NCBI RefSeq assembly: GCF_000264315.1
Contig: NZ_AJXU01000044.1
Location: forward strand, 1 to 64,000
DNA: 64,000 bases
Source of the DNA: Rhodanobacter fulvus Jip2
GTDB taxonomy: Bacteria; Pseudomonadota; Gammaproteobacteria; Xanthomonadales; Rhodanobacteraceae
Direction of reading: 5' to 3'
The notes under the pieces were generated by a model. That model was not told where the DNA came from, ran no database searches, and was given only the letters and a program-made list of their open reading frames with translations. Position 1 is the stretch's first letter. Every line of letters begins with the position of its first letter. Made by a program: the position numbers and the translations under genes. Shown here in pieces: positions 1-64,000 of the stretch.

Positions 1-520
1 CCGGGCAGCTTCCCCCGCAATGCGGGGGAAGCAAAGGCCGTAGCCCACGCCTTAAACCGAAACCCCACGCCTTCCTTCCCCCGCTTGCGGGGGAAGGTGC
101 CGAAGGCGGAAGAGGGCGCTCTTGGCTTGGCTGGCGCCGAACGAAAAGCGCCCCCTTCAGCCCTGCGGGCAGCTTCCCCCGCGATGCGGGGGAAGCGAAG
201 GCCGTAGCCTCACGCCTTAAACCGAACCCCCACGCCTTCCTTCTCCCGCTTGCGGGGGAAGGTGCCGAAGGCGGAAGGGGGCGCTCTTGGCTTGGCTGGC
301 GCCGAACGAAAAGCACCCCCTTCAGCCCTCCGGGCAGCTTCCCCCGCGATGCGGGGGAAGCGAAGGCCGTGGCCCACGTCTTGAGCCGAAACCCCACGCC
401 TTCCTTCCCCCGCTTGCGGGGGAAGGTGCCGAAGGCGGATGGGGGCGCTCTTGCTTGGCTGGCGCCGAACGACAAGCGCCCCCTCCGGGCAGCTTCCCCC
501 GCGATGCGGGGGAAGCGAAA
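1..520. repeat. Tandem repeat, 155-165 bp unit, about 3.1 copies
   Basis: The phrase cgggcagcttcccccgc recurs at about 2, 166, 331 and 486, giving periods of 164, 165 and 155 bp. Each unit holds two GC-rich hairpins (cttccccCGC..GCGgggaag types) and a conserved spacer ending in ggcgccgaacg. The copies are nearly identical, which suggests recent amplification. The window starts inside a copy, so the array probably extends to the left. The reading frames here differ between copies and I see no gene. Confidence 0.9.
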
Positions 521-532
521 AGCCGAGACCTC

Positions 533-1531
533 TCACTCCACGCTGGCTTTCCGTGCCCGTGCCACGTTCTGGCGCCAATGCGGAACCACGGTCGCCGGAT
601 GCGGCGTGCCGTTGGTCACCGTGCTGCGCACGTCGGCGCGGTTGAGGTGTGGCGCGAACTGCACGATCCAGTCCAGGGTGTAATCACGCAGCACGCTGTC
701 ACGGCGCAACAGGATCCAGGTGGTGCAGGTCGGGAACAGCGCATCGGCGGTGATCGTGCGCAAGTCGTCGCCATCGCTTGGCAACATGGCCATTTCCGCC
801 AGTACGCCAATGCCCATGCCGGCGCGCACGTAGGTCTTGATCAGGTCCGCATCGGCGGCGGTCATGGCTATCTGCGGCACCAGCCCCGCCGCGGCAAACG
901 CACGCCGCAGCGAGGATTCGGGCTTTACCGACGAGTCGTAGCTGACCAGCGGCAAATCGGCCAGTTCGGCCAGGGTCGGCGCGCGCTTGAGCGAGGCCAG
1001 TGGGTGCGTATGCGGCATCAGCACCACGCGGTTCCAGCGGTACGCGGGCAGGGCAATGCCGCTGGCCGGCGCCGCACCCGAGGTGCTGACCACGGCCAGG
1101 TCGACGCGGCCACCCTCCAGCAAGGCCAGTACTTCCGCGTCGCCGCTGGGCTGCAGATGCACGCTGACCTGTGGGTAGCGTCGGCTCAGTGCCGCGATCG
1201 ACGGCGGCAGCGCAAAGCGGGCCTGGGTGTGCGTGGTGGCGATGCGAAGCTCGCCGTGTTCCTCGTTGCGCAGGTTGGCGGCGATGGAACGGATGTTGAC
1301 CGCTTCGGCCAGGATCACGCGGGCGCGCTCGAGCACACGGGCGCCCGCATCGGTCACGCCATCGAGGCTCTTGCCCTTGCGTGTGAACAACTGCAGGCCG
1401 AGTTCGTCCTCCAGTTGCTTCAACTGCTTGCTGACGCCCGGTTGCGTGGCGTGCACGCGTTCGGCGGCCGCGGTGATATTGAGTCCGCAATCGGCGATGG
1501 CGATGAGGTAGCGCAGTTGGGTCAGGGTCAT
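533..1531 (-). CDS. cysB: CysB-like LysR-family transcriptional regulator
   Basis: A 332-residue LysR-type regulator. The N-terminal winged helix-turn-helix (about residues 1-60; [32 protein letters not shown]) closely resembles E. coli CysB, followed by a substrate-binding-like effector domain that in CysB senses O-acetylserine or N-acetylserine. It is divergent from cysG and near cysK, which supports a role in activating sulfur assimilation. I chose the ATG at 1531 because the CysB-like start MTLTQLRYL begins there; the frame is open for 46 more codons upstream without similarity. It could instead be the paralogue Cbl. Confidence 0.85.
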
Positions 1532-1838
1532 GGCGTCGGTTCGCAGGTATGCCGGTGAGAGTGTAGGGGTAGAAGAGCGTGATGCGGCTGCTTCGCGTGG
1601 CAGGCCATTCCACATGGCATGCCGGCTCATGCGGGATGCCTGTACCCCAACGGCCGGTAGCGGCTCCATTCTATGGCAATTCGGACGTCTATACGCCCAA
1701 ACGTGCCTGGCATTCTACATCACGCCATGGCTCATAACCTTGAGGTATATCAACGGCATCACAAGTCATTTCCACAACGATGGCGTCATCGGTAGCGTTG
1801 CAGTGCCGCGCCGCCGTGGCGCCGATGCCGTGCAAGCC
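1532..1838. promoter_or_regulatory. Divergent cysB/cysG control region
   Basis: About 307 bp between two divergent genes, visibly more AT-rich at 1725-1790 (ataaccttgaggtatatcaa) than its surroundings. By context it should hold both promoters and a CysB site. CysB sites are too degenerate to place by eye, so no operator is claimed. Confidence 0.4.
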
Positions 1839-3326
1839 ATGAAGCTGTATCCGCTTTTCGCCGATCTTTCCCGCCGCGCCGTACTGGTTGTGGGCGGTGG
1901 TGCCGTGGCCGAGCGCAAGGTGGCGGCGCTGCTGGCGGCCAAGGCGCAGGTGACGGTAGGCGCGCCATTGCTGACACCGCAGCTGGAAAGCCTGGTCAGG
2001 AAAGGCCGCATCGCGCATCGCGCGGGCGTGTTCGAGTCTGGCTGGATCGACCACGTGTGGCTGGTGGTGGCCGCCACCTCCGATCAGGCGCTGAACGCCC
2101 AGGTCGCCGAGCTGGCCACCTTGCAGCGCATTTTCGTCAATGTGGTGGACGACGCGCAGCTGTCCAGTTTCCACGTGCCGGCGGTGATCGACCGCTCGCC
2201 GGTGATCGTGGCCATATCCAGCAGTGGCGAGGCGCCGATGCTGGGCCGGTTGCTGCGCGAGCGGCTGGAAACGCTGATCGACCATTCGATCGGGCCGCTG
2301 GCCGCACTGGCCGCGCGCCTGCGCAAACGCATCCGCCGGCGTTATCCGGACCTCGCCCTGCGCCGTCAGTTCTATCAAAAGCTGCTGACCGGTCCGGTCG
2401 CGGACCTGCTTCGCCGCAACCAGCCCGAGGCAGCCACCGCTGCGGCCGAACGGGAACTCGCCGCACCCCGCGCGGGCGCCGTCGGCTCGGTGGTGCTGGT
2501 GGGCGCGGGTCCCGGCGATCCCGGCCTGCTGACCCTGCGTGCGCTGCGCGCGTTGAACGAAGCCGACGTGATCCTGCACGACCGGCTGGTCAGCCCCGAC
2601 ATACTGGAACTGGCCCGCCGCGACGCCGATCGCATCGAGGTGGGCAAGCAGGCCGGCAACCACCACACCACCCAGGACGGCATCCATGCGCTGATGCTGG
2701 AACATGCGCGCGCCGGCAAGCGCGTGGTGCGCCTGAAAGGGGGTGACCCGTTCGTGTTCGGTCGCGGCGGCGAGGAGCTGGAATTCCTGCACGAGCATGG
2801 CATCGCCTTCGAAGTGGTGCCCGGCATCACCGCCGCGCTGGCCTGCGCCGCCTACGCCGGCGTGCCGCTGACCCATCGCGACCATGCGCAGTCGGTGCGC
2901 CTGGTCACCGCGCATTGCCGCTCATCGATGGACACGCTGGACTGGCCCGCGCTGGCGCAGGAACGGCAGACGCTGGCGGTCTACATGGGCGTGGCCGGGC
3001 TGGAAACGGTGCAGGCGCAACTGCTTGCGCATGGTCGGGCGGCGGAAACGCCGTTCGCGCTGGTCGAGAACGGTTCGCGTGCGGACCAGCGCGTGGTGAC
3101 CGGCACGCTGGCCGACCTGTCGGCACAGGCGCGTCGCCACGATGTGCGCTCGCCAGCGCTGCTGATCCTGGGCGAGGTGGCCTCGCTCAGCCATCGGCTG
3201 GCCTGGTTCGGTGCCGAGCCGCTGGGGTCGCCGGCCGCCATCGAGCCCGCGCCACCGTCCCGGCCCGTGCCGCGCCCCACGTCGCGCGCCGCGGTGGAGA
3301 CCTTGCGCGCCATCCATCGCGCGTAA
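1839..3326 (+). CDS. cysG: Siroheme synthase CysG (precorrin-2 dehydrogenase/ferrochelatase plus uroporphyrinogen-III methyltransferase)
   Basis: A 495-residue bifunctional enzyme making siroheme, the cofactor of sulfite and nitrite reductases, from uroporphyrinogen III. The N-terminal part (about 1-150) is the NAD-dependent dehydrogenase/ferrochelatase with the GGGAVAERK nucleotide loop and ISSSGEAP. The C-terminal part (about 215-455) is the SAM-dependent methyltransferase with [29 protein letters not shown] and [20 protein letters not shown]. Length matches the family (about 457-490). The start is [10 protein letters not shown]; the open frame extends about 100 codons upstream with unrelated sequence. 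It lies upstream of cysK, separated by a terminator-like hairpin. Confidence 0.95.
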
Positions 3327-3329
3327 CCT

Positions 3330-3349
3330 CCGCGTCACCGCGGTTTTTT
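3330..3349 (+). terminator. Intrinsic terminator after cysG
   Basis: Stem ccgcg/cgcgg with a 4-nt loop (tcac) followed directly by six T, starting 4 bp after the cysG stop. The stem is short, so partial read-through into cysK is possible. Confidence 0.7.
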
Positions 3350-3408
3350 CATGCTGCGCGTTGCCGAGATTCCGGCAGCGCGCTTTTCTTTACCCACGGA
3401 GCGTTTCC

Positions 3409-4347
3409 ATGATCTACAACAGCATCCTCGACACCATCGGCCGCACGCCCATCGTGAAGCTGCAGCGTCTGGCGCCGGCCCACGTGGATATCTACGTGAA
3501 GGTCGAAGCGTTCAACCCGGCCGGTTCGGTGAAAGACCGCCTGGCGCTGGCCATCATCCTCGACGCCGAGCAGCGCGGCGTGCTGAAACCTGGCCAGACC
3601 GTGGTGGAGTCCACCTCGGGCAACACCGGTGTGGCGCTGGCTGCCGTGTGTGCGGCCCGTGGCTATCCCTTCGTGGCAGTGTTGCCGGACTCCTTCTCCA
3701 TCGAGCGGCGCAAGCTGATCCGCGCCTATGGTGGCAAGGTGCTGCTCACTCCGGCGGCGCTGCGTGGCAGCGGTGCATCGGCGAAGGCGCAGGAGTTGGC
3801 CGACAAGCACGGCTGGTTCCTTGCCAACCAGTTCGACAACCCGGCCAATCCGGCCTACCACCGCCAGACCACGGCCGCTGAAATCATCAGCGACTTCGCT
3901 GGTCGCCGCTTCAACTATTTCGTCAGCGGCTGGGGCACCGGCGGTACGCTTACCGGCGTGGGCGAGGTGCTCAAGGTGGCGCGCCCGGAGGTCAAGGTAG
4001 TCGGTGCCGAGCCCGCCGCGGCCTCGCTGCTGGGTGGCAACGAATGGGCCTCGCACAAGATCCAGGGTTGGACGCCGGACTTCCTGCCCGCCGTGCTCAA
4101 CGGCCAGGTGGTCGACCAGCTGGTGACCGTGGACGACGTGGTGGCCCGCGACACCGCGCGCGTGCTGGCGCAGAAGGAAGGCATCTTCGCCGGCCTTTCC
4201 TCCGGCGCCACGCTGGCAGCTGCGCTGCAGGTGGCGCAGACCGCGCCGGAAGGTTCCGTGCTGCTGGCGATGCTGCCCGACACCGGCGAGCGCTACCTGT
4301 CGACCTTCCTGTTCGAAGGCGTCAACGAAGGTTCGGACGAAGTCTGA
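3409..4347 (+). CDS. cysK: Cysteine synthase A (O-acetylserine sulfhydrylase)
   Basis: A 312-residue PLP enzyme of fold type II making cysteine from O-acetylserine and sulfide. The PLP lysine is K42 in AGSVKDR; TSGNTGVAL is the substrate loop, GWGTGGTLTG the phosphate-binding loop, and SSGATLAA lies near the C-terminus. The start MIYNSILDTIGRTP is the canonical CysK N-terminus. It could be the CysM isozyme, but the N-terminal sequence and spacing fit CysK better. It completes the local sulfur set with cysB and cysG. Confidence 0.93.
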   Translation: MIYNSILDTIGRTPIVKLQRLAPAHVDIYVKVEAFNPAGSVKDRLALAIILDAEQRGVLKPGQTVVESTSGNTGVALAAVCAARGYPFVAVLPDSFSIERRKLIRAYGGKVLLTPAALRGSGASAKAQELADKHGWFLANQFDNPANPAYHRQTTAAEIISDFAGRRFNYFVSGWGTGGTLTGVGEVLKVARPEVKVVGAEPAAASLLGGNEWASHKIQGWTPDFLPAVLNGQVVDQLVTVDDVVARDTARVLAQKEGIFAGLSSGATLAAALQVAQTAPEGSVLLAMLPDTGERYLSTFLFEGVNEGSDEV

Positions 4348-4390
4348 GCATGGCGGCAGGCCGGTTCGTGCAATCGGCCGCCGCTTCCAT

Positions 4391-4783
4391 TCAATCGTGC
4401 AGCGTGCAGGCGGGCCCGGGGGACGGCGCCCGCGTCCGCTCACCCCGTCTCGCCATCAGCTTCTCGCCCACGCCAGCCAACGCCTGGATGGCCGGCAACA
4501 GTTCGCGGCCCAGCTCGGTAAGCGCGTACTCGGCCGATGGCGGCGAGCTGTCCAGGGCCCGCCGCTTCACCAGCCCCAGGGATTGCAGCTCGCGTAACCG
4601 CGCACTCAGGACGCGCGCGGAGATGGGCGGAATGTCGTGGCGCAGCTCACCGAAACGACGCGGCCCGCCGCTCAGGTACCAGATCACGTTGGGCGCCCAG
4701 GCGCCGCGCAACATCGCCATGCACTCGCTTAGCGGGCAGGTAGGCGGCACCGCGACTTTGTTCTTGCGTACTGACAGACCCAT
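4391..4783 (-). CDS. HxlR-family transcriptional regulator
   Basis: A 130-residue winged-helix regulator. The characteristic block CPLSECMAMLRGAWAPNVIW is followed by GPRRFGELRHDIPPISARVL, the recognition helix and wing (SPPSAEYALTELGREL). HxlR proteins often repress or activate a divergent detoxification gene in response to electrophiles. Here the divergent gene is a glutathione transferase, so it is the likely target (inference). A GGAG ribosome site sits just upstream of the ATG at 4783. Confidence 0.88.
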   Translation of the reverse strand: MGLSVRKNKVAVPPTCPLSECMAMLRGAWAPNVIWYLSGGPRRFGELRHDIPPISARVLSARLRELQSLGLVKRRALDSSPPSAEYALTELGRELLPAIQALAGVGEKLMARRGERTRAPSPGPACTLHD

Positions 4784-4840
4784 GCGTTCTCCACGAAGTC
4801 AGGTAACCGGGGGGATACCGCATTTTCGCCGTATCGGCGC

Positions 4841-4858
4841 CTGATTAGTATCCATCAG
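4841..4858. promoter_or_regulatory. Possible operator between hxlR and gst
   Basis: ctgat-N8-atcag, an interrupted palindrome, followed closely by taaccatggtggtta, another imperfect palindrome. It lies in the 164 bp between the divergent HxlR gene and gstA. Position and symmetry suggest an HxlR site; the arms are short and could be chance. Confidence 0.35.
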
Positions 4859-4947
4859 TAACCATGGTGGTTAGCATGCTCCGCGTCGCTGCGATTCGCG
4901 CGACAGTCTCTCGCGCATGCCGCGTCCCCCACCATCATGGAGCAACG

Positions 4948-5565
4948 ATGAAACTCTTCTACTTCCCCGGCGCCTGTTCCCTGTCACCCCATATCGTGGC
5001 GCTCGAAGCCGGCATCCCGGTACAGCTGGAAAGGGTCGACATCAAGACCAAGCTCACCGAAAGCGGCCAGGATTTCGCGAAGATCAACCCGAAAGGCTAC
5101 GTACCGACCCTGCAGCTGGACAACGGCGAAGTGCTGACCGAAGGCCCCGCCATCGTGCAATACCTGGCCGACCTGAAGCCCGAAAGCGGCCTGGCCCCGG
5201 CCAACGGCACCCTGCTGCGCTACCGGCTGCAGGAAATGCTGGGCTTCATCAACACCGAACTGCACAAGACCTACAGCCCGCTGTTCAATCCCGACACGTC
5301 GGAAGACGTCCGCGCCGGCCGCAAGGCCTACCTGCTCAAGCGCTACCAGCTGATCGAGGACGTGCTGGCCAAACAGCCCTGGCTGCTGGGCGACCACTTC
5401 ACCGCCGCCGACGCGTACCTGTTCACGATCACCGCCTGGGCCGCCTACGTCGATGTGGATCTGTCGGCGTTCCCGGCGTTGCTGGTCTTCCAGAAGACCG
5501 TGGCGCAGCGACCGGCGGTGCAGAAGGCGATGCTGGAAGAGGGGTTGATCAAGGCGGCTGCTTGA
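4948..5565 (+). CDS. gstA: Glutathione S-transferase (GstA type)
   Basis: A 205-residue cytosolic transferase very similar throughout to E. coli GstA (beta class). The N-terminal thioredoxin-like domain (1-80) begins MKLFYFPGACSLSPHI with the beta-class Cys-Ser pair at positions 10-11, then NPKGYVPTLQLD and EGPAIVQYLADL. The C-terminal helical domain contains ELHKTYSPLFNPDTSED and FTAADAYLFTITAWA. It conjugates glutathione to electrophiles. The start is set by the conserved N-terminus; the track extends 28 codons upstream without similarity. It is divergent from the HxlR regulator. Confidence 0.93.
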   Translation: MKLFYFPGACSLSPHIVALEAGIPVQLERVDIKTKLTESGQDFAKINPKGYVPTLQLDNGEVLTEGPAIVQYLADLKPESGLAPANGTLLRYRLQEMLGFINTELHKTYSPLFNPDTSEDVRAGRKAYLLKRYQLIEDVLAKQPWLLGDHFTAADAYLFTITAWAAYVDVDLSAFPALLVFQKTVAQRPAVQKAMLEEGLIKAAA

Positions 5566-5585
5566 TTGACCGCTGCTTGAATGCG

Positions 5586-5618
5586 AACGGCCGGCGCTGT
5601 GAGGTGCCGGCCGTTTGC
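5586..5618 (+). terminator. Terminator after gstA
   Basis: Perfect 10-bp stem aacggccggc/gccggccgtt with a 10-nt loop and a weak T-rich tail (tttgcgtttctt), 20 bp after the gstA stop. Confidence 0.75.
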
Positions 5619-5680
5619 GTTTCTTGGATTGCCCCATGAGCAACCGTGAATAAAGCCGGGTTCAGTCTGGTGCAAAATTT

Positions 5681-5714
5681 CTATTAAGGAGCAAATGAAC
5701 CTGCCCCTTTTTTG
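5681..5714. repeat. Possible transposon-flank remnant
   Basis: AT-rich piece containing aaggagcaaatgaacctg then cccctttttt. I recall similar phrases beside REP-associated transposase genes in Xanthomonadales genomes, but no transposase gene is present here. The link is recollection, not shown by this sequence. Confidence 0.25.
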
Positions 5715-5725
5715 AACGAAAACCT

Positions 5726-6898
5726 TCAGCGGCCGCGGAGTCTGGCCCTTTCGTTGGCTGCATCCCGGCGGCGATTGGCTTCTTCGGGCGACACCACGGG
5801 TGCCGCTTCATGGTCGCCGGGTTGTTTCAGCATGTCGCCGTAGAAGACCTCAAGCTCTTTTTTGGTCCGGGTTGGCGCCAGGGCCAGAGCCTGCTCGATG
5901 CGGATCGGGCATTGATTGACAGGCGCGCCCACGCGCAACAGCGGGTGCTTCGCCATGCGTGAGGACAAGCGGGCCGGCTCGGCGCCGGCTGGCCGCTGGC
6001 GATACCAGAATTTGAACCGGTGTACCTGCGTGGTGTCCGGCAACAGGTAGCTGCATTCGATCAGGCGCGCAGTCTTGGACACCGCCACGTTGTCTTCGTG
6101 GATGATGCCTCGCCATGGCTGGCGGAATGCATCGGCCTGTGACAACTCGATGTCCGGCCCCATCATGGCCATGCCGCTGATCATCAGCCCCCTCAGCGTG
6201 CCCGGCTGGTTGCGGTCGGTATAGACGGTGTACAGCGGTTGGCTGACCGGCTGCACGGGAAACGCCATGCCGGGCGGCACGTTGTGATAAAGGAAATTGG
6301 CGTTGTCGGGGCTTTCGACAGCCAACTCCCCGCGCGCCTTCTTGTTGAGCAAGGCCGCGTAATCATAAAAAGGCTTGGCCTCACCGGCGCTGCATAACTG
6401 GTAAAGACGGTCCTCGGCATGGCAGACGCCGCCGAATTCACCGGCGGATCTGTTGTCATGGTCGACCTTGCAATCAAAGGCACGGTCGAACAACGCGACG
6501 CAAAGCGGTGGAAGTTTCTCGACCTGATCGGGACGGATCTTTATCCCCAGCTTCCAGGCCTGCCACGGATCCATGCCATAAGCCTTGCCCACCATAGATT
6601 CGATCGACTCAAGCGATTGCTTGTTGCGCTCGGCGATAGCCAGTTGGCGCTGCAGCTCTCCGCGCTCCTTGCACGACCCGCAGGCCGCGATCCGGGCCCG
6701 CAAAATATCCGGCTCATGCTGCATCGTGGTGCGCAGGGAAACATAATCGATGACGTCGGAAACCAAACCGGGACCGTCGTTCATCCGCGCTTGATCCTCC
6801 GCCAGGTCAAGCCACGTCTTCTGCAGCGCGCTGACACGTGGCGAACACGCCAACAGCAAAACCGCCAGTGTGATTCCTGATACCCATGCCTTGTTCAT
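5726..6898 (-). CDS. Hypothetical exported protein, probable lipoprotein
   Basis: A 390-residue protein I do not recognise. The N-terminus (MNKAWVSGITLAVLLLACS) is a signal peptide with a lipobox-like LLAC, so Cys18 may be lipidated. Two Cys pairs stand out: AACGSCKERGEL, and further along DCKVDH with GVCHAEDRLYQLC. A charged, Arg-rich tail ends the protein. A strong ribosome site (gagagggggga) precedes the ATG. It is monocistronic, between the gst terminator and a gene-poor stretch. No function is assigned. Confidence 0.8.
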   Translation of the reverse strand: MNKAWVSGITLAVLLLACSPRVSALQKTWLDLAEDQARMNDGPGLVSDVIDYVSLRTTMQHEPDILRARIAACGSCKERGELQRQLAIAERNKQSLESIESMVGKAYGMDPWQAWKLGIKIRPDQVEKLPPLCVALFDRAFDCKVDHDNRSAGEFGGVCHAEDRLYQLCSAGEAKPFYDYAALLNKKARGELAVESPDNANFLYHNVPPGMAFPVQPVSQPLYTVYTDRNQPGTLRGLMISGMAMMGPDIELSQADAFRQPWRGIIHEDNVAVSKTARLIECSYLLPDTTQVHRFKFWYRQRPAGAEPARLSSRMAKHPLLRVGAPVNQCPIRIEQALALAPTRTKKELEVFYGDMLKQPGDHEAAPVVSPEEANRRRDAANERARLRGR

Positions 6899-7359
6899 GG
6901 AAAGTCCCCCCTCTCCGCGTGCAGGTCGCTAGCGCCCGGCCACCACGGCGGTGCGCTTTTCATGGCGGCGGGATCCTGGGCGGAGCCCGCTGAAGTACCG
7001 TAGCCCGGATGCGATCCATCAGGCTTCGGCAAAGCTGCTGATACGGTGTGTCGGCGCCCCATCCCCGGTGCCCGGCCCATGATTTACGTTCCCCGCAGCG
7101 GATGGTACATGCGTAGCGGGGAAGGTGTCCTGGCGCGGGCGGTATCGACATAACGGCGACGAAGCCCGGGGCGAAAACCTCATGTGGTCGGCACTCCAAG
7201 AAACGGGCAGGCTTCACAGCCTCCACGAAATCCGGGGCGGTTCAAGCTGTTGGGCATGGTTTCCTCGCGCCTCGGCCGGGGTGTCGCAAGCTCACGGGGG
7301 CGACCCACTTAACTTCCTCCGTCCCGGTTTCGGTGCTCAGCTCTATTGAGGTAGCGTTG
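6899..7359. other. Intergenic stretch without supported gene
   Basis: About 460 bp separating the lipoprotein from the cassette genes. Only short frames occur, with no family similarity and no ribosome site. It contains a small inverted pair tccccgc..gcgggga near 7090-7123. It may hold the degraded distal end of the cassette array, but no attC-type site is recognisable here. Confidence 0.5.
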
Positions 7360-7914
7360 TCAGCCGTTTTTGATGGCTTTCCAAAAACACGTCAGCGATA
7401 GGCACGCAATCAGGCCCGTAGCCAAGCTGAGTCCGAGAAAGGTGATCCAGAAGAGCAGCGGATGTTCGGTACGATGGAACAGAACGCTACCGCCACGGCT
7501 GCTGCTAGCCGCGACGTTGCCGGTATTGAGCGCATACAACATGCCGCCGATAGCGCCATAGGCGTACAGCCCGATGGCAGTACCCACTAGGAACCATGCC
7601 AACCTGGCCGCACCGTTCCTGGCGCCGCCGGTGATACCTTTGTTAAAGATTGTGATGATTCCGCCGCTGCATAGTGATCCGAGTGCGACGAAATCCATTG
7701 TCGATAGCGTTGCCATTAACCGTTTCGCCCCAGTAGTTACATCAGTACCGTAAGCCACACCCTGTTTGCTTTTGCGTTCATACCTAGGGAAACAGGGGCC
7801 GCGACGGAACTGTCCAAAACATGGGTCAGAGAGGATTTTCACCTGATCCATTTCGAAAGGTGCACTCTGACCCGCGTTTTTGGCGTTTTTGCCTTTTTCT
7901 ATGGGACGCGCCAT
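7360..7914 (-). CDS. Integron-cassette membrane protein (hypothetical)
   Basis: Up to 184 residues. The ATG at 7914 lies 12 bp past an attC site, the usual start for a cassette gene. The C-terminal 118 residues (from an internal Met at 7716) hold about three hydrophobic segments: FVALGSLCSGGIITIF, AWFLVGTAIGLYAYGAIGG and LLFWITFLGLSLATGLIACL. The N-terminal 60 residues are polar and contain a 51-bp inverted-repeat element read in frame. Either start is possible; the short form would lack the inserted part. No homologue is recognised. Base composition is lower in GC than the chromosome around it. Confidence 0.6.
   Translation of the reverse strand: MARPIEKGKNAKNAGQSAPFEMDQVKILSDPCFGQFRRGPCFPRYERKSKQGVAYGTDVTTGAKRLMATLSTMDFVALGSLCSGGIITIFNKGITGGARNGAARLAWFLVGTAIGLYAYGAIGGMLYALNTGNVAASSSRGGSVLFHRTEHPLLFWITFLGLSLATGLIACLSLTCFWKAIKNG
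7823..7873. repeat. 51-bp element with 9-bp terminal inverted repeats (MITE-like)
   Basis: Perfect terminal repeats gggtcagag (7823-7831) and ctctgaccc (7865-7873), with a central tttcgaaa. Its length, 51 bp, is a multiple of three and it is open in the frame of the surrounding cassette gene. Similar gggtcagag..ctctgaccc ends are familiar near REP/IS200-type transposases (recollection). Confidence 0.6.
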
Positions 7915-7926
7915 ATCTTTCCTTGA

Positions 7927-7985
7927 GATCTAACGCCTGAGTTAAGCGGAGGCGCTGCTGTCCGCCTTGGACGATTTGTTAGTGC
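7927..7985 (-). mobile_element. Integron attC recombination site (second)
   Basis: A 59-bp site on the minus strand: R'' box GCACTAAC at one end and R' box GCGTTAGATC at the other. Inner boxes TCGTCCAAGGCGG (L'') and CCGCTTAACTC (L') pair with one unpaired G, the signature of the folded bottom-strand substrate of IntI. It lies exactly between the stop of one small gene and the start of the next. Confidence 0.88.
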
Positions 7986-7991
7986 CCACAA

Positions 7992-8423
7992 CTACATCCC
8001 TTTACTTTGCTGCTTTTTGATCTCCTCAAGATAGACGCTACAGATCGTGTCCGCGATATTACTAGCTGCACTTTCGCCTTTGGAAACGAAATCGATTTCC
8101 CCTGCGTAATCACCATTAATGCTAAGTATGACGAGCTTCCCAAGACCGCCCACACAGTCGTCTTTCGATACATACCACTTCCGATATACAACGGCTTTTG
8201 TATTTACACCAGTGGATTGTCCGAGAACTACAGCAATGGGTGCTCCGGCTTTTGTTTGCGTAATTTCAAATGAGCCTTTACGAACACTGTAGGTCTGGGT
8301 GTCGGTGCTTGAGACCTCCACCCATGCGGAATCACTTGATGCATTAGAAGCACTTGTAGGAGTAGCAGAGACTGCACTGAAACTCATCGCGGCTAATACG
8401 AACCCGAATATGACGATCTTCAT
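7992..8423 (-). CDS. Integron-cassette exported protein (hypothetical)
   Basis: A 143-residue protein with a clear Sec signal peptide (MKIVIFGFVLAAMSFSAVSA, cleavage after ASA-like VSA about residue 20), then a Ser/Thr-rich linker and a compact domain containing RKWYVSKDDCVGGLGKLVI and a second Cys in ADTICSVYLEEIKKQ. The two Cys may form a disulfide in the periplasm. It is flanked on both sides by attC sites, 20 bp from the first and 6 bp from the second, so it is a complete mobile cassette. Function unknown. Lower GC and less biased codon use than neighbours. Confidence 0.8.
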   Translation of the reverse strand: MKIVIFGFVLAAMSFSAVSATPTSASNASSDSAWVEVSSTDTQTYSVRKGSFEITQTKAGAPIAVVLGQSTGVNTKAVVYRKWYVSKDDCVGGLGKLVILSINGDYAGEIDFVSKGESAASNIADTICSVYLEEIKKQQSKGM

Positions 8424-8443
8424 GACTGTCGACCTCCCTTGTG

Positions 8444-8501
8444 GCTCTAACGCTGGAGTTAAGCGGCGGCGTAGCCGTCCGCCTTGAACGAGATGTTAGG
8501 C
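8444..8501 (-). mobile_element. Integron attC recombination site (first)
   Basis: A 58-bp site on the minus strand: R'' GCCTAAC, L'' TCGTTCAAGGCGG, short loop, L' CCGCTTAACTCC, R' GCGTTAGAGC. L'' and L' pair with one extrahelical G and the outer core sites pair imperfectly, as in standard attC sites. It shares most of its sequence with the site at 7927-7985, meaning the cassettes came from one array type. It sits 9 bp after the stop of the 221-residue cassette gene. Confidence 0.9.
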
Positions 8502-8510
8502 ATCATGCGA

Positions 8511-9176
8511 TCAAGCTACGCGGACAACGTCCCCAATAATCAATTTATTTCCTCCAGGCGCTTGGACATCGAATTTTACCTCGCCTGGAAGACCGTCTGC
8601 GTCGATGTATCGAATGACACCTTGACTGACGGCGGTGAGCACAAAACGGAGTTCGATTACAATCACCTCGTCTCGCGCCACAACCGCCAAATTATGATGC
8701 TTTGGAACCTCAATAGCGTCTCCGAAGGCCAAGCGGAAGCGAGTGGCAGTATTGCCGATGTTGACAATCTTAAGTTTATAGGTTGTCACGCCACTGCTGA
8801 CGACGGTTCCGGAGTGCTGTGGTACGAATCTTGGCCTTGCTGCCTCGCGCCTTAGTTCTCGTTCATCTTGTAGCGCCTCGTACTCATTCTGAAACTGCTC
8901 ACGGGTCACGGCCACAAGCTGGCTCTGCTGCTCTACAGAATTGCGTAACTCTTCGGCTTGCAGGCGAAGTGCCTCCGTACTGTGTTTCAGTTCCTCCCCT
9001 TGCTGCATGTAACCGATAACGAGCCAGAGAAATGCCAGTGGGGCAAACAATCCGGAGAAGTAATCCCCCCAAGCATCCAGTTCCTTAGGGTGAGCGTAGA
9101 TCGAAACCATGTATCCAGAGAAGCCGAGCCACGCCACGGTGACAAGTAGCCCAAACCAAAATCTCTTGTCCTTCAA
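8511..9176 (-). CDS. Integron-cassette membrane protein with coiled coil
   Basis: A 221-residue protein. Two N-terminal membrane segments (FWFGLLVTVAWLGFSGYMVS and YFSGLFAPLAFLWLVIGYM) precede a helical, Gln/Glu-rich coiled-coil-like stretch of about residues 57-110. A C-terminal beta-rich domain of about 100 residues follows. The layout (two membrane helices, coiled coil, soluble domain) resembles cassette and phage-defence-associated small membrane proteins, but no family is recognised and no function is claimed. Upstream lies a lone core site at 9201; downstream is a complete attC. Confidence 0.75.
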   Translation of the reverse strand: MKDKRFWFGLLVTVAWLGFSGYMVSIYAHPKELDAWGDYFSGLFAPLAFLWLVIGYMQQGEELKHSTEALRLQAEELRNSVEQQSQLVAVTREQFQNEYEALQDERELRREAARPRFVPQHSGTVVSSGVTTYKLKIVNIGNTATRFRLAFGDAIEVPKHHNLAVVARDEVIVIELRFVLTAVSQGVIRYIDADGLPGEVKFDVQAPGGNKLIIGDVVRVA

Positions 9177-9200
9177 GGGCTGCTCCTGATGGTCGATAAA

Positions 9201-9209
9201 GCCTAACGC
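9201..9209 (-). mobile_element. Isolated integron core site (GCGTTAGGC)
   Basis: The minus-strand sequence GCGTTAGGC matches the R' core of the two attC sites nearby and marks the start of the first cassette, 24 bp before its gene. The partner boxes of a full attC are absent upstream, so it is either an attI-type site or a truncated attC. No integrase gene lies in the 240 bp to purB. Confidence 0.6.
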
Positions 9210-9448
9210 TAAGTAGATTCCAAAATGCAGTGTAATCCTTGCAGCCTATCCCGGTAGGTAGGTCCCTGCCTTGCGTCGCGAACCTAAAATAATCAACAGC
9301 TTGTTCCCCTTGGCGCCGTCTAGTCCAGCAGCCTAATCTCGCAACGTTTGCGAAAAGGCGCCATATCGTTTGCAGTGAAGCAACGGGCGACTGGCTTGCT
9401 TGCTCCGCGTTCGTTCCGTCGCAACCATCATGGTTTGATGTGCTGTTT

Positions 9449-10879
<1,431 letters not shown>

Positions 10880-10936
10880 CTATAGTTAGGCGATGCGAGC
10901 GTTTCGTTTCCGGTTTTCCCTTACCCCGTTCTCCCC

Positions 10937-11008
10937 GAGCGTAGCCGCGCAGCGGCGAAGTCGAAGGGCCGCGAGAGGCTTCGACTTCGCGCCTGCGGCG
11001 CTACGCTC
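10937..11008. repeat. Palindromic intergenic repeat (REP-like)
   Basis: Arms of about 30 bp (gagcgtagccgcgcagcgg..cgaagtcgaag and its imperfect complement) around a 10-bp loop, lying in the purB/fumC divergent gap just 65 bp before fumC. Confidence 0.75.
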
Positions 11009-11072
11009 AGCCCGAACGGTTGTCGGGGGCGTGATGAGCCCTTGCATATAAACCTTTCCCCAAGGATTCCCA

Positions 11073-12452
11073 ATGACCGACTACCGCATTGAACACGACA
11101 GCATGGGCGAACTGCAGGTGCCCGCCGACGCGCTGTATGGCGCGCAGACCCAGCGCGCGATCGACAATTTCCCGATCTCCGGCCTGCACCTGCCGCGCCC
11201 GTTCATCCGCGCGCTGGGGCTGATCAAGGCCGCCGCCGCCGAGGTCAACTTGTCCCTTGGCCATTTGAAGAAGGGGCAGGCCGCGGCAATCCGCAAGGCG
11301 GCGCTGGCGGTGGCCGAGGGCCAGTACGACGCGCAGTTCCCGATCGACATCTTCCAGACCGGCTCGGGCACCAGCACCAACATGAATGCGAACGAGGTGA
11401 TCGCGCATCTGGCGGTAGCCGCAGGTACGAAGGTGCATCCGAACGATCACGTCAATTACGGACAGAGTTCGAACGACGTGATCCCCACTGCGATCCACGT
11501 CAGCGCCGCGCTGACCACCAGCGAGCAGTTGCTGCCGGCGCTGAAGCATCTGAAAAAGGCCATCGACAAGCGCGCGCGCGAATTGCGCAACACGCCCAAA
11601 ACCGGCCGCACCCACCTGATGGACGCGATGCCGATCACCTTCGGCCAGGAGCTGTCCGGCTGGTCGGCGCAGATCGCCACGGCGATCGAACGCATCGAGG
11701 ACGCGCTGAAGCGCATGCGCCGGCTGCCGCAGGGCGGCACCGCGGTGGGCACCGGCATCAATGCCGACCCGAAATTCGGCCCGGCCATCGCGCAGCAGTT
11801 GAAGAAGCTGACGGGGGTGAAATTCGAATCAGCGGAAAACTATTTCGAGGGCATGGCCGCGCAGGATGCGGCAGTGGAACTGTCAGGCCAGTTGAAGACG
11901 CTGGCCGTTGGCCTGATGAAGATCGCCAACGACCTGCGCTGGATGAATTCCGGCCCGCTGGCCGGGCTGGGCGAGATCGAGTTGCCCGCGCTGCAGCCGG
12001 GCTCGTCAATCATGCCGGGCAAGGTGAATCCGGTGATTCCCGAGGCGGTGGCGATGGTGGCCGCGCAGGTGATCGGCAACGACGCGTCGATCACCATCGC
12101 CGGTCAGTCCGGCAACTTCCAGCTCAACGTGATGCTGCCGCTGATCGCGCACAACCTGCTGCAGTCGATCGGCATCCTGGCCAACGTCAGCGTGCTGCTG
12201 GCCGACAAATCCATCGCCGGCTTCAAGGTCAACAAGGAACGCGTGAACCAGGCGCTGGCAATGAATCCCATCCTGGTCACCGCGCTGAACCCGGTGATCG
12301 GTTATGAGAAGGGCGCGGCCACCGCGAAGCAGGCCTACAAGGAAAAGCGCCCGATCATGGATGTGGCGCTGGAAACCACCGGTCTGTCGAAGGATGAGCT
12401 GAAGAAGCTGCTCGATCCGATGACGCTGACTCGCGGCGGTATTCAGGGCTGA
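11073..12452 (+). CDS. fumC: Class II fumarate hydratase
   Basis: A 459-residue iron-independent fumarase that interconverts fumarate and malate in the citric acid cycle. Characteristic blocks: start MTDYRIEHDSMGELQVPADA, GSGTSTNMNANEVIA, GRTHLMDAMPITFGQE and the signature GSSIMPGKVNPVIPEAV. Length is typical (E. coli FumC 467). The C-terminal part ends MTLTRGGI. A ribosome site (caaggatt) lies upstream of the ATG. Confidence 0.96.
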   Translation: MTDYRIEHDSMGELQVPADALYGAQTQRAIDNFPISGLHLPRPFIRALGLIKAAAAEVNLSLGHLKKGQAAAIRKAALAVAEGQYDAQFPIDIFQTGSGTSTNMNANEVIAHLAVAAGTKVHPNDHVNYGQSSNDVIPTAIHVSAALTTSEQLLPALKHLKKAIDKRARELRNTPKTGRTHLMDAMPITFGQELSGWSAQIATAIERIEDALKRMRRLPQGGTAVGTGINADPKFGPAIAQQLKKLTGVKFESAENYFEGMAAQDAAVELSGQLKTLAVGLMKIANDLRWMNSGPLAGLGEIELPALQPGSSIMPGKVNPVIPEAVAMVAAQVIGNDASITIAGQSGNFQLNVMLPLIAHNLLQSIGILANVSVLLADKSIAGFKVNKERVNQALAMNPILVTALNPVIGYEKGAATAKQAYKEKRPIMDVALETTGLSKDELKKLLDPMTLTRGGIQG

Positions 12453-12530
12453 GTCTGTTTGTCGTGGGGGCTGGCGAACGGGTTTTTGCGGGTAGGCTTT
12501 GGCTGAGGCTAGAGCGTCACCCCCTCCCAG

Positions 12531-12554
12531 CCTCCCCCTGCAAGCAGGGGGAGG
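12531..12554. repeat. GC hairpin repeat downstream of fumC
   Basis: Perfect 10-bp stem cctccccctg/cagggggagg with loop caag, in the convergent gap after fumC. There is no T-run, so it looks like a dispersed intergenic repeat that may still stall or protect transcripts. Confidence 0.7.
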
Positions 12555-12600
12555 GGCCAAAGCCGTGCATTGAGCTTGGCTCGCCAGCCGATCGTCATCG

Positions 12601-13290
12601 TCAATCGGAGAACACGGCAAAACCGTGCTTGCCATCCTGGTCGGTCATGTCCTTGCTGCAGTCGTCGATGTCCTTCTGTTCCATCGTGGCGTACGGCTGG
12701 AATGCCGGCATCGCCGCGGCCAGCTTTTGCTGACTGGCGAGCAGGGCCGGCATGTGCTGTTGGCAAAGCTGGTGGGCAGCGGCTTCGATCTTGTCGGTTT
12801 GCGGCTTGATGGCCGCCTCGATCTGCTTGTCGCTCTTGCCGCTGAACGCGCCCAGCATCGCGGTCTTGGCGGCCTGCATGCCAAGGTCGGCGCCTTGCGT
12901 GCCGATGTCCATGCCGGCCGAGGCGATGCCCACGATCTGCTGGCGGTAGTCCAGCAGCAAGGCGCGTTGTGCCGGTGTGGCGTCGACCTTCTTGCCGGCG
13001 ATCAGCAGATCGCCTTGCGGGGTGATTTCGGCTTTCGGTCGCTTGTCGCTGTCGTCGTCACCGAAGTGGACATGATCCAGTTCGATGTTCTTGGTGGCCA
13101 GATCGCGCTTGGCTTCCTGCATGGCCTTGTCGATGCCCTTGGCGATCAGCGAGCGCGGCGCGGTTTCGCCTTCCTTGCTGGTCGATGTCGATTGCCCGGT
13201 AGAAGCGGGCTGGGAATCCGGGGCCTGGCTGCACGCCGCCAGCGGCAGCAGCAAAAGCAGAGCGAGAGCGCGGTAAGAGAAGGGTTTCAT
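12601..13290 (-). CDS. Probable lipoprotein, DUF2884/YggN-like
   Basis: A 229-residue protein with a lipoprotein signal peptide (ALLLLLPLAAC, lipid Cys20) and a Ser/Thr-rich linker. The domain carrying EITPQGDLLIAGKKVDATPAQ followed by RALLLDYRQQIVGIA recalls the DUF2884/YggN family, whose role is unclear. The C-terminal half is helical with CQQHMPALLASQQKLA. It lies 60 bp after the ABC permease in the same direction and is probably the last gene of that operon. Confidence 0.7.
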   Translation of the reverse strand: MKPFSYRALALLLLLPLAACSQAPDSQPASTGQSTSTSKEGETAPRSLIAKGIDKAMQEAKRDLATKNIELDHVHFGDDDSDKRPKAEITPQGDLLIAGKKVDATPAQRALLLDYRQQIVGIASAGMDIGTQGADLGMQAAKTAMLGAFSGKSDKQIEAAIKPQTDKIEAAAHQLCQQHMPALLASQQKLAAAMPAFQPYATMEQKDIDDCSKDMTDQDGKHGFAVFSD

Positions 13291-13350
13291 GGATGTGCTC
13301 CTTGGTCGAGGTCGTGACGGACGGGCCGGGCGGCCCGTCCGTCAGCGTGC

Positions 13351-14340
13351 TCAGGCGTCGTCGCGCCAGCGGCGGAACCAGATGGCGCCGGCCAGCAGGG
13401 CCACGCCGGCGACTACACCGATCCACAGGTCGGGAGTGGCTGCCAGGTGCCAGGTCTGCGCCAGGTCCAATACATCCGTCCCGTTGCTTGAGACAAAAGC
13501 CACGGTGTTGTGTGAGCCGAAGAGGTTGCCGGTGCCCGGGAATACGCTCAGCAAGGCACGCAGCACCACGTTTTTCCAGAACCATGCCGTCGGCAGGTTG
13601 AACAAACCCATGATGCCGAACCACGCCACCAGCAGGCCGGTGCCGACAGGCAGTGCCACCGCCCACAGGAAGGGTTTGCTGCGCGACCAGGCGGAGCAGA
13701 TCAGCAGCCAGCCGACCGCCGGTGCCGCCCACAACGCATACAGCGGGATATAGCCGATCAGGTTGAACATAACCCGGAACGGATGGGCCAGCAGCAGCAA
13801 TTGCCACACGTTGACGCCGTGGAACGACAGCGTGACCGCGAGTATCAGCAACTGCAGCATGCCCACGACGATGCCCACGACCACGGCGATGATCGGCGCC
13901 AGCACGGTGGCGCTGATGACCTTGGACAGCACGGTGCTGGTGTCCGAGACCGGCAGCGATTTCCAGAACAGGATGCTGCGGTCGCGGCGGTCGTCATACA
14001 GTGCGCCGAGGCAATAGAAGAACACCACGAAACCCAGCACCACCACCAGCAGGCCCATGGCCGAGTACATCGCGACGTCCAGCGCAAACCCGACCTGGCT
14101 CAGGTCGCCGGCATCCATGTCGGCGATGACATGCTGCAGGCCGCCACTGGCGCCCAAGTTGATGCCGTTGCGGGCGCCCAGCACCTCGGCGGTGATGATG
14201 CCCATGATGTTGAGCAGCAGAAAGATGCCGCCGGTAATGACCGGTGCCCAGAAGAACCCGCCACGGTGCTCCCAGTATTCGCGTTTCACCAGCCAGTACA
14301 CATTGTTCAATGTCTGATTCTTCAACGTCTGGGTGTTCAT
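13351..14340 (-). CDS. ABC transporter permease (ABC-2 type)
   Basis: A 329-residue integral membrane protein with about six hydrophobic segments, among them APVITGGIFLLLNIMGII, MGLLVVVLGFVVFFYCLGAL and IIAVVVGIVVGMLQLLILAV. A large soluble loop follows the first segment. The motif YDDRRDRSILFWKSLPVSD is typical of ABC-2/YtrC-F-like permeases next to GntR regulators. Its ATG overlaps the ATPase stop (ATGA), which implies translational coupling. The substrate is unknown; cell-envelope stress export is suggested by YtrA-type relatives (inference). Confidence 0.85.
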   Translation of the reverse strand: MNTQTLKNQTLNNVYWLVKREYWEHRGGFFWAPVITGGIFLLLNIMGIITAEVLGARNGINLGASGGLQHVIADMDAGDLSQVGFALDVAMYSAMGLLVVVLGFVVFFYCLGALYDDRRDRSILFWKSLPVSDTSTVLSKVISATVLAPIIAVVVGIVVGMLQLLILAVTLSFHGVNVWQLLLLAHPFRVMFNLIGYIPLYALWAAPAVGWLLICSAWSRSKPFLWAVALPVGTGLLVAWFGIMGLFNLPTAWFWKNVVLRALLSVFPGTGNLFGSHNTVAFVSSNGTDVLDLAQTWHLAATPDLWIGVVAGVALLAGAIWFRRWRDDA

Positions 14341-15194
14341 GCGTAGGTTCCCTTCATGGTCGCCACGAACAGGTCGCTGACGGAAGGCCGGCGGATCTCG
14401 CCCAGCCCCTCCAGCGTCGCGCGGCTCGCGCCGTCAAACAGAAAAATGCTCTTGCCGAAAACCTGGCGTTCGTCGATGGGTTTCAAGGCCCGGGCGACGT
14501 CGGCCTGGTCGGCGTTGACCATCACCTCGATGAAGCGCTCACCGACCGCATCCATGTCGGCATCCAGCACGATCCTGCCGTCGCGGATGAACATCAGGTC
14601 GGTAAGGATGTGCTCGACTTCCTCCACCTGGTGCGTCGTCACGATGATCGTCTTGTTCTCGTCGAAGTAGTCCTCCAGCAGGTTCTGGTAGAACTGCTTG
14701 CGATAGAGGATGTCCAGCCCCAGCGTGGGTTCGTCCAGGATCAGCAGGCGGGCGTCGATGGCCATCACCAGTGCCAGATGCAGCTGCACGATCATGCCCT
14801 TGGACATCTGCCGCACGCGCTGATTCGGCTGCAATTTGGTGCGCGCCAGGAAGGCCTCGCACTTCTTGCGGTCGAAACGCGGGTGCACATTGGCGACGAA
14901 ATCCACCGCCTGGCTGACCTTGATCCAGCGCGGCAACACGGCCACGTCGGCGATGAAGCACACATCGCCCATCAGCTTGTCGCGCTGCTTGCGCGGGTCG
15001 TAGCCCAGCACGTTCAGCTCGCCGGTGAAATCGGTGAGCCCGAGGATGGCCTTCAGCGCCGTGGTCTTGCCCGCACCGTTGGGGCCGATCAGGCCGACGA
15101 TGCGGCCGGGCTCGATCTGGAAGCTGACGTCGTCCAGCGCCACCGAGGTTTTGTACCGCTTGCCCAGCCTGCTGGCCGTAATGACCGCACTCAT
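14337..15194 (-). CDS. ABC transporter ATP-binding protein
   Basis: A 285-residue ATPase subunit. Walker A is GPNGAGKTT (residues 37-45), the signature region is QMSKGM (129-134), a degenerate form seen in YtrB/EcsA-like ATPases, and Walker B is LLILDEP (150-156) with the H-loop in TTHQVEEVEHI. The C-terminal extension of about 70 residues has no recognised fold. I start at MSAVITASRLGKRY, whose ATG overlaps the gntR stop; the open frame continues upstream antisense to nothing and without similarity. Confidence 0.92.
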   Translation of the reverse strand: MSAVITASRLGKRYKTSVALDDVSFQIEPGRIVGLIGPNGAGKTTALKAILGLTDFTGELNVLGYDPRKQRDKLMGDVCFIADVAVLPRWIKVSQAVDFVANVHPRFDRKKCEAFLARTKLQPNQRVRQMSKGMIVQLHLALVMAIDARLLILDEPTLGLDILYRKQFYQNLLEDYFDENKTIIVTTHQVEEVEHILTDLMFIRDGRIVLDADMDAVGERFIEVMVNADQADVARALKPIDERQVFGKSIFLFDGASRATLEGLGEIRRPSVSDLFVATMKGTYA

Positions 15195-15565
15195 GATTGT
15201 TGCTCCTTGTTGGTGCTCGCTTCGCGCAGCAAGGTCTTCAGATCCAGCCCCAGCCGCTGCAGCCGGGCGAACAGTACGGGCCACTCTTCGCGCAGAAACC
15301 GCTCGCGTTCGGATTTAAGCAGCGCTTCGCGAGCGCCTTCGATGACGAACATGCCCAAGCCCCTCCGTTTTTCCACCAATTGTTGATCGACCAGTTCCTG
15401 ATAGGCCTTGGAGACGGTCAGCGGGTTGATCTGGTAATCCGCTGCCACCTGGCGTACCGACGGCAACGGGTCGCCCTCGTTCAAGGCGCCATCCAGGATC
15501 ATCGCCACCACGCGTTGCTGCAGCTGGCGGTAGATCGGCGCGTTGTCGTTCCAGGTGATGGTCAT
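15191..15565 (-). CDS. GntR-family regulator, YtrA subfamily
   Basis: A 124-residue protein: the N-terminal winged helix (APIYRQLQQRVVAMILDGAL, PSVRQVAADYQINPLTVSKA, GLGMFV) is typical GntR. The effector domain is only about 50 residues, the mark of the YtrA group that controls linked ABC transporters. It is the second gene of the operon and presumably represses it through the palindrome at 15911-15934. It is followed by the ATPase gene with a 4-bp overlap. Confidence 0.92.
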   Translation of the reverse strand: MTITWNDNAPIYRQLQQRVVAMILDGALNEGDPLPSVRQVAADYQINPLTVSKAYQELVDQQLVEKRRGLGMFVIEGAREALLKSERERFLREEWPVLFARLQRLGLDLKTLLREASTNKEQQS

Positions 15566-15567
15566 GC

Positions 15568-15882
15568 TTATTCCTTGCTGATGCCGCCGAATTGATTGGC
15601 GAACGAATAGTAGGGCATGGCCAATTGCGAGCTGACCAGGCTCAGGTGCGGCCCGCCGCCATGACCGGCGGAGGCGCCGATGAAGTCGCCGCTGTCGATC
15701 AGTGCGGCCTCGCGCCGCTCGGCGGCAGTGGGGTGGACCACGATCATGGGCAGGTCGGTCACGACCCGCTGGGTTGCCGCGGCGGATACCGGGCGGACGT
15801 CGACGTTGTAGTTGACCGCGCCCAGCGAGGCGAAGGTGAACAGGGCGGCGGCGACGCTGGCGATGAGATTTTGCGATTTCAT
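15568..15882 (-). CDS. Small exported protein heading the GntR-ABC operon
   Basis: A 104-residue protein I do not recognise. Its N-terminus (KSQNLIASVAAALFTFASLG) is a signal peptide or anchor. The rest is Ala/Ser/His rich with PMIVVHPTAAERREAA and a Gly-His-Gly cluster (GHGGGPH). It is the first gene after the operator-promoter and ends 2 bp before gntR, so it is transcribed with the transporter. It may be a substrate, a modulator or an envelope sensor; this is inference from position. Confidence 0.75.
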   Translation of the reverse strand: MKSQNLIASVAAALFTFASLGAVNYNVDVRPVSAAATQRVVTDLPMIVVHPTAAERREAALIDSGDFIGASAGHGGGPHLSLVSSQLAMPYYSFANQFGGISKE

Positions 15883-15910
15883 GGCGTGCTCCTCAGTGAA
15901 CTCGTTGACC

Positions 15911-15951
15911 GGTGTTGTAGTGAACTATAACACCATGTTTCGAGCCGTCAA
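15911..15951 (-). promoter_or_regulatory. Promoter with palindromic GntR operator
   Basis: On the minus strand, -35 TTGACG (plus 15946-15951) and -10 TATAGT (15924-15929) are 16 bp apart. A 24-bp inverted repeat, ggtgttgtagt-ga-actataacacc (15911-15934, one mismatch), overlaps the -10. The position, directly upstream of the operon containing a YtrA-type GntR regulator, makes it a convincing autoregulatory operator. Confidence 0.85.
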
Positions 15952-16024
15952 TGGGTGGAGCCTGAAATCGAGGTATGACTGATGGCAGGGGTGGCCGGAA
16001 CGCCGTAGCGACGGCCTTTCAGCC

Positions 16025-16058
16025 ACGCAAAAAAGGCCAGCTTGCGAGGCTGGCCTTT
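16025..16058 (-). terminator. Terminator for azoR
   Basis: Perfect 10-bp stem aaaggccagc/gctggccttt with a 7-nt loop. Read on the minus strand it is followed by a run of T, about 100 bp after the azoR stop. Confidence 0.8.
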
Positions 16059-16158
16059 GCTTGGCGGTTCCGGCGTGCGGTCGCCGTGGGGAGCGGCGTG
16101 CCGCGGCCGGTCGTTGTTATCGACGCACGGACCGCCGCCGCTTGCGCCGTGTGGCGCG

Positions 16159-16743
16159 TCAGGCGGCTTCGGCCACCAGCGTGTGGATCGCGTCCTGTGC
16201 CGATTTCAGCGCTGCCGACTTCTGTTCGTCGCCAACCGCCACGCCTTCGGCCCGCACGATTTCGATGTCGCTGACACCGATGAAGGCGAATACGGCACGC
16301 AGGTAGGGTTCCTGGAAATCCACGGCCGCGCGTCCGCTTTCCTGGCCGTAGAAGCCGCCGCGACTGGAGGCGACGATCACCCGCTTGCCGCCGGCCAGGC
16401 CCTCCGGGCCGTTCGCGCCGTAGCGGAAGGTCTTGCCGGCGACCAGCACGCGATCAAGCCATGCCTTGAGCTGGCTGGGAATGCCGAAGTTGTACATCGG
16501 CGCGCCAATCACCACCACGTCGGCGGCGAGAAACTCTTCCAGCATCGCGTTCCCCGCCACGGCAGCGGGATCATTGGCGTCGGCGACCGGCGACCAGTGG
16601 GTCAGCGGCTGGGCGGCGAGGTCACGATAGTTGACGGTGGCGTCGGGCGTGCCGTGCTTCAGCTCCGCTACGATGTCGGCGGTGAGCTGGCGCGACACCG
16701 AATAGCTGCCGAGGGCGCTGGAATCGATATGGACGATTTTCAT
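16159..16743 (-). CDS. azoR: FMN-dependent NADH:quinone/azo reductase
   Basis: A 194-residue flavodoxin-fold enzyme of the AcpD/AzoR family reducing quinones and azo dyes with NADH. The start [20 protein letters not shown] binds FMN phosphate; [18 protein letters not shown] is the family signature and SSRGGFYG the second flavin loop. I start at this Met; the open frame has 20 more codons upstream without similarity. It is divergent from a LysR regulator that shares a palindromic operator, a common arrangement for quinone-responsive control. Confidence 0.92.
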
Positions 16744-16808
16744 GGCGGGGTTTCCTGTTTGGGCCGGAAGACCGGCGACGAAATCAGGATATATTTGAAA
16801 CAATGCGG

Positions 16809-16837
16809 CGATAAGTCGGTAGTTATCGGACTTATCG
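16809..16837. promoter_or_regulatory. Palindromic operator between azoR and lysR
   Basis: Perfect 9-bp inverted repeat CGATAAGTC-N11-GACTTATCG, 20 bp before the LysR ATG and 65 bp from azoR. The T-N11-A geometry is typical of LysR-type regulators. Confidence 0.8.
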
Positions 16838-16856
16838 TTCTAAAAGGGAAACAACC

Positions 16857-17834
16857 ATGACGGTGTTGACGGGTGCCTTGCAGGATCTCAATGACCTGTA
16901 CTTCTTTGCCGCCGTGGTCGAACACGGTGGTTTTTCCGCCGCCGGCCGGGCGCTGGGCGTGCCTAAATCCCGCCTCAGCAAGCGCGTGGCCCAGCTCGAG
17001 GAACGGCTGGGCGTGCGCCTGCTGCAGCGGACCACGCGACGCTTCATGGTCACCGAGGTGGGCGAGCGCTTCTACGCCCATTGCCGTGCCGTGTTGGAAG
17101 AAGCGCAGGCCGCGCAGGATGCCGTGGACGAGTTGCGCGCGGAGCCGCGCGGCGTGGTGCGCCTGAGCTGCCCGATATCGCTGACGCAGACGGTGCTGGC
17201 GTATCTGCTGCCGGATTTCCTGGCGCTGTATCCCAAAATGCAGGTACGGCTGTTGTCCAGCGATCGCCGCGTCGACGTGATCGGCGAGGGCTACGACCTG
17301 GCCATCCGTGTACGCACCAAGCTGGATACCGACGCCAACCTGGTCATGCGCAGTTTCGGCCTGGCGCAAACCAAGCTGGTGGCCAGCCCCGCGCTGCTCG
17401 ATGCGCTGGGCCGCCCGTCGCAACCCGATGAGCTGGCCCGCTTGCCGGCGCTGTCGATGCGCGAGCACGAGGGCGCACAGGTGTGGGAGCTGATTGATGC
17501 CGACGGCAAGCAGTCCGTCGTTGAAGTACAGGCGCGGCTGATCACCGGCGATTTTGCCGTACTGCTGGAGGCTGCCCGTCGTGGCATGGGGGTGGCGTTG
17601 TTGCCGGAGTCCGTCTGCGCGCCGGCCATCAGCAGCGGCGAGCTGGAAGTGGTGCTGCCGGATTGGAGCGTTCCCGGCGGCACCATGCACTTTGTCTACC
17701 CCAGCCGCCGCGGCATGCTGCCGGGCGTGCGCGCACTGGTGGATTTCCTGGCCGAGCGCCTGCCGGCCACCACCTCGCTGAGACACGAGCAATGCAAGAA
17801 GCGTCCGCTGGATGAGGTGCCTGCCAGACGCTGA
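16857..17834 (+). CDS. LysR-family transcriptional regulator
   Basis: A 325-residue regulator. The N-terminal helix-turn-helix (LNDLYFFAAVVEHGGFSAAG, RLSKRVAQLEERLGVRLLQR) and effector domain (VVRLSCPISLTQTVLAYLLP, DLAIRVRTKLDTDANLVMR) place it in the CrgA/DsdC-like branch often controlling divergent oxidoreductases. It is divergent from azoR with a perfect LysR-type palindrome between, so it probably controls azoR and itself. A possible later start is not favoured. Confidence 0.9.
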   Translation: MTVLTGALQDLNDLYFFAAVVEHGGFSAAGRALGVPKSRLSKRVAQLEERLGVRLLQRTTRRFMVTEVGERFYAHCRAVLEEAQAAQDAVDELRAEPRGVVRLSCPISLTQTVLAYLLPDFLALYPKMQVRLLSSDRRVDVIGEGYDLAIRVRTKLDTDANLVMRSFGLAQTKLVASPALLDALGRPSQPDELARLPALSMREHEGAQVWELIDADGKQSVVEVQARLITGDFAVLLEAARRGMGVALLPESVCAPAISSGELEVVLPDWSVPGGTMHFVYPSRRGMLPGVRALVDFLAERLPATTSLRHEQCKKRPLDEVPARR

Positions 17835-17907
17835 TCACGCCAATGCGCGGGGCGGCGTCGATATAATGTCCCATTCCCGATTCAGGCATCCAGACGGCCA
17901 AATCATC

Positions 17908-19050
17908 ATGATCGAAACCAAGCTTCCGAAAGTCGGCACCACCATCTTTACCGTGATGAGCCAGCTGGCGCTGGAATACAAGGCGGTGAACCTGGGGCAG
18001 GGCTTTCCGGATTTCGAACCACCGCAGCCGCTGCGCGATGCGCTTGCCCGTGCCATGGACGAGGGCCGCAACCAGTACGCGCCGATGCACGGCACCGCCG
18101 GCCTGCGCGAACAAATCGCGCTGAAGACCGAGCGGCTTTATGGCCGCAAAGTGGATGTCGACCGCGAGATCACGGTGACCTCCGGCGCCACCGAAGCACT
18201 GTTCGCCGCGATGGCTGCGGTGGTTCGCGCGGGCGACGAGGTGATCGTGTTCGACCCGGCCTACGACAGCTACGAGCCGGCGATCGACTTGCAGGGCGCC
18301 CGTGCGGTGCATATCCCGCTGACCGTGCCGACGTTCTCGATCGACTGGCAGCGCGTGCGTGACGCGATCACGCCGAAAACCCGCATGATCCTGGTCAACA
18401 GCCCGCACAACCCGTCGGGTGCCGTGCTGTCGGCGGGCGACCTGGACGAGCTGGCGGCGATCGTGCGCGACAGCTCCATCGTGGTGCTCTCCGACGAGGT
18501 CTACGAGCACATCGTGTACGACGGTGCGCAGCACCAAAGCGTGCTGCGGCATCCGGAGCTGGCCGAGCGCAGCTTCGTGATCTCCTCGTTCGGCAAGACC
18601 TACCACTGCACGGGCTGGAAGGTCGGTTACGCGATCGCGCCACCGGCGTTGTCGGCCGAGTTCCGCAAGGTGCACCAGTACCTCACGTTCTGCACGTTCC
18701 ATCCGGCGCAGGTGGCATTTGCGGAGTTCATGGCCAGCACTCCCGAGCATTACCTGGAGTTGCCGGCGTTCTACCAGGCCAAGCGCGACCGTTTCCGCGC
18801 CCTGCTGGCGCCGTCGCGCTTCAAGCTGCTGGATGTGCCGGGCGGTTATTTCCAGCTGGTCGATTATTCGGCGATCCGCGATGAGGACGATGTGGCCTTC
18901 AGCCGATGGCTGGTGGAGCAGGGTGGCGTGGCCGCGATTCCGCTGACGCCGTTTTACGAGACCGCGCCCGGCACGCGACTGCTGCGGCTGTGTTTCGCCA
19001 AGAGCGACGCCACCATGGAGGCAGGCGCCGAGCGCCTGTGCCGGCTGTGA
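17908..19050 (+). CDS. Methionine/glutamine aminotransferase (YbdL-like)
   Basis: A 380-residue PLP enzyme of fold type I, class I/II. The Schiff-base lysine is K230 in SSFGKTYHCTGWKVGY; NSPHNPSG and the phosphate loop TSGATEALFA are present. YbdL-type enzymes use methionine, phenylalanine and glutamine with oxo-acids such as KMTB. The next gene, 2 bp on, encodes an omega-amidase, forming the glutamine transaminase/omega-amidase pair of methionine salvage. I use the ATG at 17908 that gives the family start; an in-frame ATG 42 bp upstream is possible. Confidence 0.88.
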   Translation: MIETKLPKVGTTIFTVMSQLALEYKAVNLGQGFPDFEPPQPLRDALARAMDEGRNQYAPMHGTAGLREQIALKTERLYGRKVDVDREITVTSGATEALFAAMAAVVRAGDEVIVFDPAYDSYEPAIDLQGARAVHIPLTVPTFSIDWQRVRDAITPKTRMILVNSPHNPSGAVLSAGDLDELAAIVRDSSIVVLSDEVYEHIVYDGAQHQSVLRHPELAERSFVISSFGKTYHCTGWKVGYAIAPPALSAEFRKVHQYLTFCTFHPAQVAFAEFMASTPEHYLELPAFYQAKRDRFRALLAPSRFKLLDVPGGYFQLVDYSAIRDEDDVAFSRWLVEQGGVAAIPLTPFYETAPGTRLLRLCFAKSDATMEAGAERLCRL

Positions 19051-19052
19051 GC

Positions 19053-19853
19053 ATGCAACCGTTGAAAGTCTCACTGGTGCAGGGTGCCACCCGCTGGCAC
19101 GACGCGCCGGCCAACCGCGATTACTACGGCACACTGGTGCGCCAGGCCAAAGGCAGCGACCTCATCGTGTTGCCGGAGACCTTCCTGTCCGGCTTCAGCA
19201 ACGACACCCGCGCCAGCGCGGAAACCATGCAGGGCGAAGGCGTGGCCTGGCTGCGTGCGCTGGCGGCCGAGGTGGGCGCGGTGATCTGCGGCAGCCTGGC
19301 GATCCTGGAAGACGGCGTGGTCTACAACCGCCTGCTGTGGATGCAACCCGACGGCAGTTTCCAGCAATACGACAAACGCCACCTGTTCCGCATGGCCGGC
19401 GAACATACCCGCTATGGTGGCGGCAACGCGCGCCTGATCGTGACGCTGAAAGGCTGGCGCATCCTGCCGCAGGTTTGCTACGACCTGCGCTTCCCGGTGT
19501 GGCTGCGCAATCGCCGGCTGGCCGATGCGGCGGGCGGCATGGATTACGACCTGGCGCTGTTCGTCGCCAACTGGCCCGCACCGCGGCGGCAACCGTGGCG
19601 CACGCTGCTGCGTGCGCGGGCGATCGAAAACCTCAGCTACGTAGTCGGCGTGAACCGCGTCGGCGTGGATGGCAACGAGTTGCCGTATGCGGGCGACAGC
19701 GTGGTTGTCGACCCGGTCGGCGAGGCGTTGATCGAGCTGGGTGCGCAGGAACAGGTGGCGACCGTGACGCTGGATCCCGCTGTGCTGCTGGCACATCGCG
19801 AGCGTTTTCCCGCATGGATGGATGCGGATGCGTTTTCGCTGGATCGCGACTGA
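19053..19853 (+). CDS. Omega-amidase (nitrilase superfamily, YafV-like)
   Basis: A 266-residue C-N hydrolase. The catalytic triad is visible: E42 (VLPETFLSGF), K108 (QYDKRHLFRMAGEHTRYGGG) and C142 (PQVCYDLRFPVWLRN). The sequence fits YafV/Nit2 omega-amidases, which hydrolyse 2-oxoglutaramate or 2-oxosuccinamate produced when glutamine is the amino donor. It starts 2 bp after the aminotransferase stop, so the two are co-translated and act in sequence. Confidence 0.9.
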   Translation: MQPLKVSLVQGATRWHDAPANRDYYGTLVRQAKGSDLIVLPETFLSGFSNDTRASAETMQGEGVAWLRALAAEVGAVICGSLAILEDGVVYNRLLWMQPDGSFQQYDKRHLFRMAGEHTRYGGGNARLIVTLKGWRILPQVCYDLRFPVWLRNRRLADAAGGMDYDLALFVANWPAPRRQPWRTLLRARAIENLSYVVGVNRVGVDGNELPYAGDSVVVDPVGEALIELGAQEQVATVTLDPAVLLAHRERFPAWMDADAFSLDRD

Positions 19854-19888
19854 TACCTGGCTCTGGTGCTTGCGGAACCGGCCGCTTT

Positions 19889-19967
19889 TGTGGGAGCGGA
19901 TTCAGCCGCGATGCTCTTTCTCTGGAGCTCCAAAGCAAGAGCATCGCGACTGAAGTCGCTCCCACAC
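19889..19967. repeat. REP-like hairpin (tgtgggagcg family)
   Basis: Arms ttgtgggagcg..cagccgcgatgctc and gagcatcgcgactga..cgctcccacac form a long imperfect hairpin between two convergent genes. A sister copy lies at 31328-31404. Confidence 0.85.
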
Positions 19968-19976
19968 AGGGCATGT

Positions 19977-20321
19977 TCAGAGTATCGCCAGCACCGTCTC
20001 GGGCGGGCGGCCGATGGCGGCCTTGCCGTTGGCGACGACGATCGGGCGCTCGATCAGTTTCGGGTGCGCCACCATCGCCGCGATCAGGGCGGATTCGCCG
20101 AGTGATTGGTCCGCCAGTCCCAGGGCCTGGTATTCCGCCTCACCCGTGCGCAACAGCGCACGTGCGGTCATCCCCAACTGCTTCAGCAACACGGCCAGCT
20201 CGACCGCGGTGGGCGGGTTGTCGAGGTAGTTGATGACCTCGATGTCGTCGCCGCGCGCTTCCAGCAAGGCCAGCGTGGCGCGGGATTTGGTGCAGCGGTT
20301 GTTGTGGTAGATACGCACCAT
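19977..20321 (-). CDS. arsC: Arsenate reductase (glutaredoxin type), ArsC family
   Basis: A 114-residue thioredoxin-fold protein. Catalytic C10 sits in YHNNRCTKSR and the resistance region is IVVANGKAAIGRPPE with RPIV, as in ArsC. It reduces arsenate to arsenite with glutathione/glutaredoxin. No arsB/arsR is nearby; it follows rluB by 31 bp on the same strand. Stand-alone family members may have other thiol substrates, so the physiological role is uncertain. Confidence 0.9.
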   Translation of the reverse strand: MVRIYHNNRCTKSRATLALLEARGDDIEVINYLDNPPTAVELAVLLKQLGMTARALLRTGEAEYQALGLADQSLGESALIAAMVAHPKLIERPIVVANGKAAIGRPPETVLAIL

Positions 20322-20352
20322 TATTCGTGGCTCCGATCAGCCTCCGGCCGAC

Positions 20353-21879
20353 TCAGCGATTGCCCGAGCGGTTGCCGCCACGGCCACCCGGCGGGCGTCC
20401 ACCGGCGGCGCCGCCATGTCCATGCGGACGGCCCGCGCCCTGCGAACGGTTGCCACCCTGACCCTGCGGCCGGCCGGCACCCTGGGGACGATTGCCGCCC
20501 TGGCCTTGCGGGCGACCGCCGCCAGCCTGGTTGCCCTGCGCACGGTTGCCCTGGCCCTGCGGCCGGGCGCCCGGTGCGCGATTGCCATTGCCACCGCTAG
20601 TCCCGCGTGATTCGCCGCCGAAGCCGCTGTACGGGCTGCCGCCAGCGGCGGCGCGTGCGCCGAACGGCTTGCCGCCTGCGGGGCGACGATTGCCGGCGCC
20701 GCCGGCGGTGTTGCCGCGCGGTGCGCCGCCAGCGCGGTTCGCGCCGTCGCGGCTTTCACCGGCGAACCAGGTGCGTACCGAGGGCAGTTCCTGGCCCGGC
20801 GCCACGCGCCGCGCACGACCGCCACCGCTGCGTGCGCCGCCGGCGCCGCGCTCGGGGCGCGCCACGTTGCCGTTGACTTCCTTGCCGTCGCGACGCGGCG
20901 GCTTGCGGCCACGGGTGGGCTCTTCGCGGATGCGGTCGAACGCGCGTATTTCGCGGGCCTCGTCCTGGCCGCCGGTCCAGGCGGTGCCGGCACCGCGTTC
21001 GGGGCGGTATTCGGTGACGCTGCGGTTGGCGCGACGCTGGTGCAGTACCGGGCTCAGGGTCAGCACCGGTTGCGGCGCGCCCAGGCCGGTGGTCTGGCGC
21101 AATTGTTTTACCGCTTCGGCATCCAGCGGCTCGCAGTCGCCGCGGCGCAGGTTGCGCGGCAGTTCGATCTGGCCGTAGCGGATGCGCTTGAGGCGGCTGA
21201 CCAGGAACCCCTGCGAGTCCCACAGGCGGCGCACTTCGCGGTTGCGGCCCTCGCGGATCACCACGCGGAACCAGCTGTGGCTGCCGCCGCGGCTGATCAC
21301 CGCGATCTCGTCGAAACGGGCGGGACCGTCGTCCAGCTCCACGCCGGCTTTCAGGCGTTCGATGATCTCGTCGGGCACTTCACCGTGCACGCGGCACAGG
21401 TATTCGCGCTCGAGCCCGCTCTTGGGATGCATCAGGCCGTTGGCCAGCTCGCCATCGGTGGTCAGCAGCAGCAGGCCGGTGGTGTTGATGTCCAGCCGGC
21501 CCACGGCGACCCAGCGCGCGCCCTTCAGGCGCGGCAGCTGTTCGAACACGGTGGGGCGGCCTTCCGGGTCGTCGCGCGTGGTCAGCACGCCTTCGGGCTT
21601 GTGGTAGATCAGCACTTCAGTGTCGTCGCGGCTGTCGGTAGCCACCACGAACTGCTTGCCGTCGAGCGTCACGCGATCGCCGGCATGCACGCTGGTGCCG
21701 ATTTCGGCACGCGTGCCGTTGAGCTCGACTTCGCCGGACTGGATGCGCACTTCGAGCGTGCGGCGCGAGCCCAGGCCCGCGTTGGCCAGCACCTTGTGCA
21801 GGCGCTCTTCCAGTTGGGCGGCGGCTTCGTCGCGCGGTTCACGCTTCAGGGACAGAACGGATTTTTGCGGCGCAGTCAT
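20353..21879 (-). CDS. rluB: 23S rRNA pseudouridine synthase RluB with long basic tail
   Basis: A 508-residue protein against about 290 in E. coli. The S4 RNA-binding domain covers about residues 24-70 and the RsuA-type catalytic domain about 85-255, with catalytic D130 in VGRLDINTTGLLLLT. It makes pseudouridine at position 2605 of 23S rRNA. From about residue 280 to the end lies a Gly/Arg/Gln/Asn-rich low-complexity tail with repeated PQGQG and RPQGQGG units, probably RNA-binding and disordered. It overlaps scpB by 4 bp. Confidence 0.93.
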   Translation of the reverse strand: MTAPQKSVLSLKREPRDEAAAQLEERLHKVLANAGLGSRRTLEVRIQSGEVELNGTRAEIGTSVHAGDRVTLDGKQFVVATDSRDDTEVLIYHKPEGVLTTRDDPEGRPTVFEQLPRLKGARWVAVGRLDINTTGLLLLTTDGELANGLMHPKSGLEREYLCRVHGEVPDEIIERLKAGVELDDGPARFDEIAVISRGGSHSWFRVVIREGRNREVRRLWDSQGFLVSRLKRIRYGQIELPRNLRRGDCEPLDAEAVKQLRQTTGLGAPQPVLTLSPVLHQRRANRSVTEYRPERGAGTAWTGGQDEAREIRAFDRIREEPTRGRKPPRRDGKEVNGNVARPERGAGGARSGGGRARRVAPGQELPSVRTWFAGESRDGANRAGGAPRGNTAGGAGNRRPAGGKPFGARAAAGGSPYSGFGGESRGTSGGNGNRAPGARPQGQGNRAQGNQAGGGRPQGQGGNRPQGAGRPQGQGGNRSQGAGRPHGHGGAAGGRPPGGRGGNRSGNR

Positions 21880-22745
21880 GCGCGGTACTCCTCGGAATCT
21901 TGGCTTGCGGCGTCGGGTTCGACGTCCGCGGCGGGGTTCGCTGCCTCATCGGCAGTGGCAATCGGGTTGTCGGCGAGTGGGCTCGTGTCGGAGCCTGGCT
22001 CGTCGGACTCGGATGAAGCGGCTGGCGCGTTGGCGTCGGCCGTGGTGTCGTCAGCATCTGCGGCGTCCGCGGATGCGTGGTGTTCGGTATCAGTACGGGT
22101 TTCGCTACTGTCGGCTTCGTGTTCCCGTTCGGCTGCTGCGTCTGCGTCCGGGTCGATCGACAGATCGCGCACGATGCGGGCGGGCAGGGGTTCCGGCTCG
22201 AAGCGCAGCTGCGGGTCTTCCATGTCGCGGATTTCCGACAGCGGCGGCAACTGGTCCAGCGATTTCAGGTTGAAGTAGTCCAGGAACGCGCGGGTGGTGC
22301 CGAACAGCGCCGGCTTGCCGGGCACGTCGCGGTAACCGACCACGCGAATCCACTCGCGTTCCTCCATCGTCTTGATGATGTTGGAGGAGACCACCACGCC
22401 TCGGATCTGCTCGATCTCGGGGCGGGTGATCGGCTGGCGGTAGGCGATCAGCGCCAGCGTTTCCAGCATCGCCCGCGAATAGCGGCTGGGCCGCTCGGTC
22501 CACATCCGCGAGATCCATGGATGCACGTCCTGGCGCACCTGGTAGCGGAATCCGGAGGCGACCTCCTTCAACTCGACGCCGCGGCCTTCGCAATCGCCGG
22601 CCAGTGCTTCCAGTGCGCGGGCGATCTGCTCGTGGCCGACCTCGTCGGTTTCACTGAACAGGTCGCCCAGCTGATGGGTGGTCATCGGCTGGCTGGAGGC
22701 CAGCAGCGCGGCCTCGATGATGGGTTTGATTTGCTCGATCTGCAT
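21876..22745 (-). CDS. scpB: Segregation and condensation protein B, acidic tail
   Basis: A 289-residue protein. The first about 190 residues are the two winged-helix domains of ScpB (IEAALLASSQPMTTHQLGDLF, AMLETLALIAYRQPITRPEI, FGTTRAFLDYF), the kleisin-associated subunit of the SMC-ScpAB condensin. The last about 100 residues are Asp/Glu/Ser/Ala-rich, probably disordered and strongly acidic. It lies 35 bp after scpA and its stop overlaps the rluB start. Confidence 0.95.
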   Translation of the reverse strand: MQIEQIKPIIEAALLASSQPMTTHQLGDLFSETDEVGHEQIARALEALAGDCEGRGVELKEVASGFRYQVRQDVHPWISRMWTERPSRYSRAMLETLALIAYRQPITRPEIEQIRGVVVSSNIIKTMEEREWIRVVGYRDVPGKPALFGTTRAFLDYFNLKSLDQLPPLSEIRDMEDPQLRFEPEPLPARIVRDLSIDPDADAAAEREHEADSSETRTDTEHHASADAADADDTTADANAPAASSESDEPGSDTSPLADNPIATADEAANPAADVEPDAASQDSEEYRA

Positions 22746-22780
22746 AACCTTGGGTCGGATGCCGATTCAATAAATGTGTT

Positions 22781-23716
22781 TCATTCGCCGAACGCGTCGT
22801 TGCGCGCCGATGGGTCGGCCTGGGTTTGATCGTCCGCCAGGTCGGGTTCCGCTTCGCCATGGCTGATCCTGGCCTTGACGTAGATCGGCGCCAGCGGCGC
22901 CTCCTGCACGATTTCCACCAGCATTTCCTTGGCCAGCTCCAGCATCGACAGGAAGGTCACCACGATGCCAAGACGCCCCTCGGCGGGGTCGAACAGGCTT
23001 TCGAAGCGATGGAAGCTGTTGTCGTCCAGCCGGCTCAGCAATTCGCCCATGCGCTGCCTTACGCTGAGCGCCTCGCGCTTGATCGCGTGGTGCCCGAACA
23101 GTTCGGCCCGGTGCATCACGTCTTTCAGGGCCAGCAGCAGTTCGGTCAGCTCCAGCGGCGGCGGCAACCTGATCACGTTGCGCTCGCCCGTTTCGGCATG
23201 TACCACCACGGTGTCGCGTTCGACCCGGGGCAACGCCTCGATGTCTTCCGCGGCTCGCTTGAACCGTTCGTACTCCTGCAGTCGCCGCACCAGTTCGGCG
23301 CGCGGATCCTCTTCCAGCCCTTCCTCCAGCGGCGGTCGCGGCAGCAGCAGCCGCGACTTGATCTCGGCCAGGATCGCGGCCATCAGCAGGTATTCCGCCG
23401 CCAGTTCCAGTCGCATCACATCGCGCATCAGCTCGATGTAGCTCATGTACTGCCGGGTGATCTCGGCTACAGGGATGTCCAGGATGTCCAGGTTCTGCCG
23501 GCGGATCAGGTACAGCAGCAGATCCAGCGGCCCCTCGAACGACTCCAGGATCACCTCGAGCGCGTCCGGCGGGATGTACAGATCCTGCGGCATCTGCAGC
23601 ATCGGTTCGCCGCGCACGATCGCCAGCGGCATTTCCTGCTGCTGCGGCACCGACGCGAACGCATCCTGCGGTGCGGTTACCAGGCTCTCGGGCTCGACCG
23701 GCTCAGTGCTCATCAA
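22781..23716 (-). CDS. scpA: Segregation and condensation protein A (kleisin)
   Basis: A 311-residue kleisin bridging the SMC heads with ScpB. Landmarks: FEGPLDLLLYLIRRQNLDIL near residue 60, AEYLLMAAILAEIKSRLLLP, and the C-terminal winged helix VVTFLSMLELAKEMLVEI. About 50 N-terminal residues precede the family core, so the true start might be later than the Met at 23716. It heads the scpA-scpB-rluB-arsC run. Confidence 0.93.
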   Translation of the reverse strand: MMSTEPVEPESLVTAPQDAFASVPQQQEMPLAIVRGEPMLQMPQDLYIPPDALEVILESFEGPLDLLLYLIRRQNLDILDIPVAEITRQYMSYIELMRDVMRLELAAEYLLMAAILAEIKSRLLLPRPPLEEGLEEDPRAELVRRLQEYERFKRAAEDIEALPRVERDTVVVHAETGERNVIRLPPPLELTELLLALKDVMHRAELFGHHAIKREALSVRQRMGELLSRLDDNSFHRFESLFDPAEGRLGIVVTFLSMLELAKEMLVEIVQEAPLAPIYVKARISHGEAEPDLADDQTQADPSARNDAFGE

Positions 23717-24605
23717 TGCATGTCGTAAAGGCCGCCTTCAGCGGCTGGCAGTGCGTTCAACGTGATTGGAACCCGTCCATTTACCGGGATGCCCCGCGGA
23801 AATGTCCGTACTTGGAGCGCGTCTCAATGCGTCTTCCCGGCTACATCTGGTTCAGCCGCCCATGGCGAACGGCAAGATTGCCTGGCGCCTTTGCCGACAT
23901 GACGAAGCCACTCGATGGCGGTTCGGTCATGTGGGTCGACCGCCTCTGCGGTGCGTCGCAATCCGCCGTCAACAGCGGCAATGACGTCAGCCAGAGATGG
24001 TGGAGCCCCGGTTTCGCTGGTTGCTTGTCGGTGGTCGTTATCGGTCTGCCCGAGCACCGGTTGACTGTCCCGCCAGCGCAATGCGCTGCAAGCCTGTTGC
24101 CGGGGAACCACGCGTTGTCGAAGCGTAACGGCTGCCACGGGACAAGTCCAGCCTTATATCGGATGCGCGTGCGGGGTTTCGTTCATGCCGGCGTGTTCCG
24201 ATGACCGGGCGATCCGCCCATGGACCGGACGTCGGCAGCCGGGCGCGATGTGACCCAATTGGTCGCTGTGACGCTCAGGGGTAACCCCGCATCCAGCGAC
24301 GGGACAGGGCGCATCACGGTGGGGAATGGGTGCACACTCGCCCACACGACGGACACGCCAGCGGGAATGGATCATCAGGCGATCCGTCCATTGCAACCGC
24401 TACCACTGGCGCAATGGCTTGGTGGCATGGCATGTTGATTGCTTGACCACGCGTGAGCCCACTGCAAGCGATTGCCTGTTGCCGTTGCGGGGCGCATATC
24501 GGCAGCCCTGGATGTCATCGGCGCTGCCTGGTCAAGGATGCGGGGTGGCAACGAATGAACATGCTTTGTGATGCCAGACGCCATCGTGGGTGGAAGGAAT
24601 CTTTG
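23717..24605. other. 889-bp stretch without supported gene
   Basis: Between divergent scpA and the PilZ gene. Small frames exist on both strands (up to 177 codons) but none has family similarity, a ribosome site or consistent coding character, and they contradict each other. No repeat, tRNA or transposon end is visible. It may be a decayed gene or a long regulatory region. Confidence 0.5.
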
Positions 24606-24974
24606 ATGATCGACGAAAACGAACGAGACGACGCCGGCGCGGCGTACGAACAACTGCGGCCGGCTCGAATGCAGATCGAGACTACCGTGTTGATGTGTCG
24701 CGGCGACAAATCCCACCCCACCGAGCTGGTCGACATTTCCGCGACGGGGGCGTTGTTGCGTCGACCGCTGGGCTGGGTGGGCGAACCGGGGCAGAGTTGG
24801 GTGCTCGACATGATTTTCGGGCACAACCTGCACATCCATCTGCAGGCGGAAGTGGCGCGCATATCCGAGCACCACATCGGTTTTTCCTATACCCACATCC
24901 CCGAAGACAAGCAGGTGCCGTTGTGGAACCTGCTGGGCGGCTATGCCGACATCCTGGAGAACTGGAAGGGGTAG
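24606..24974 (+). CDS. PilZ-domain protein
   Basis: A 122-residue protein matching a stand-alone PilZ domain: RPARMQIETTVLMCRG, then ELVDISATGALLRRP (the D.S..G block) and HHIGFSYTHIPEDKQ. PilZ domains bind cyclic di-GMP through an RxxxR and D/NxSxxG pair; here the arginine element is weak (RPARM), so binding is uncertain. The ATG at 24606 is preceded by ggaaggaa. It faces fadD convergently; target unknown. Confidence 0.8.
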   Translation: MIDENERDDAGAAYEQLRPARMQIETTVLMCRGDKSHPTELVDISATGALLRRPLGWVGEPGQSWVLDMIFGHNLHIHLQAEVARISEHHIGFSYTHIPEDKQVPLWNLLGGYADILENWKG

Positions 24975-24989
24975 TGACCCTGCCGGGGT

Positions 24990-25011
24990 GCGGGCGTCTC
25001 TGCACGCCCGC
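24990..25011. terminator. Hairpin in the pilZ/fadD convergent gap
   Basis: Perfect 8-bp stem gcgggcgt/acgcccgc with a 6-nt loop, without a T-run. It may act as a weak two-way terminator. Confidence 0.45.
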
Positions 25012-25025
25012 AAGCGCTCAACCAT

Positions 25026-26723
25026 TCAACTGGCGTTTGCAGGCGCCGGTTTGTGCTCGTCGCGCAATTCGCGGCGAAGGATCTTGCCTACATTGCTCTT
25101 GGGCAGCGAATCACGGAATTCGATCAGCTTGGGTCGCTTGTAGCCGGTAAGGTTTTCGCGACAGAAGGCCTTCAAGTCTTCGATGGTCAGGTTCGGGTCC
25201 TTGCGCACCACGAACAGTTTCACCACCTCACCGGAATGCTCGTCGGGCAGACCGACGGCCGCCACCTCGGCCACGCCGGGATGCTGCATCACGGTGTCCT
25301 CGACCTCGTTCGGATACACGTTGAAGCCGGACACCAGGATCATGTCCTTCTTGCGGTCGACGATATAGACATAGCCGCTCTCGTCCATCCGCGCGATGTC
25401 GCCGGTATGCAACCAGCCTTCGGCATCCAGCACATTGGCCGTTTCGTTGGGGCGGTTCCAGTAACCCTTCATCACCTGCGGGCCGCGCACCATCAGTTCG
25501 CCGATCTCGCCGATGGGCAGCGGCTGGCTTTCCTCCGACCATATCGCCACGTCGGTGGAGGGAATCGGCAGGCCGATCGAGCCGTTGTAGGCCGCCAGGT
25601 CCAGCGGGTTGATGCAAACCGCCGGCGAGGTTTCCGTCAAGCCGTAGGCTTCGGCCAGGGTGCAGCCGGTGGTTTTCTTCCAGCGTTCCGCCACCGACCG
25701 CTGTACCGCCATGCCACCACCCAGGGTCAGGTGCAGGCGCGAGAAATCCAGCTCGGCAAAGCCAGGCGTGTTGAGCAGGCCGTTGAACAGGGTGTTGACG
25801 CCGGTGATCGCGGTGGGCCGGGACTTCTTCAGCTCCTTGACGAAGCCGGGCATGTCGCGCGGGTTGGTGATCAGCCAGTTCAACCCGCCCAGGCTCATGA
25901 ACACCAGCCCGTTCGCGGTCAGTGAAAAGATGTGGTACAGCGGCAGCGCGGTGATGATGACTTCCTCGCCGGGTTTGACCAGTTCGGTGCCGATCCACGC
26001 GCTGGCTTGCAGCATGTTCGCCACCATGTTGCCGTGGGTCAGCATGGCGCCCTTGGCCACGCCGGTGGTGCCGCCGGTGTATTGCAGGAAGGCCAGGTCG
26101 TCCCGCGTGAGTGTCACCGCGGGCAGCGGATGGGCGGCGCCACGTGCCAGCGCATCGCGGAACCGCACCGCCTGCGGCAACCGGAACGACGGCACCATCT
26201 TCTTGACATGCTTGAGCACGAAATTGATCAGCGCGCCCTTGGGAAAACCGAGCATGTCGCCGATGCCGGTGGTCACGATGTGTTCGATCTGCGTGCCGTC
26301 CAGCGACTGCTGCAGCGTGGCCGCAAAGTTGTCCAGCACCACGATGGCCTTGGCGCCGGAGTCCTCCAGCTGGTGCTTCAGTTCGCGCGCGGTGTACATC
26401 GGGTTGGTATTGACCACCACCAGCCCCGCACGCAAAGCACCGAACAGCACGATCGGATACTGCAGCACGTTGGGCATCATGATCGCGACGCGGTCGCCCT
26501 TGGTGAGCTTCAGCACGCCGGTGAGGTAGCCGGCGAACTGGCGGCTCAACTCATCGACCTGGCCGTAGCTGAGCTGCTTGCCGAAGCTGGAGAACGCCGG
26601 CCGCTGACGGAACTGCGCGAACGCTTCCTCCACCACCGCCACCACCGATGCATAGCGATCGGTATCGATCTGCGCGGGGACGCCCGCCGGATAATTCGCC
26701 AGCCACGGACGCTCATTGCTCAT
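25026..26723 (-). CDS. fadD: Long-chain fatty acid-CoA ligase
   Basis: A 565-residue acyl-CoA synthetase activating fatty acids with ATP and CoA for degradation or lipid synthesis. The AMP-binding signature is [27 protein letters not shown], then [19 protein letters not shown] and the fatty-acid signature [20 protein letters not shown] follow, with [13 protein letters not shown] near the end (catalytic lysine in GKILRRELR). Length and order match FadD (561). It is transcribed alone. Confidence 0.95.
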
Positions 26724-26862
26724 GCTCGGGTTCCCTGTTTGTCGATGACCATGGACCGCACGGATTCACAACGGTGGCACTATCCGTCACGAACCACGCA
26801 TTCCGATTCATTGGAACATGCGCTCGCGTATAGCGGCAAGCCGCACCGCAACGAGTCCCGCC

Positions 26863-27309
26863 ATGATTCGACCGAAGAAAACGATCCTCATCGCAGGCGC
26901 GCTTGTCCTGCTTGCGCTGGTGCTGCCGGGCTGTCGCCGCACACCGGATGAAACGCGGGTACGCGAGGCGATCGTCGCGATGGCGCAGGCGGCCGAGGCC
27001 GGTTCGGCCGGGGATCTGGCCGAACCGCTCAGCGAGGATTTCGACGGCAATGCCGGCAGTCTGGATCGGCGCAAGTTGACCGGCATGGTTCGTTTGCTGG
27101 CGCTGCGCGGCGACCATGTCGGCGTCACGATGGGGCCGGTGTCGATCGAGCACCGCGGTGAACGGATGGTGGCCACGTTCACGGTCACATTGACCAGCGG
27201 CGGCAAGCTGCTGCCTGACCAGATGGGCGTGTACCAGGTCGAATCGGCGTGGCGCAACGAGGATGGCGATTGGCGTTGCTACACCGCGACGTGGAAACGC
27301 GTGATGTAG
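26863..27309 (+). CDS. Small lipoprotein (hypothetical)
   Basis: A 148-residue protein. The signal (KKTILIAGALVLLALVLPGC) ends in lipobox LPGC, so Cys24 should be lipidated. The remainder resembles a nuclear-transport-factor-2-like fold: helix VREAIVAMAQAAEAGSAGD, then alternating strands ending WRCYTATWKRVM. No specific function is known. I start at MIRPKKTIL since the signal peptide begins there; 15 more codons are open upstream. It converges on acnA through a shared terminator. Confidence 0.75.
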   Translation: MIRPKKTILIAGALVLLALVLPGCRRTPDETRVREAIVAMAQAAEAGSAGDLAEPLSEDFDGNAGSLDRRKLTGMVRLLALRGDHVGVTMGPVSIEHRGERMVATFTVTLTSGGKLLPDQMGVYQVESAWRNEDGDWRCYTATWKRVM

Positions 27310-27345
27310 CGCCGTTCGCGGGATTCGCCAGGCGAGGCCAGGTTC

Positions 27346-27383
27346 AAAAAAAAAGCGCCCCTTTCGGGGCGCTCCTTTTTTCC
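27346..27383. terminator. Bidirectional terminator
   Basis: Stem agcgcccc/ggggcgct with loop tttc, flanked by nine A on the left and six T on the right. It serves both the lipoprotein gene (plus) and acnA (minus). Confidence 0.92.
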
Positions 27384-27397
27384 GGTTGTGCTGAAAC

Positions 27398-30151
<2,754 letters not shown>

Positions 30152-30382
30152 GGGAAGCTCCTGGCTGAATCCTGCGGCTGGGATGATGACCACGGCGACG
30201 GTTGGCCGTCCCGGCAAATTTGCCAATTATCGCCCAAACGCGGGGAACTCGCGAACGAATACCCGCACGTTGGCGTCGCGGAATGGCGGAAAACGTATGC
30301 AACGCCGCGCGACGAGTAGACTTCGGCGACCGTCCACCCAGCATGGGCTCCGCACACCCATGGCGCAAACGCTTTTGATGAC

Positions 30383-31309
30383 ATGCAGCATTCGATGATT
30401 TCGACCACCCTGGCGGCAGTGTCGCTGCGTGATCTCGCGCTGGTGCAGGCGGTGCATCGCCATGCGAGTTTCAACAGCGCCGCGCGCGCCATGCACATCA
30501 GCCCGTCGGGCCTGTCGCATCAGGTACAGAAGGTGGAACAGGCGCTGGGCGCGCCGCTGTTCGAGCGCGGCGGGCGCAGCATCGTGCCCACTGCGGGCGG
30601 CCGTCGCCTGCTGCAGCAGATCGACGCGGTGCTGGCCGCCGCCGAGCACCTGCAGCAGCTGGCCCGTGCCGGTGCGGTGGCCTTTGGCGGTGAATTGCGG
30701 CTGGGTTTGCCGGCATCCCTGGGGCCGTACCTGTTGCCGCATCTCATCTCGCCGTTCCCGCAGCATTTTCCGGGCGCCCGGCTGGTGATTTCCGAAGGCA
30801 AGCCGCGCGGCCTGCTGCGCCGCCTGCACGAGGGTGAGCTGGATGCCGTGCTGGCGCCGTTGGTTCCCGCCATCAGCGGCATCGCGACGAAGCCGCTTTT
30901 TTTCGAGCCGTGGGAGCTGATGCTGCGCGCCGATCATGCGCTGGCCAGCCAGCGCAGCGTGACGCTGGAGCAGCTCGACCCGGCCCAGGCCACGCTGATG
31001 GCCGAGAGCCACGCCGACGGCCTGGGCGGGGATGGCGGCGATCACGGCCACGTGCAGGACGTCAGCCTGGAAAGCCTGGCGGCGCTGGTCAGCCTGCGCG
31101 GCGGCTACGCGCTGGTGCCAGCGCTGGCGCATGAGCGGCTGGCATCGATGCCCAATATCGTTCTGGCCAGGCTGAAAGGGCAGGCCACCGGCCGCGAGAT
31201 CGCGCTGTATTGGCGCGACGCCTCGCCGTGGCAGGACAACCTGCAGGTCTTCGCCACCTTGCTGCGCCGACTGGCGCGGGCACGCCCGGGGTTGAAGCTG
31301 CTGGGGTGA
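30383..31309 (+). CDS. OxyR-like LysR regulator lacking all cysteines
   Basis: A 308-residue LysR regulator. The effector half matches OxyR: LPASLGPYLLPHLISPFPQH, then DAVLAPLV, PLFFEPWELMLRADHALA and SLESLAALVSLRGGYALVPA. In OxyR the block between has the two redox cysteines (C199 and C208); here it reads MAESHADGLGGDGGDHG and the protein has no cysteine at all. It therefore cannot use the OxyR disulfide switch. It is divergent from acnA, a plausible target. A downstream start at the next Met (30395) is possible. Confidence 0.87.
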   Translation: MQHSMISTTLAAVSLRDLALVQAVHRHASFNSAARAMHISPSGLSHQVQKVEQALGAPLFERGGRSIVPTAGGRRLLQQIDAVLAAAEHLQQLARAGAVAFGGELRLGLPASLGPYLLPHLISPFPQHFPGARLVISEGKPRGLLRRLHEGELDAVLAPLVPAISGIATKPLFFEPWELMLRADHALASQRSVTLEQLDPAQATLMAESHADGLGGDGGDHGHVQDVSLESLAALVSLRGGYALVPALAHERLASMPNIVLARLKGQATGREIALYWRDASPWQDNLQVFATLLRRLARARPGLKLLG

Positions 31310-31327
31310 ATGCGGCGCGGCATCCTG

Positions 31328-31404
31328 TGTGGGAGCGACTTCAGTCGCGATGCCTCTGCTCTGGAACTCCAAAACAAGAGCGTCGCGACTGAAATGGCTC
31401 CTGC
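31328..31404. repeat. REP-like hairpin (tgtgggagcg family), second copy
   Basis: Arms gtgtgggagcgacttcagtc..gatgc and gcgtcgcgactgaa..ggctcctgc, nearly identical to 19889-19967, between convergent genes. Confidence 0.85.
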
Positions 31405-31421
31405 AAAGGCGGCGCCGCCGC

Positions 31422-32063
31422 TCAGCCGTTGTCCAGCATCGCGCCGGTCAGCAATCCACGCGCCAACATGCTGCACTGGCGTCGGTACAGCAGCAGTTGC
31501 CACTGGCGGCCACCCACCTGTCGCCACAACACGGCCGAACGCACGGCGGCCAGCAGGTTGGCGCGAATCTTCTCCACCACCGCCGGCTGCTGCAATTGCT
31601 GCGGGTTGCCGTTGACCATCACGCGCGGGGTCAGCAGGGACAGGGTGGATACGTACAGCTCGGCCAGCCGGCCCGTGACCTGTTGCGATGCCTGACCGAA
31701 ATGCTCCACCTGGCGTTGCGCCGCAACGATGCCCTGCTGCAACTGCTCAAGCAGGTCGGGGCGCGCGGACAAGCTGCGTTCCAGCCGCATCACGGTGACC
31801 ACCATGCGCGTCAGCGCCATGTCGCGGTCGCTTTCGTCCAGTTGCGACACCAGCCGGCGCAGGCCCGGTCGCATGGTGGCCACCGAACCGTACACACCCA
31901 CCACCGAGGGCGCGTCGATGCGGAAAATGCTGGCCACGCCGGCTTCCATCGCGGCGTCATCGCAGCGTCCTTCGTTGGCCAGCTTCTGGGCCAGCGAGCA
32001 CGCCTGGAAGATGCCAGCCAATGCCAGCACGCGCTCTTCATTCATCGAAAAAGTTTCAAACAC
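31422..32063 (-). CDS. hflD: Lysogenization regulator HflD homologue
   Basis: A 213-residue helical protein equal in length to E. coli HflD and placed beside mnmA, as in most gammaproteobacteria. Blocks VLALAGIFQACSLAQKLAN, GRLAELYVSTLSLLTPRVMV and NLLAAVRSAVLWRQVGGRQW match the family. HflD is a membrane-associated protein that binds phage lambda CII; its cellular role is unclear. The start is GTG at 32063, or ATG at 32045; neither has a clear ribosome site. Confidence 0.92.
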   Translation of the reverse strand: MFETFSMNEERVLALAGIFQACSLAQKLANEGRCDDAAMEAGVASIFRIDAPSVVGVYGSVATMRPGLRRLVSQLDESDRDMALTRMVVTVMRLERSLSARPDLLEQLQQGIVAAQRQVEHFGQASQQVTGRLAELYVSTLSLLTPRVMVNGNPQQLQQPAVVEKIRANLLAAVRSAVLWRQVGGRQWQLLLYRRQCSMLARGLLTGAMLDNG

Positions 32064-32081
32064 CAGAACGTGACTCGCTGC

Positions 32082-33191
32082 TCAAGAGGGGAGGAGAGGT
32101 GGCAAGCCACCATAAGTGGCGTCGGTGGCGGCGATCACGGCGCCACCGAGGCAGGCCTCGCCATCATAGAGAACCACCGACTGGCCGGGGGTGACGGCGC
32201 GCTGGGGTTCGTCGAAGCGTACTTCCAGCCGGTCGGCATGCACGGTGACTTCACAGGCCTGGTCGAGCTGGCGATAGCGGGTGCGGGCGGTGCAGCGAAA
32301 GTGCGGCGCGGGCGCCTCGCCGGCAACCCAGCTCGGCGTTTCCGTTTCCAGCCGGTGCGAGTGGAGCCAGTGATTCTCGCCACCCTGGGCCACGTACAGC
32401 ACATTGCTGGCGACATTCTTGCCCACCACGAACCAGGCCTCGCCACTGGCGCCATGGCGGCCGCCGATGCCCAGGCCGTTGCGCTGGCCCAGCGTGTAAT
32501 ACATCACGCCTTGATGCTCGCCGATCCGTTCCCCCTCGGGCGTACGCATCTCGCCGGGGCGGGCAGGGATGTACTGCGCCAGGAAGCTGCGGAAATCGCG
32601 TTCACCGATGAAGCAGATGCCGGTGGAATCCTTCTTGGCATGAGTGGGCAACGCCGCTTCGCGGGCCAGTTCGCGAACACGCGGTTTCTCGATGCCGCCC
32701 AGCGGAAACAGCGTGGCGGACAGCTGCTGCTGGCCCAGCGCGTGCAGGAAATAGCTCTGGTCCTTGGCCGCATCCACGGCGCGCAACAGCCGGTAGCGAC
32801 CGTCGCGCCGATCCACGCGGGCGTAGTGGCCGGTGGCGATCTTCTCCGCGCCCAGCGCCTGCGCCTCGTGCAGAAACGTCTTGAACTTGATCTCCCGGTT
32901 GCACAGCACGTCGGGATTCGGCGTCCGGCCGGCGCGGTATTCGTCGAGAAAATGGGCGAACACGCCATCCCAGTACTCCGCCGCGAAATTGCGCGCGTGG
33001 AACGGAATGCCCAGCCGCCCGCATACCGCCACCGCGTCCTTGCGGTCGGCATCGGTGGTGCATGGCCCGCTGCGCTCGTCTTCCTCCCAGTTCTGCATGA
33101 ACAGGCCCTCGACCTCGTGGCCGGCTTGTTGCAAAAGCAAGGCGGCGACCGAGGAATCGACGCCACCGGAAATGCCCAGCATCACTTTCAT
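32082..33191 (-). CDS. mnmA: tRNA-specific 2-thiouridylase
   Basis: A 369-residue enzyme placing sulfur at U34 of Lys, Glu and Gln tRNAs. The N-terminal PP-loop is [15 protein letters not shown]; the catalytic cysteines are C97 (TPNPDVLCN) and C193 ([11 protein letters not shown]), the second carrying the persulfide. The start [14 protein letters not shown] is canonical; the open frame continues 177 codons upstream only because it is antisense to nothing and overlaps the nudix gene. It overlaps that gene by 4 bp. Confidence 0.97.
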
Positions 33192-33697
33192 GCGGGCGTG
33201 TCCGGCGGGTTGCCCGGCAGGTAATCCAGCGCCCGCAACGGCAGGCGTTGGCCCGCCAGCCAGGCGTCGATGCTGAGCAGCACCAGCGGGCTGCGCAGGC
33301 GATCGCCCAGGGCGGCGATTTCGGCGCGGGTGAGCCACAGCGCGCGACGGATACCGGTGTCCAGCGGCCGTGCGGGATCGTGGCTCAGCGCACGCGCCGC
33401 GAAGCTGAAGCGCACTACGCCATCGCCATGCTCGGTACTGCGCCATTGCTGCACGCCGATGAGGTGCTGCAACTCGACCGTCCAGCCGGTTTCCTCCAGC
33501 GTCTCGCGCAACGCGGCGTCGGTGAGGCTTTCGTGATCTTCCAGGTGACCCGCGGGCTGGTTGTAGGCGAGGCGACCGCAGGCCTCTTCCTCGACCATCA
33601 GGTAACGGTCGCCATCGGCGACCACGCAGGCCACCGTGACATGGGGACACCAGACAGTTCGCGGGGTAGGGGGAGCGGACACGGGTAAATCGGACAT
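33188..33697 (-). CDS. nudJ: Nudix hydrolase (NudJ-like phosphatase)
   Basis: A 169-residue hydrolase. The Nudix box [22 protein letters not shown] is intact (G-X5-E-X7-RE-X2-EE-X-G), after [19 protein letters not shown]. NudJ removes phosphates from thiamin pyrophosphate precursors and nucleotides and is commonly encoded upstream of mnmA and hflD, as here. The start [10 protein letters not shown] gives the family N-terminus; a 15-residue extension is possible. It is divergent from clpS. Confidence 0.9.
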
Positions 33698-33807
33698 GGG
33701 CAGGTACTGGAAAAGCGCCCATTGTGCCATTACCTCATGCACTTCTCGCTGCGGGGCGCAAGCGGCCGCAGCGTATACTCGACATCGAAATCATCACTCA
33801 AGAACTC

Positions 33808-34134
33808 ATGGCCCACGAATCCGAACACGAACATGATCACGGCCGGGGACTGGCGGTGGAATCGGCCAAGCCGGAGGTGGCGCGACCACCCCTGTTTCGG
33901 GTATTGCTGCTCAACGACGACTTCACCCCGATGGATTTTGTGGTTGAAGTGTTGCGTGGCTTCTTCAACCTCGACCAGGAGCAGGCGGTACAGGTGATGT
34001 TGCACGTGCATACTCGTGGACGCGGCGTTTGCGGGGTTTTTACCCGGGAGGTGGCCGAGACCAAGGTGACTCAGGTAAACGAATATTCACGCGCTCATCA
34101 GCACCCGTTGTTGTGCACTATGGAAAAGGCTTGA
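33808..34134 (+). CDS. clpS: ClpS adaptor of the ClpAP protease
   Basis: A 108-residue protein. The N-terminal arm is charged and His-rich ([14 protein letters not shown]), followed by the folded core with [20 protein letters not shown], the N-end-rule binding pocket, and [19 protein letters not shown]. It delivers substrates with bulky N-terminal residues to ClpA. The ATG at 33808 is the family start. It is 64 bp upstream of clpA. Confidence 0.96.
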
Positions 34135-34198
34135 GCACCCCCATTTTGGTGGGCATGGCGACAGTAAGTCGCTTCCAACCTCAGCGGAGTCGATCCGA

Positions 34199-36466
<2,268 letters not shown>

Positions 36467-36497
36467 CCGGTACTGCGCTCAAACGCGAGGCAAAACA

Positions 36498-36523
36498 AAG
36501 GCGGCGCATTGCGCCGCCTTTTG
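36498..36523. terminator. Terminator after clpA
   Basis: Perfect stem aaggcggcgc/gcgccgcctt with loop att, followed by tttgt, between convergent clpA and infA. Confidence 0.88.
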
Positions 36524-36601
36524 TCTCCGAGCATCCGGATCGCGCCGGTTGAGTGCAGGCCGTGGCGAAGCCAACGGGCCGGCTACTACCTCAACACCGG
36601 T

Positions 36602-36820
36602 TTACTTCATGCGGTAGGTAATCCGCCCCTTGCTCAGGTCGTACGGGGTCATTTCGATCTTGACCTTGTCGCCCGTGAGGATGCGGATGTAATGCTTGCG
36701 CATGCGGCCGGAAATATGGGCGATGACAACATGCCCATTCTCCAGTTGTACGCGAAACATGGTGTTGGGCAAGGTCTCCTGGACCGTACCCTCCATTTCG
36801 ATGACGTCGTCTTTTGCCAT
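36602..36820 (-). CDS. infA: Translation initiation factor IF-1
   Basis: A 72-residue OB-fold protein: [20 protein letters not shown], then [21 protein letters not shown] and a C-terminus ending RITYRMK, the standard IF-1 sequence. It binds the 30S A site during initiation. Its position beside clpA matches the conserved gammaproteobacterial order. Confidence 0.98.
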
Positions 36821-36921
36821 GTGGTCCGGTGTTCGTGCACAGCCATCGTGGCTGCGTAAGCCGACGAGTATGCCACGGATGTGGCCCTGGTCAAAGAATC
36901 ATCAGTCGCGACCGCCCGGGG

Positions 36922-37197
36922 TCAGGCGAAGTGCTCGTCGAGCTTGCGCTGGATTTCCTGCTCGATCATGCCTTTCATCGGCGACAGCATCAGGCCCAGT
37001 TCGGCGTTGACGAGGATCTCGCTGGCACCGATGGCGATGTCGCCCTTGACGCCGGGTCGGGTGAAACGCAATGCATCACCCTGCCACTCGCACGCCATGC
37101 CGAACTTTTCGCGCATGCGCGCGGCGATCTGGTCGATCACCGAACGGGCCTCGGCAGGCGTCATCTGGTGGGGGCGTTTCAGTTGGATTCTGGACAT
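36922..37197 (-). CDS. Polyhydroxyalkanoic acid system family protein
   Basis: A 91-residue protein of the PHA granule region family (PF09650 by recollection): SRIQLKRPHQMTPAEARSVI then DQIAARMREKFGMACEWQGD and LMLSPMKGMIEQEIQRKLDE. It is often found outside PHA operons with unknown function; no phaC is nearby. It is divergent from the FHA gene. Confidence 0.85.
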   Translation of the reverse strand: MSRIQLKRPHQMTPAEARSVIDQIAARMREKFGMACEWQGDALRFTRPGVKGDIAIGASEILVNAELGLMLSPMKGMIEQEIQRKLDEHFA

Positions 37198-37306
37198 GCC
37201 GCGCTCCGCAGTAAGCCGCGTAGTTTAAGGCAGCGATGCCTTCAGTGGCACGGCGGTTTGGCGCGCTGCGCATGCTAGAGTTTCGCTTCTCCCGCCTGGT
37301 ACAGCG

Positions 37307-38068
37307 ATGCGCATCGAGTTTCCCCGTTCGGCCCGCGAGGACTTCCTCTGGACGCAGCCTCAACTGCGCATCGGCAGCGCGCCCGACAACGACCTGGTGC
37401 TGGCGGCCAGCCATGCCGCGGAACATCACGTGCGGATCCAGCACGATCGTCGCGGCTGGGTGCTGCAGGTGCTTTCCGCCGCCGCGCGCATCCATGTGAA
37501 CGCGCGGCCCGTGCGCGAGCGGGCATTGCTGCGCGCCGGTGATGTGGTCAGCGTGGGCGGTTGCCGCATGTTGTTGCGCGATGACGAGGACCCGGCGCGG
37601 CGCCCGGCCTTGCAGGTGTCGCAGGAAGGGCGTTGCACCGTGGCGCTGCGTGCCGTGGGTGGGCCGCTGTCGGGGCGCGTGCTGTCGTTGCGCGACAGTC
37701 TCGAGCTGGGCTCGCAGAGCCGCCTGCCGCTCGACCTGCCGCAAGGCGAGCAGGCCTCGCTGCGCATTTTCTGGCACGACGGCGAACTGATGCTGGAGGC
37801 CGGCCAGGCTTCGGCCAGTTACCCCTTGCGCGTCAACGGGGTAGTGACCGGGCGGGTGGCACTGCAGCCGGGCGACCAGGTCGGCGTGGCCTCGCATCGC
37901 TTCGTGGTGGATGCGCCCGGCATGATGCCCGAGGCGCCCATGCCCGAGTTGTATCTGCCGGCGGCGCCCGAAAGCGTGGCAGGCCCGCGCGGTGAAGTCT
38001 GGTGGCTCATCGTGACCGCAGCCGTGCTGGCGCTGGGTATCGCGATGGTGTTGCTGATCCGTTTCTGA
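37307..38068 (+). CDS. FHA-domain membrane protein
   Basis: A 253-residue protein. The N-terminal FHA-like domain (about 1-90) has LRIGSAPDNDLVL and AAEHHVRIQH, the G..S..H phosphothreonine-binding pattern, and a second related half (LELGSQSRLPLDLP, residues about 120-200). A single membrane helix (EVWWLIVTAAVLALGIAMVL) ends the protein. It probably reads phosphothreonine signals at the inner membrane. No kinase is in the window. It precedes serC by 82 bp. Confidence 0.82.
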   Translation: MRIEFPRSAREDFLWTQPQLRIGSAPDNDLVLAASHAAEHHVRIQHDRRGWVLQVLSAAARIHVNARPVRERALLRAGDVVSVGGCRMLLRDDEDPARRPALQVSQEGRCTVALRAVGGPLSGRVLSLRDSLELGSQSRLPLDLPQGEQASLRIFWHDGELMLEAGQASASYPLRVNGVVTGRVALQPGDQVGVASHRFVVDAPGMMPEAPMPELYLPAAPESVAGPRGEVWWLIVTAAVLALGIAMVLLIRF

Positions 38069-38150
38069 AGCGTGCCGGCGACATCAGGGCGCTTGACCGG
38101 CGGTTGTTGCGCTGCGCCATAATACTTGACCTACCTAGGGAGCCATCGCA

Positions 38151-39236
38151 GTGAGCAGAATCTGGAATTTCAGCGCTGGTCCGGCGGCGTTGCCGCTGGC
38201 CGTGCTCGAACGTGCGCAGCGTGACATGCTGGACTGGAACGGCAGCGGCGCATCGGTGATGGAGCAATCCCACCGCGGCAAGCGCTTTGGCGAACTGGCT
38301 GCGCAGACCGAAGCCGACCTGCGCCAGCTGATGGCCATTCCGGATGATTACGCGGTGCTGTTCCTGCAGGGCGGCGCCACCCAGCATTTCGCCCAGATCC
38401 CGATGAATCTGGCGGCCGCTGACGGCAGCGCCGATTACCTGATCACCGGCCACTGGGGCGAAAAGGCCGCCAGTGAAGCGGCGCCGTACGTGCGGGTGAA
38501 CGTGGCCGCCAGCAGCAAGGCGCAAAACTACCTGCGCATGCCGCCGCGCGAGGAATGGCAGCTCGATCCGAATGCCGCCTACGTGCACTACACCTCCAAC
38601 GAAACGATCCACGGCGTGGAATACCACGACATCCCCGATGTGGGCGACGTGCCGCTGGTGGCGGACATGTCGTCCAACATCCTGTCCGAGCCCATCGATG
38701 TTTCGCGGTTCGGGCTGATCTACGCCGGCGCGCAGAAAAACATCGGCCCGGCCGGCTTCGTGGTGATGGTGATGCGCCGCGACCTGCTGCAGCGGGCCAC
38801 GCGCCCGATGGCGCGGATTCTTCGCTACGCCGAGCACGCCGCCGCCGGCTCGATGCTCAACACGCCCAATACCTGGGGCTGGTACATCACCGGCCTGACC
38901 CTGCAATGGCTGAAGGAGCAGGGCGGTCTGGCGGCCATGGCCGAGCGAAATCGCGTCAAGGCCGAGACGTTGTACCGGGCCATCGATGGCTCGGGCGGCT
39001 ATTACCGCAATCCGGTCGATGTGGCCGCGCGTTCGCGCATGAACGTACCTTTCACCCTGCACGACAGCACGCTCGATGCCGTTTTCCTGCAGGAATCCGA
39101 GGCGGCCGGACTGATGGCGCTCAAGGGCCACAAGGCGCTTGGCGGCATGCGCGCGTCGCTGTACAACGCGGTGCCGCCCGAGGCGGTCGAGGCGCTGACG
39201 GGCTTCATGCAGGACTTTGCCAAGCGCCACGGGTAA
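38151..39236 (+). CDS. serC: Phosphoserine aminotransferase
   Basis: A 361-residue PLP enzyme making 3-phosphoserine and also acting in vitamin B6 synthesis. The start is GTG at 38151 with aggga nearby: SRIWNFSAGPAALPLAVLER. The PLP lysine lies in YAGAQKNIGPAGF; GLTLQWLKEQGG and GMRASLYNAVPPEAVEALTG match the family. Length equals E. coli SerC (362). It heads serC-pheA-aroA, feeding serine and aromatic amino acids. Confidence 0.97.
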   Translation: MSRIWNFSAGPAALPLAVLERAQRDMLDWNGSGASVMEQSHRGKRFGELAAQTEADLRQLMAIPDDYAVLFLQGGATQHFAQIPMNLAAADGSADYLITGHWGEKAASEAAPYVRVNVAASSKAQNYLRMPPREEWQLDPNAAYVHYTSNETIHGVEYHDIPDVGDVPLVADMSSNILSEPIDVSRFGLIYAGAQKNIGPAGFVVMVMRRDLLQRATRPMARILRYAEHAAAGSMLNTPNTWGWYITGLTLQWLKEQGGLAAMAERNRVKAETLYRAIDGSGGYYRNPVDVAARSRMNVPFTLHDSTLDAVFLQESEAAGLMALKGHKALGGMRASLYNAVPPEAVEALTGFMQDFAKRHG

Positions 39237-39309
39237 TGGCCGGGAACGGGCTCTTCAGGCAAGATGCCCGTTCATCATTTGGACTTCTTTCCATCCAGGC
39301 GGCTGAACC

Positions 39310-40398
39310 ATGAGCGACCCCAAGATCTCGCTGAGTGACATGCGCGAGCGCATCGACAGCATCGACCGCCAGATCCAGGAGCTGATTTCCGAGCGTGCGC
39401 GCCGCGCGCAGGAAGTGGCACAGGTGAAGGGCGCCGGGCTTTCCGCGATCGACTACTACCGCCCCGAGCGCGAGGCGCACGTGCTGCGCATGGTGGTCGA
39501 CCGCAACGACGGCCCGTTGCCCGATACGGAAATGGTGCGGCTATTCCGCGAAATCATGTCGTCCTGCCTGGCGCAGGAAGACCCCCTGAAGATCGGCTAC
39601 CTCGGCCCCGAGGGCACCTTCAGCGAACAGGCCGTGCGCAAGCATTTCGGCCATGCCGCCTACAGCCTGCCGCTGGGCAGCATCGAGGAAGTGTTCCAGG
39701 AAGTGGCCGCCGGCAATGCCGATTTCGGCGTGGTGCCGGTGGAAAATTCCGGACAGGGCATGATCCAGATAACGCTGGATCTGTTCCTCACCTCCGAGGC
39801 GATCATCTGCGGCGAGGTGGAGCTGCGCGTGCATCAGTGCCTGCATTCGCAGAACGGCCGGCTGGAAGACGTCAAGCGCGTCTATGCCCACGCGCAATCG
39901 CTGCAGCAGTGCAAGAGCTGGCTGCGGCTGAACCTGCCTACCGCGGAATGCATCGCCGTCAGCAGCAATGCCGAGGCCGCGCGGCTGGCGCGTCATGCCG
40001 ACGACGTGGCCGCCATCGCCGGCGAAACCGCCGGGCGCGTGTACGGCCTGAAAACCGTGGCCGAGGCGATCGAGGATCGCGCCGACAACACCACCCGCTT
40101 CCTGGTCATCGGTCGCTCGCTGTTCCCGCCGTCGGGCAATGACCGCACCTCGCTGCTGGTCACCGTCAACGACAAGCCCGGCGCGCTGTACGACGTGCTC
40201 AGCCCGCTGGCCAGGCACAAGGTCAGCATGAACCGCATCGAGTCCCGGCCGGCGCATACCGGCAAGTGGCAATACGCCTTCTTCATCGACATCTCCGGCC
40301 ACATTTCCGACGAGGGCGTGCAGGCGGCGGTGAAGGAGATCGACGGCAACGCCGGCACCGTGCGTGTGCTCGGTTCCTACCCGGTGGCATTGCCTTGA
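39310..40398 (+). CDS. pheA: Bifunctional chorismate mutase/prephenate dehydratase
   Basis: A 362-residue P-protein for phenylalanine synthesis. The chorismate mutase helix bundle covers about residues 5-90 (ISLSDMRERIDSIDRQIQE). The dehydratase domain (about 95-275) has IGYLGPEGTFSEQAV and the catalytic TTRFLVIG. A C-terminal ACT domain (about 285-360) with NDKPGALYDVLS and IESRP senses phenylalanine. It is 73 bp after serC and 17 bp before aroA. Confidence 0.97.
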   Translation: MSDPKISLSDMRERIDSIDRQIQELISERARRAQEVAQVKGAGLSAIDYYRPEREAHVLRMVVDRNDGPLPDTEMVRLFREIMSSCLAQEDPLKIGYLGPEGTFSEQAVRKHFGHAAYSLPLGSIEEVFQEVAAGNADFGVVPVENSGQGMIQITLDLFLTSEAIICGEVELRVHQCLHSQNGRLEDVKRVYAHAQSLQQCKSWLRLNLPTAECIAVSSNAEAARLARHADDVAAIAGETAGRVYGLKTVAEAIEDRADNTTRFLVIGRSLFPPSGNDRTSLLVTVNDKPGALYDVLSPLARHKVSMNRIESRPAHTGKWQYAFFIDISGHISDEGVQAAVKEIDGNAGTVRVLGSYPVALP

Positions 40399-40415
40399 AC
40401 GCAGGAGAGGGTGGA

Positions 40416-41720
40416 GTGAATTCATTTGACTGGGTCAGTGGCCAGGGCCAGCCATTGCACGGCAGCGTGCGTATTCCCGGTGACAAGTCGATTTCCCATC
40501 GTTCGTTGATGCTGTCTGCGCTGGCTGACGGCACGTCGCGCATCCGCGGCTTTCTCGAAGGTGAGGACACCCGCGCCACGGCGGCGGTCCTGTCGCAGCT
40601 CGGGGTGAAGATTGAAACACCCGCCGATGGCGAGCGTCTGGTGCACGGCGTGGGCCTGCACGGTTTGCGCGCCGCGGCGGAACCGCTCGATTGCGGCAAC
40701 GCCGGCACCGGCATGCGCCTGCTGGCGGGTTTGCTGGCGGGGCAGGCGTTCGACAGCACATTGATCGGCGATGCCTCGCTGTCGAAGCGCCCCATGCGAC
40801 GGGTCACCGATCCGCTGGGCCAGATGGGCGCGCGCATCGATACGCAGGAAGGTCTGCCGCCACTGCATATCCATGGCGTGCAGCCATTGCATGGCATTCG
40901 CTACGCGTTGCCGGTGGCCAGCGCCCAGGTGAAGTCAGCCCTGCTGCTGGCCGGGCTGTACGCGGCCGGCAGCACCGAGATCATCGAGCCACATCCCACC
41001 CGCGATTACACCGAGCGGATGCTGGCGGCGTTCGGCTGGCCGATCACGTTTTCACCGGGCAGCGCGAAGCTCGATGGCGGCCATGCCTTGCGCGCCACCG
41101 ATGTCGACGTGCCGGCGGATTTTTCCTCGGCGGCGTTCTTCCTGGTGGCTGCCAGCATCGTGCCCGGCTCCGAGTTGCGCCTGCCCGCGGTGGGTCTCAA
41201 CCCGCGCCGTACCGGTCTGCTGCAGGCGTTGCGGTTGATGGGCGCGGATATCCAGGTTGAAAACCCCCGCGAAAGCGGTGGCGAGCCGGTGGGTGATCTG
41301 CTGGTGCGCCACGCGCCGCTGCACGGCATCGAACTGCCCGAGGCGCTGGTGCCGGACATGATCGATGAGTTCCCGATCCTGTTCATCGCTGCCGCGGTGG
41401 CCAGCGGCCGCACCGTGGTGCGCGGCGCCGCCGAGCTGCGGGTGAAGGAATCCGATCGCCTCGCCAGCATGGCCACCGGCCTGCGCGCGCTGGGCGCACG
41501 CATCGAGGAAACGCCCGATGGCGCGATCATCGACGGCGGCGCGCTGGGCGGTGGCGAGGTGCAGACCCACATGGATCACCGCATCGCCATGAGCTTCACC
41601 GTGGCCGGCCTGGTCGCCACCGCGCCGGTACGCGTGCGCGATTGCAGCCATGTTGCCACCTCGTTCCCCGGCTACCGGGAACTGGCCAACGCCTGCGGTT
41701 TCGCCATCGCATCCGTGTAG
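40416..41720 (+). CDS. aroA: EPSP synthase (3-phosphoshikimate 1-carboxyvinyltransferase)
   Basis: A 434-residue enzyme of the shikimate pathway. Conserved blocks are PGDKSISHRSLMLSALA, GNAGTGMRLLAGLLAGQ, SKRPMRRVTDPL, DYTERMLAAFG and KESDRLASMATGL. I chose the GTG at 40416 (VNSFDWVSGQ), which follows caggagagg at a good distance; the open frame extends further upstream inside pheA. The stop codon falls inside a REP-like repeat. Confidence 0.95.
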   Translation: MNSFDWVSGQGQPLHGSVRIPGDKSISHRSLMLSALADGTSRIRGFLEGEDTRATAAVLSQLGVKIETPADGERLVHGVGLHGLRAAAEPLDCGNAGTGMRLLAGLLAGQAFDSTLIGDASLSKRPMRRVTDPLGQMGARIDTQEGLPPLHIHGVQPLHGIRYALPVASAQVKSALLLAGLYAAGSTEIIEPHPTRDYTERMLAAFGWPITFSPGSAKLDGGHALRATDVDVPADFSSAAFFLVAASIVPGSELRLPAVGLNPRRTGLLQALRLMGADIQVENPRESGGEPVGDLLVRHAPLHGIELPEALVPDMIDEFPILFIAAAVASGRTVVRGAAELRVKESDRLASMATGLRALGARIEETPDGAIIDGGALGGGEVQTHMDHRIAMSFTVAGLVATAPVRVRDCSHVATSFPGYRELANACGFAIASV

Positions 41721-41849
41721 GAGCGCACCTTGTGCGCGACGGCTTTTGCGGGATTCGGGATGACCGGACATTCGTCTGTTGAAAGCCGGGATTCGGGATT
41801 CGCAAGAGAGAGCAAGAGCAAGAACATCGCGCACACGTCGCGCTCCTAC
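41716..41849. repeat. REP-like repeat overlapping the aroA stop
   Basis: Outer arms tgtaggagcgcac and gtcgcgctcctacc bracket about 105 bp containing a doubled gggattcgggat. It begins at the aroA stop (gtgtag) and lies before kdsB. The stop codon itself is repeat sequence. Confidence 0.75.
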
Positions 41850-41901
41850 CTTGTTTCCGGGGCGGCGAGGTAGGCTTGGCGCCTTGATTGCCGAGACCGC
41901 C

Positions 41902-42672
41902 ATGCCTGATCCCTCCTTCATCGTCGCTATCCCCGCGCGCTACGGTTCCACCCGCCTGCCGGCCAAGCCGCTGCGCCCCATCGACGGTATACCGATGGTG
42001 GCGCGCGTGGCGCAGCGGGCGTTGCAGGCCGGCGCCGCGCAGGTAGTGGTGGCGGTGGATGACACGCGCATTGCCGAGGCGTTGGCCGGGCAGGGCGTGG
42101 AGGTGTGCATGACCCGCGCCGACCACGCCTCGGGCAGCGACCGCCTGGCCGAATGCGTGGCGCACTACGGCTGGCCCGACGACGCCATCGTGGTGAACCT
42201 GCAGGGCGACGAGCCGTTCGCGCCGGCCGCCGGCATCCGCGAGGTGGCACGTGCGCTGGCCGAGGACGACGCGCCGATGGCCACGTTGGCCGCGCCGATC
42301 GAGGACGCACACGAATTGTTCGACCCGAACGTGGTGAAACTGGTGCGTGGCGCCAATGGCCGTGCGTTGTACTTCAGTCGTGCGCCCTTGCCGTGGGCGC
42401 GCGATGCATTCGCGGCAAGTCGTGATGCCTTGCCCGGCGATACGCCGTTCCTGCGCCATATCGGCATTTACGCCTACCGCGCCGGCTTTCTGCGCCAGTA
42501 CACCCGGCTCTCGCGCACGCCGCTGGAACAGGCCGAATCGCTGGAGCAATTGCGCGTGCTGGAACACGGCCACGCCATCGCGGTGCGCCTGTCGCCCGAA
42601 CCGTTCCCGCCCGGTATCGATACCGAAGCCGACCTGCGGCGTGCCGAAGCCTGGTTGCGGAGCCAGGCATGA
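41902..42672 (+). CDS. kdsB: CMP-KDO synthetase (3-deoxy-manno-octulosonate cytidylyltransferase)
   Basis: A 256-residue nucleotidyltransferase activating KDO with CTP for lipopolysaccharide. Blocks [38 protein letters not shown] and [15 protein letters not shown] are characteristic. The Met at 41902 gives the family start; the preceding open codons are antisense-like. It overlaps the next gene by 4 bp. Confidence 0.95.
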
Positions 42673-43136
42673 GCACGCCACGCATCCTGTTCGTCTGCCT
42701 CGGCAATATCTGCCGCTCGCCGCTGGTGGAAAGCGTGGCCCGCAAGCGCTGCGCCGAGGCCGGGTTGTCGGTGGCGCTGGCCTCGTGCGGCACGGGTGAC
42801 TGGCATGTCGGCAAGGGCGCCGACCCGCGCATGCGCGCGGCCGCCCGCGCGGCGGGGTTCGATCTCGAAAGCCACCGCGCACGGCAATTGCAGGCGGCGG
42901 ATTTCGATCGCCACGACTGGTTGCTGGCGATGGACAGCGACAACCTGACCGAACTGAACCGTCTGGCACGACCTGGCGCCGCCGGGCAGGCTGCGTTGTT
43001 CCTGCCGTGGGCCGGGGTGACGTCGGTGCAGGATTTCCCCGACCCCTATTACGGCGAAGCCGAGGGCTTTCGGCAGTGCGTGGATCTGGCCGAACGCGGC
43101 GTTGCCGGGTTGATCGAGCGCCTGCGTCAGTGCTGA
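42669..43136 (+). CDS. Low-molecular-weight protein-tyrosine phosphatase
   Basis: A 155-residue phosphatase. The P-loop is [14 protein letters not shown] (C12-X5-R) with the general acid in [15 protein letters not shown]. It may remove phosphotyrosine from capsule/EPS kinases or arginine-phosphate-type substrates. The context kdsB-phosphatase suggests envelope polysaccharide work (inference). It overlaps kdsB by 4 bp; 53 bp before uvrC. Confidence 0.92.
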
Positions 43137-43189
43137 ACCGCACGTTGCCGCGGCGCGGCGTACCTGGCCAGAACGGCTAGAATCAGCAC

Positions 43190-45028
43190 ATGCAGTCACC
43201 ATCGTCGCCGGCCTTCGACGGCAAGGCCTTCGTCCACACGCTTACCGGTTCGCCTGGCGTCTACCGCTACTTCAACGCGGCGGACGAGCTGCTCTATGTC
43301 GGCAAGGCCAGCAACCTCAAGAAGCGGGTGGGCAGCTATTTCCTGAAGCCGCGAATGGAGCCGCGCATCGCCGCGATGGTGGCGCAGATCGCCCGCGTGC
43401 AGATCACCGTCACCCGCACCGAGGGCGAGGCGCTGCTGCTGGAATCGCAGCTGATCAAGTCGCTGAAGCCGCGCTACAACATCCTGCTGCGCGACGACAA
43501 AAGCTACCCGTACATCTACTTGTCCAGCGGTGAGGACTATCCGCGGCTGGCATTCCATCGTGGTGCGCGCAATCTGCCGGGGCGTTATTTCGGGCCGTAT
43601 CCCAGCACTTGGGCGGTGCGCGAAAGCCTCAGCCTGATGCAGAAGCTGTTCAAGGTGCGCCAGTGCGAGGACAGCTATTTCCGCAACCGCTCGCGGCCTT
43701 GCCTGCTGCACCAGATCGGTCGCTGCAGCGCGCCCTGCGTCGGCCTGATCAGCGTGACCGATTACGCGCAGGACGTGCGCCACGCCGAGATGTTTCTGGA
43801 AGGCCGCAGCAGCGCGGTGATCGACGAACTGGCCGAGGCGATGGAGCAGGCCAGCAAGGCCTTGAATTTCGAGCGCGCCGCCAAGCTGCGCGACCAGGTC
43901 GCCACCTTGCGCCAGTTGCAGGCGCAGCATCACGTGCAGGGCGCCAGCGCCGACATGGACGTGCTCGCCTGCTGCATCGAGGCGGGCATGGCTTGCGTCA
44001 GCGTGCTGTTTTTCCGCAACGGCATCAGCCTTGGCACCCGCGATTTCTTCCCGCGCCTGCCGCTGGATGCCGAGCCCGCCGACGTGCTCACCCAGTTCAT
44101 CGCGCAGTACTACCTCGACCGGCCGGTACCGCGCGAACTGGTGCTGGGCGAGAGCCTGGCCGACCAGCAGATCCTGGGCGACATGCTGGCACAGCACTCG
44201 GGCCACCCGGTGGAGTTGAAAACCAGCGTGCGCGGCGAGCGGGCGCGCTTCCTGCAGATGGCCGAGCGCAACGCGCAGGCCTCGCTGACCGGCCGCCTGG
44301 CCAGCAGACAGACGCTGGGTACGCGCTTCGACGACCTGCAGAAAGTACTGGGCCTGGACGAGCCGCCGCGGCGCATCGAATGCTTCGACATCAGCCACAC
44401 GATGGGCGAGGCCACCGTGGCCTCGTGCGTGGTGTTCGGCCCCGAAGGCCCGGAGAAATCCCACTACCGGCGCTTCAATATCGCCGGCATCACGCCGGGT
44501 GACGACTACGCGGCGATGCACCAGGCGCTCACCCGTCGCTTCCGCAAGCTGGCCGAAGGCGAGGGCGCGCGACCGGACATCCTGCTGATCGACGGCGGCG
44601 CCGGCCAGGTGGCGCAGGCACTGGCCGTGCTGGACGACCTGGGCGTCAGCGGCATCGTGGTGGTCGGCGTGGCAAAGGGTCCGGGCCGTCGAGCCGGCGA
44701 GGAAACCCTGGTGCTGGCGCGCGACGATCGCACCCTCGGCGGTGAACTGCATCCCGGTTCCTCATCGCCCGCGCTGCATCTGGTGGCGGCGGTGCGCGAC
44801 GAGGCCCACCGGTTTGCCATCAGCGGCCACCGCAAGCGACGCGAGAAGGCGCGCGAGCGCAGTGTGCTGGAAGATGTGCCGGGCATTGGCGCACGCCGCC
44901 GCTCGGCGTTGCTGAAGACGTTCGGCGGCATGCAGGGCGTGGAGGCAGCCGGTGTCGAGGAGCTGATGCAGGTGAAAGGCATCGATCGCGGCCTGGCCGA
45001 ACGCATCTACGCCATGTTGCACGGCTGA
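43190..45028 (+). CDS. uvrC: Excinuclease ABC subunit C
   Basis: A 612-residue nucleotide-excision repair nuclease that makes both incisions. The GIY-YIG domain (about 15-95; GVYRYFNAADELLYVGKASN), UVR motif (ALNFERAAKLRDQVATL), RNase-H-like domain (CFDISHTMGEATVASCVVF, DILLIDGGAGQ) and C-terminal helix-hairpin-helix (EDVPGIGARRRSALLKTFGG) are all intact. The start MQSPSSPAFDGKAF fits the family. Confidence 0.97.
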   Translation: MQSPSSPAFDGKAFVHTLTGSPGVYRYFNAADELLYVGKASNLKKRVGSYFLKPRMEPRIAAMVAQIARVQITVTRTEGEALLLESQLIKSLKPRYNILLRDDKSYPYIYLSSGEDYPRLAFHRGARNLPGRYFGPYPSTWAVRESLSLMQKLFKVRQCEDSYFRNRSRPCLLHQIGRCSAPCVGLISVTDYAQDVRHAEMFLEGRSSAVIDELAEAMEQASKALNFERAAKLRDQVATLRQLQAQHHVQGASADMDVLACCIEAGMACVSVLFFRNGISLGTRDFFPRLPLDAEPADVLTQFIAQYYLDRPVPRELVLGESLADQQILGDMLAQHSGHPVELKTSVRGERARFLQMAERNAQASLTGRLASRQTLGTRFDDLQKVLGLDEPPRRIECFDISHTMGEATVASCVVFGPEGPEKSHYRRFNIAGITPGDDYAAMHQALTRRFRKLAEGEGARPDILLIDGGAGQVAQALAVLDDLGVSGIVVVGVAKGPGRRAGEETLVLARDDRTLGGELHPGSSSPALHLVAAVRDEAHRFAISGHRKRREKARERSVLEDVPGIGARRRSALLKTFGGMQGVEAAGVEELMQVKGIDRGLAERIYAMLHG

Positions 45029-45099
45029 ACACGGCCGCAGTTTTCACTCACCGACTGCGTGCGTGCGTGAGACACTGTGACAAATCACTGGATCGAATC

Positions 45100-45705
45100 A
45101 TGCGCATCAACCTGCCGACCTGGCTGACCTTGTTCCGCGTTGCACTGCTGCCGGTCATGGTCGTGGTGTTCTACCTGCCTTTCCCCGGCCACAACGCCAC
45201 CGCCGCGGTGGTGTTTTTGCTGGCCGCGTTCACCGACTGGCTGGACGGCTACCTGGCGCGGCGCATGAACCTCACCTCCGCCTTCGGCGCGTTCCTGGAT
45301 CCGGTGGCGGACAAATTGATGGTGGCGGTGACGCTGTTCCTGCTGGTGGAATCGCACCGCGGCGGCTGGCCCGGGATCCTGATGGCGGTGACCGCGGCGA
45401 TCATCGTGGGGCGCGAGATCAGCGTGTCGGCGCTGCGCGAATGGATGGCCGAAATCGGCATGCGCGCCACGGTCAAGGTAGCCTTCATCGGCAAGTTGAA
45501 GACCGTCATGCAGATGGTGGCGCTGGTGGTGCTGATCGTGCAGCACGAGAAAGCCGCCGAGGCGCTGCGGCTGTACCACATCGGCGAGGCGCTGCTGGTG
45601 ATCGCCGGCGTACTCACCATCTGGTCGGGCCTGCATTACCTGCGTGCGGCGTGGCCGATCCTCAGTGCCGACACCCCATCAGCGGCGAAAAGCAAAAACG
45701 CTTGA
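45100..45705 (+). CDS. pgsA: CDP-diacylglycerol-glycerol-3-phosphate 3-phosphatidyltransferase
   Basis: A 201-residue membrane enzyme of phosphatidylglycerol synthesis. The CDP-alcohol phosphotransferase motif is complete: DWLDGYLARR followed by GAFLDPVADK (D-G-X2-A-R-X8-G-X3-D-X3-D). Several hydrophobic segments follow. The start is MRINLPTWLTLFR. It ends the kdsB-phosphatase-uvrC block; its stop overlaps the tRNA promoter -35. Confidence 0.94.
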   Translation: MRINLPTWLTLFRVALLPVMVVVFYLPFPGHNATAAVVFLLAAFTDWLDGYLARRMNLTSAFGAFLDPVADKLMVAVTLFLLVESHRGGWPGILMAVTAAIIVGREISVSALREWMAEIGMRATVKVAFIGKLKTVMQMVALVVLIVQHEKAAEALRLYHIGEALLVIAGVLTIWSGLHYLRAAWPILSADTPSAAKSKNA

Positions 45706-45729
45706 CGCTCCGGATTCACGTATTAGAAT
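45702..45729 (+). promoter_or_regulatory. Promoter of the first tRNA-Gly
   Basis: -35 TTGACG (45702-45707) and -10 TAGAAT (45724-45729), 16-bp spacer, 13 bp before the tRNA. It overlaps the end of pgsA. Confidence 0.75.
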
Positions 45730-45742
45730 GCGCGGCTCCAAT

Positions 45743-45818
<76 letters not shown>

Positions 45819-45903
45819 GATATACAGCCAGGGCCCCGACATGTTCGGGGCCTTGTCGTTTGTACGGAAGGCTGAATGTCGCATCGCGATGTGCGTTCGA
45901 CTG

Positions 45904-45931
45904 TTCACAAGGGTTTCCGTTCTGCTATCAT
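45904..45931 (+). promoter_or_regulatory. Promoter of the second tRNA-Gly
   Basis: -35 TTCACA (45904-45909) and -10 TATCAT (45926-45931), 16-bp spacer, 13 bp before the tRNA start, the same geometry as the first copy. Confidence 0.65.
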
Positions 45932-45944
45932 TCGCGGCTCAGAT

Positions 45945-46020
<76 letters not shown>

Positions 46021-46074
46021 GTTTTGCAAAGCCTCGGTTCACCGGGGTTTTGTTTTAAGGAAGCATTGCGCAAC

Positions 46075-46148
46075 GGCCAGGTGGCAGAGTGGTCATGCAG
46101 CGGACTGCAAATCCGCGTACGCCGGTTCGATTCCGACCTTGGCCTCCA
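46075..46148 (+). tRNA. tRNA-Cys (anticodon GCA)
   Basis: A 74-nt tRNA: acceptor ggccagg with cttggcc, loop ctgcaaa giving anticodon GCA between gcgga and tccgc, T-loop gttcgattc, encoded CCA. It lies 54 bp after the second tRNA-Gly, probably co-transcribed. Confidence 0.96.
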
Positions 46149-46294
46149 TTGCGCAGCACGTTGCACGCCCAGCTTGAACCCGCCGATGGCGGGTTTTTTG
46201 TTGCCGCGGCTGCGCTCCGTGTGCCATGGATCGCGGACTTCGCATGCTACGATTCGCGCCGCCGGCTGCGCGCCCGGCACGTCCGAACATCCGC

Positions 46295-46381
46295 GCCCGG
46301 GTGGCGAAACTGGTAGACGCAAGGGACTTAAAATCCCTCCGCCGCAAGGCGATGCGGGTTCGATCCCCGCCCCGGGCACCA
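46295..46381 (+). tRNA. tRNA-Leu (anticodon TAA)
   Basis: An 87-nt class II tRNA with a long variable arm (ccgccgcaaggcgat). Anticodon loop cttaaaa between aggga and tccct gives TAA, decoding UUA and UUG; acceptor gcccggg/cccgggc and encoded CCA. Confidence 0.96.
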
Positions 46382-46419
46382 GCGTCCTGAACGGCACCAG
46401 CGATGGGTTGCGATTTGCA

Positions 46420-46449
46420 TTGATGCCACGCGCGGCGACCCCATATACT
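46420..46449 (+). promoter_or_regulatory. Likely tmRNA promoter
   Basis: -35 TTGATG (46420-46425) and -10 TATACT (46444-46449), 18-bp spacer, 23 bp upstream of the mature tmRNA 5' end. Confidence 0.6.
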
Positions 46450-46472
46450 TGTCTGGTCATATCGTTTTCCCC

Positions 46473-46827
<355 letters not shown>

Positions 46828-46841
46828 ATACAAGCGACACG

Positions 46842-46878
46842 AAAAAGCCGGAATCCCCAAGGGAATCCGGCTTTTTTT
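46842..46878 (+). terminator. tmRNA terminator
   Basis: Stem agccggaatccc/gggaatccggct (one internal mismatch) preceded by five A and followed by seven T. Confidence 0.9.
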
Positions 46879-46910
46879 GTGCGACGTGGCACCGCTCGCT
46901 GCGCGTTGGC

Positions 46911-48095
46911 TCACGGAGCCTGCGTGACCTGCGACCGTTTCAACAACACGGCCAGGATCGGCGGCGTGACCATGGCGGTGAGCAGCGACATGGCCACGAT
47001 CAGCGCGTAGATGCGGTTGTCGAAGACGCCAGCGGCGAGGCCCAGGCTGGCCACCACGATGCCCACTTCGCCGCGCGGCACCATGCCGAAACCGATGATG
47101 GTGGCGCTGCGCGCGCCCAGCGGCAGCGAGCCCAGCCAGCCACCGATGAACTTGGAAATCACCGCGATGACGGTGACCACGGCCAGCATCCACAGCGCGT
47201 CGGCGCTGGCCAGTTCATGCAGGTCGATCTTGCTGCCGGTGACCACGAAGAAGAATGGCGTGAGCAGGGCCAGCAATGGTTTCACCTGTTGTTCCAGGGT
47301 GTGCTGCTGGCGGGTTTCCGAGGCGATCATGCCGGCCAGGAAGGCGCCGATGATGGCGGCCAAACCGAACATGGTGGACAGGCAGGCCAGCCCCAGGCAC
47401 AGCGCCAGCACGATCATCAGCGGCGAATGCGGGCCCAGCGGCGTGTCCAGCCAGCGCGAGTTCCAGCGCATCACGCGGGCGCCGCCCCAGCCGATCACCA
47501 CGATGAAGCCCACGGCGCCGGCCAGCACCAGCAACAGGTGTGAGGCGTCGAACGAACCGCCGCCCTGCAGCGACACCACCACGCCCAGCAGCAGCATGGC
47601 GAGGATGTCGTCGATCACCGCGGCGCCCAGGATCACCTTGCTTTCCACCCGCTGCAGCGCGCCCAGCTCCTGCAGCACGCGGGCGGTGATGCCGGCGGAG
47701 GTGGCCACGAAGGCGGCCGCCACGAATAGCGAGCGGCCCCAGTCGAAACCGTTGCCGTGCGCCCAGACACTGCCCATCGCGAACGGCACGATGACCCCGA
47801 TGACGCCCACCGCGAAGGCGATCTTGCCGACCTTTTTCAGATCCTCCAGCCGCGTCTCCAGGCCCACGGCAAACAGCAGCAGAATCACGCCGACCTCGGC
47901 CAGCACATCCAGCGGCGTGCCCGGGAGTATCTGCGCCGGGGTGATCCAACCCAGCAATGACGGGCCGATGGCGCAGCCGGCGGCGATCTCGCCCACTACG
48001 CCGGGAAGTTTCAGTCGCTGCGCGATTTCGCCGCCGATTTGCGCGGCGACGAAAACGATGAACAGGGTGAACAGGATGTCGCTGGCGTGGTGCAT
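46911..48095 (-). CDS. Cation/proton antiporter (CPA2, KefB/GerN-like)
   Basis: A 394-residue membrane protein with about 12-13 hydrophobic helices. Family marks are LPGVVGEIAAGCAIGPSLLG, the conserved acidic pair AVIDDILAMLLLGVVV and GMVPRGEVGIVVASLGLAAG. It exchanges Na+ or K+ for protons; the ion is not deducible, and there is no C-terminal TrkA domain. I start at MHHASDILFTLFIVF; in-frame starts lie up to 84 bp upstream. It faces the tmRNA terminator. Confidence 0.9.
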   Translation of the reverse strand: MHHASDILFTLFIVFVAAQIGGEIAQRLKLPGVVGEIAAGCAIGPSLLGWITPAQILPGTPLDVLAEVGVILLLFAVGLETRLEDLKKVGKIAFAVGVIGVIVPFAMGSVWAHGNGFDWGRSLFVAAAFVATSAGITARVLQELGALQRVESKVILGAAVIDDILAMLLLGVVVSLQGGGSFDASHLLLVLAGAVGFIVVIGWGGARVMRWNSRWLDTPLGPHSPLMIVLALCLGLACLSTMFGLAAIIGAFLAGMIASETRQQHTLEQQVKPLLALLTPFFFVVTGSKIDLHELASADALWMLAVVTVIAVISKFIGGWLGSLPLGARSATIIGFGMVPRGEVGIVVASLGLAAGVFDNRIYALIVAMSLLTAMVTPPILAVLLKRSQVTQAP

Positions 48096-48517
48096 GCGGC
48101 GCGCGTCCGGGGCGTGGCGGAAAGAGGACATGCTACATGCGCGAGGTGATGCCGAGGCGGTCGCCACCCGATGCGGCATGTTCCAAAGCCGGAAACACTA
48201 CCTGACGATTCGGCGACAACTTCCGCGTACGAAGCGGTGAAAGCCGACGGATCATCCGCTGCCGGCGGCTAGGCGACGCGCGATACCTGCCATGACAGCT
48301 TGCTTTTCGCGGGCGTCCTGCGCAGAGTTGGAGGCTGTGAGGTGAAAGAGCGTTGCAGCAGATCGCCATCGAGCGATTTTTGACGCGTCCCACCTTGTTT
48401 CACCCGCCGACCGTGACTACATAGGTCATGACGGCCATACAATGACCACACGCGCCGGGGCGGTTTCGTTCCGGCGTGTGCTTTTGTGCGGCAACGCCGC
48501 CTGCACCAGGAAGAGCC
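48096..48517. other. Divergent gap between antiporter and rnk
   Basis: About 420 bp. An inverted repeat cacacgcgccgg..ccggcgtgtg (48447-48480) followed by ctttt lies just before rnk and may be a terminator or leader hairpin. No other feature is seen. Confidence 0.5.
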
Positions 48518-48928
48518 ATGAGCACCAAGCCACCGATTACTGTCTCCCGCATCGACATGGAACGCATCGAAGCGTTGCTGGAACGGCTGCCCGCCGCCGA
48601 AGCGGCCCGTTGTGCCGCGCTGATCTCCGAGCTGGATCGCGCCGACGTGGTCGAGCCTACCGCCATGCCCGCCGACACGGTGACGATGAATTCCACCGTC
48701 AGTTTCGAAGACGAGCACAATGGCGAGAAGCTCACCCTGACTCTGGTGTACCCCAATGCCGCCGGCGCGCCGGGCACCATCTCCATCCTGGCGCCGGTGG
48801 GCAGTGCGCTGCTCGGCTTGTCGCTTGGGCAGCATATCGACTGGCCCACGCCGGATGGCCATCAGCGTCGGCTGCGCGTGCTGGGTATCGACTACCAGCC
48901 CGAGGCGTCCGGCCATTTCCACCGCTGA
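48518..48928 (+). CDS. rnk: Regulator of nucleoside diphosphate kinase Rnk
   Basis: A 136-residue protein the same length as E. coli Rnk, with MNSTVSFEDEHNGEKLTLTL, then TISILAPVGSALLGLSLGQH and VLGIDYQPEASG. Rnk is a GreA/B-like protein binding RNA polymerase. I start at MSTKPPITVSRIDMERIEAL, as in the family; 14 more codons are open upstream. It precedes ligA by 85 bp. Confidence 0.93.
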   Translation: MSTKPPITVSRIDMERIEALLERLPAAEAARCAALISELDRADVVEPTAMPADTVTMNSTVSFEDEHNGEKLTLTLVYPNAAGAPGTISILAPVGSALLGLSLGQHIDWPTPDGHQRRLRVLGIDYQPEASGHFHR

Positions 48929-48989
48929 GCATGTCGTTGCCGGGTCGCCGTCGAAACGGCGACTCGGCGGGTTCACGCGGGCTCGCTAA

Positions 48990-51401
<2,412 letters not shown>

Positions 51402-51403
51402 AG

Positions 51404-51541
51404 AGCGGCCCCCTCACCCCAACCCTCTCCCCCGGCGGGGGAGATGTAGCACAAGCGGCTGGGTCGATAGCCTGCGCTTCGGGCTTGAAAGCTCCCTCTC
51501 CCCTGGCGCAGCCGGGGGAGAGGGCTGGGGTGAGGGGGCGC
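51404..51541. repeat. GC-rich palindromic repeat module, copy A
   Basis: Begins 3 bp after the ligA stop. Left arm cccctcaccccaaccctctc.., right arm gagagggctggggtgagggg. The arms are reverse complements and recur as copy B at 51870-52125. They bracket the DUF559 coding part. Confidence 0.85.
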
Positions 51542-51550
51542 GGTAAATAG

Positions 51551-53068
51551 ATGATGCGAGCCAGACAACTCCGCCGCGACCAGACCGACGCCGAGCGCAA
51601 GCTGTGGTCGCGCTTGCGCGCGGCGCAACTTGGCGTGAAGTTCCGGAGACAACATCCGGTGGCGGGCTATTACGCGGACTTCTGCTGCGTGGAGCAGCAG
51701 CTGATCGTGGAACTGGATGGCGGCCAGCATGCGGATCGGCAGACCTATGACGAGCAGCGTACGGCGGATCTGCGCAAGGCGGGTTTCCGTGTGGTGAGGT
51801 TCTGGAACGACGATGCGTTGATCCGCACCGATGACGTATTGGAGGCGATCGTGCGGGCGCTGGGCGAAGAGCGGCCCCCTCACCCCAGCCCTCTCCCCCG
51901 GCGCAGCCGGGGGAGAGGGGGCCAAGAGCCAGGCATCCCGCCTAAGCCAGGCATCCCGTCGAAGCCAGGCATACCGCCTAAGCCAAGTCTCCCGCCCAAG
52001 CCAAGCACCCCGCCGGAGTCAGATGCGCCAGCCCCGCGTGGCGCGCAGCCCGGTCGCGAGCCTCGGCCCCCAAGCTCCCTCTCCCCTGGCGCAGCCGGGG
52101 GAGAGGGTTGGGGTGAGGGGGCGCTTCTCCGATCCCTGCACCTGCGCGCAAGCCTCTACCAACTCATCCGCCGCTTCTTCAGCGACCGCCACGTGCTGGA
52201 AGTCGAAACCCCGATCCTCTCCGCCGCCGGCAACACCGAGCCGAATATCGAGAGTTTCACCACGGCCTTCAGCGGCCATGTCGACGCCGGCGCGCGCGAA
52301 CGCTGGCTGCGCACGTCGCCGGAATATCCGTTGAAGCGCCTGCTGGCGGCGGGCGTGGGCGATTGCTACGAACTCGGCCGGGTATTTCGCAATGGCGAGG
52401 CGGGCGGCCGCCACAATCCCGAGTTCACCATGCTGGAGTGGTACCGCTTGGGTTGGGATCATCATCGGTTGATGCGCGAAACCATGGACCTTGTGCAGGC
52501 GGCGCTGGCCATGGCCGGGCGGCGCGCCGAGCTCGTGGTGACGACTTACCGCCAACTTTTCCAGGACCAGTTGGACATCGATCCGGTGCACGCCACCATC
52601 GACGCCTTGCGCGCGCCGCTGGCGGAATACGGCATCGATCCCGCGGGCCTGGTGCGCGACGACTGGCTCGATCTGCTGATCACCCATCGCCTGCAGCCGG
52701 CGTTTCCGCGTGACCGCATCACCGTGATCCACGATTACCCGGCTACCCAATGTGCACTGGCCCGGATCCGTTCCGGCGAGCCGCCGCTGGCGGAACGTTT
52801 CGAGCTGTACCTGGGGCGCTACGAGCTGGCCAACGGGTATCACGAGTTGAACGATGCGTCCGAGCAGCGCGGGCGTTTCGAGCGCGACAACGTGCGCCGC
52901 CGCGAACGCGGCCTGCGCGAGGTTCCGCTGGACGAGAACCTCCTGGCAGTACTCGACGCGCTGCCCGATTGCGCCGGCGTGGCGCTGGGCGTCGAGCGCC
53001 TGCTGATGTGCCTGGCCGGTACCGATGCCATCGCCGACGTGTTGGCGTTTCCGTTCTCGGCAGCCTGA
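51551..53068 (+). CDS. epmA: Fusion of DUF559 nuclease-like domain to EF-P lysine lyase-type ligase EpmA
   Basis: A 505-residue open frame. Residues 1-108 are a DUF559/Vsr-like PD-(D/E)XK domain (DAERKLWSRLRAAQLG, YYADFCCVEQQLIVELDGGQ, a possible active site). Residues 109-190 translate repeat DNA with five PGIPPK-type units. Residues 192-505 are EpmA, the class II synthetase-like enzyme that adds beta-lysine to elongation factor P: FRNGEAGGRHNPEFTMLEWY and GVALGVERLLMCLAG are typical. No ATG, GTG or TTG lies in frame between the DUF559 domain and the EpmA core, only CTG at 52136 and 52142, so EpmA has lost its normal start. It might instead start on CTG. Confidence 0.75.
   Translation: MMRARQLRRDQTDAERKLWSRLRAAQLGVKFRRQHPVAGYYADFCCVEQQLIVELDGGQHADRQTYDEQRTADLRKAGFRVVRFWNDDALIRTDDVLEAIVRALGEERPPHPSPLPRRSRGRGGQEPGIPPKPGIPSKPGIPPKPSLPPKPSTPPESDAPAPRGAQPGREPRPPSSLSPGAAGGEGWGEGALLRSLHLRASLYQLIRRFFSDRHVLEVETPILSAAGNTEPNIESFTTAFSGHVDAGARERWLRTSPEYPLKRLLAAGVGDCYELGRVFRNGEAGGRHNPEFTMLEWYRLGWDHHRLMRETMDLVQAALAMAGRRAELVVTTYRQLFQDQLDIDPVHATIDALRAPLAEYGIDPAGLVRDDWLDLLITHRLQPAFPRDRITVIHDYPATQCALARIRSGEPPLAERFELYLGRYELANGYHELNDASEQRGRFERDNVRRRERGLREVPLDENLLAVLDALPDCAGVALGVERLLMCLAGTDAIADVLAFPFSAA
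51870..52125. repeat. GC-rich palindromic repeat module, copy B
   Basis: Same left (agcggccccctcacccca) and right (gctccctctcccctggcg..) parts as copy A but stretched by an 18-bp tandem repeat and other sequence. It ends where EpmA homology begins and is translated as the linker of the fusion. Confidence 0.85.
51929..52018 (+). repeat. 18-bp tandem repeat, five copies
   Basis: Units ccaggcatcccgcctaag and variants repeat every 18 bp, in frame, encoding PGIPPK, PGIPSK, PGIPPK, PSLPPK and PSTPPE. The pattern is a Pro/Lys-rich linker. Confidence 0.9.
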
Positions 53069-53072
53069 AACC

Positions 53073-53100
53073 AACCTGCGGCCCGAAGGCCGCAGGTTTT
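53073..53100. terminator. Bidirectional terminator between epmA and aqpZ
   Basis: Perfect 11-bp stem aacctgcggcc/ggccgcaggtt with loop cgaa, then tt, between convergent genes. Confidence 0.85.
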
Positions 53101-53110
53101 GTCGAACCCC

Positions 53111-53839
53111 TCAGCGATCGCCCGTAATCGCCGGTTCGGCGGGGCGGTCGCTCCACAGGTAGCGATAGACCAGGCCGCCGATGACGGCGCCGACGATCGG
53201 CATCACCCAGAAAAACCACAACTGCTCCACCGCCCAGCCGCCCTGGAATAGCGCCACGCCGGTGGAACGGGCCGGATTCACCGAGGTATTGGTGACCGGG
53301 ATGCTGATCAGGTGGATCAGGGTCAGCGCCAGGCCGATGGCAATGCCGGCAAAGCCCACCGGTGCGCTCTTGTGGGTGGCACCCATGATGATGAAGATGA
53401 AGAAGCCGGTCAGCACGATTTCGCACGTGGCAGCGGCGCTCATTGCGTAGCCGCCCGGCGAATGCGCGCCGTAGCCGTTGGAGGCGAAGCCGCTGGCGGC
53501 GGCGTCGAAACCGGGCTTGCCCGAGGCGATCACGTACAGCACCAGGCCGGCGACGATGCCGCCGACGACCTGCGCCACGATGTAAGGGATCACTTCCTTC
53601 AGCGGAAACCGGCCGCCGGCGGCGAGGCCGCAGGTGACCGCCGGGTTGATGTGGCAGCCGGAGATGTGGCCGATGGCGTAGCACATCGTCAGCAGGGTCA
53701 GGCCAAATGCCAGCGCCACGCCGGCGAAACCGATGCCCAGTTCAGGAAATCCGGCGGCCAGCACCGCGCTGCCGCAGCCGCCAAGTACCAGCCAGAAGGT
53801 GCCGAAAAATTCGGCGGCCATGCGTTTGCCCATGTTCAT
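53111..53839 (-). CDS. aqpZ: Aquaporin Z
   Basis: A 242-residue water channel with six membrane helices and two NPA half-helices ([19 protein letters not shown]). Start [18 protein letters not shown] matches AqpZ; 21 upstream codons lack similarity. [18 protein letters not shown] is the helix-1 signature. It lets water cross the inner membrane and is transcribed alone. Confidence 0.96.
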
Positions 53840-54053
53840 TCGGTGACTCCTTGTGCTGTGGAAAGGACACTCGGCACCCACGCACGGCACGTGTCGGTGC
53901 ACGGGCGCAGCAAGCTAAACATGATTTGCCGGCGGCGCACCATCGGAAGCTGTGCCGGCATCGCCGGGGATGGGATTCCGCCGCTGTTTCCGTGAGGCCG
54001 GGTGGGCAAGGTGGTGTAATTTACCGTTCCGATTTTTGCCCTGGATCGTGCCC

Positions 54054-55379
54054 ATGCCCGCCCCTTTGCCGCCGCCGGAACGTGGCCTTGATCGTCGTGA
54101 CGTCCGCACGCTGGGCTTGTCGGCGCTGGGCGGCGCGCTGGAGTTCTATGACTTCGTGGTGTTCGTGTTTTTCGCGATCCCCCTTGGCCATCTGTTCTTC
54201 CCTCCGGCAACGGCGCCCTGGCTGGCGCAGTTGCAGGTATTCGGCATCTTTGCGGCCGGCTACCTGGCGCGGCCGCTGGGCGGCATCGTGATGGCGCATT
54301 ACGGCGACACGCTGGGGCGCAAGAAGATGTTCATGCTCAGCGTGTTCCTGATGGCGGTGCCCACGCTGTGCATCGGCCTGCTGCCGGTGTACGCGCAGAT
54401 CGGCATGCTGGCGCCGCTACTGTTGCTGTTGCTGCGGGTGGTGCAGGGCATCGCGGTGGGCGGCGAGGTGCCCGGTGCGTGGGTGTTCGTGGCTGAGCAT
54501 GTGCCGCCGCGGCGGATCGGTTTCGCCTGCGCCAGTCTTACCTCGGGGCTCACCGTCGGTATCCTGATCGGCTCGCTGATCGCGGCATCGATCAACCGCG
54601 GCATGACGCCGGCGCAGGTCCTCGACTATGGCTGGCGGCTGCCGTTCCTGATCGGCGGCGTGTTCGGCCTGCTTGCGGTCTGGCTACGCCGCTGGCTCAG
54701 CGAAACGCCCGTGTTCGAGGCGATGCAGGCGCGCAAGGAACTGGTTTCCGGCCTGCCGCTGAAGCGGGTGCTGGAGCGGCACCTGCCTGGGGTGCTGCTG
54801 TCGATGCTGGTGACCTGGATGCTGACCGCGGCGATCGTGGTGGTGATCCTGATGACGCCATCGCTGGCGCAGTCAGCCTTCCATATCGCGCCGGCGCGCG
54901 CTTTCCTGGGCAACAGCGTGGCCTCGTTCGCGCTGGCGCTGGGTTGCCTCTTCTACGGCTGGCTGGCCGACCGCGTCGGCCATGCACGCGCCTTGCTGCC
55001 GGGGGCGATCGGATTGCTGCTGAGCAGTTATGTGCTGTATCTGGATCTGCAGGCGGGCGGCGCGCATTTCATCGCGCTGTATGCGCTGGCCGGTTTCGCC
55101 GTGGGCGTGGTGGGCGTGGTGCCGGCGGTGATGGTGGCGGCGTTTCCGCCGTCCGTGCGTTTCTCTGGCCTGTCGTTTTCGTACAACATCGCCTATGCGG
55201 TGTTCGGCGGGCTGACGCCGCCGCTGATCGGCTTGCTGGTGCGCCACGCGGGTGTGCTGGCGCCGGCCCATTACGTGGCGTTTACCGCGTTGATCGGCGT
55301 GGCTGTAGCGCTATGGCTGCTGGCCCGGCGCAGCGCCGTGGTGGTTCAGAATTCCAGCTCCTGCGCGGCGCAAAGGTAG
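54054..55379 (+). CDS. MFS transporter, metabolite:H+ symporter (ProP-like)
   Basis: A 441-residue 12-helix transporter. Family marks: GALEFYDFVVFVFFAIPLGH at helix 1, RPLGGIVMAHYGDTLGRKKM, and RVVQGIAVGGEVPGAWVFVA in the MHS subfamily (ProP, ShiA, citrate permeases). The substrate cannot be read from sequence. I start at MPAPLPPPERG, as the upstream frame is non-homologous. It ends overlapping the convergent DUF2461 gene by 34 bp. Confidence 0.9.
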   Translation: MPAPLPPPERGLDRRDVRTLGLSALGGALEFYDFVVFVFFAIPLGHLFFPPATAPWLAQLQVFGIFAAGYLARPLGGIVMAHYGDTLGRKKMFMLSVFLMAVPTLCIGLLPVYAQIGMLAPLLLLLLRVVQGIAVGGEVPGAWVFVAEHVPPRRIGFACASLTSGLTVGILIGSLIAASINRGMTPAQVLDYGWRLPFLIGGVFGLLAVWLRRWLSETPVFEAMQARKELVSGLPLKRVLERHLPGVLLSMLVTWMLTAAIVVVILMTPSLAQSAFHIAPARAFLGNSVASFALALGCLFYGWLADRVGHARALLPGAIGLLLSSYVLYLDLQAGGAHFIALYALAGFAVGVVGVVPAVMVAAFPPSVRFSGLSFSYNIAYAVFGGLTPPLIGLLVRHAGVLAPAHYVAFTALIGVAVALWLLARRSAVVVQNSSSCAAQR

Positions 55380-56029
55380 TCGACCAGCGGCGCGGCCTGC
55401 TTGAAGGTAGCGATGGTCCAGGGCAGCAGTTCGCTGGAGCAGGCCAGTTCCTCGCTGAAGGGCGCGGAGGCGATGAAGTCCTTGCGCTTCAGGTCGTCGA
55501 TCAACGCGTGCGTGGGGTCGTAGCCGCGCGGTGGCCGGATCAGCGATTCGCCACCCAGTTGCAGATCGCCGAACGCCTTGCCGCGGGTGGCGCGCTTCCA
55601 CGCGGCCGGGTTGTCCACCAGAAATTCGCGGATGCGCTTGAGCGCGTCCGACTCCGGATGCAACATGCCGCCGCCGGCAAAACAATCGCCCGGCTCGATG
55701 TGCAGGTAGAAACCCGGCGCCTGGATTTCGTGACGGCGCACGTGGAAGAAGCGCGAGCCCTGCCACGGCTTGTACGGCAGCTTGTTGTTGGAATAGCGGG
55801 TGTCGCGATAGATGCGGTACAGCGAGCCGCCGTTCTTGCGCGGGTCGGCGCGGTAGTGCTCGCTGATGGCCGCCAGCGGTTGCTGCATGTCGGTGATCAA
55901 TTGCAGGAACGGCTCGCGCACATGGCGCTCGTAGTCGTCCTTGTGCGCGTGAAACCACGCACGCTCGTTGTGACGGTCGAGCGCGCGCAGGAAGCGGAAG
56001 GTGGCGGGGGTGAAATAGCTTGCGGGCAT
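55346..56029 (-). CDS. DUF2461 (TIGR02453) family protein
   Basis: A 227-residue conserved hypothetical protein: FTPATFRFLRALDRHNERAW, IYRDTRYSNNKLPYKPWQGS, GFYLHIEPGDCFAGGGMLHP and QLGGESLIRPPRGYDPTHAL match DUF2461. Function unknown. The 3' end overlaps the MFS gene on the other strand. It follows sbcB by 60 bp. Confidence 0.9.
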   Translation of the reverse strand: MPASYFTPATFRFLRALDRHNERAWFHAHKDDYERHVREPFLQLITDMQQPLAAISEHYRADPRKNGGSLYRIYRDTRYSNNKLPYKPWQGSRFFHVRRHEIQAPGFYLHIEPGDCFAGGGMLHPESDALKRIREFLVDNPAAWKRATRGKAFGDLQLGGESLIRPPRGYDPTHALIDDLKRKDFIASAPFSEELACSSELLPWTIATFKQAAPLVDYLCAAQELEF

Positions 56030-56057
56030 GGCGTTTCGTTGGAAGGGAGTGAGTTGC

Positions 56058-56102
56058 GGTCAGGCCGATTGGGGTCAGGCCGATAGCGGTCAGGCCGATA
56101 GC
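56058..56102. repeat. 15-bp tandem repeat at the end of sbcB
   Basis: ggtcaggccgatagc-type units occur three times (56058, 56073, 56088), spanning the sbcB stop. The third unit is the last codons and stop of sbcB; the other two lie after it. Confidence 0.85.
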
Positions 56103-57538
56103 GGCAGATCGGGGGTGAGTTGTTCGCCCCAGGCCTGCAACTGGTCGATCAAGGCCAATTTGCCCTGGGTGGCGGGGTCGGCCCGCAGTTCGGCCAGGCG
56201 CGCGAAATAATCGTCGAGGGTCAAACCGGTCAGCGCGGTATGGCGGGTGAGCCGGTCGTGGCAGAACTGCCGCCAGCGCTCGCGCTCGTCCGCATCCAGC
56301 GTGTCCGGCCAGTTGCGGGCGCGGTAGCGGAACAGCAGTTCCGGATAGCGCGCATCGCGAAACGGAAACGCCCGCTCGCCCAGTTGCTCCGGTGGCGTGG
56401 CGCGCACTTGGGCGAGCAGGCGCTTGTCGGCATCGGGGAGGAAGCCGCCGCCGTACAGGGCCAGCTCCGGGTCTTCCGGCGGCGGCAACGCGCTGGCGCG
56501 CTGGAATACACGGCGCAGCTTTTCCGCCAGCCCGTCCACCGCGTGCAGGACATCGCGGTGAGCCAGGCAGCGATCGACATCCAGTTGCAGCCGCGTCATG
56601 TCCACGCCCTGCAGCACCGACAGCGGCGCCAGCGCCGGCGCGTGGTTGGCGCGGATGGTGCGCAGCGGGATGCGCTCGATGCCTTCGGGCAGGTCGGCGC
56701 GGGCGGTGAAGATGCGGTCGGCGATGTCGTCCTCGTCCAGCGCCAGCCATTCGGCCGGGTCGGTGGCCAAGTCGTACACGATGATCTCGCCGGGTCGGGC
56801 AGGGTGCGCCGCCAGCGGCACGATCAGCGCCAGGCAATGCCGGCTGGCCGGGTAGCGCGAGGACACGTGCACCATCGGCGTGCGGTTCACCACGTCCAGC
56901 AGCTCGAACACCTTCTGCTTGCGGCGCAGCGCGTAGTACCAGTCCCACAGCCGCGGCTGGCGCACGCGGATCAACCGGGCCAGGTCGATCAGCGCATACA
57001 CGTCGGACAAGGCGTCGTGCGCGCGCTCCTGCTTCAACTGGTTGGCCTGGGCCAGGTGCTCCAGCTTGAAGCTGGGCGAGCCGTCCTCGCGGGTGGGCCA
57101 CACGATGCCTTCCGGCCGCAGTGCCTGGCACAGCCGCACCAGATCGATCAGATCCCAGCGCGAGTTGCCGTTCTCCCATTCCCGGCCATAGGGCTCGTAG
57201 AAATTGCGGTACAGCATCTGCCGCGTGATCTCGTCATCGAAGCGCAGCGAGTTGTAACCCACGCCGCACGTGCCGGGCAGGGCCAGTTGCTCGTGCACAC
57301 GGGCAGCGAATTCCGCTTCGATCACGCCCTCGCGCTCGGCCAGTTGGGGCGTGATGCCGGTGATCAGGCAGGCATCGGGGTGCGGCGGCATTTCCCGCGG
57401 CGGCTTGCCGTAGAACATCACCGGCTCGCCGATGATTTCCAGCTCCAGCGTGGTGCGGATACCGGCGAACTGCACCGGCCGGTCGCGCCGCGGATCGGCG
57501 CCGAAGGTCTCGTAGTCGTGCCAGAAGAAGGTCTGCAT
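56090..57538 (-). CDS. sbcB: Exodeoxyribonuclease I
   Basis: A 482-residue 3'-5' single-strand exonuclease of recombination and mismatch repair. The DEDDh motif starts FFWHDYETFGADPRRDRPVQ; GYNSLRFDDEITRQMLYRNF and NSRWDLIDLVRLCQALRPEG are highly conserved; AHDALSDVYALI holds the histidine/aspartate. Length matches E. coli (475). I use the Met at 57538. The stop lies in a 15-bp repeat. It is divergent from orn. Confidence 0.96.
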   Translation of the reverse strand: MQTFFWHDYETFGADPRRDRPVQFAGIRTTLELEIIGEPVMFYGKPPREMPPHPDACLITGITPQLAEREGVIEAEFAARVHEQLALPGTCGVGYNSLRFDDEITRQMLYRNFYEPYGREWENGNSRWDLIDLVRLCQALRPEGIVWPTREDGSPSFKLEHLAQANQLKQERAHDALSDVYALIDLARLIRVRQPRLWDWYYALRRKQKVFELLDVVNRTPMVHVSSRYPASRHCLALIVPLAAHPARPGEIIVYDLATDPAEWLALDEDDIADRIFTARADLPEGIERIPLRTIRANHAPALAPLSVLQGVDMTRLQLDVDRCLAHRDVLHAVDGLAEKLRRVFQRASALPPPEDPELALYGGGFLPDADKRLLAQVRATPPEQLGERAFPFRDARYPELLFRYRARNWPDTLDADERERWRQFCHDRLTRHTALTGLTLDDYFARLAELRADPATQGKLALIDQLQAWGEQLTPDLPLSA

Positions 57539-57614
57539 GGGACGAATCATCTCACGCGCCAATCACGGGCAAGCGCAGGCAAGGCTGATAAACTGACGCT
57601 CCCAAGGAGGATCC

Positions 57615-58181
57615 ATGAGCCAAGCCAACGACGAGAACCTGATCTGGATCGATCTGGAGATGACCGGCCTCGACACCGACAACGATTCCATCCTGGAGAT
57701 CGCCACGGTGGTTACCGACAAGGATTTGAACGTGCTGGCCGACGGCCCGGTATTCGCCATCCGCCATGAGATCGATCAGCTGGAATCGATGGATAGCTGG
57801 AACCGCAACCAGCACCACAAGTCGGGGTTGTGGCGGCAGGTGCTGATTTCCGAAACCGATCACGCCATGGCCGAGCAGGCCACGGTGGATTTCCTGCGCG
57901 CCTGGGTGCCGCCGGGCAAGTCGCCGATGTGCGGCAACTCCATCTGCCAGGACCGCCGCTTCATGCATCGCGAAATGCCGCGGCTGGAACGCTACTTCCA
58001 TTACCGCAACCTGGACGTGTCCACGCTGAAGGAGCTGGCGCGGCGCTGGGCGCCGGACATCGCCAAGAGTTTCGGCAAGGAATCGGCGCATACCGCGCTG
58101 TCCGACATCCGCGATTCGATCAGCGAACTGCGCCACTACCGCCAGTTCATGGGTGCGCTCGGCGGGTTGCAGGCGCCGTGA
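57615..58181 (+). CDS. orn: Oligoribonuclease
   Basis: A 188-residue DEDDh exonuclease that degrades di- to oligoribonucleotides, including pGpG from cyclic di-GMP breakdown. Signature: [20 protein letters not shown] at the start, [20 protein letters not shown], and [20 protein letters not shown]. Length and start match (E. coli 181). A ggagg site precedes the ATG. Confidence 0.97.
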
Positions 58182-58212
58182 TCCTGCCCGGCGGCCGCCC
58201 GAGGTAATGCCC

Positions 58213-59121
58213 ATGTCGATGGATTTGCTGGCGCCCGTGCTGGATTGCCATGGCCGACTGCTGCGGCTGGATCGCCCGCGCGTGGTGGGCATCCTCAACC
58301 TCACCCCGGATTCATTCTCCGACGGCGGCAGCCACGACAGCGTGGACGCGGCCGTGGCGCACGCGCTGCGGATGGTGGAGGAGGGCGCCGACATGATCGA
58401 CGTGGGTGGCGAATCCACCCGCCCCGGTGCCGCCGACGTGCCGGTGGACGAGGAACTGCGCCGCGTCATCGCGGTGATCGAACAGCTGGCGTCGCGCAGC
58501 GGCGTGCCGATCGGCATCGACACCTCCAAGCCCGAGGTGATGCGCGCGGCTGTGGCTGCCGGCGCGGGCATGATCAACGACGTCTACGCGCTGCGCCGCG
58601 AGGGCGCGCTGGAAGCGGCCGCCGAGTTGCGCGTGCCGGTGTGCCTGATGCACATGCAGGGCGAGCCGCGCAGCATGCAGGAGGCGCCGCATTACGACGA
58701 CGTGGTGGGCGAGGTGCACCGTTTCCTCACCGACCGCCTGTTCGCCTGCGAACTGGCCGGTATCGAGCGGCGCAACGTGATGGTCGACCCGGGCTTCTGC
58801 TTCGGCAAGACGCTGGAGCACAACCTGGCGTTGCTGGCCGCGCTGGACCGGTTCGCCCCGCTGGGCAGCGGCGTGTACGCGGGCCTGTCGCGCAAGTCGA
58901 TGATCGGCACGCTGACCGGTAGACAGGTGCCCGCCGAGCGCATCGCCGGCTCGGTCGCCGCCGCGCTGATCGCGGTGCAGCGCGGCGCGCGCATGGTGCG
59001 CGTTCATGACGTAGCTGCCACGGTAGATGCGCTGGCCGTGTGGCAGCCGGTGCACGCACTGGACGCGGCCCCCCGCCGCGAGGAAAAGAGCGCGATGCCG
59101 CGCTGGCCCGACGACGATTGA
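58213..59121 (+). CDS. folP: Dihydropteroate synthase
   Basis: A 302-residue folate enzyme, sulfonamide target. Blocks: [62 protein letters not shown] choose the ATG at 58213, 7 bp after GAGGT; ATGs at 58207 and 58219 are alternatives. It is followed by glmM by 52 bp, the conserved folP-glmM pair. Confidence 0.95.
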
Positions 59122-59173
59122 TCCATCCACTTCTTCCGCCGGTCGGATGGCCGGGAATGGACAAGGAAACCCC

Positions 59174-60526
59174 ATGACGCAACGCAAGTATTTCGGCACC
59201 GACGGCATCCGCGGCATGGTGGGCGAGTGGCCGATCAGCGCGGATTTCATGCTGCGCCTGGGGCGCGCCGCCGGCAGCGTGCTGGCGCGCAACAGCAAGG
59301 GCCGCCCGCTGGTCCTGATCGGCAAGGACACGCGCGTGTCCGGCTACATGTTCGAGTCGGCGCTGGAGGCCGGCCTGGTGGCCGCGGGCGTCGACGTGGG
59401 CCTGCTCGGCCCGATCCCCACGCCCGCGGTGGCGTTTCTCACCCGCTCGATGCGCGCCAGTGCCGGCATCGTGATCAGCGCTTCGCACAACCCGCACCAC
59501 GACAACGGCATCAAGTTCTTTTCCGCCGACGGCGAGAAGCTGTCCGACGAGGTGGAGCTGGCGATCGAGCAGGAAGTCGATGCCGACTTCGTCACCGTGG
59601 CGTCGGAGAAACTGGGCAAGGCCAGCCGCCTCACCGACGTGGTGGCGCGCTACACCGAATTCTGCAAGGCCACCGTGCCCGAGGATTTCAGCCTGCGCGG
59701 GCTGAAGCTGGTGCTCGATTGCGCCCATGGCGCGACATACCAGGTGGCGCCGCGCGTTTTCGCCGAGCTGGGCGCCGAGGTGGTGTCCATCGGCGACAAG
59801 CCCGACGGCTTCAACATCAACCATGGCGTGGGCAGCACTCACCCGCAGGCGCTGCAGCAGGCGGTGCTTGAGCACCACGCCGACATCGGCATCGGCTTCG
59901 ATGGCGATGGCGACCGCGTGGTGCTGGTCGACCGCCACGGTGCGCTGGCCGACGGCGACGATATCCTCTATGTGCTGGCCCACAGCCTGCACCGGCGCGG
60001 CCTGCTGCGCGGCCCGGTGGTGGGCACGTTGATGAGCAACTACGGGCTGGAGCTGGCGCTGGCGGACATCGATGTAGCGCTGATCCGCGCCAACGTGGGC
60101 GACCGCTACGTGATGCAGCAGCTGAAGCAGCACAAGGGCATGCTCGGCGGTGAAACCTCCGGTCACATCCTGTGTCTGGATCGCGCCACCACGGGCGACG
60201 GCATCGTCTCCGCGCTGGCCGTGCTGGAGGCGCTGGGGGAAGCTGGCCAGGACCTGGCCGGCGCCCGCGCAGGGCTGAAAAAGCTGCCGCAGGTGATGCT
60301 GAACGTGCGCGCCAACGGCGCCCGTGAAGCCCTGGACAGCGCCGAGGTGCGCCAGGCGCAGACCGAGGTGGAGGACGTTCTGCGCGGTCGCGGCCGGGTG
60401 GTCTTGCGGGCGTCGGGTACCGAGCCGCTGGTGCGCGTCACCATCGAGGGCGCCGACGCCGACGAGGTGCAGTCGTTGGCGGAAAAGCTGGCGGGGATTG
60501 TAAAATCCGTGGCCGAACGTTCGTGA
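59174..60526 (+). CDS. glmM: Phosphoglucosamine mutase
   Basis: A 450-residue enzyme making glucosamine-1-phosphate for peptidoglycan and LPS. The phosphoserine is S104 in [12 protein letters not shown]; the metal loop is [12 protein letters not shown] and GGETSGHI binds sugar. Start [14 protein letters not shown] is canonical. It forms a pair with folP. Confidence 0.97.
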
Positions 60527-60598
60527 ACCTGTAGTTGTACGGGTCGCCATGGCAGGCCCGACGTGCACCGCCCAAGCGGGCCCAACCGGACTACAGCC

Positions 60599-61537
60599 AT
60601 GCAGCATGTTCCCACCCTGGATATCCGCCGCTACGACAGCGACCGTGACGCCTTCGTCGCCGAACTGGGCGCGGCGTATCGCGAATTCGGCTTCTGCTGC
60701 ATCAGCGGCCACGGCATCGCCCGCGAGTTGATCGACGGCTCCTACGACGCGTTCCAGCGCTTCTTCGCGTTGCCCGCCGAAGCCAAGCTGAAGTACCACA
60801 TCCCCGGCAGCGGCGGCGCGCGCGGCTACACGCCGTTCAAGGTGGAAACGGCCAAGGACAGCCAGTACGCCGATCTCAAAGAGTTCTGGCACATCGGTCG
60901 CGAAATCCCGCGCGATTCGAAGTTCGCCGACGTGATGCCGCCGAATGTATGGCCGGCCGAGGTGCCCGATTTCAAGCGCTGGGGATACGGCCTGTACCAG
61001 GCGCTGGACGACCTCGGCAGCCGCGTGCTGCGCGCGCTGGCGTTGCATATCGGGCAGCCGGAGAACTTCTTCGAGGACAAGACCGACGTCGGCAATTCGA
61101 TCCTGCGCCCGATCCATTACCCGCCGATCGACGACGCCAGCGACATCCCCAACGTGCGCGCCGGCGCGCATGAGGACATCAACCTCATCACCTTGCTGGT
61201 CGGCGCCAGCGCCGAGGGGCTGGAAGTGCTGAGCCACGGCAGCTGGCTGCCGATCACCACCAGGGGCGACGCCATCGTGGTGAACATCGGCGACATGCTG
61301 CAACGGCTGACCAACCACGTGTTTCCGTCCACTTCGCATCGGGTGGTCAACCCGCCGAACGAGAATGCGCGCAAGCCGCGCTATTCGGTGCCGTTCTTCC
61401 TGCACCCGAACCCGGACGTGGTGCTCGATCCGCTGGCGTCATGCATCACGCCGGACAACCCTCGCCGCTATGACACCTCGATCACCGCGCACGAATACCT
61501 CATGCAGCGGCTGCGCGAGATCAAGTTGATCGGCTAA
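60599..61537 (+). CDS. Isopenicillin N synthase-family 2OG-Fe(II) oxygenase
   Basis: A 312-residue dioxygenase. The N-terminal DIOX_N part (VPTLDIRRYDSDRDAFVAEL, EFGFCCISGHGI) precedes the iron site HEDINLITLLVG (H-X-D), the second histidine in TSHRVVNPPNEN, and RYSVPFF (R-X-S, 2-oxoglutarate). The substrate is unknown; similar proteins occur widely in Xanthomonadales. The start MQHVPTLDIRRYD begins the domain; 12 open upstream codons are dropped. It converges on smpB with 4 bp between. Confidence 0.9.
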   Translation: MQHVPTLDIRRYDSDRDAFVAELGAAYREFGFCCISGHGIARELIDGSYDAFQRFFALPAEAKLKYHIPGSGGARGYTPFKVETAKDSQYADLKEFWHIGREIPRDSKFADVMPPNVWPAEVPDFKRWGYGLYQALDDLGSRVLRALALHIGQPENFFEDKTDVGNSILRPIHYPPIDDASDIPNVRAGAHEDINLITLLVGASAEGLEVLSHGSWLPITTRGDAIVVNIGDMLQRLTNHVFPSTSHRVVNPPNENARKPRYSVPFFLHPNPDVVLDPLASCITPDNPRRYDTSITAHEYLMQRLREIKLIG

Positions 61538-61541
61538 GCCC

Positions 61542-62030
61542 TCAGGCGCGATTGTGCGAGCGCATGGTGCGCTGCTTCTCGATCTGCCAGTCGCGCTGCT
61601 TCTCGGTATCGCGCTTGTCGTGCTCCTGCTTGCCGCGCGCCAGGCCGATTTCCACCTTCACCTTGTTGCCCTTCCAGTACATCGCGGTGGGCACCAGCGT
61701 GTAGCCCTTGCGCTCGACGGCGCCGACCAGCTGGTCGATCTCCTTGCGATGCAGCAGCAGCTTGCGGGTGCGTCGATCCTCGGCGATGACGTGGGTGGAC
61801 GCGCTGATCAGCGGCGGGATCGAGGCGCCGACCAGGAAGATCTCGTTCTTCAGCACCACCGCGTAGCTGTCGCCGAAGTTGATCCGGCCAGCGCGCAATG
61901 CCTTCAGTTCCCAACCCAGCAAGGCCACGCCGCACTCGAAGCGCTGGTCGATGTGGTACTCGAAGCGCGCACGTTTGTTGAGCGCTATGGTGCCGCCGCC
62001 CTTGGTGTCCTTGTCCTTCGTTTTGGCCAT
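61542..62030 (-). CDS. smpB: SsrA-binding protein
   Basis: A 162-residue partner of tmRNA. ALNKRARFEYHIDQRFECGV, GWELKALRAGRINFGDSYAV and a basic C-terminal tail (KQEHDKRDTEKQRDWQIEKQ) that inserts in the decoding site are typical. tmRNA is at 46473. It is divergent from ratA. Confidence 0.97.
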   Translation of the reverse strand: MAKTKDKDTKGGGTIALNKRARFEYHIDQRFECGVALLGWELKALRAGRINFGDSYAVVLKNEIFLVGASIPPLISASTHVIAEDRRTRKLLLHRKEIDQLVGAVERKGYTLVPTAMYWKGNKVKVEIGLARGKQEHDKRDTEKQRDWQIEKQRTMRSHNRA

Positions 62031-62113
62031 GTCCGTTAAACTCTCGCCTTTCGGCCCTGCTGCTGGCGTGACCGCGGAAGAGGCCAGGCTATGGATGATT
62101 TGAAGAGGCTGCC

Positions 62114-62545
62114 GTGATCGAAATTCGTCGCAGTGCGCTGGTGCGCTTTACGCCCGAGCAGATGTTCGATCTGGTCAATGATGTGGAAGCATACCCAAAG
62201 CGTTTCAACTGGTGCGCCTCGTCGGAAGTGATCGAACGCGACGGCAACGTGCTGGAAGCGCGGCTGGATCTGAATTTCGCCGGCCTGCGCCACAGCTTCA
62301 CCACCCGCAACACGGCCGAGCCGCCGCAGCGCATCGACATCCGGCTGGTCGGCGGCCCGTTCCGTTCGCTCGATGGCGTTTGGACCTTCACCGCGCTCGG
62401 CGACAGCGGTTGCAAGGTGGCGCTGGCACTGGATTTCGAATTCGCCGGCCGCTTTGGTGGCGCCTTGCTCAAGCTGGGCTTCCAGAGCCTGGGCAACCGC
62501 ATGGTCGACGACTTCTGTCGCGAGGCCGAGCGTCTGTATGGATGA
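62114..62545 (+). CDS. ratA: RatA-like START/Coq10-family protein
   Basis: A 143-residue SRPBCC-fold protein: MIEIRRSALVRFTPEQMFDL, then NDVEAYPKRFNWCASSEVIE and NRMVDDFCREAERLYG. E. coli RatA was reported as a toxin that blocks 50S assembly; in others the family acts in ubiquinone binding (Coq10). GTG start at 62114. It overlaps rnfH by 8 bp, the conserved ratA-rnfH order, and stands opposite smpB. Confidence 0.92.
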   Translation: MIEIRRSALVRFTPEQMFDLVNDVEAYPKRFNWCASSEVIERDGNVLEARLDLNFAGLRHSFTTRNTAEPPQRIDIRLVGGPFRSLDGVWTFTALGDSGCKVALALDFEFAGRFGGALLKLGFQSLGNRMVDDFCREAERLYG

Positions 62546-62837
62546 CCTCACGCCAGACGGCCCCGCGATTACGGTGGAAGTGGTGTATGCCGATGCGACG
62601 CGGCAGATCGTTCGGCGCCTGGAGTTGCCGGCTGGCAGCACGGTGATGGAAGCAGTTGTCGCGTCGGGACTGGAGAGGGACGCGCCCCCTGGCACGATCG
62701 ATCCGGCGCGACTGGGCATTTTCTCGCGACGGGTATCCGCCGACCAGGTGCTTGGCCATGGCGACCGGGTGGAAATCTACCGGCCGCTGGTGCTCGATCC
62801 CATGGAAGCGCGTCGTCGGCGGGCGCGGCGCCGCTGA
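62538..62837 (+). CDS. rnfH: RnfH-family ubiquitin-like protein
   Basis: A 99-residue ubiquitin-fold protein: ITVEVVYADATRQIVRRLEL, GTIDPARLGIFSRRVSADQV and GDRVEIYRPLVLDPMEARRR are the family sequence. Function unknown despite the name; RatA and RnfH were proposed to form a pair (inference from overlap). An Arg-rich tail ends it. Confidence 0.93.
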   Translation: MDDLTPDGPAITVEVVYADATRQIVRRLELPAGSTVMEAVVASGLERDAPPGTIDPARLGIFSRRVSADQVLGHGDRVEIYRPLVLDPMEARRRRARRR

Positions 62838-62887
62838 GAAACCGTGCCGGGCATGCCATGGCATGCCCGGCGGGCTACTTCAAGCGG

Positions 62888-63367
62888 TCATTGACCGTCG
62901 TCGTTGTTGCCACTATCTCCGCCGCTGCTGGCGCCCGCGCCGAAACCGCCGTCATCCTGCTTCGGCCTCTCGCTCTTGTCGCCCTCGGTTTCGTTGACCG
63001 GATAGTCGGCGTGGTACTTCTTGCTGTCTTCCAGCAATTTCTCCGCGTCCTGCGGGAAGAAGTCACCTTCGGTGCGCACCAGCGTGTCGTTGTTGAAGGT
63101 CAGCGTGAGGGTGCGTACCTTGATCGGGCCACCGCGGTGCGATTGCGTGGACACGTAATCCCAGCGGCTCTGCTCGAAGGGCGTGGCCACCGAGGGCGTG
63201 CCCATCAGCACCATCACCTGACGCTTGGTCATCCCCGGCTTCAGCTGATCGACCGTCTTCTTGTCGAGCAGGTTGCCCTGTTGCACATCGGGCGTGTAGA
63301 CGATGTGGCAGCCGGCGATGGAGACCGCCAGCATGGTGAAAACCAGCAGGGAGATCAGCTTTTGCAT
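62888..63367 (-). CDS. bamE: Outer membrane assembly lipoprotein BamE
   Basis: A 159-residue lipoprotein with lipobox SIAGC (Cys20), VYTPDVQQGNLLDKKTVDQL and LMGTPSVATPF; the BAM complex subunit needed for outer-membrane protein insertion. The C-terminal 35 residues are a Gly/Asp/Asn-rich tail absent from E. coli BamE (113 aa). It is divergent from fur. Confidence 0.95.
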   Translation of the reverse strand: MQKLISLLVFTMLAVSIAGCHIVYTPDVQQGNLLDKKTVDQLKPGMTKRQVMVLMGTPSVATPFEQSRWDYVSTQSHRGGPIKVRTLTLTFNNDTLVRTEGDFFPQDAEKLLEDSKKYHADYPVNETEGDKSERPKQDDGGFGAGASSGGDSGNNDDGQ

Positions 63368-63444
63368 GCGTGGTGCGTCCCAATCATAAAGGTGTCGGAT
63401 GATACACTACCGTTTCGGTAGCGCTGTGCGCCTGGAGGTCAGTG

Positions 63445-63867
63445 ATGGAACAGGAAACCAGGGAGCTGCGTCGGGTTGGCCTCAAGGTCACCCATCCGCG
63501 CATGCGCATCCTGCAGATCTTCGACGAGGAGGAGGGTAATCATCTCACCGCCGAAGACGTCTACAAGAAATTGCTGGCCCATCAGGAAGACATCGGCCTG
63601 GCGACGGTTTACCGCGTGCTGACCCAGTTCGAGGCAGCAGGCATCGTCGTCAAGCACAATTTCGAGGGCGGCCAGGCTGTCTACGAACTCGACCGCGGCA
63701 AACATCATGACCACATGATCGATGTGGACAGCGGAAAAGTGATTGAGTTCGTCAGCGAGGAGATCGAGCGGCTGCAGCACGAAATCGCGGCCCGGCATGG
63801 CTACGTCATCGAGGACCACAGCCTGGTTCTCTACGTGCGTCCAAAGCGGCGGGCCGGGAAGGCCTGA
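63445..63867 (+). CDS. fur: Ferric uptake regulator Fur
   Basis: A 140-residue iron-sensing repressor. The winged helix (KVTHPRMRILQIFDEEEGNH, ATVYRVLTQFEAAGIVVKHN) and metal-binding HHDHMIDVDSGKVIEFVSEE are clear. The two structural zinc cysteines of E. coli Fur (CLDC) read DVDS here and the C-terminal pair is missing; the protein has no cysteine. I start at ATG 63445, 6 bp after GGAGG, not GTG 63442. Confidence 0.96.
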   Translation: MEQETRELRRVGLKVTHPRMRILQIFDEEEGNHLTAEDVYKKLLAHQEDIGLATVYRVLTQFEAAGIVVKHNFEGGQAVYELDRGKHHDHMIDVDSGKVIEFVSEEIERLQHEIAARHGYVIEDHSLVLYVRPKRRAGKA

Positions 63868-63937
63868 GCCTTCGGTCGCCGGGCGCTGATGCCGTCTGGC
63901 GGTATCTGGCAAGATCCGGACAGGGGACAAAAAAAGC

Positions 63938-63977
63938 ACAAAAAAAACCGCAGTTGGACTCCTGTCCGCCTGCGGTT
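63938..63977 (-). terminator. Terminator of a minus-strand gene beyond the window
   Basis: Stem aaccgcag/ctgcggtt. On the minus strand it is followed by a run of T (the aaaaaaa at 63941), so it probably ends a gene entering from the right (recN is usual beside fur; not visible here). Confidence 0.6.
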
Positions 63978-64000
63978 GTTCCGTTACCTGTCGAGCTCCG

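Follow-up and report, generated by a model that had tools for sequence, protein, structure and literature searches.

EpmA (PoxA/GenX) is the EF-P lysine aminoacylase, and DUF559 proteins are Vsr-like endonucleases (PF04480; structure 3hrl). In Caulobacter, a methyltransferase mutant needs the DUF559 protein VsrA for its DNA-damage response, according to the available text of that report (PMC12907096). Here we describe a locus of Rhodanobacter fulvus Jip2 in which the two coding sequences share one reading frame. In the stretch of 64,000 nt that we analyzed (hereafter, the window), the EpmA catalytic domain is like that of described EpmA enzymes but is preceded by 188 extra N-terminal residues, consisting of a nuclease domain and a repeat-derived linker; the nuclease domain spans nearly the full DUF559 profile and differs from described DUF559 endonucleases by its in-frame fusion to EpmA. 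A DUF559-EpmA fusion is not named in the available text of the published literature that we searched on DUF559, EpmA and repeats, a scope outside which bioRxiv preprints fall. What began as a single odd gene turns out to be a recurrent, frame-locked fusion.

The fusion is a 505-codon open reading frame on the forward strand (51551-53068) that starts with ATG and contains no internal stop in the ORF list. Its predicted 505-aa product comprises a DUF559 nuclease domain, a linker and a complete EpmA in a single frame. The DUF559 moiety (residues 1-108; 51551-51874, forward strand) matches PF04480 over residues 3-104 (profile positions 6-108 of 109; 128.2 bits against a gathering score of 20.6) and the solved structure 3hrl_A (E 2.6e-27). 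D42, E53, D55 and H59 (numbered after the first row of the alignment), which we take to be the catalytic positions, are invariant in the DUF559 domains of all 16 fusions found in the family, and the moiety is probably an active nuclease. The EpmA moiety (residues 189-505; 52115-53068, forward strand), delimited by profile, solved chains and structure model, has no start codon of its own. It matches the Pfam family tRNA-synt_2 at residues 194-502 and the NCBIfam EpmA/GenX model TIGR00462 at residues 197-500, with a score (361.5 bits against an equivalog cut-off of 286.9) that predicts an EF-P lysine aminoacylase. The PDB EpmA chains 3g1z, 3a5y and 3a5z align from residue 186 onward, and the best named relative is that of Dyella sp. 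C9 (78%). In a structure model, EpmA is well predicted across most of residues 191-490, with a few lower blocks, one of 58, while the linker (residues 105-187) has a pLDDT below 50 and is predicted to be disordered. The DUF559 part is poorly modelled (31-64) because the input alignment held no other DUF559.

The preliminary description of this locus had noted a stretch devoid of in-frame ATG, GTG or TTG codons from residue 108 to the EpmA core. The gap is real but begins slightly earlier: the last such codon before EpmA is the GTG at codon 101, and the next is the GTG at V215. Since the first EpmA helix spans residues 189-212 in the model, a start at V215 would remove it, as had been predicted. 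The window genome also encodes EpmB (431 bits) and EF-P (221 bits), the latter with an intact KPGKGQ loop (FVKPGKGQAF) whose lysine we take to be the modified one. The other EpmA matches in this genome share only 27-33% identity and look LysS-like, so with EpmB and EF-P present no candidate EpmA enzyme other than the fused one was seen. The genome has another EF-P-like match (L319, contig C44:93160-93717) that scores under the family cut-off and may be an EfpL/YeiP-type paralogue.

The linker, residues 105-188, is a translated palindromic repeat element. One copy of the element (51400-51541) sits between ligA and DUF559, with 29-nt arms at 51408-51436 and 51511-51539 that are 97% complementary and enclose an inner hairpin. 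The other (51866-52131), which makes up most of the linker, sits between DUF559 and EpmA, with 58-nt arms at 51865-51922 and 52074-52131 that are 83% complementary. A 22-nt repeat core has four matches in the window, two per strand, against none in 100 shuffles; genome-wide, 25 matches with at most one mismatch were found, against none with a reversed control. The RNA from 51860 to 52135 is predicted to form a single, very long hairpin (-174.9 kcal/mol, z -7.95). Open reading frame, Pfam and NCBIfam matches and inverted arms thus agree with the initial proposal that DUF559 is joined to EpmA without a stop through translated repeats. Repeat analysis also detected an 18-nt tandem array within the linker (51927-52034, forward strand), with a period divisible by three, which encodes Lys-Pro-rich units and accounts for four of this linker's six Pro-Pro motifs. 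Pro-Pro motifs occur in the linkers of all 16 family fusions.

This architecture is not restricted to the window genome. DUF559 was searched in 233 genomes of the family and EpmA in 197. DUF559, linker and EpmA share one frame in at least 16 of the 233 genomes, belonging to 8 of 26 genera, and in G436, a genome of another family (f2), for a total of at least 17 fusions; as one of them is the window genome (G000), the fusion exists in at least 16 others. By genus, the family loci are those of G000 and G014; G146, G205 and G213; G098, G138 and G151; G096 and G123; G070; G155, G103 and G130; G199; and G209. The G436 fusion (L351, contig C20, DUF559 at 519802-520113) is a 618-codon frame whose linker has repeat-like ends and a long low-complexity stretch rich in Ser and Gln, and its DUF559 is only 55% identical to that of the window. 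Outside the family, 14 genomes were found to carry 15 DUF559 copies, of which this one alone is fused to EpmA; this count comes from a search of 398 genomes of the order at E 1e-33, which more distant DUF559 types would escape. In a looser test on 80 database loci, about 16 of which are from Lysobacterales/Xanthomonadales, no DUF559-like motif was found in the 1200 nt upstream of each match (the EpmA motif was found in only 19 of the 80). Eight stretches fit a pattern for viral relatives of DUF559, and none was confirmed. A long open frame before EpmA was rejected as a sign of fusion, because this G+C-rich DNA has open frames even antisense through ligA. The occurrence of the same architecture across family genomes rules out a recent single insertion in the window strain.

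The ancestral state of the junction can be read from relatives. The gene upstream of the unit in the window (49002-51401, forward strand; 799 aa in the ORF list, stop TGA at 51399-51401) is, we assume, ligA; 15 of the 16 family fusions show a match to the ligA C-terminus ahead of the unit, and the other one (G213) is at a contig end. EpmA is matched at E 1e-60 in 43 of the 45 genomes of the genus. In 34 of these 43 rows the stop of the upstream gene, ligA by motif, lies 80-89 nt before the LEVETP motif of EpmA, abutting the epmA start or overlapping it (TGATG, ATGA or GTGA). Among the other nine, G062 and G067 have an intervening gene, four were unscored, and G000, G014 and G011 are longer. 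Many relatives, the sister genomes G001 and G016 among them, lack the unit and keep an undisturbed start of epmA. The comparison of start regions that the preliminary description had called for thus indicates that the contact between ligA stop and epmA start is ancestral, and that the same fusion recurs.

The window itself retains two candidate relics of this ancestral start (51391-51401, forward strand). The ATG at 51391-51393 is placed like the epmA start of G001, as judged by eye, and in its frame the left element gives ...PPHPNPLPRR...SLSPGAAGGEGWGEGA; the linker uses the same frame on the right element. From this frame, it is possible that a solo repeat element, read in the epmA frame, preceded the unit. 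The ATG at 51398-51400 overlaps the ligA stop (ATGA) and opens 50 codons, ending with a TAG directly before the DUF559 ATG. On the right flank, similarity to G001 resumes at GCTTCT, the sole informative point of the junction alignment. We infer that the unit was placed just behind the old epmA start, between the candidate relics and the fourth or fifth epmA codon. The ligA stop reads [A/G]TGA in 14 of 15 fused loci, which is only modest evidence for a relic start because about half would be expected by chance; in G155, a GTG overlapping the ligA stop is the start of the fusion frame. The proposal that a repeat-bounded DUF559 unit had captured the EpmA start draws support from the 34 of 43 genus rows and from the candidate relics. 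Its landing site in the epmA start region stands, refined to a position just behind the old start, and the event appears old and widespread instead of specific to the strain.

Two other genomes, G011 (L053) and G023 (L050), encode an EpmA with a longer N-terminus that begins at the ligA end. The similarity of this extension to the repeat is weak (8 to 61 of 500 shuffles score equally well), and it is possibly a decayed solo repeat element translated in frame.

The frame stays open through every one of the 16 family linkers, whose lengths range from 43 to 111 aa. No ATG, GTG or TTG occurs between DUF559 and the EpmA core in 6 of the 16 loci, nor in the 35 codons before LEVETP in 11. The other five have an ATG or TTG within those 35 codons and G436 has TTG/GTG codons there, so that free EpmA is possible in these six cases. 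Over 11 pairs, which share genomes and some of which have dS above 1, dN/dS is about 0.37-1.0 for the linker, against 0.07-0.24 for DUF559 and 0.07-0.19 for EpmA. The linker sequence drifts while its frame stays, and DUF559 and EpmA are under purifying selection in the compared pairs.

Several loci serve as natural controls. In G088, DUF559 and EpmA adjoin in different frames, and EpmA has its own ATG with stops upstream in its frame. In G096, three tandem, nearly identical DUF559 units 501 nt apart precede epmA (L186, contig C3:275811-277130), and only the unit beside epmA reads through; at this locus another gene lies between ligA and the first DUF559 copy. Elsewhere in the genus, the frame from DUF559 to the following gene is distributed 4/4/4 over 12 copies at the pilD locus and 3/2/1 over 6 copies at the nfeD locus. 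A murL-like locus, where the frame is constant in 15 of 16 copies without any fusion, is a counter-example to the frame argument. These locus names are our assumption from familiar sequence features, and the frame count leaves out L133 and the 22 of 56 DUF559 copies that have no downstream-gene motif and hence no frame. Within the genus, the frame ends no more than 58 codons past the domain in 52 of 56 DUF559 copies; the four exceptions are L129, which runs into a contig end, the two fusions, and a copy in G060 that runs on but out of the pilD frame.

We propose, with a probability of roughly 0.78, that a DUF559 unit displaced the epmA start, that EpmA is made as a fusion, and that selection holds the frame and thereby locks the nuclease gene in. 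An old DUF559 gene with two palindromic brackets would have come to the ligA/epmA stop/start junction, and the comparison with relatives indicates that the unit, just behind the epmA start codon, displaced the first few epmA codons. From then on, EpmA would be produced only as the C-terminal part of a DUF559-linker-EpmA protein, presumably made as a single chain, with the right-hand repeat as linker. Selection on EpmA would keep the drifting linker sequence free of stops and frameshifts, a step that is well supported, since EF-P lysylation needs EpmA and many of these genomes have no other usual start. As a side effect, deletion or frameshift of the nuclease gene would cost the cell EpmA, and the unit would probably persist through this capture of the start.

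The preliminary description had left open whether EpmA is made as a fusion or from a CTG. The same open frame could indeed yield two products, DUF559 with a tail and a separate EpmA begun at a non-AUG codon, such as a CTG within the L-x-L conserved in the first helix, for which the repeat end GGGGTGAGGGGG would serve as ribosome-binding site. The purine-rich repeat end does lie just upstream, in-frame CTG or ATH codons occur at -18 or -20 in many loci (CTG itself at -20 or -18), and the five family loci with a usual start close to LEVETP would allow a separate EpmA. Two products, however, need no open in-frame linker, yet all 16 family loci keep one, while the frame is free at pilD and nfeD and in G088. 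We consider this alternative unlikely and favor the fusion, because one frame is kept by the 16 family loci and G436 alike, although their linkers differ, but not by G088, whose EpmA has an ATG of its own.

It is very unlikely that DUF559 was instead recruited as an accessory of EpmA, for example for nucleic-acid binding, with the fusion kept for a joint function. Purifying selection on both domains in the compared pairs and the presence of the fusion in 8 genera would fit such a role, but the unit is missing from many relatives, sister genomes among them, the linker is predicted to be disordered and drifts, and DUF559 genes persist at unrelated loci. An assembly or annotation artefact, in which a collapsed or chimeric repeat joined two genes, might be suspected from the self-complementary repeats and the 130 contigs of the window assembly, but is almost certainly wrong given the same architecture in 16 other genomes, including G146 (two contigs) and G098, whose single contig of 3.49 Mb refutes it as a general explanation.

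The trees bear on how many times the capture occurred. In an EpmA tree of 81 rows (without L218 of G125, which gave no EpmA motif), fused genomes stand beside unfused ones, as in G000/G001, G014/G016, G070/G095 and G199/G161. When the 16 fusions of the family are compared, DUF559 and EpmA give matching trees for genera g22, g24 and g40 and also for G103 paired with G130. Only the DUF559 tree makes G000 and G014 sisters, and the EpmA tree of the fused loci puts G014 with G070. The nuclease domains of G155, G130 and G103 cluster, though weakly, with DUF559 copies from a different locus. Judging from these trees, the fused loci are not independent of each other, and the pattern fits an old insertion followed by many losses, exchange of the locus among relatives, or more than one insertion. 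The fusion in G436 raises the likelihood of multiple insertions, or of transfer. Wholly independent insertions in G000 and G014, which the EpmA tree would favor, are weakened by their sister DUF559 domains but may still have occurred, given the placement of G014 with G070 in the EpmA tree of the fused loci. The trees do not establish one origin for all fusions, against which count the grouping of the G155, G130 and G103 domains and the 55% identity of that of G436.

The DUF559 unit may belong to a broader class of elements. G+C-rich hairpins lie within 250 nt of the DUF559 copies of the genus upstream in 47 of 56 cases, downstream in 49 and on both sides in 42, against 11 of 222 control windows with such a hairpin. 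In 29 of 56 copies, one flank contains an exact inverted match of at least 14 nt to the other, against 0 of 55 controls; many of the 56 copies are orthologous and thus not independent, and one of 57 was omitted from the flank count. DUF559 groups follow loci, with copies also at unrelated loci, and the presence or absence of the unit is patchy and locus-specific. Across the genus (L083-L137), DUF559 genes lie between co-directional genes, which we take to be pilC/pilD, a stomatin-like gene/nfeD and others, and are mostly flanked by palindromic repeats that differ by locus. In one case (L095, G067 contig C58), an extra inverted-repeat insert directly precedes the DUF559 domain. The association of DUF559 with palindromes suggests a class of repeat-bracketed elements. 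Y1 transposases are known partners of such palindromes. Their profile (PF01797) has matches in 36 of the 45 genomes of the genus, with four in G000, so that either enzyme may move the repeats.

One may speculate further that DUF559 proteins are the mobility or homing enzymes of this class, kept at ligA/epmA by capture of the start, and that the synthesis of EpmA needs lysylated EF-P. Lysylated EF-P helps the translation of Pro-Pro sequences, and since the Pro-Pro motifs of the linker precede EpmA in the nascent chain, EpmA synthesis may depend on its own product. Both the homing and the feedback are speculative, and we regard this extension as possible, if rather doubtful.

The locus is a natural example of a nuclease gene, mobile in appearance, that became hard to lose after taking the start of a host gene, kept across genera and with matched unlocked cases. 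It raises the questions of whether DUF559 genes move with palindromic repeats, and whether such a capture lets nucleases escape deletion. It also implies that, in these bacteria, a nuclease fused to EpmA may go unseen or be trimmed off in annotation.

Two known kinds of system bear comparison with this unit. Like REPINs and their RAYTs, as far as the available text of the reports describes them, the window elements are inverted palindrome pairs, dispersed in the genome and here bracketing a nuclease-type gene, with the difference that the bracketed gene is DUF559 and not a Y1 transposase (PMC3116915, PMC3733652). The GTAG and CGTC tags given in the available text of one of them (PMC3733652) are absent from the ends of both window elements. 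Inside these elements, GTAG occurs once in the left and CGTC once in the right. Repeat brackets are not typical of homing endonucleases, and we know of no cleavage of the empty ligA/epmA site. To free-standing homing endonucleases, including the EDxHD family as described in the available text (PMC6083498), the DUF559 genes are nevertheless alike in their patchy presence at fixed sites and in forming locus-specific groups of nucleases.
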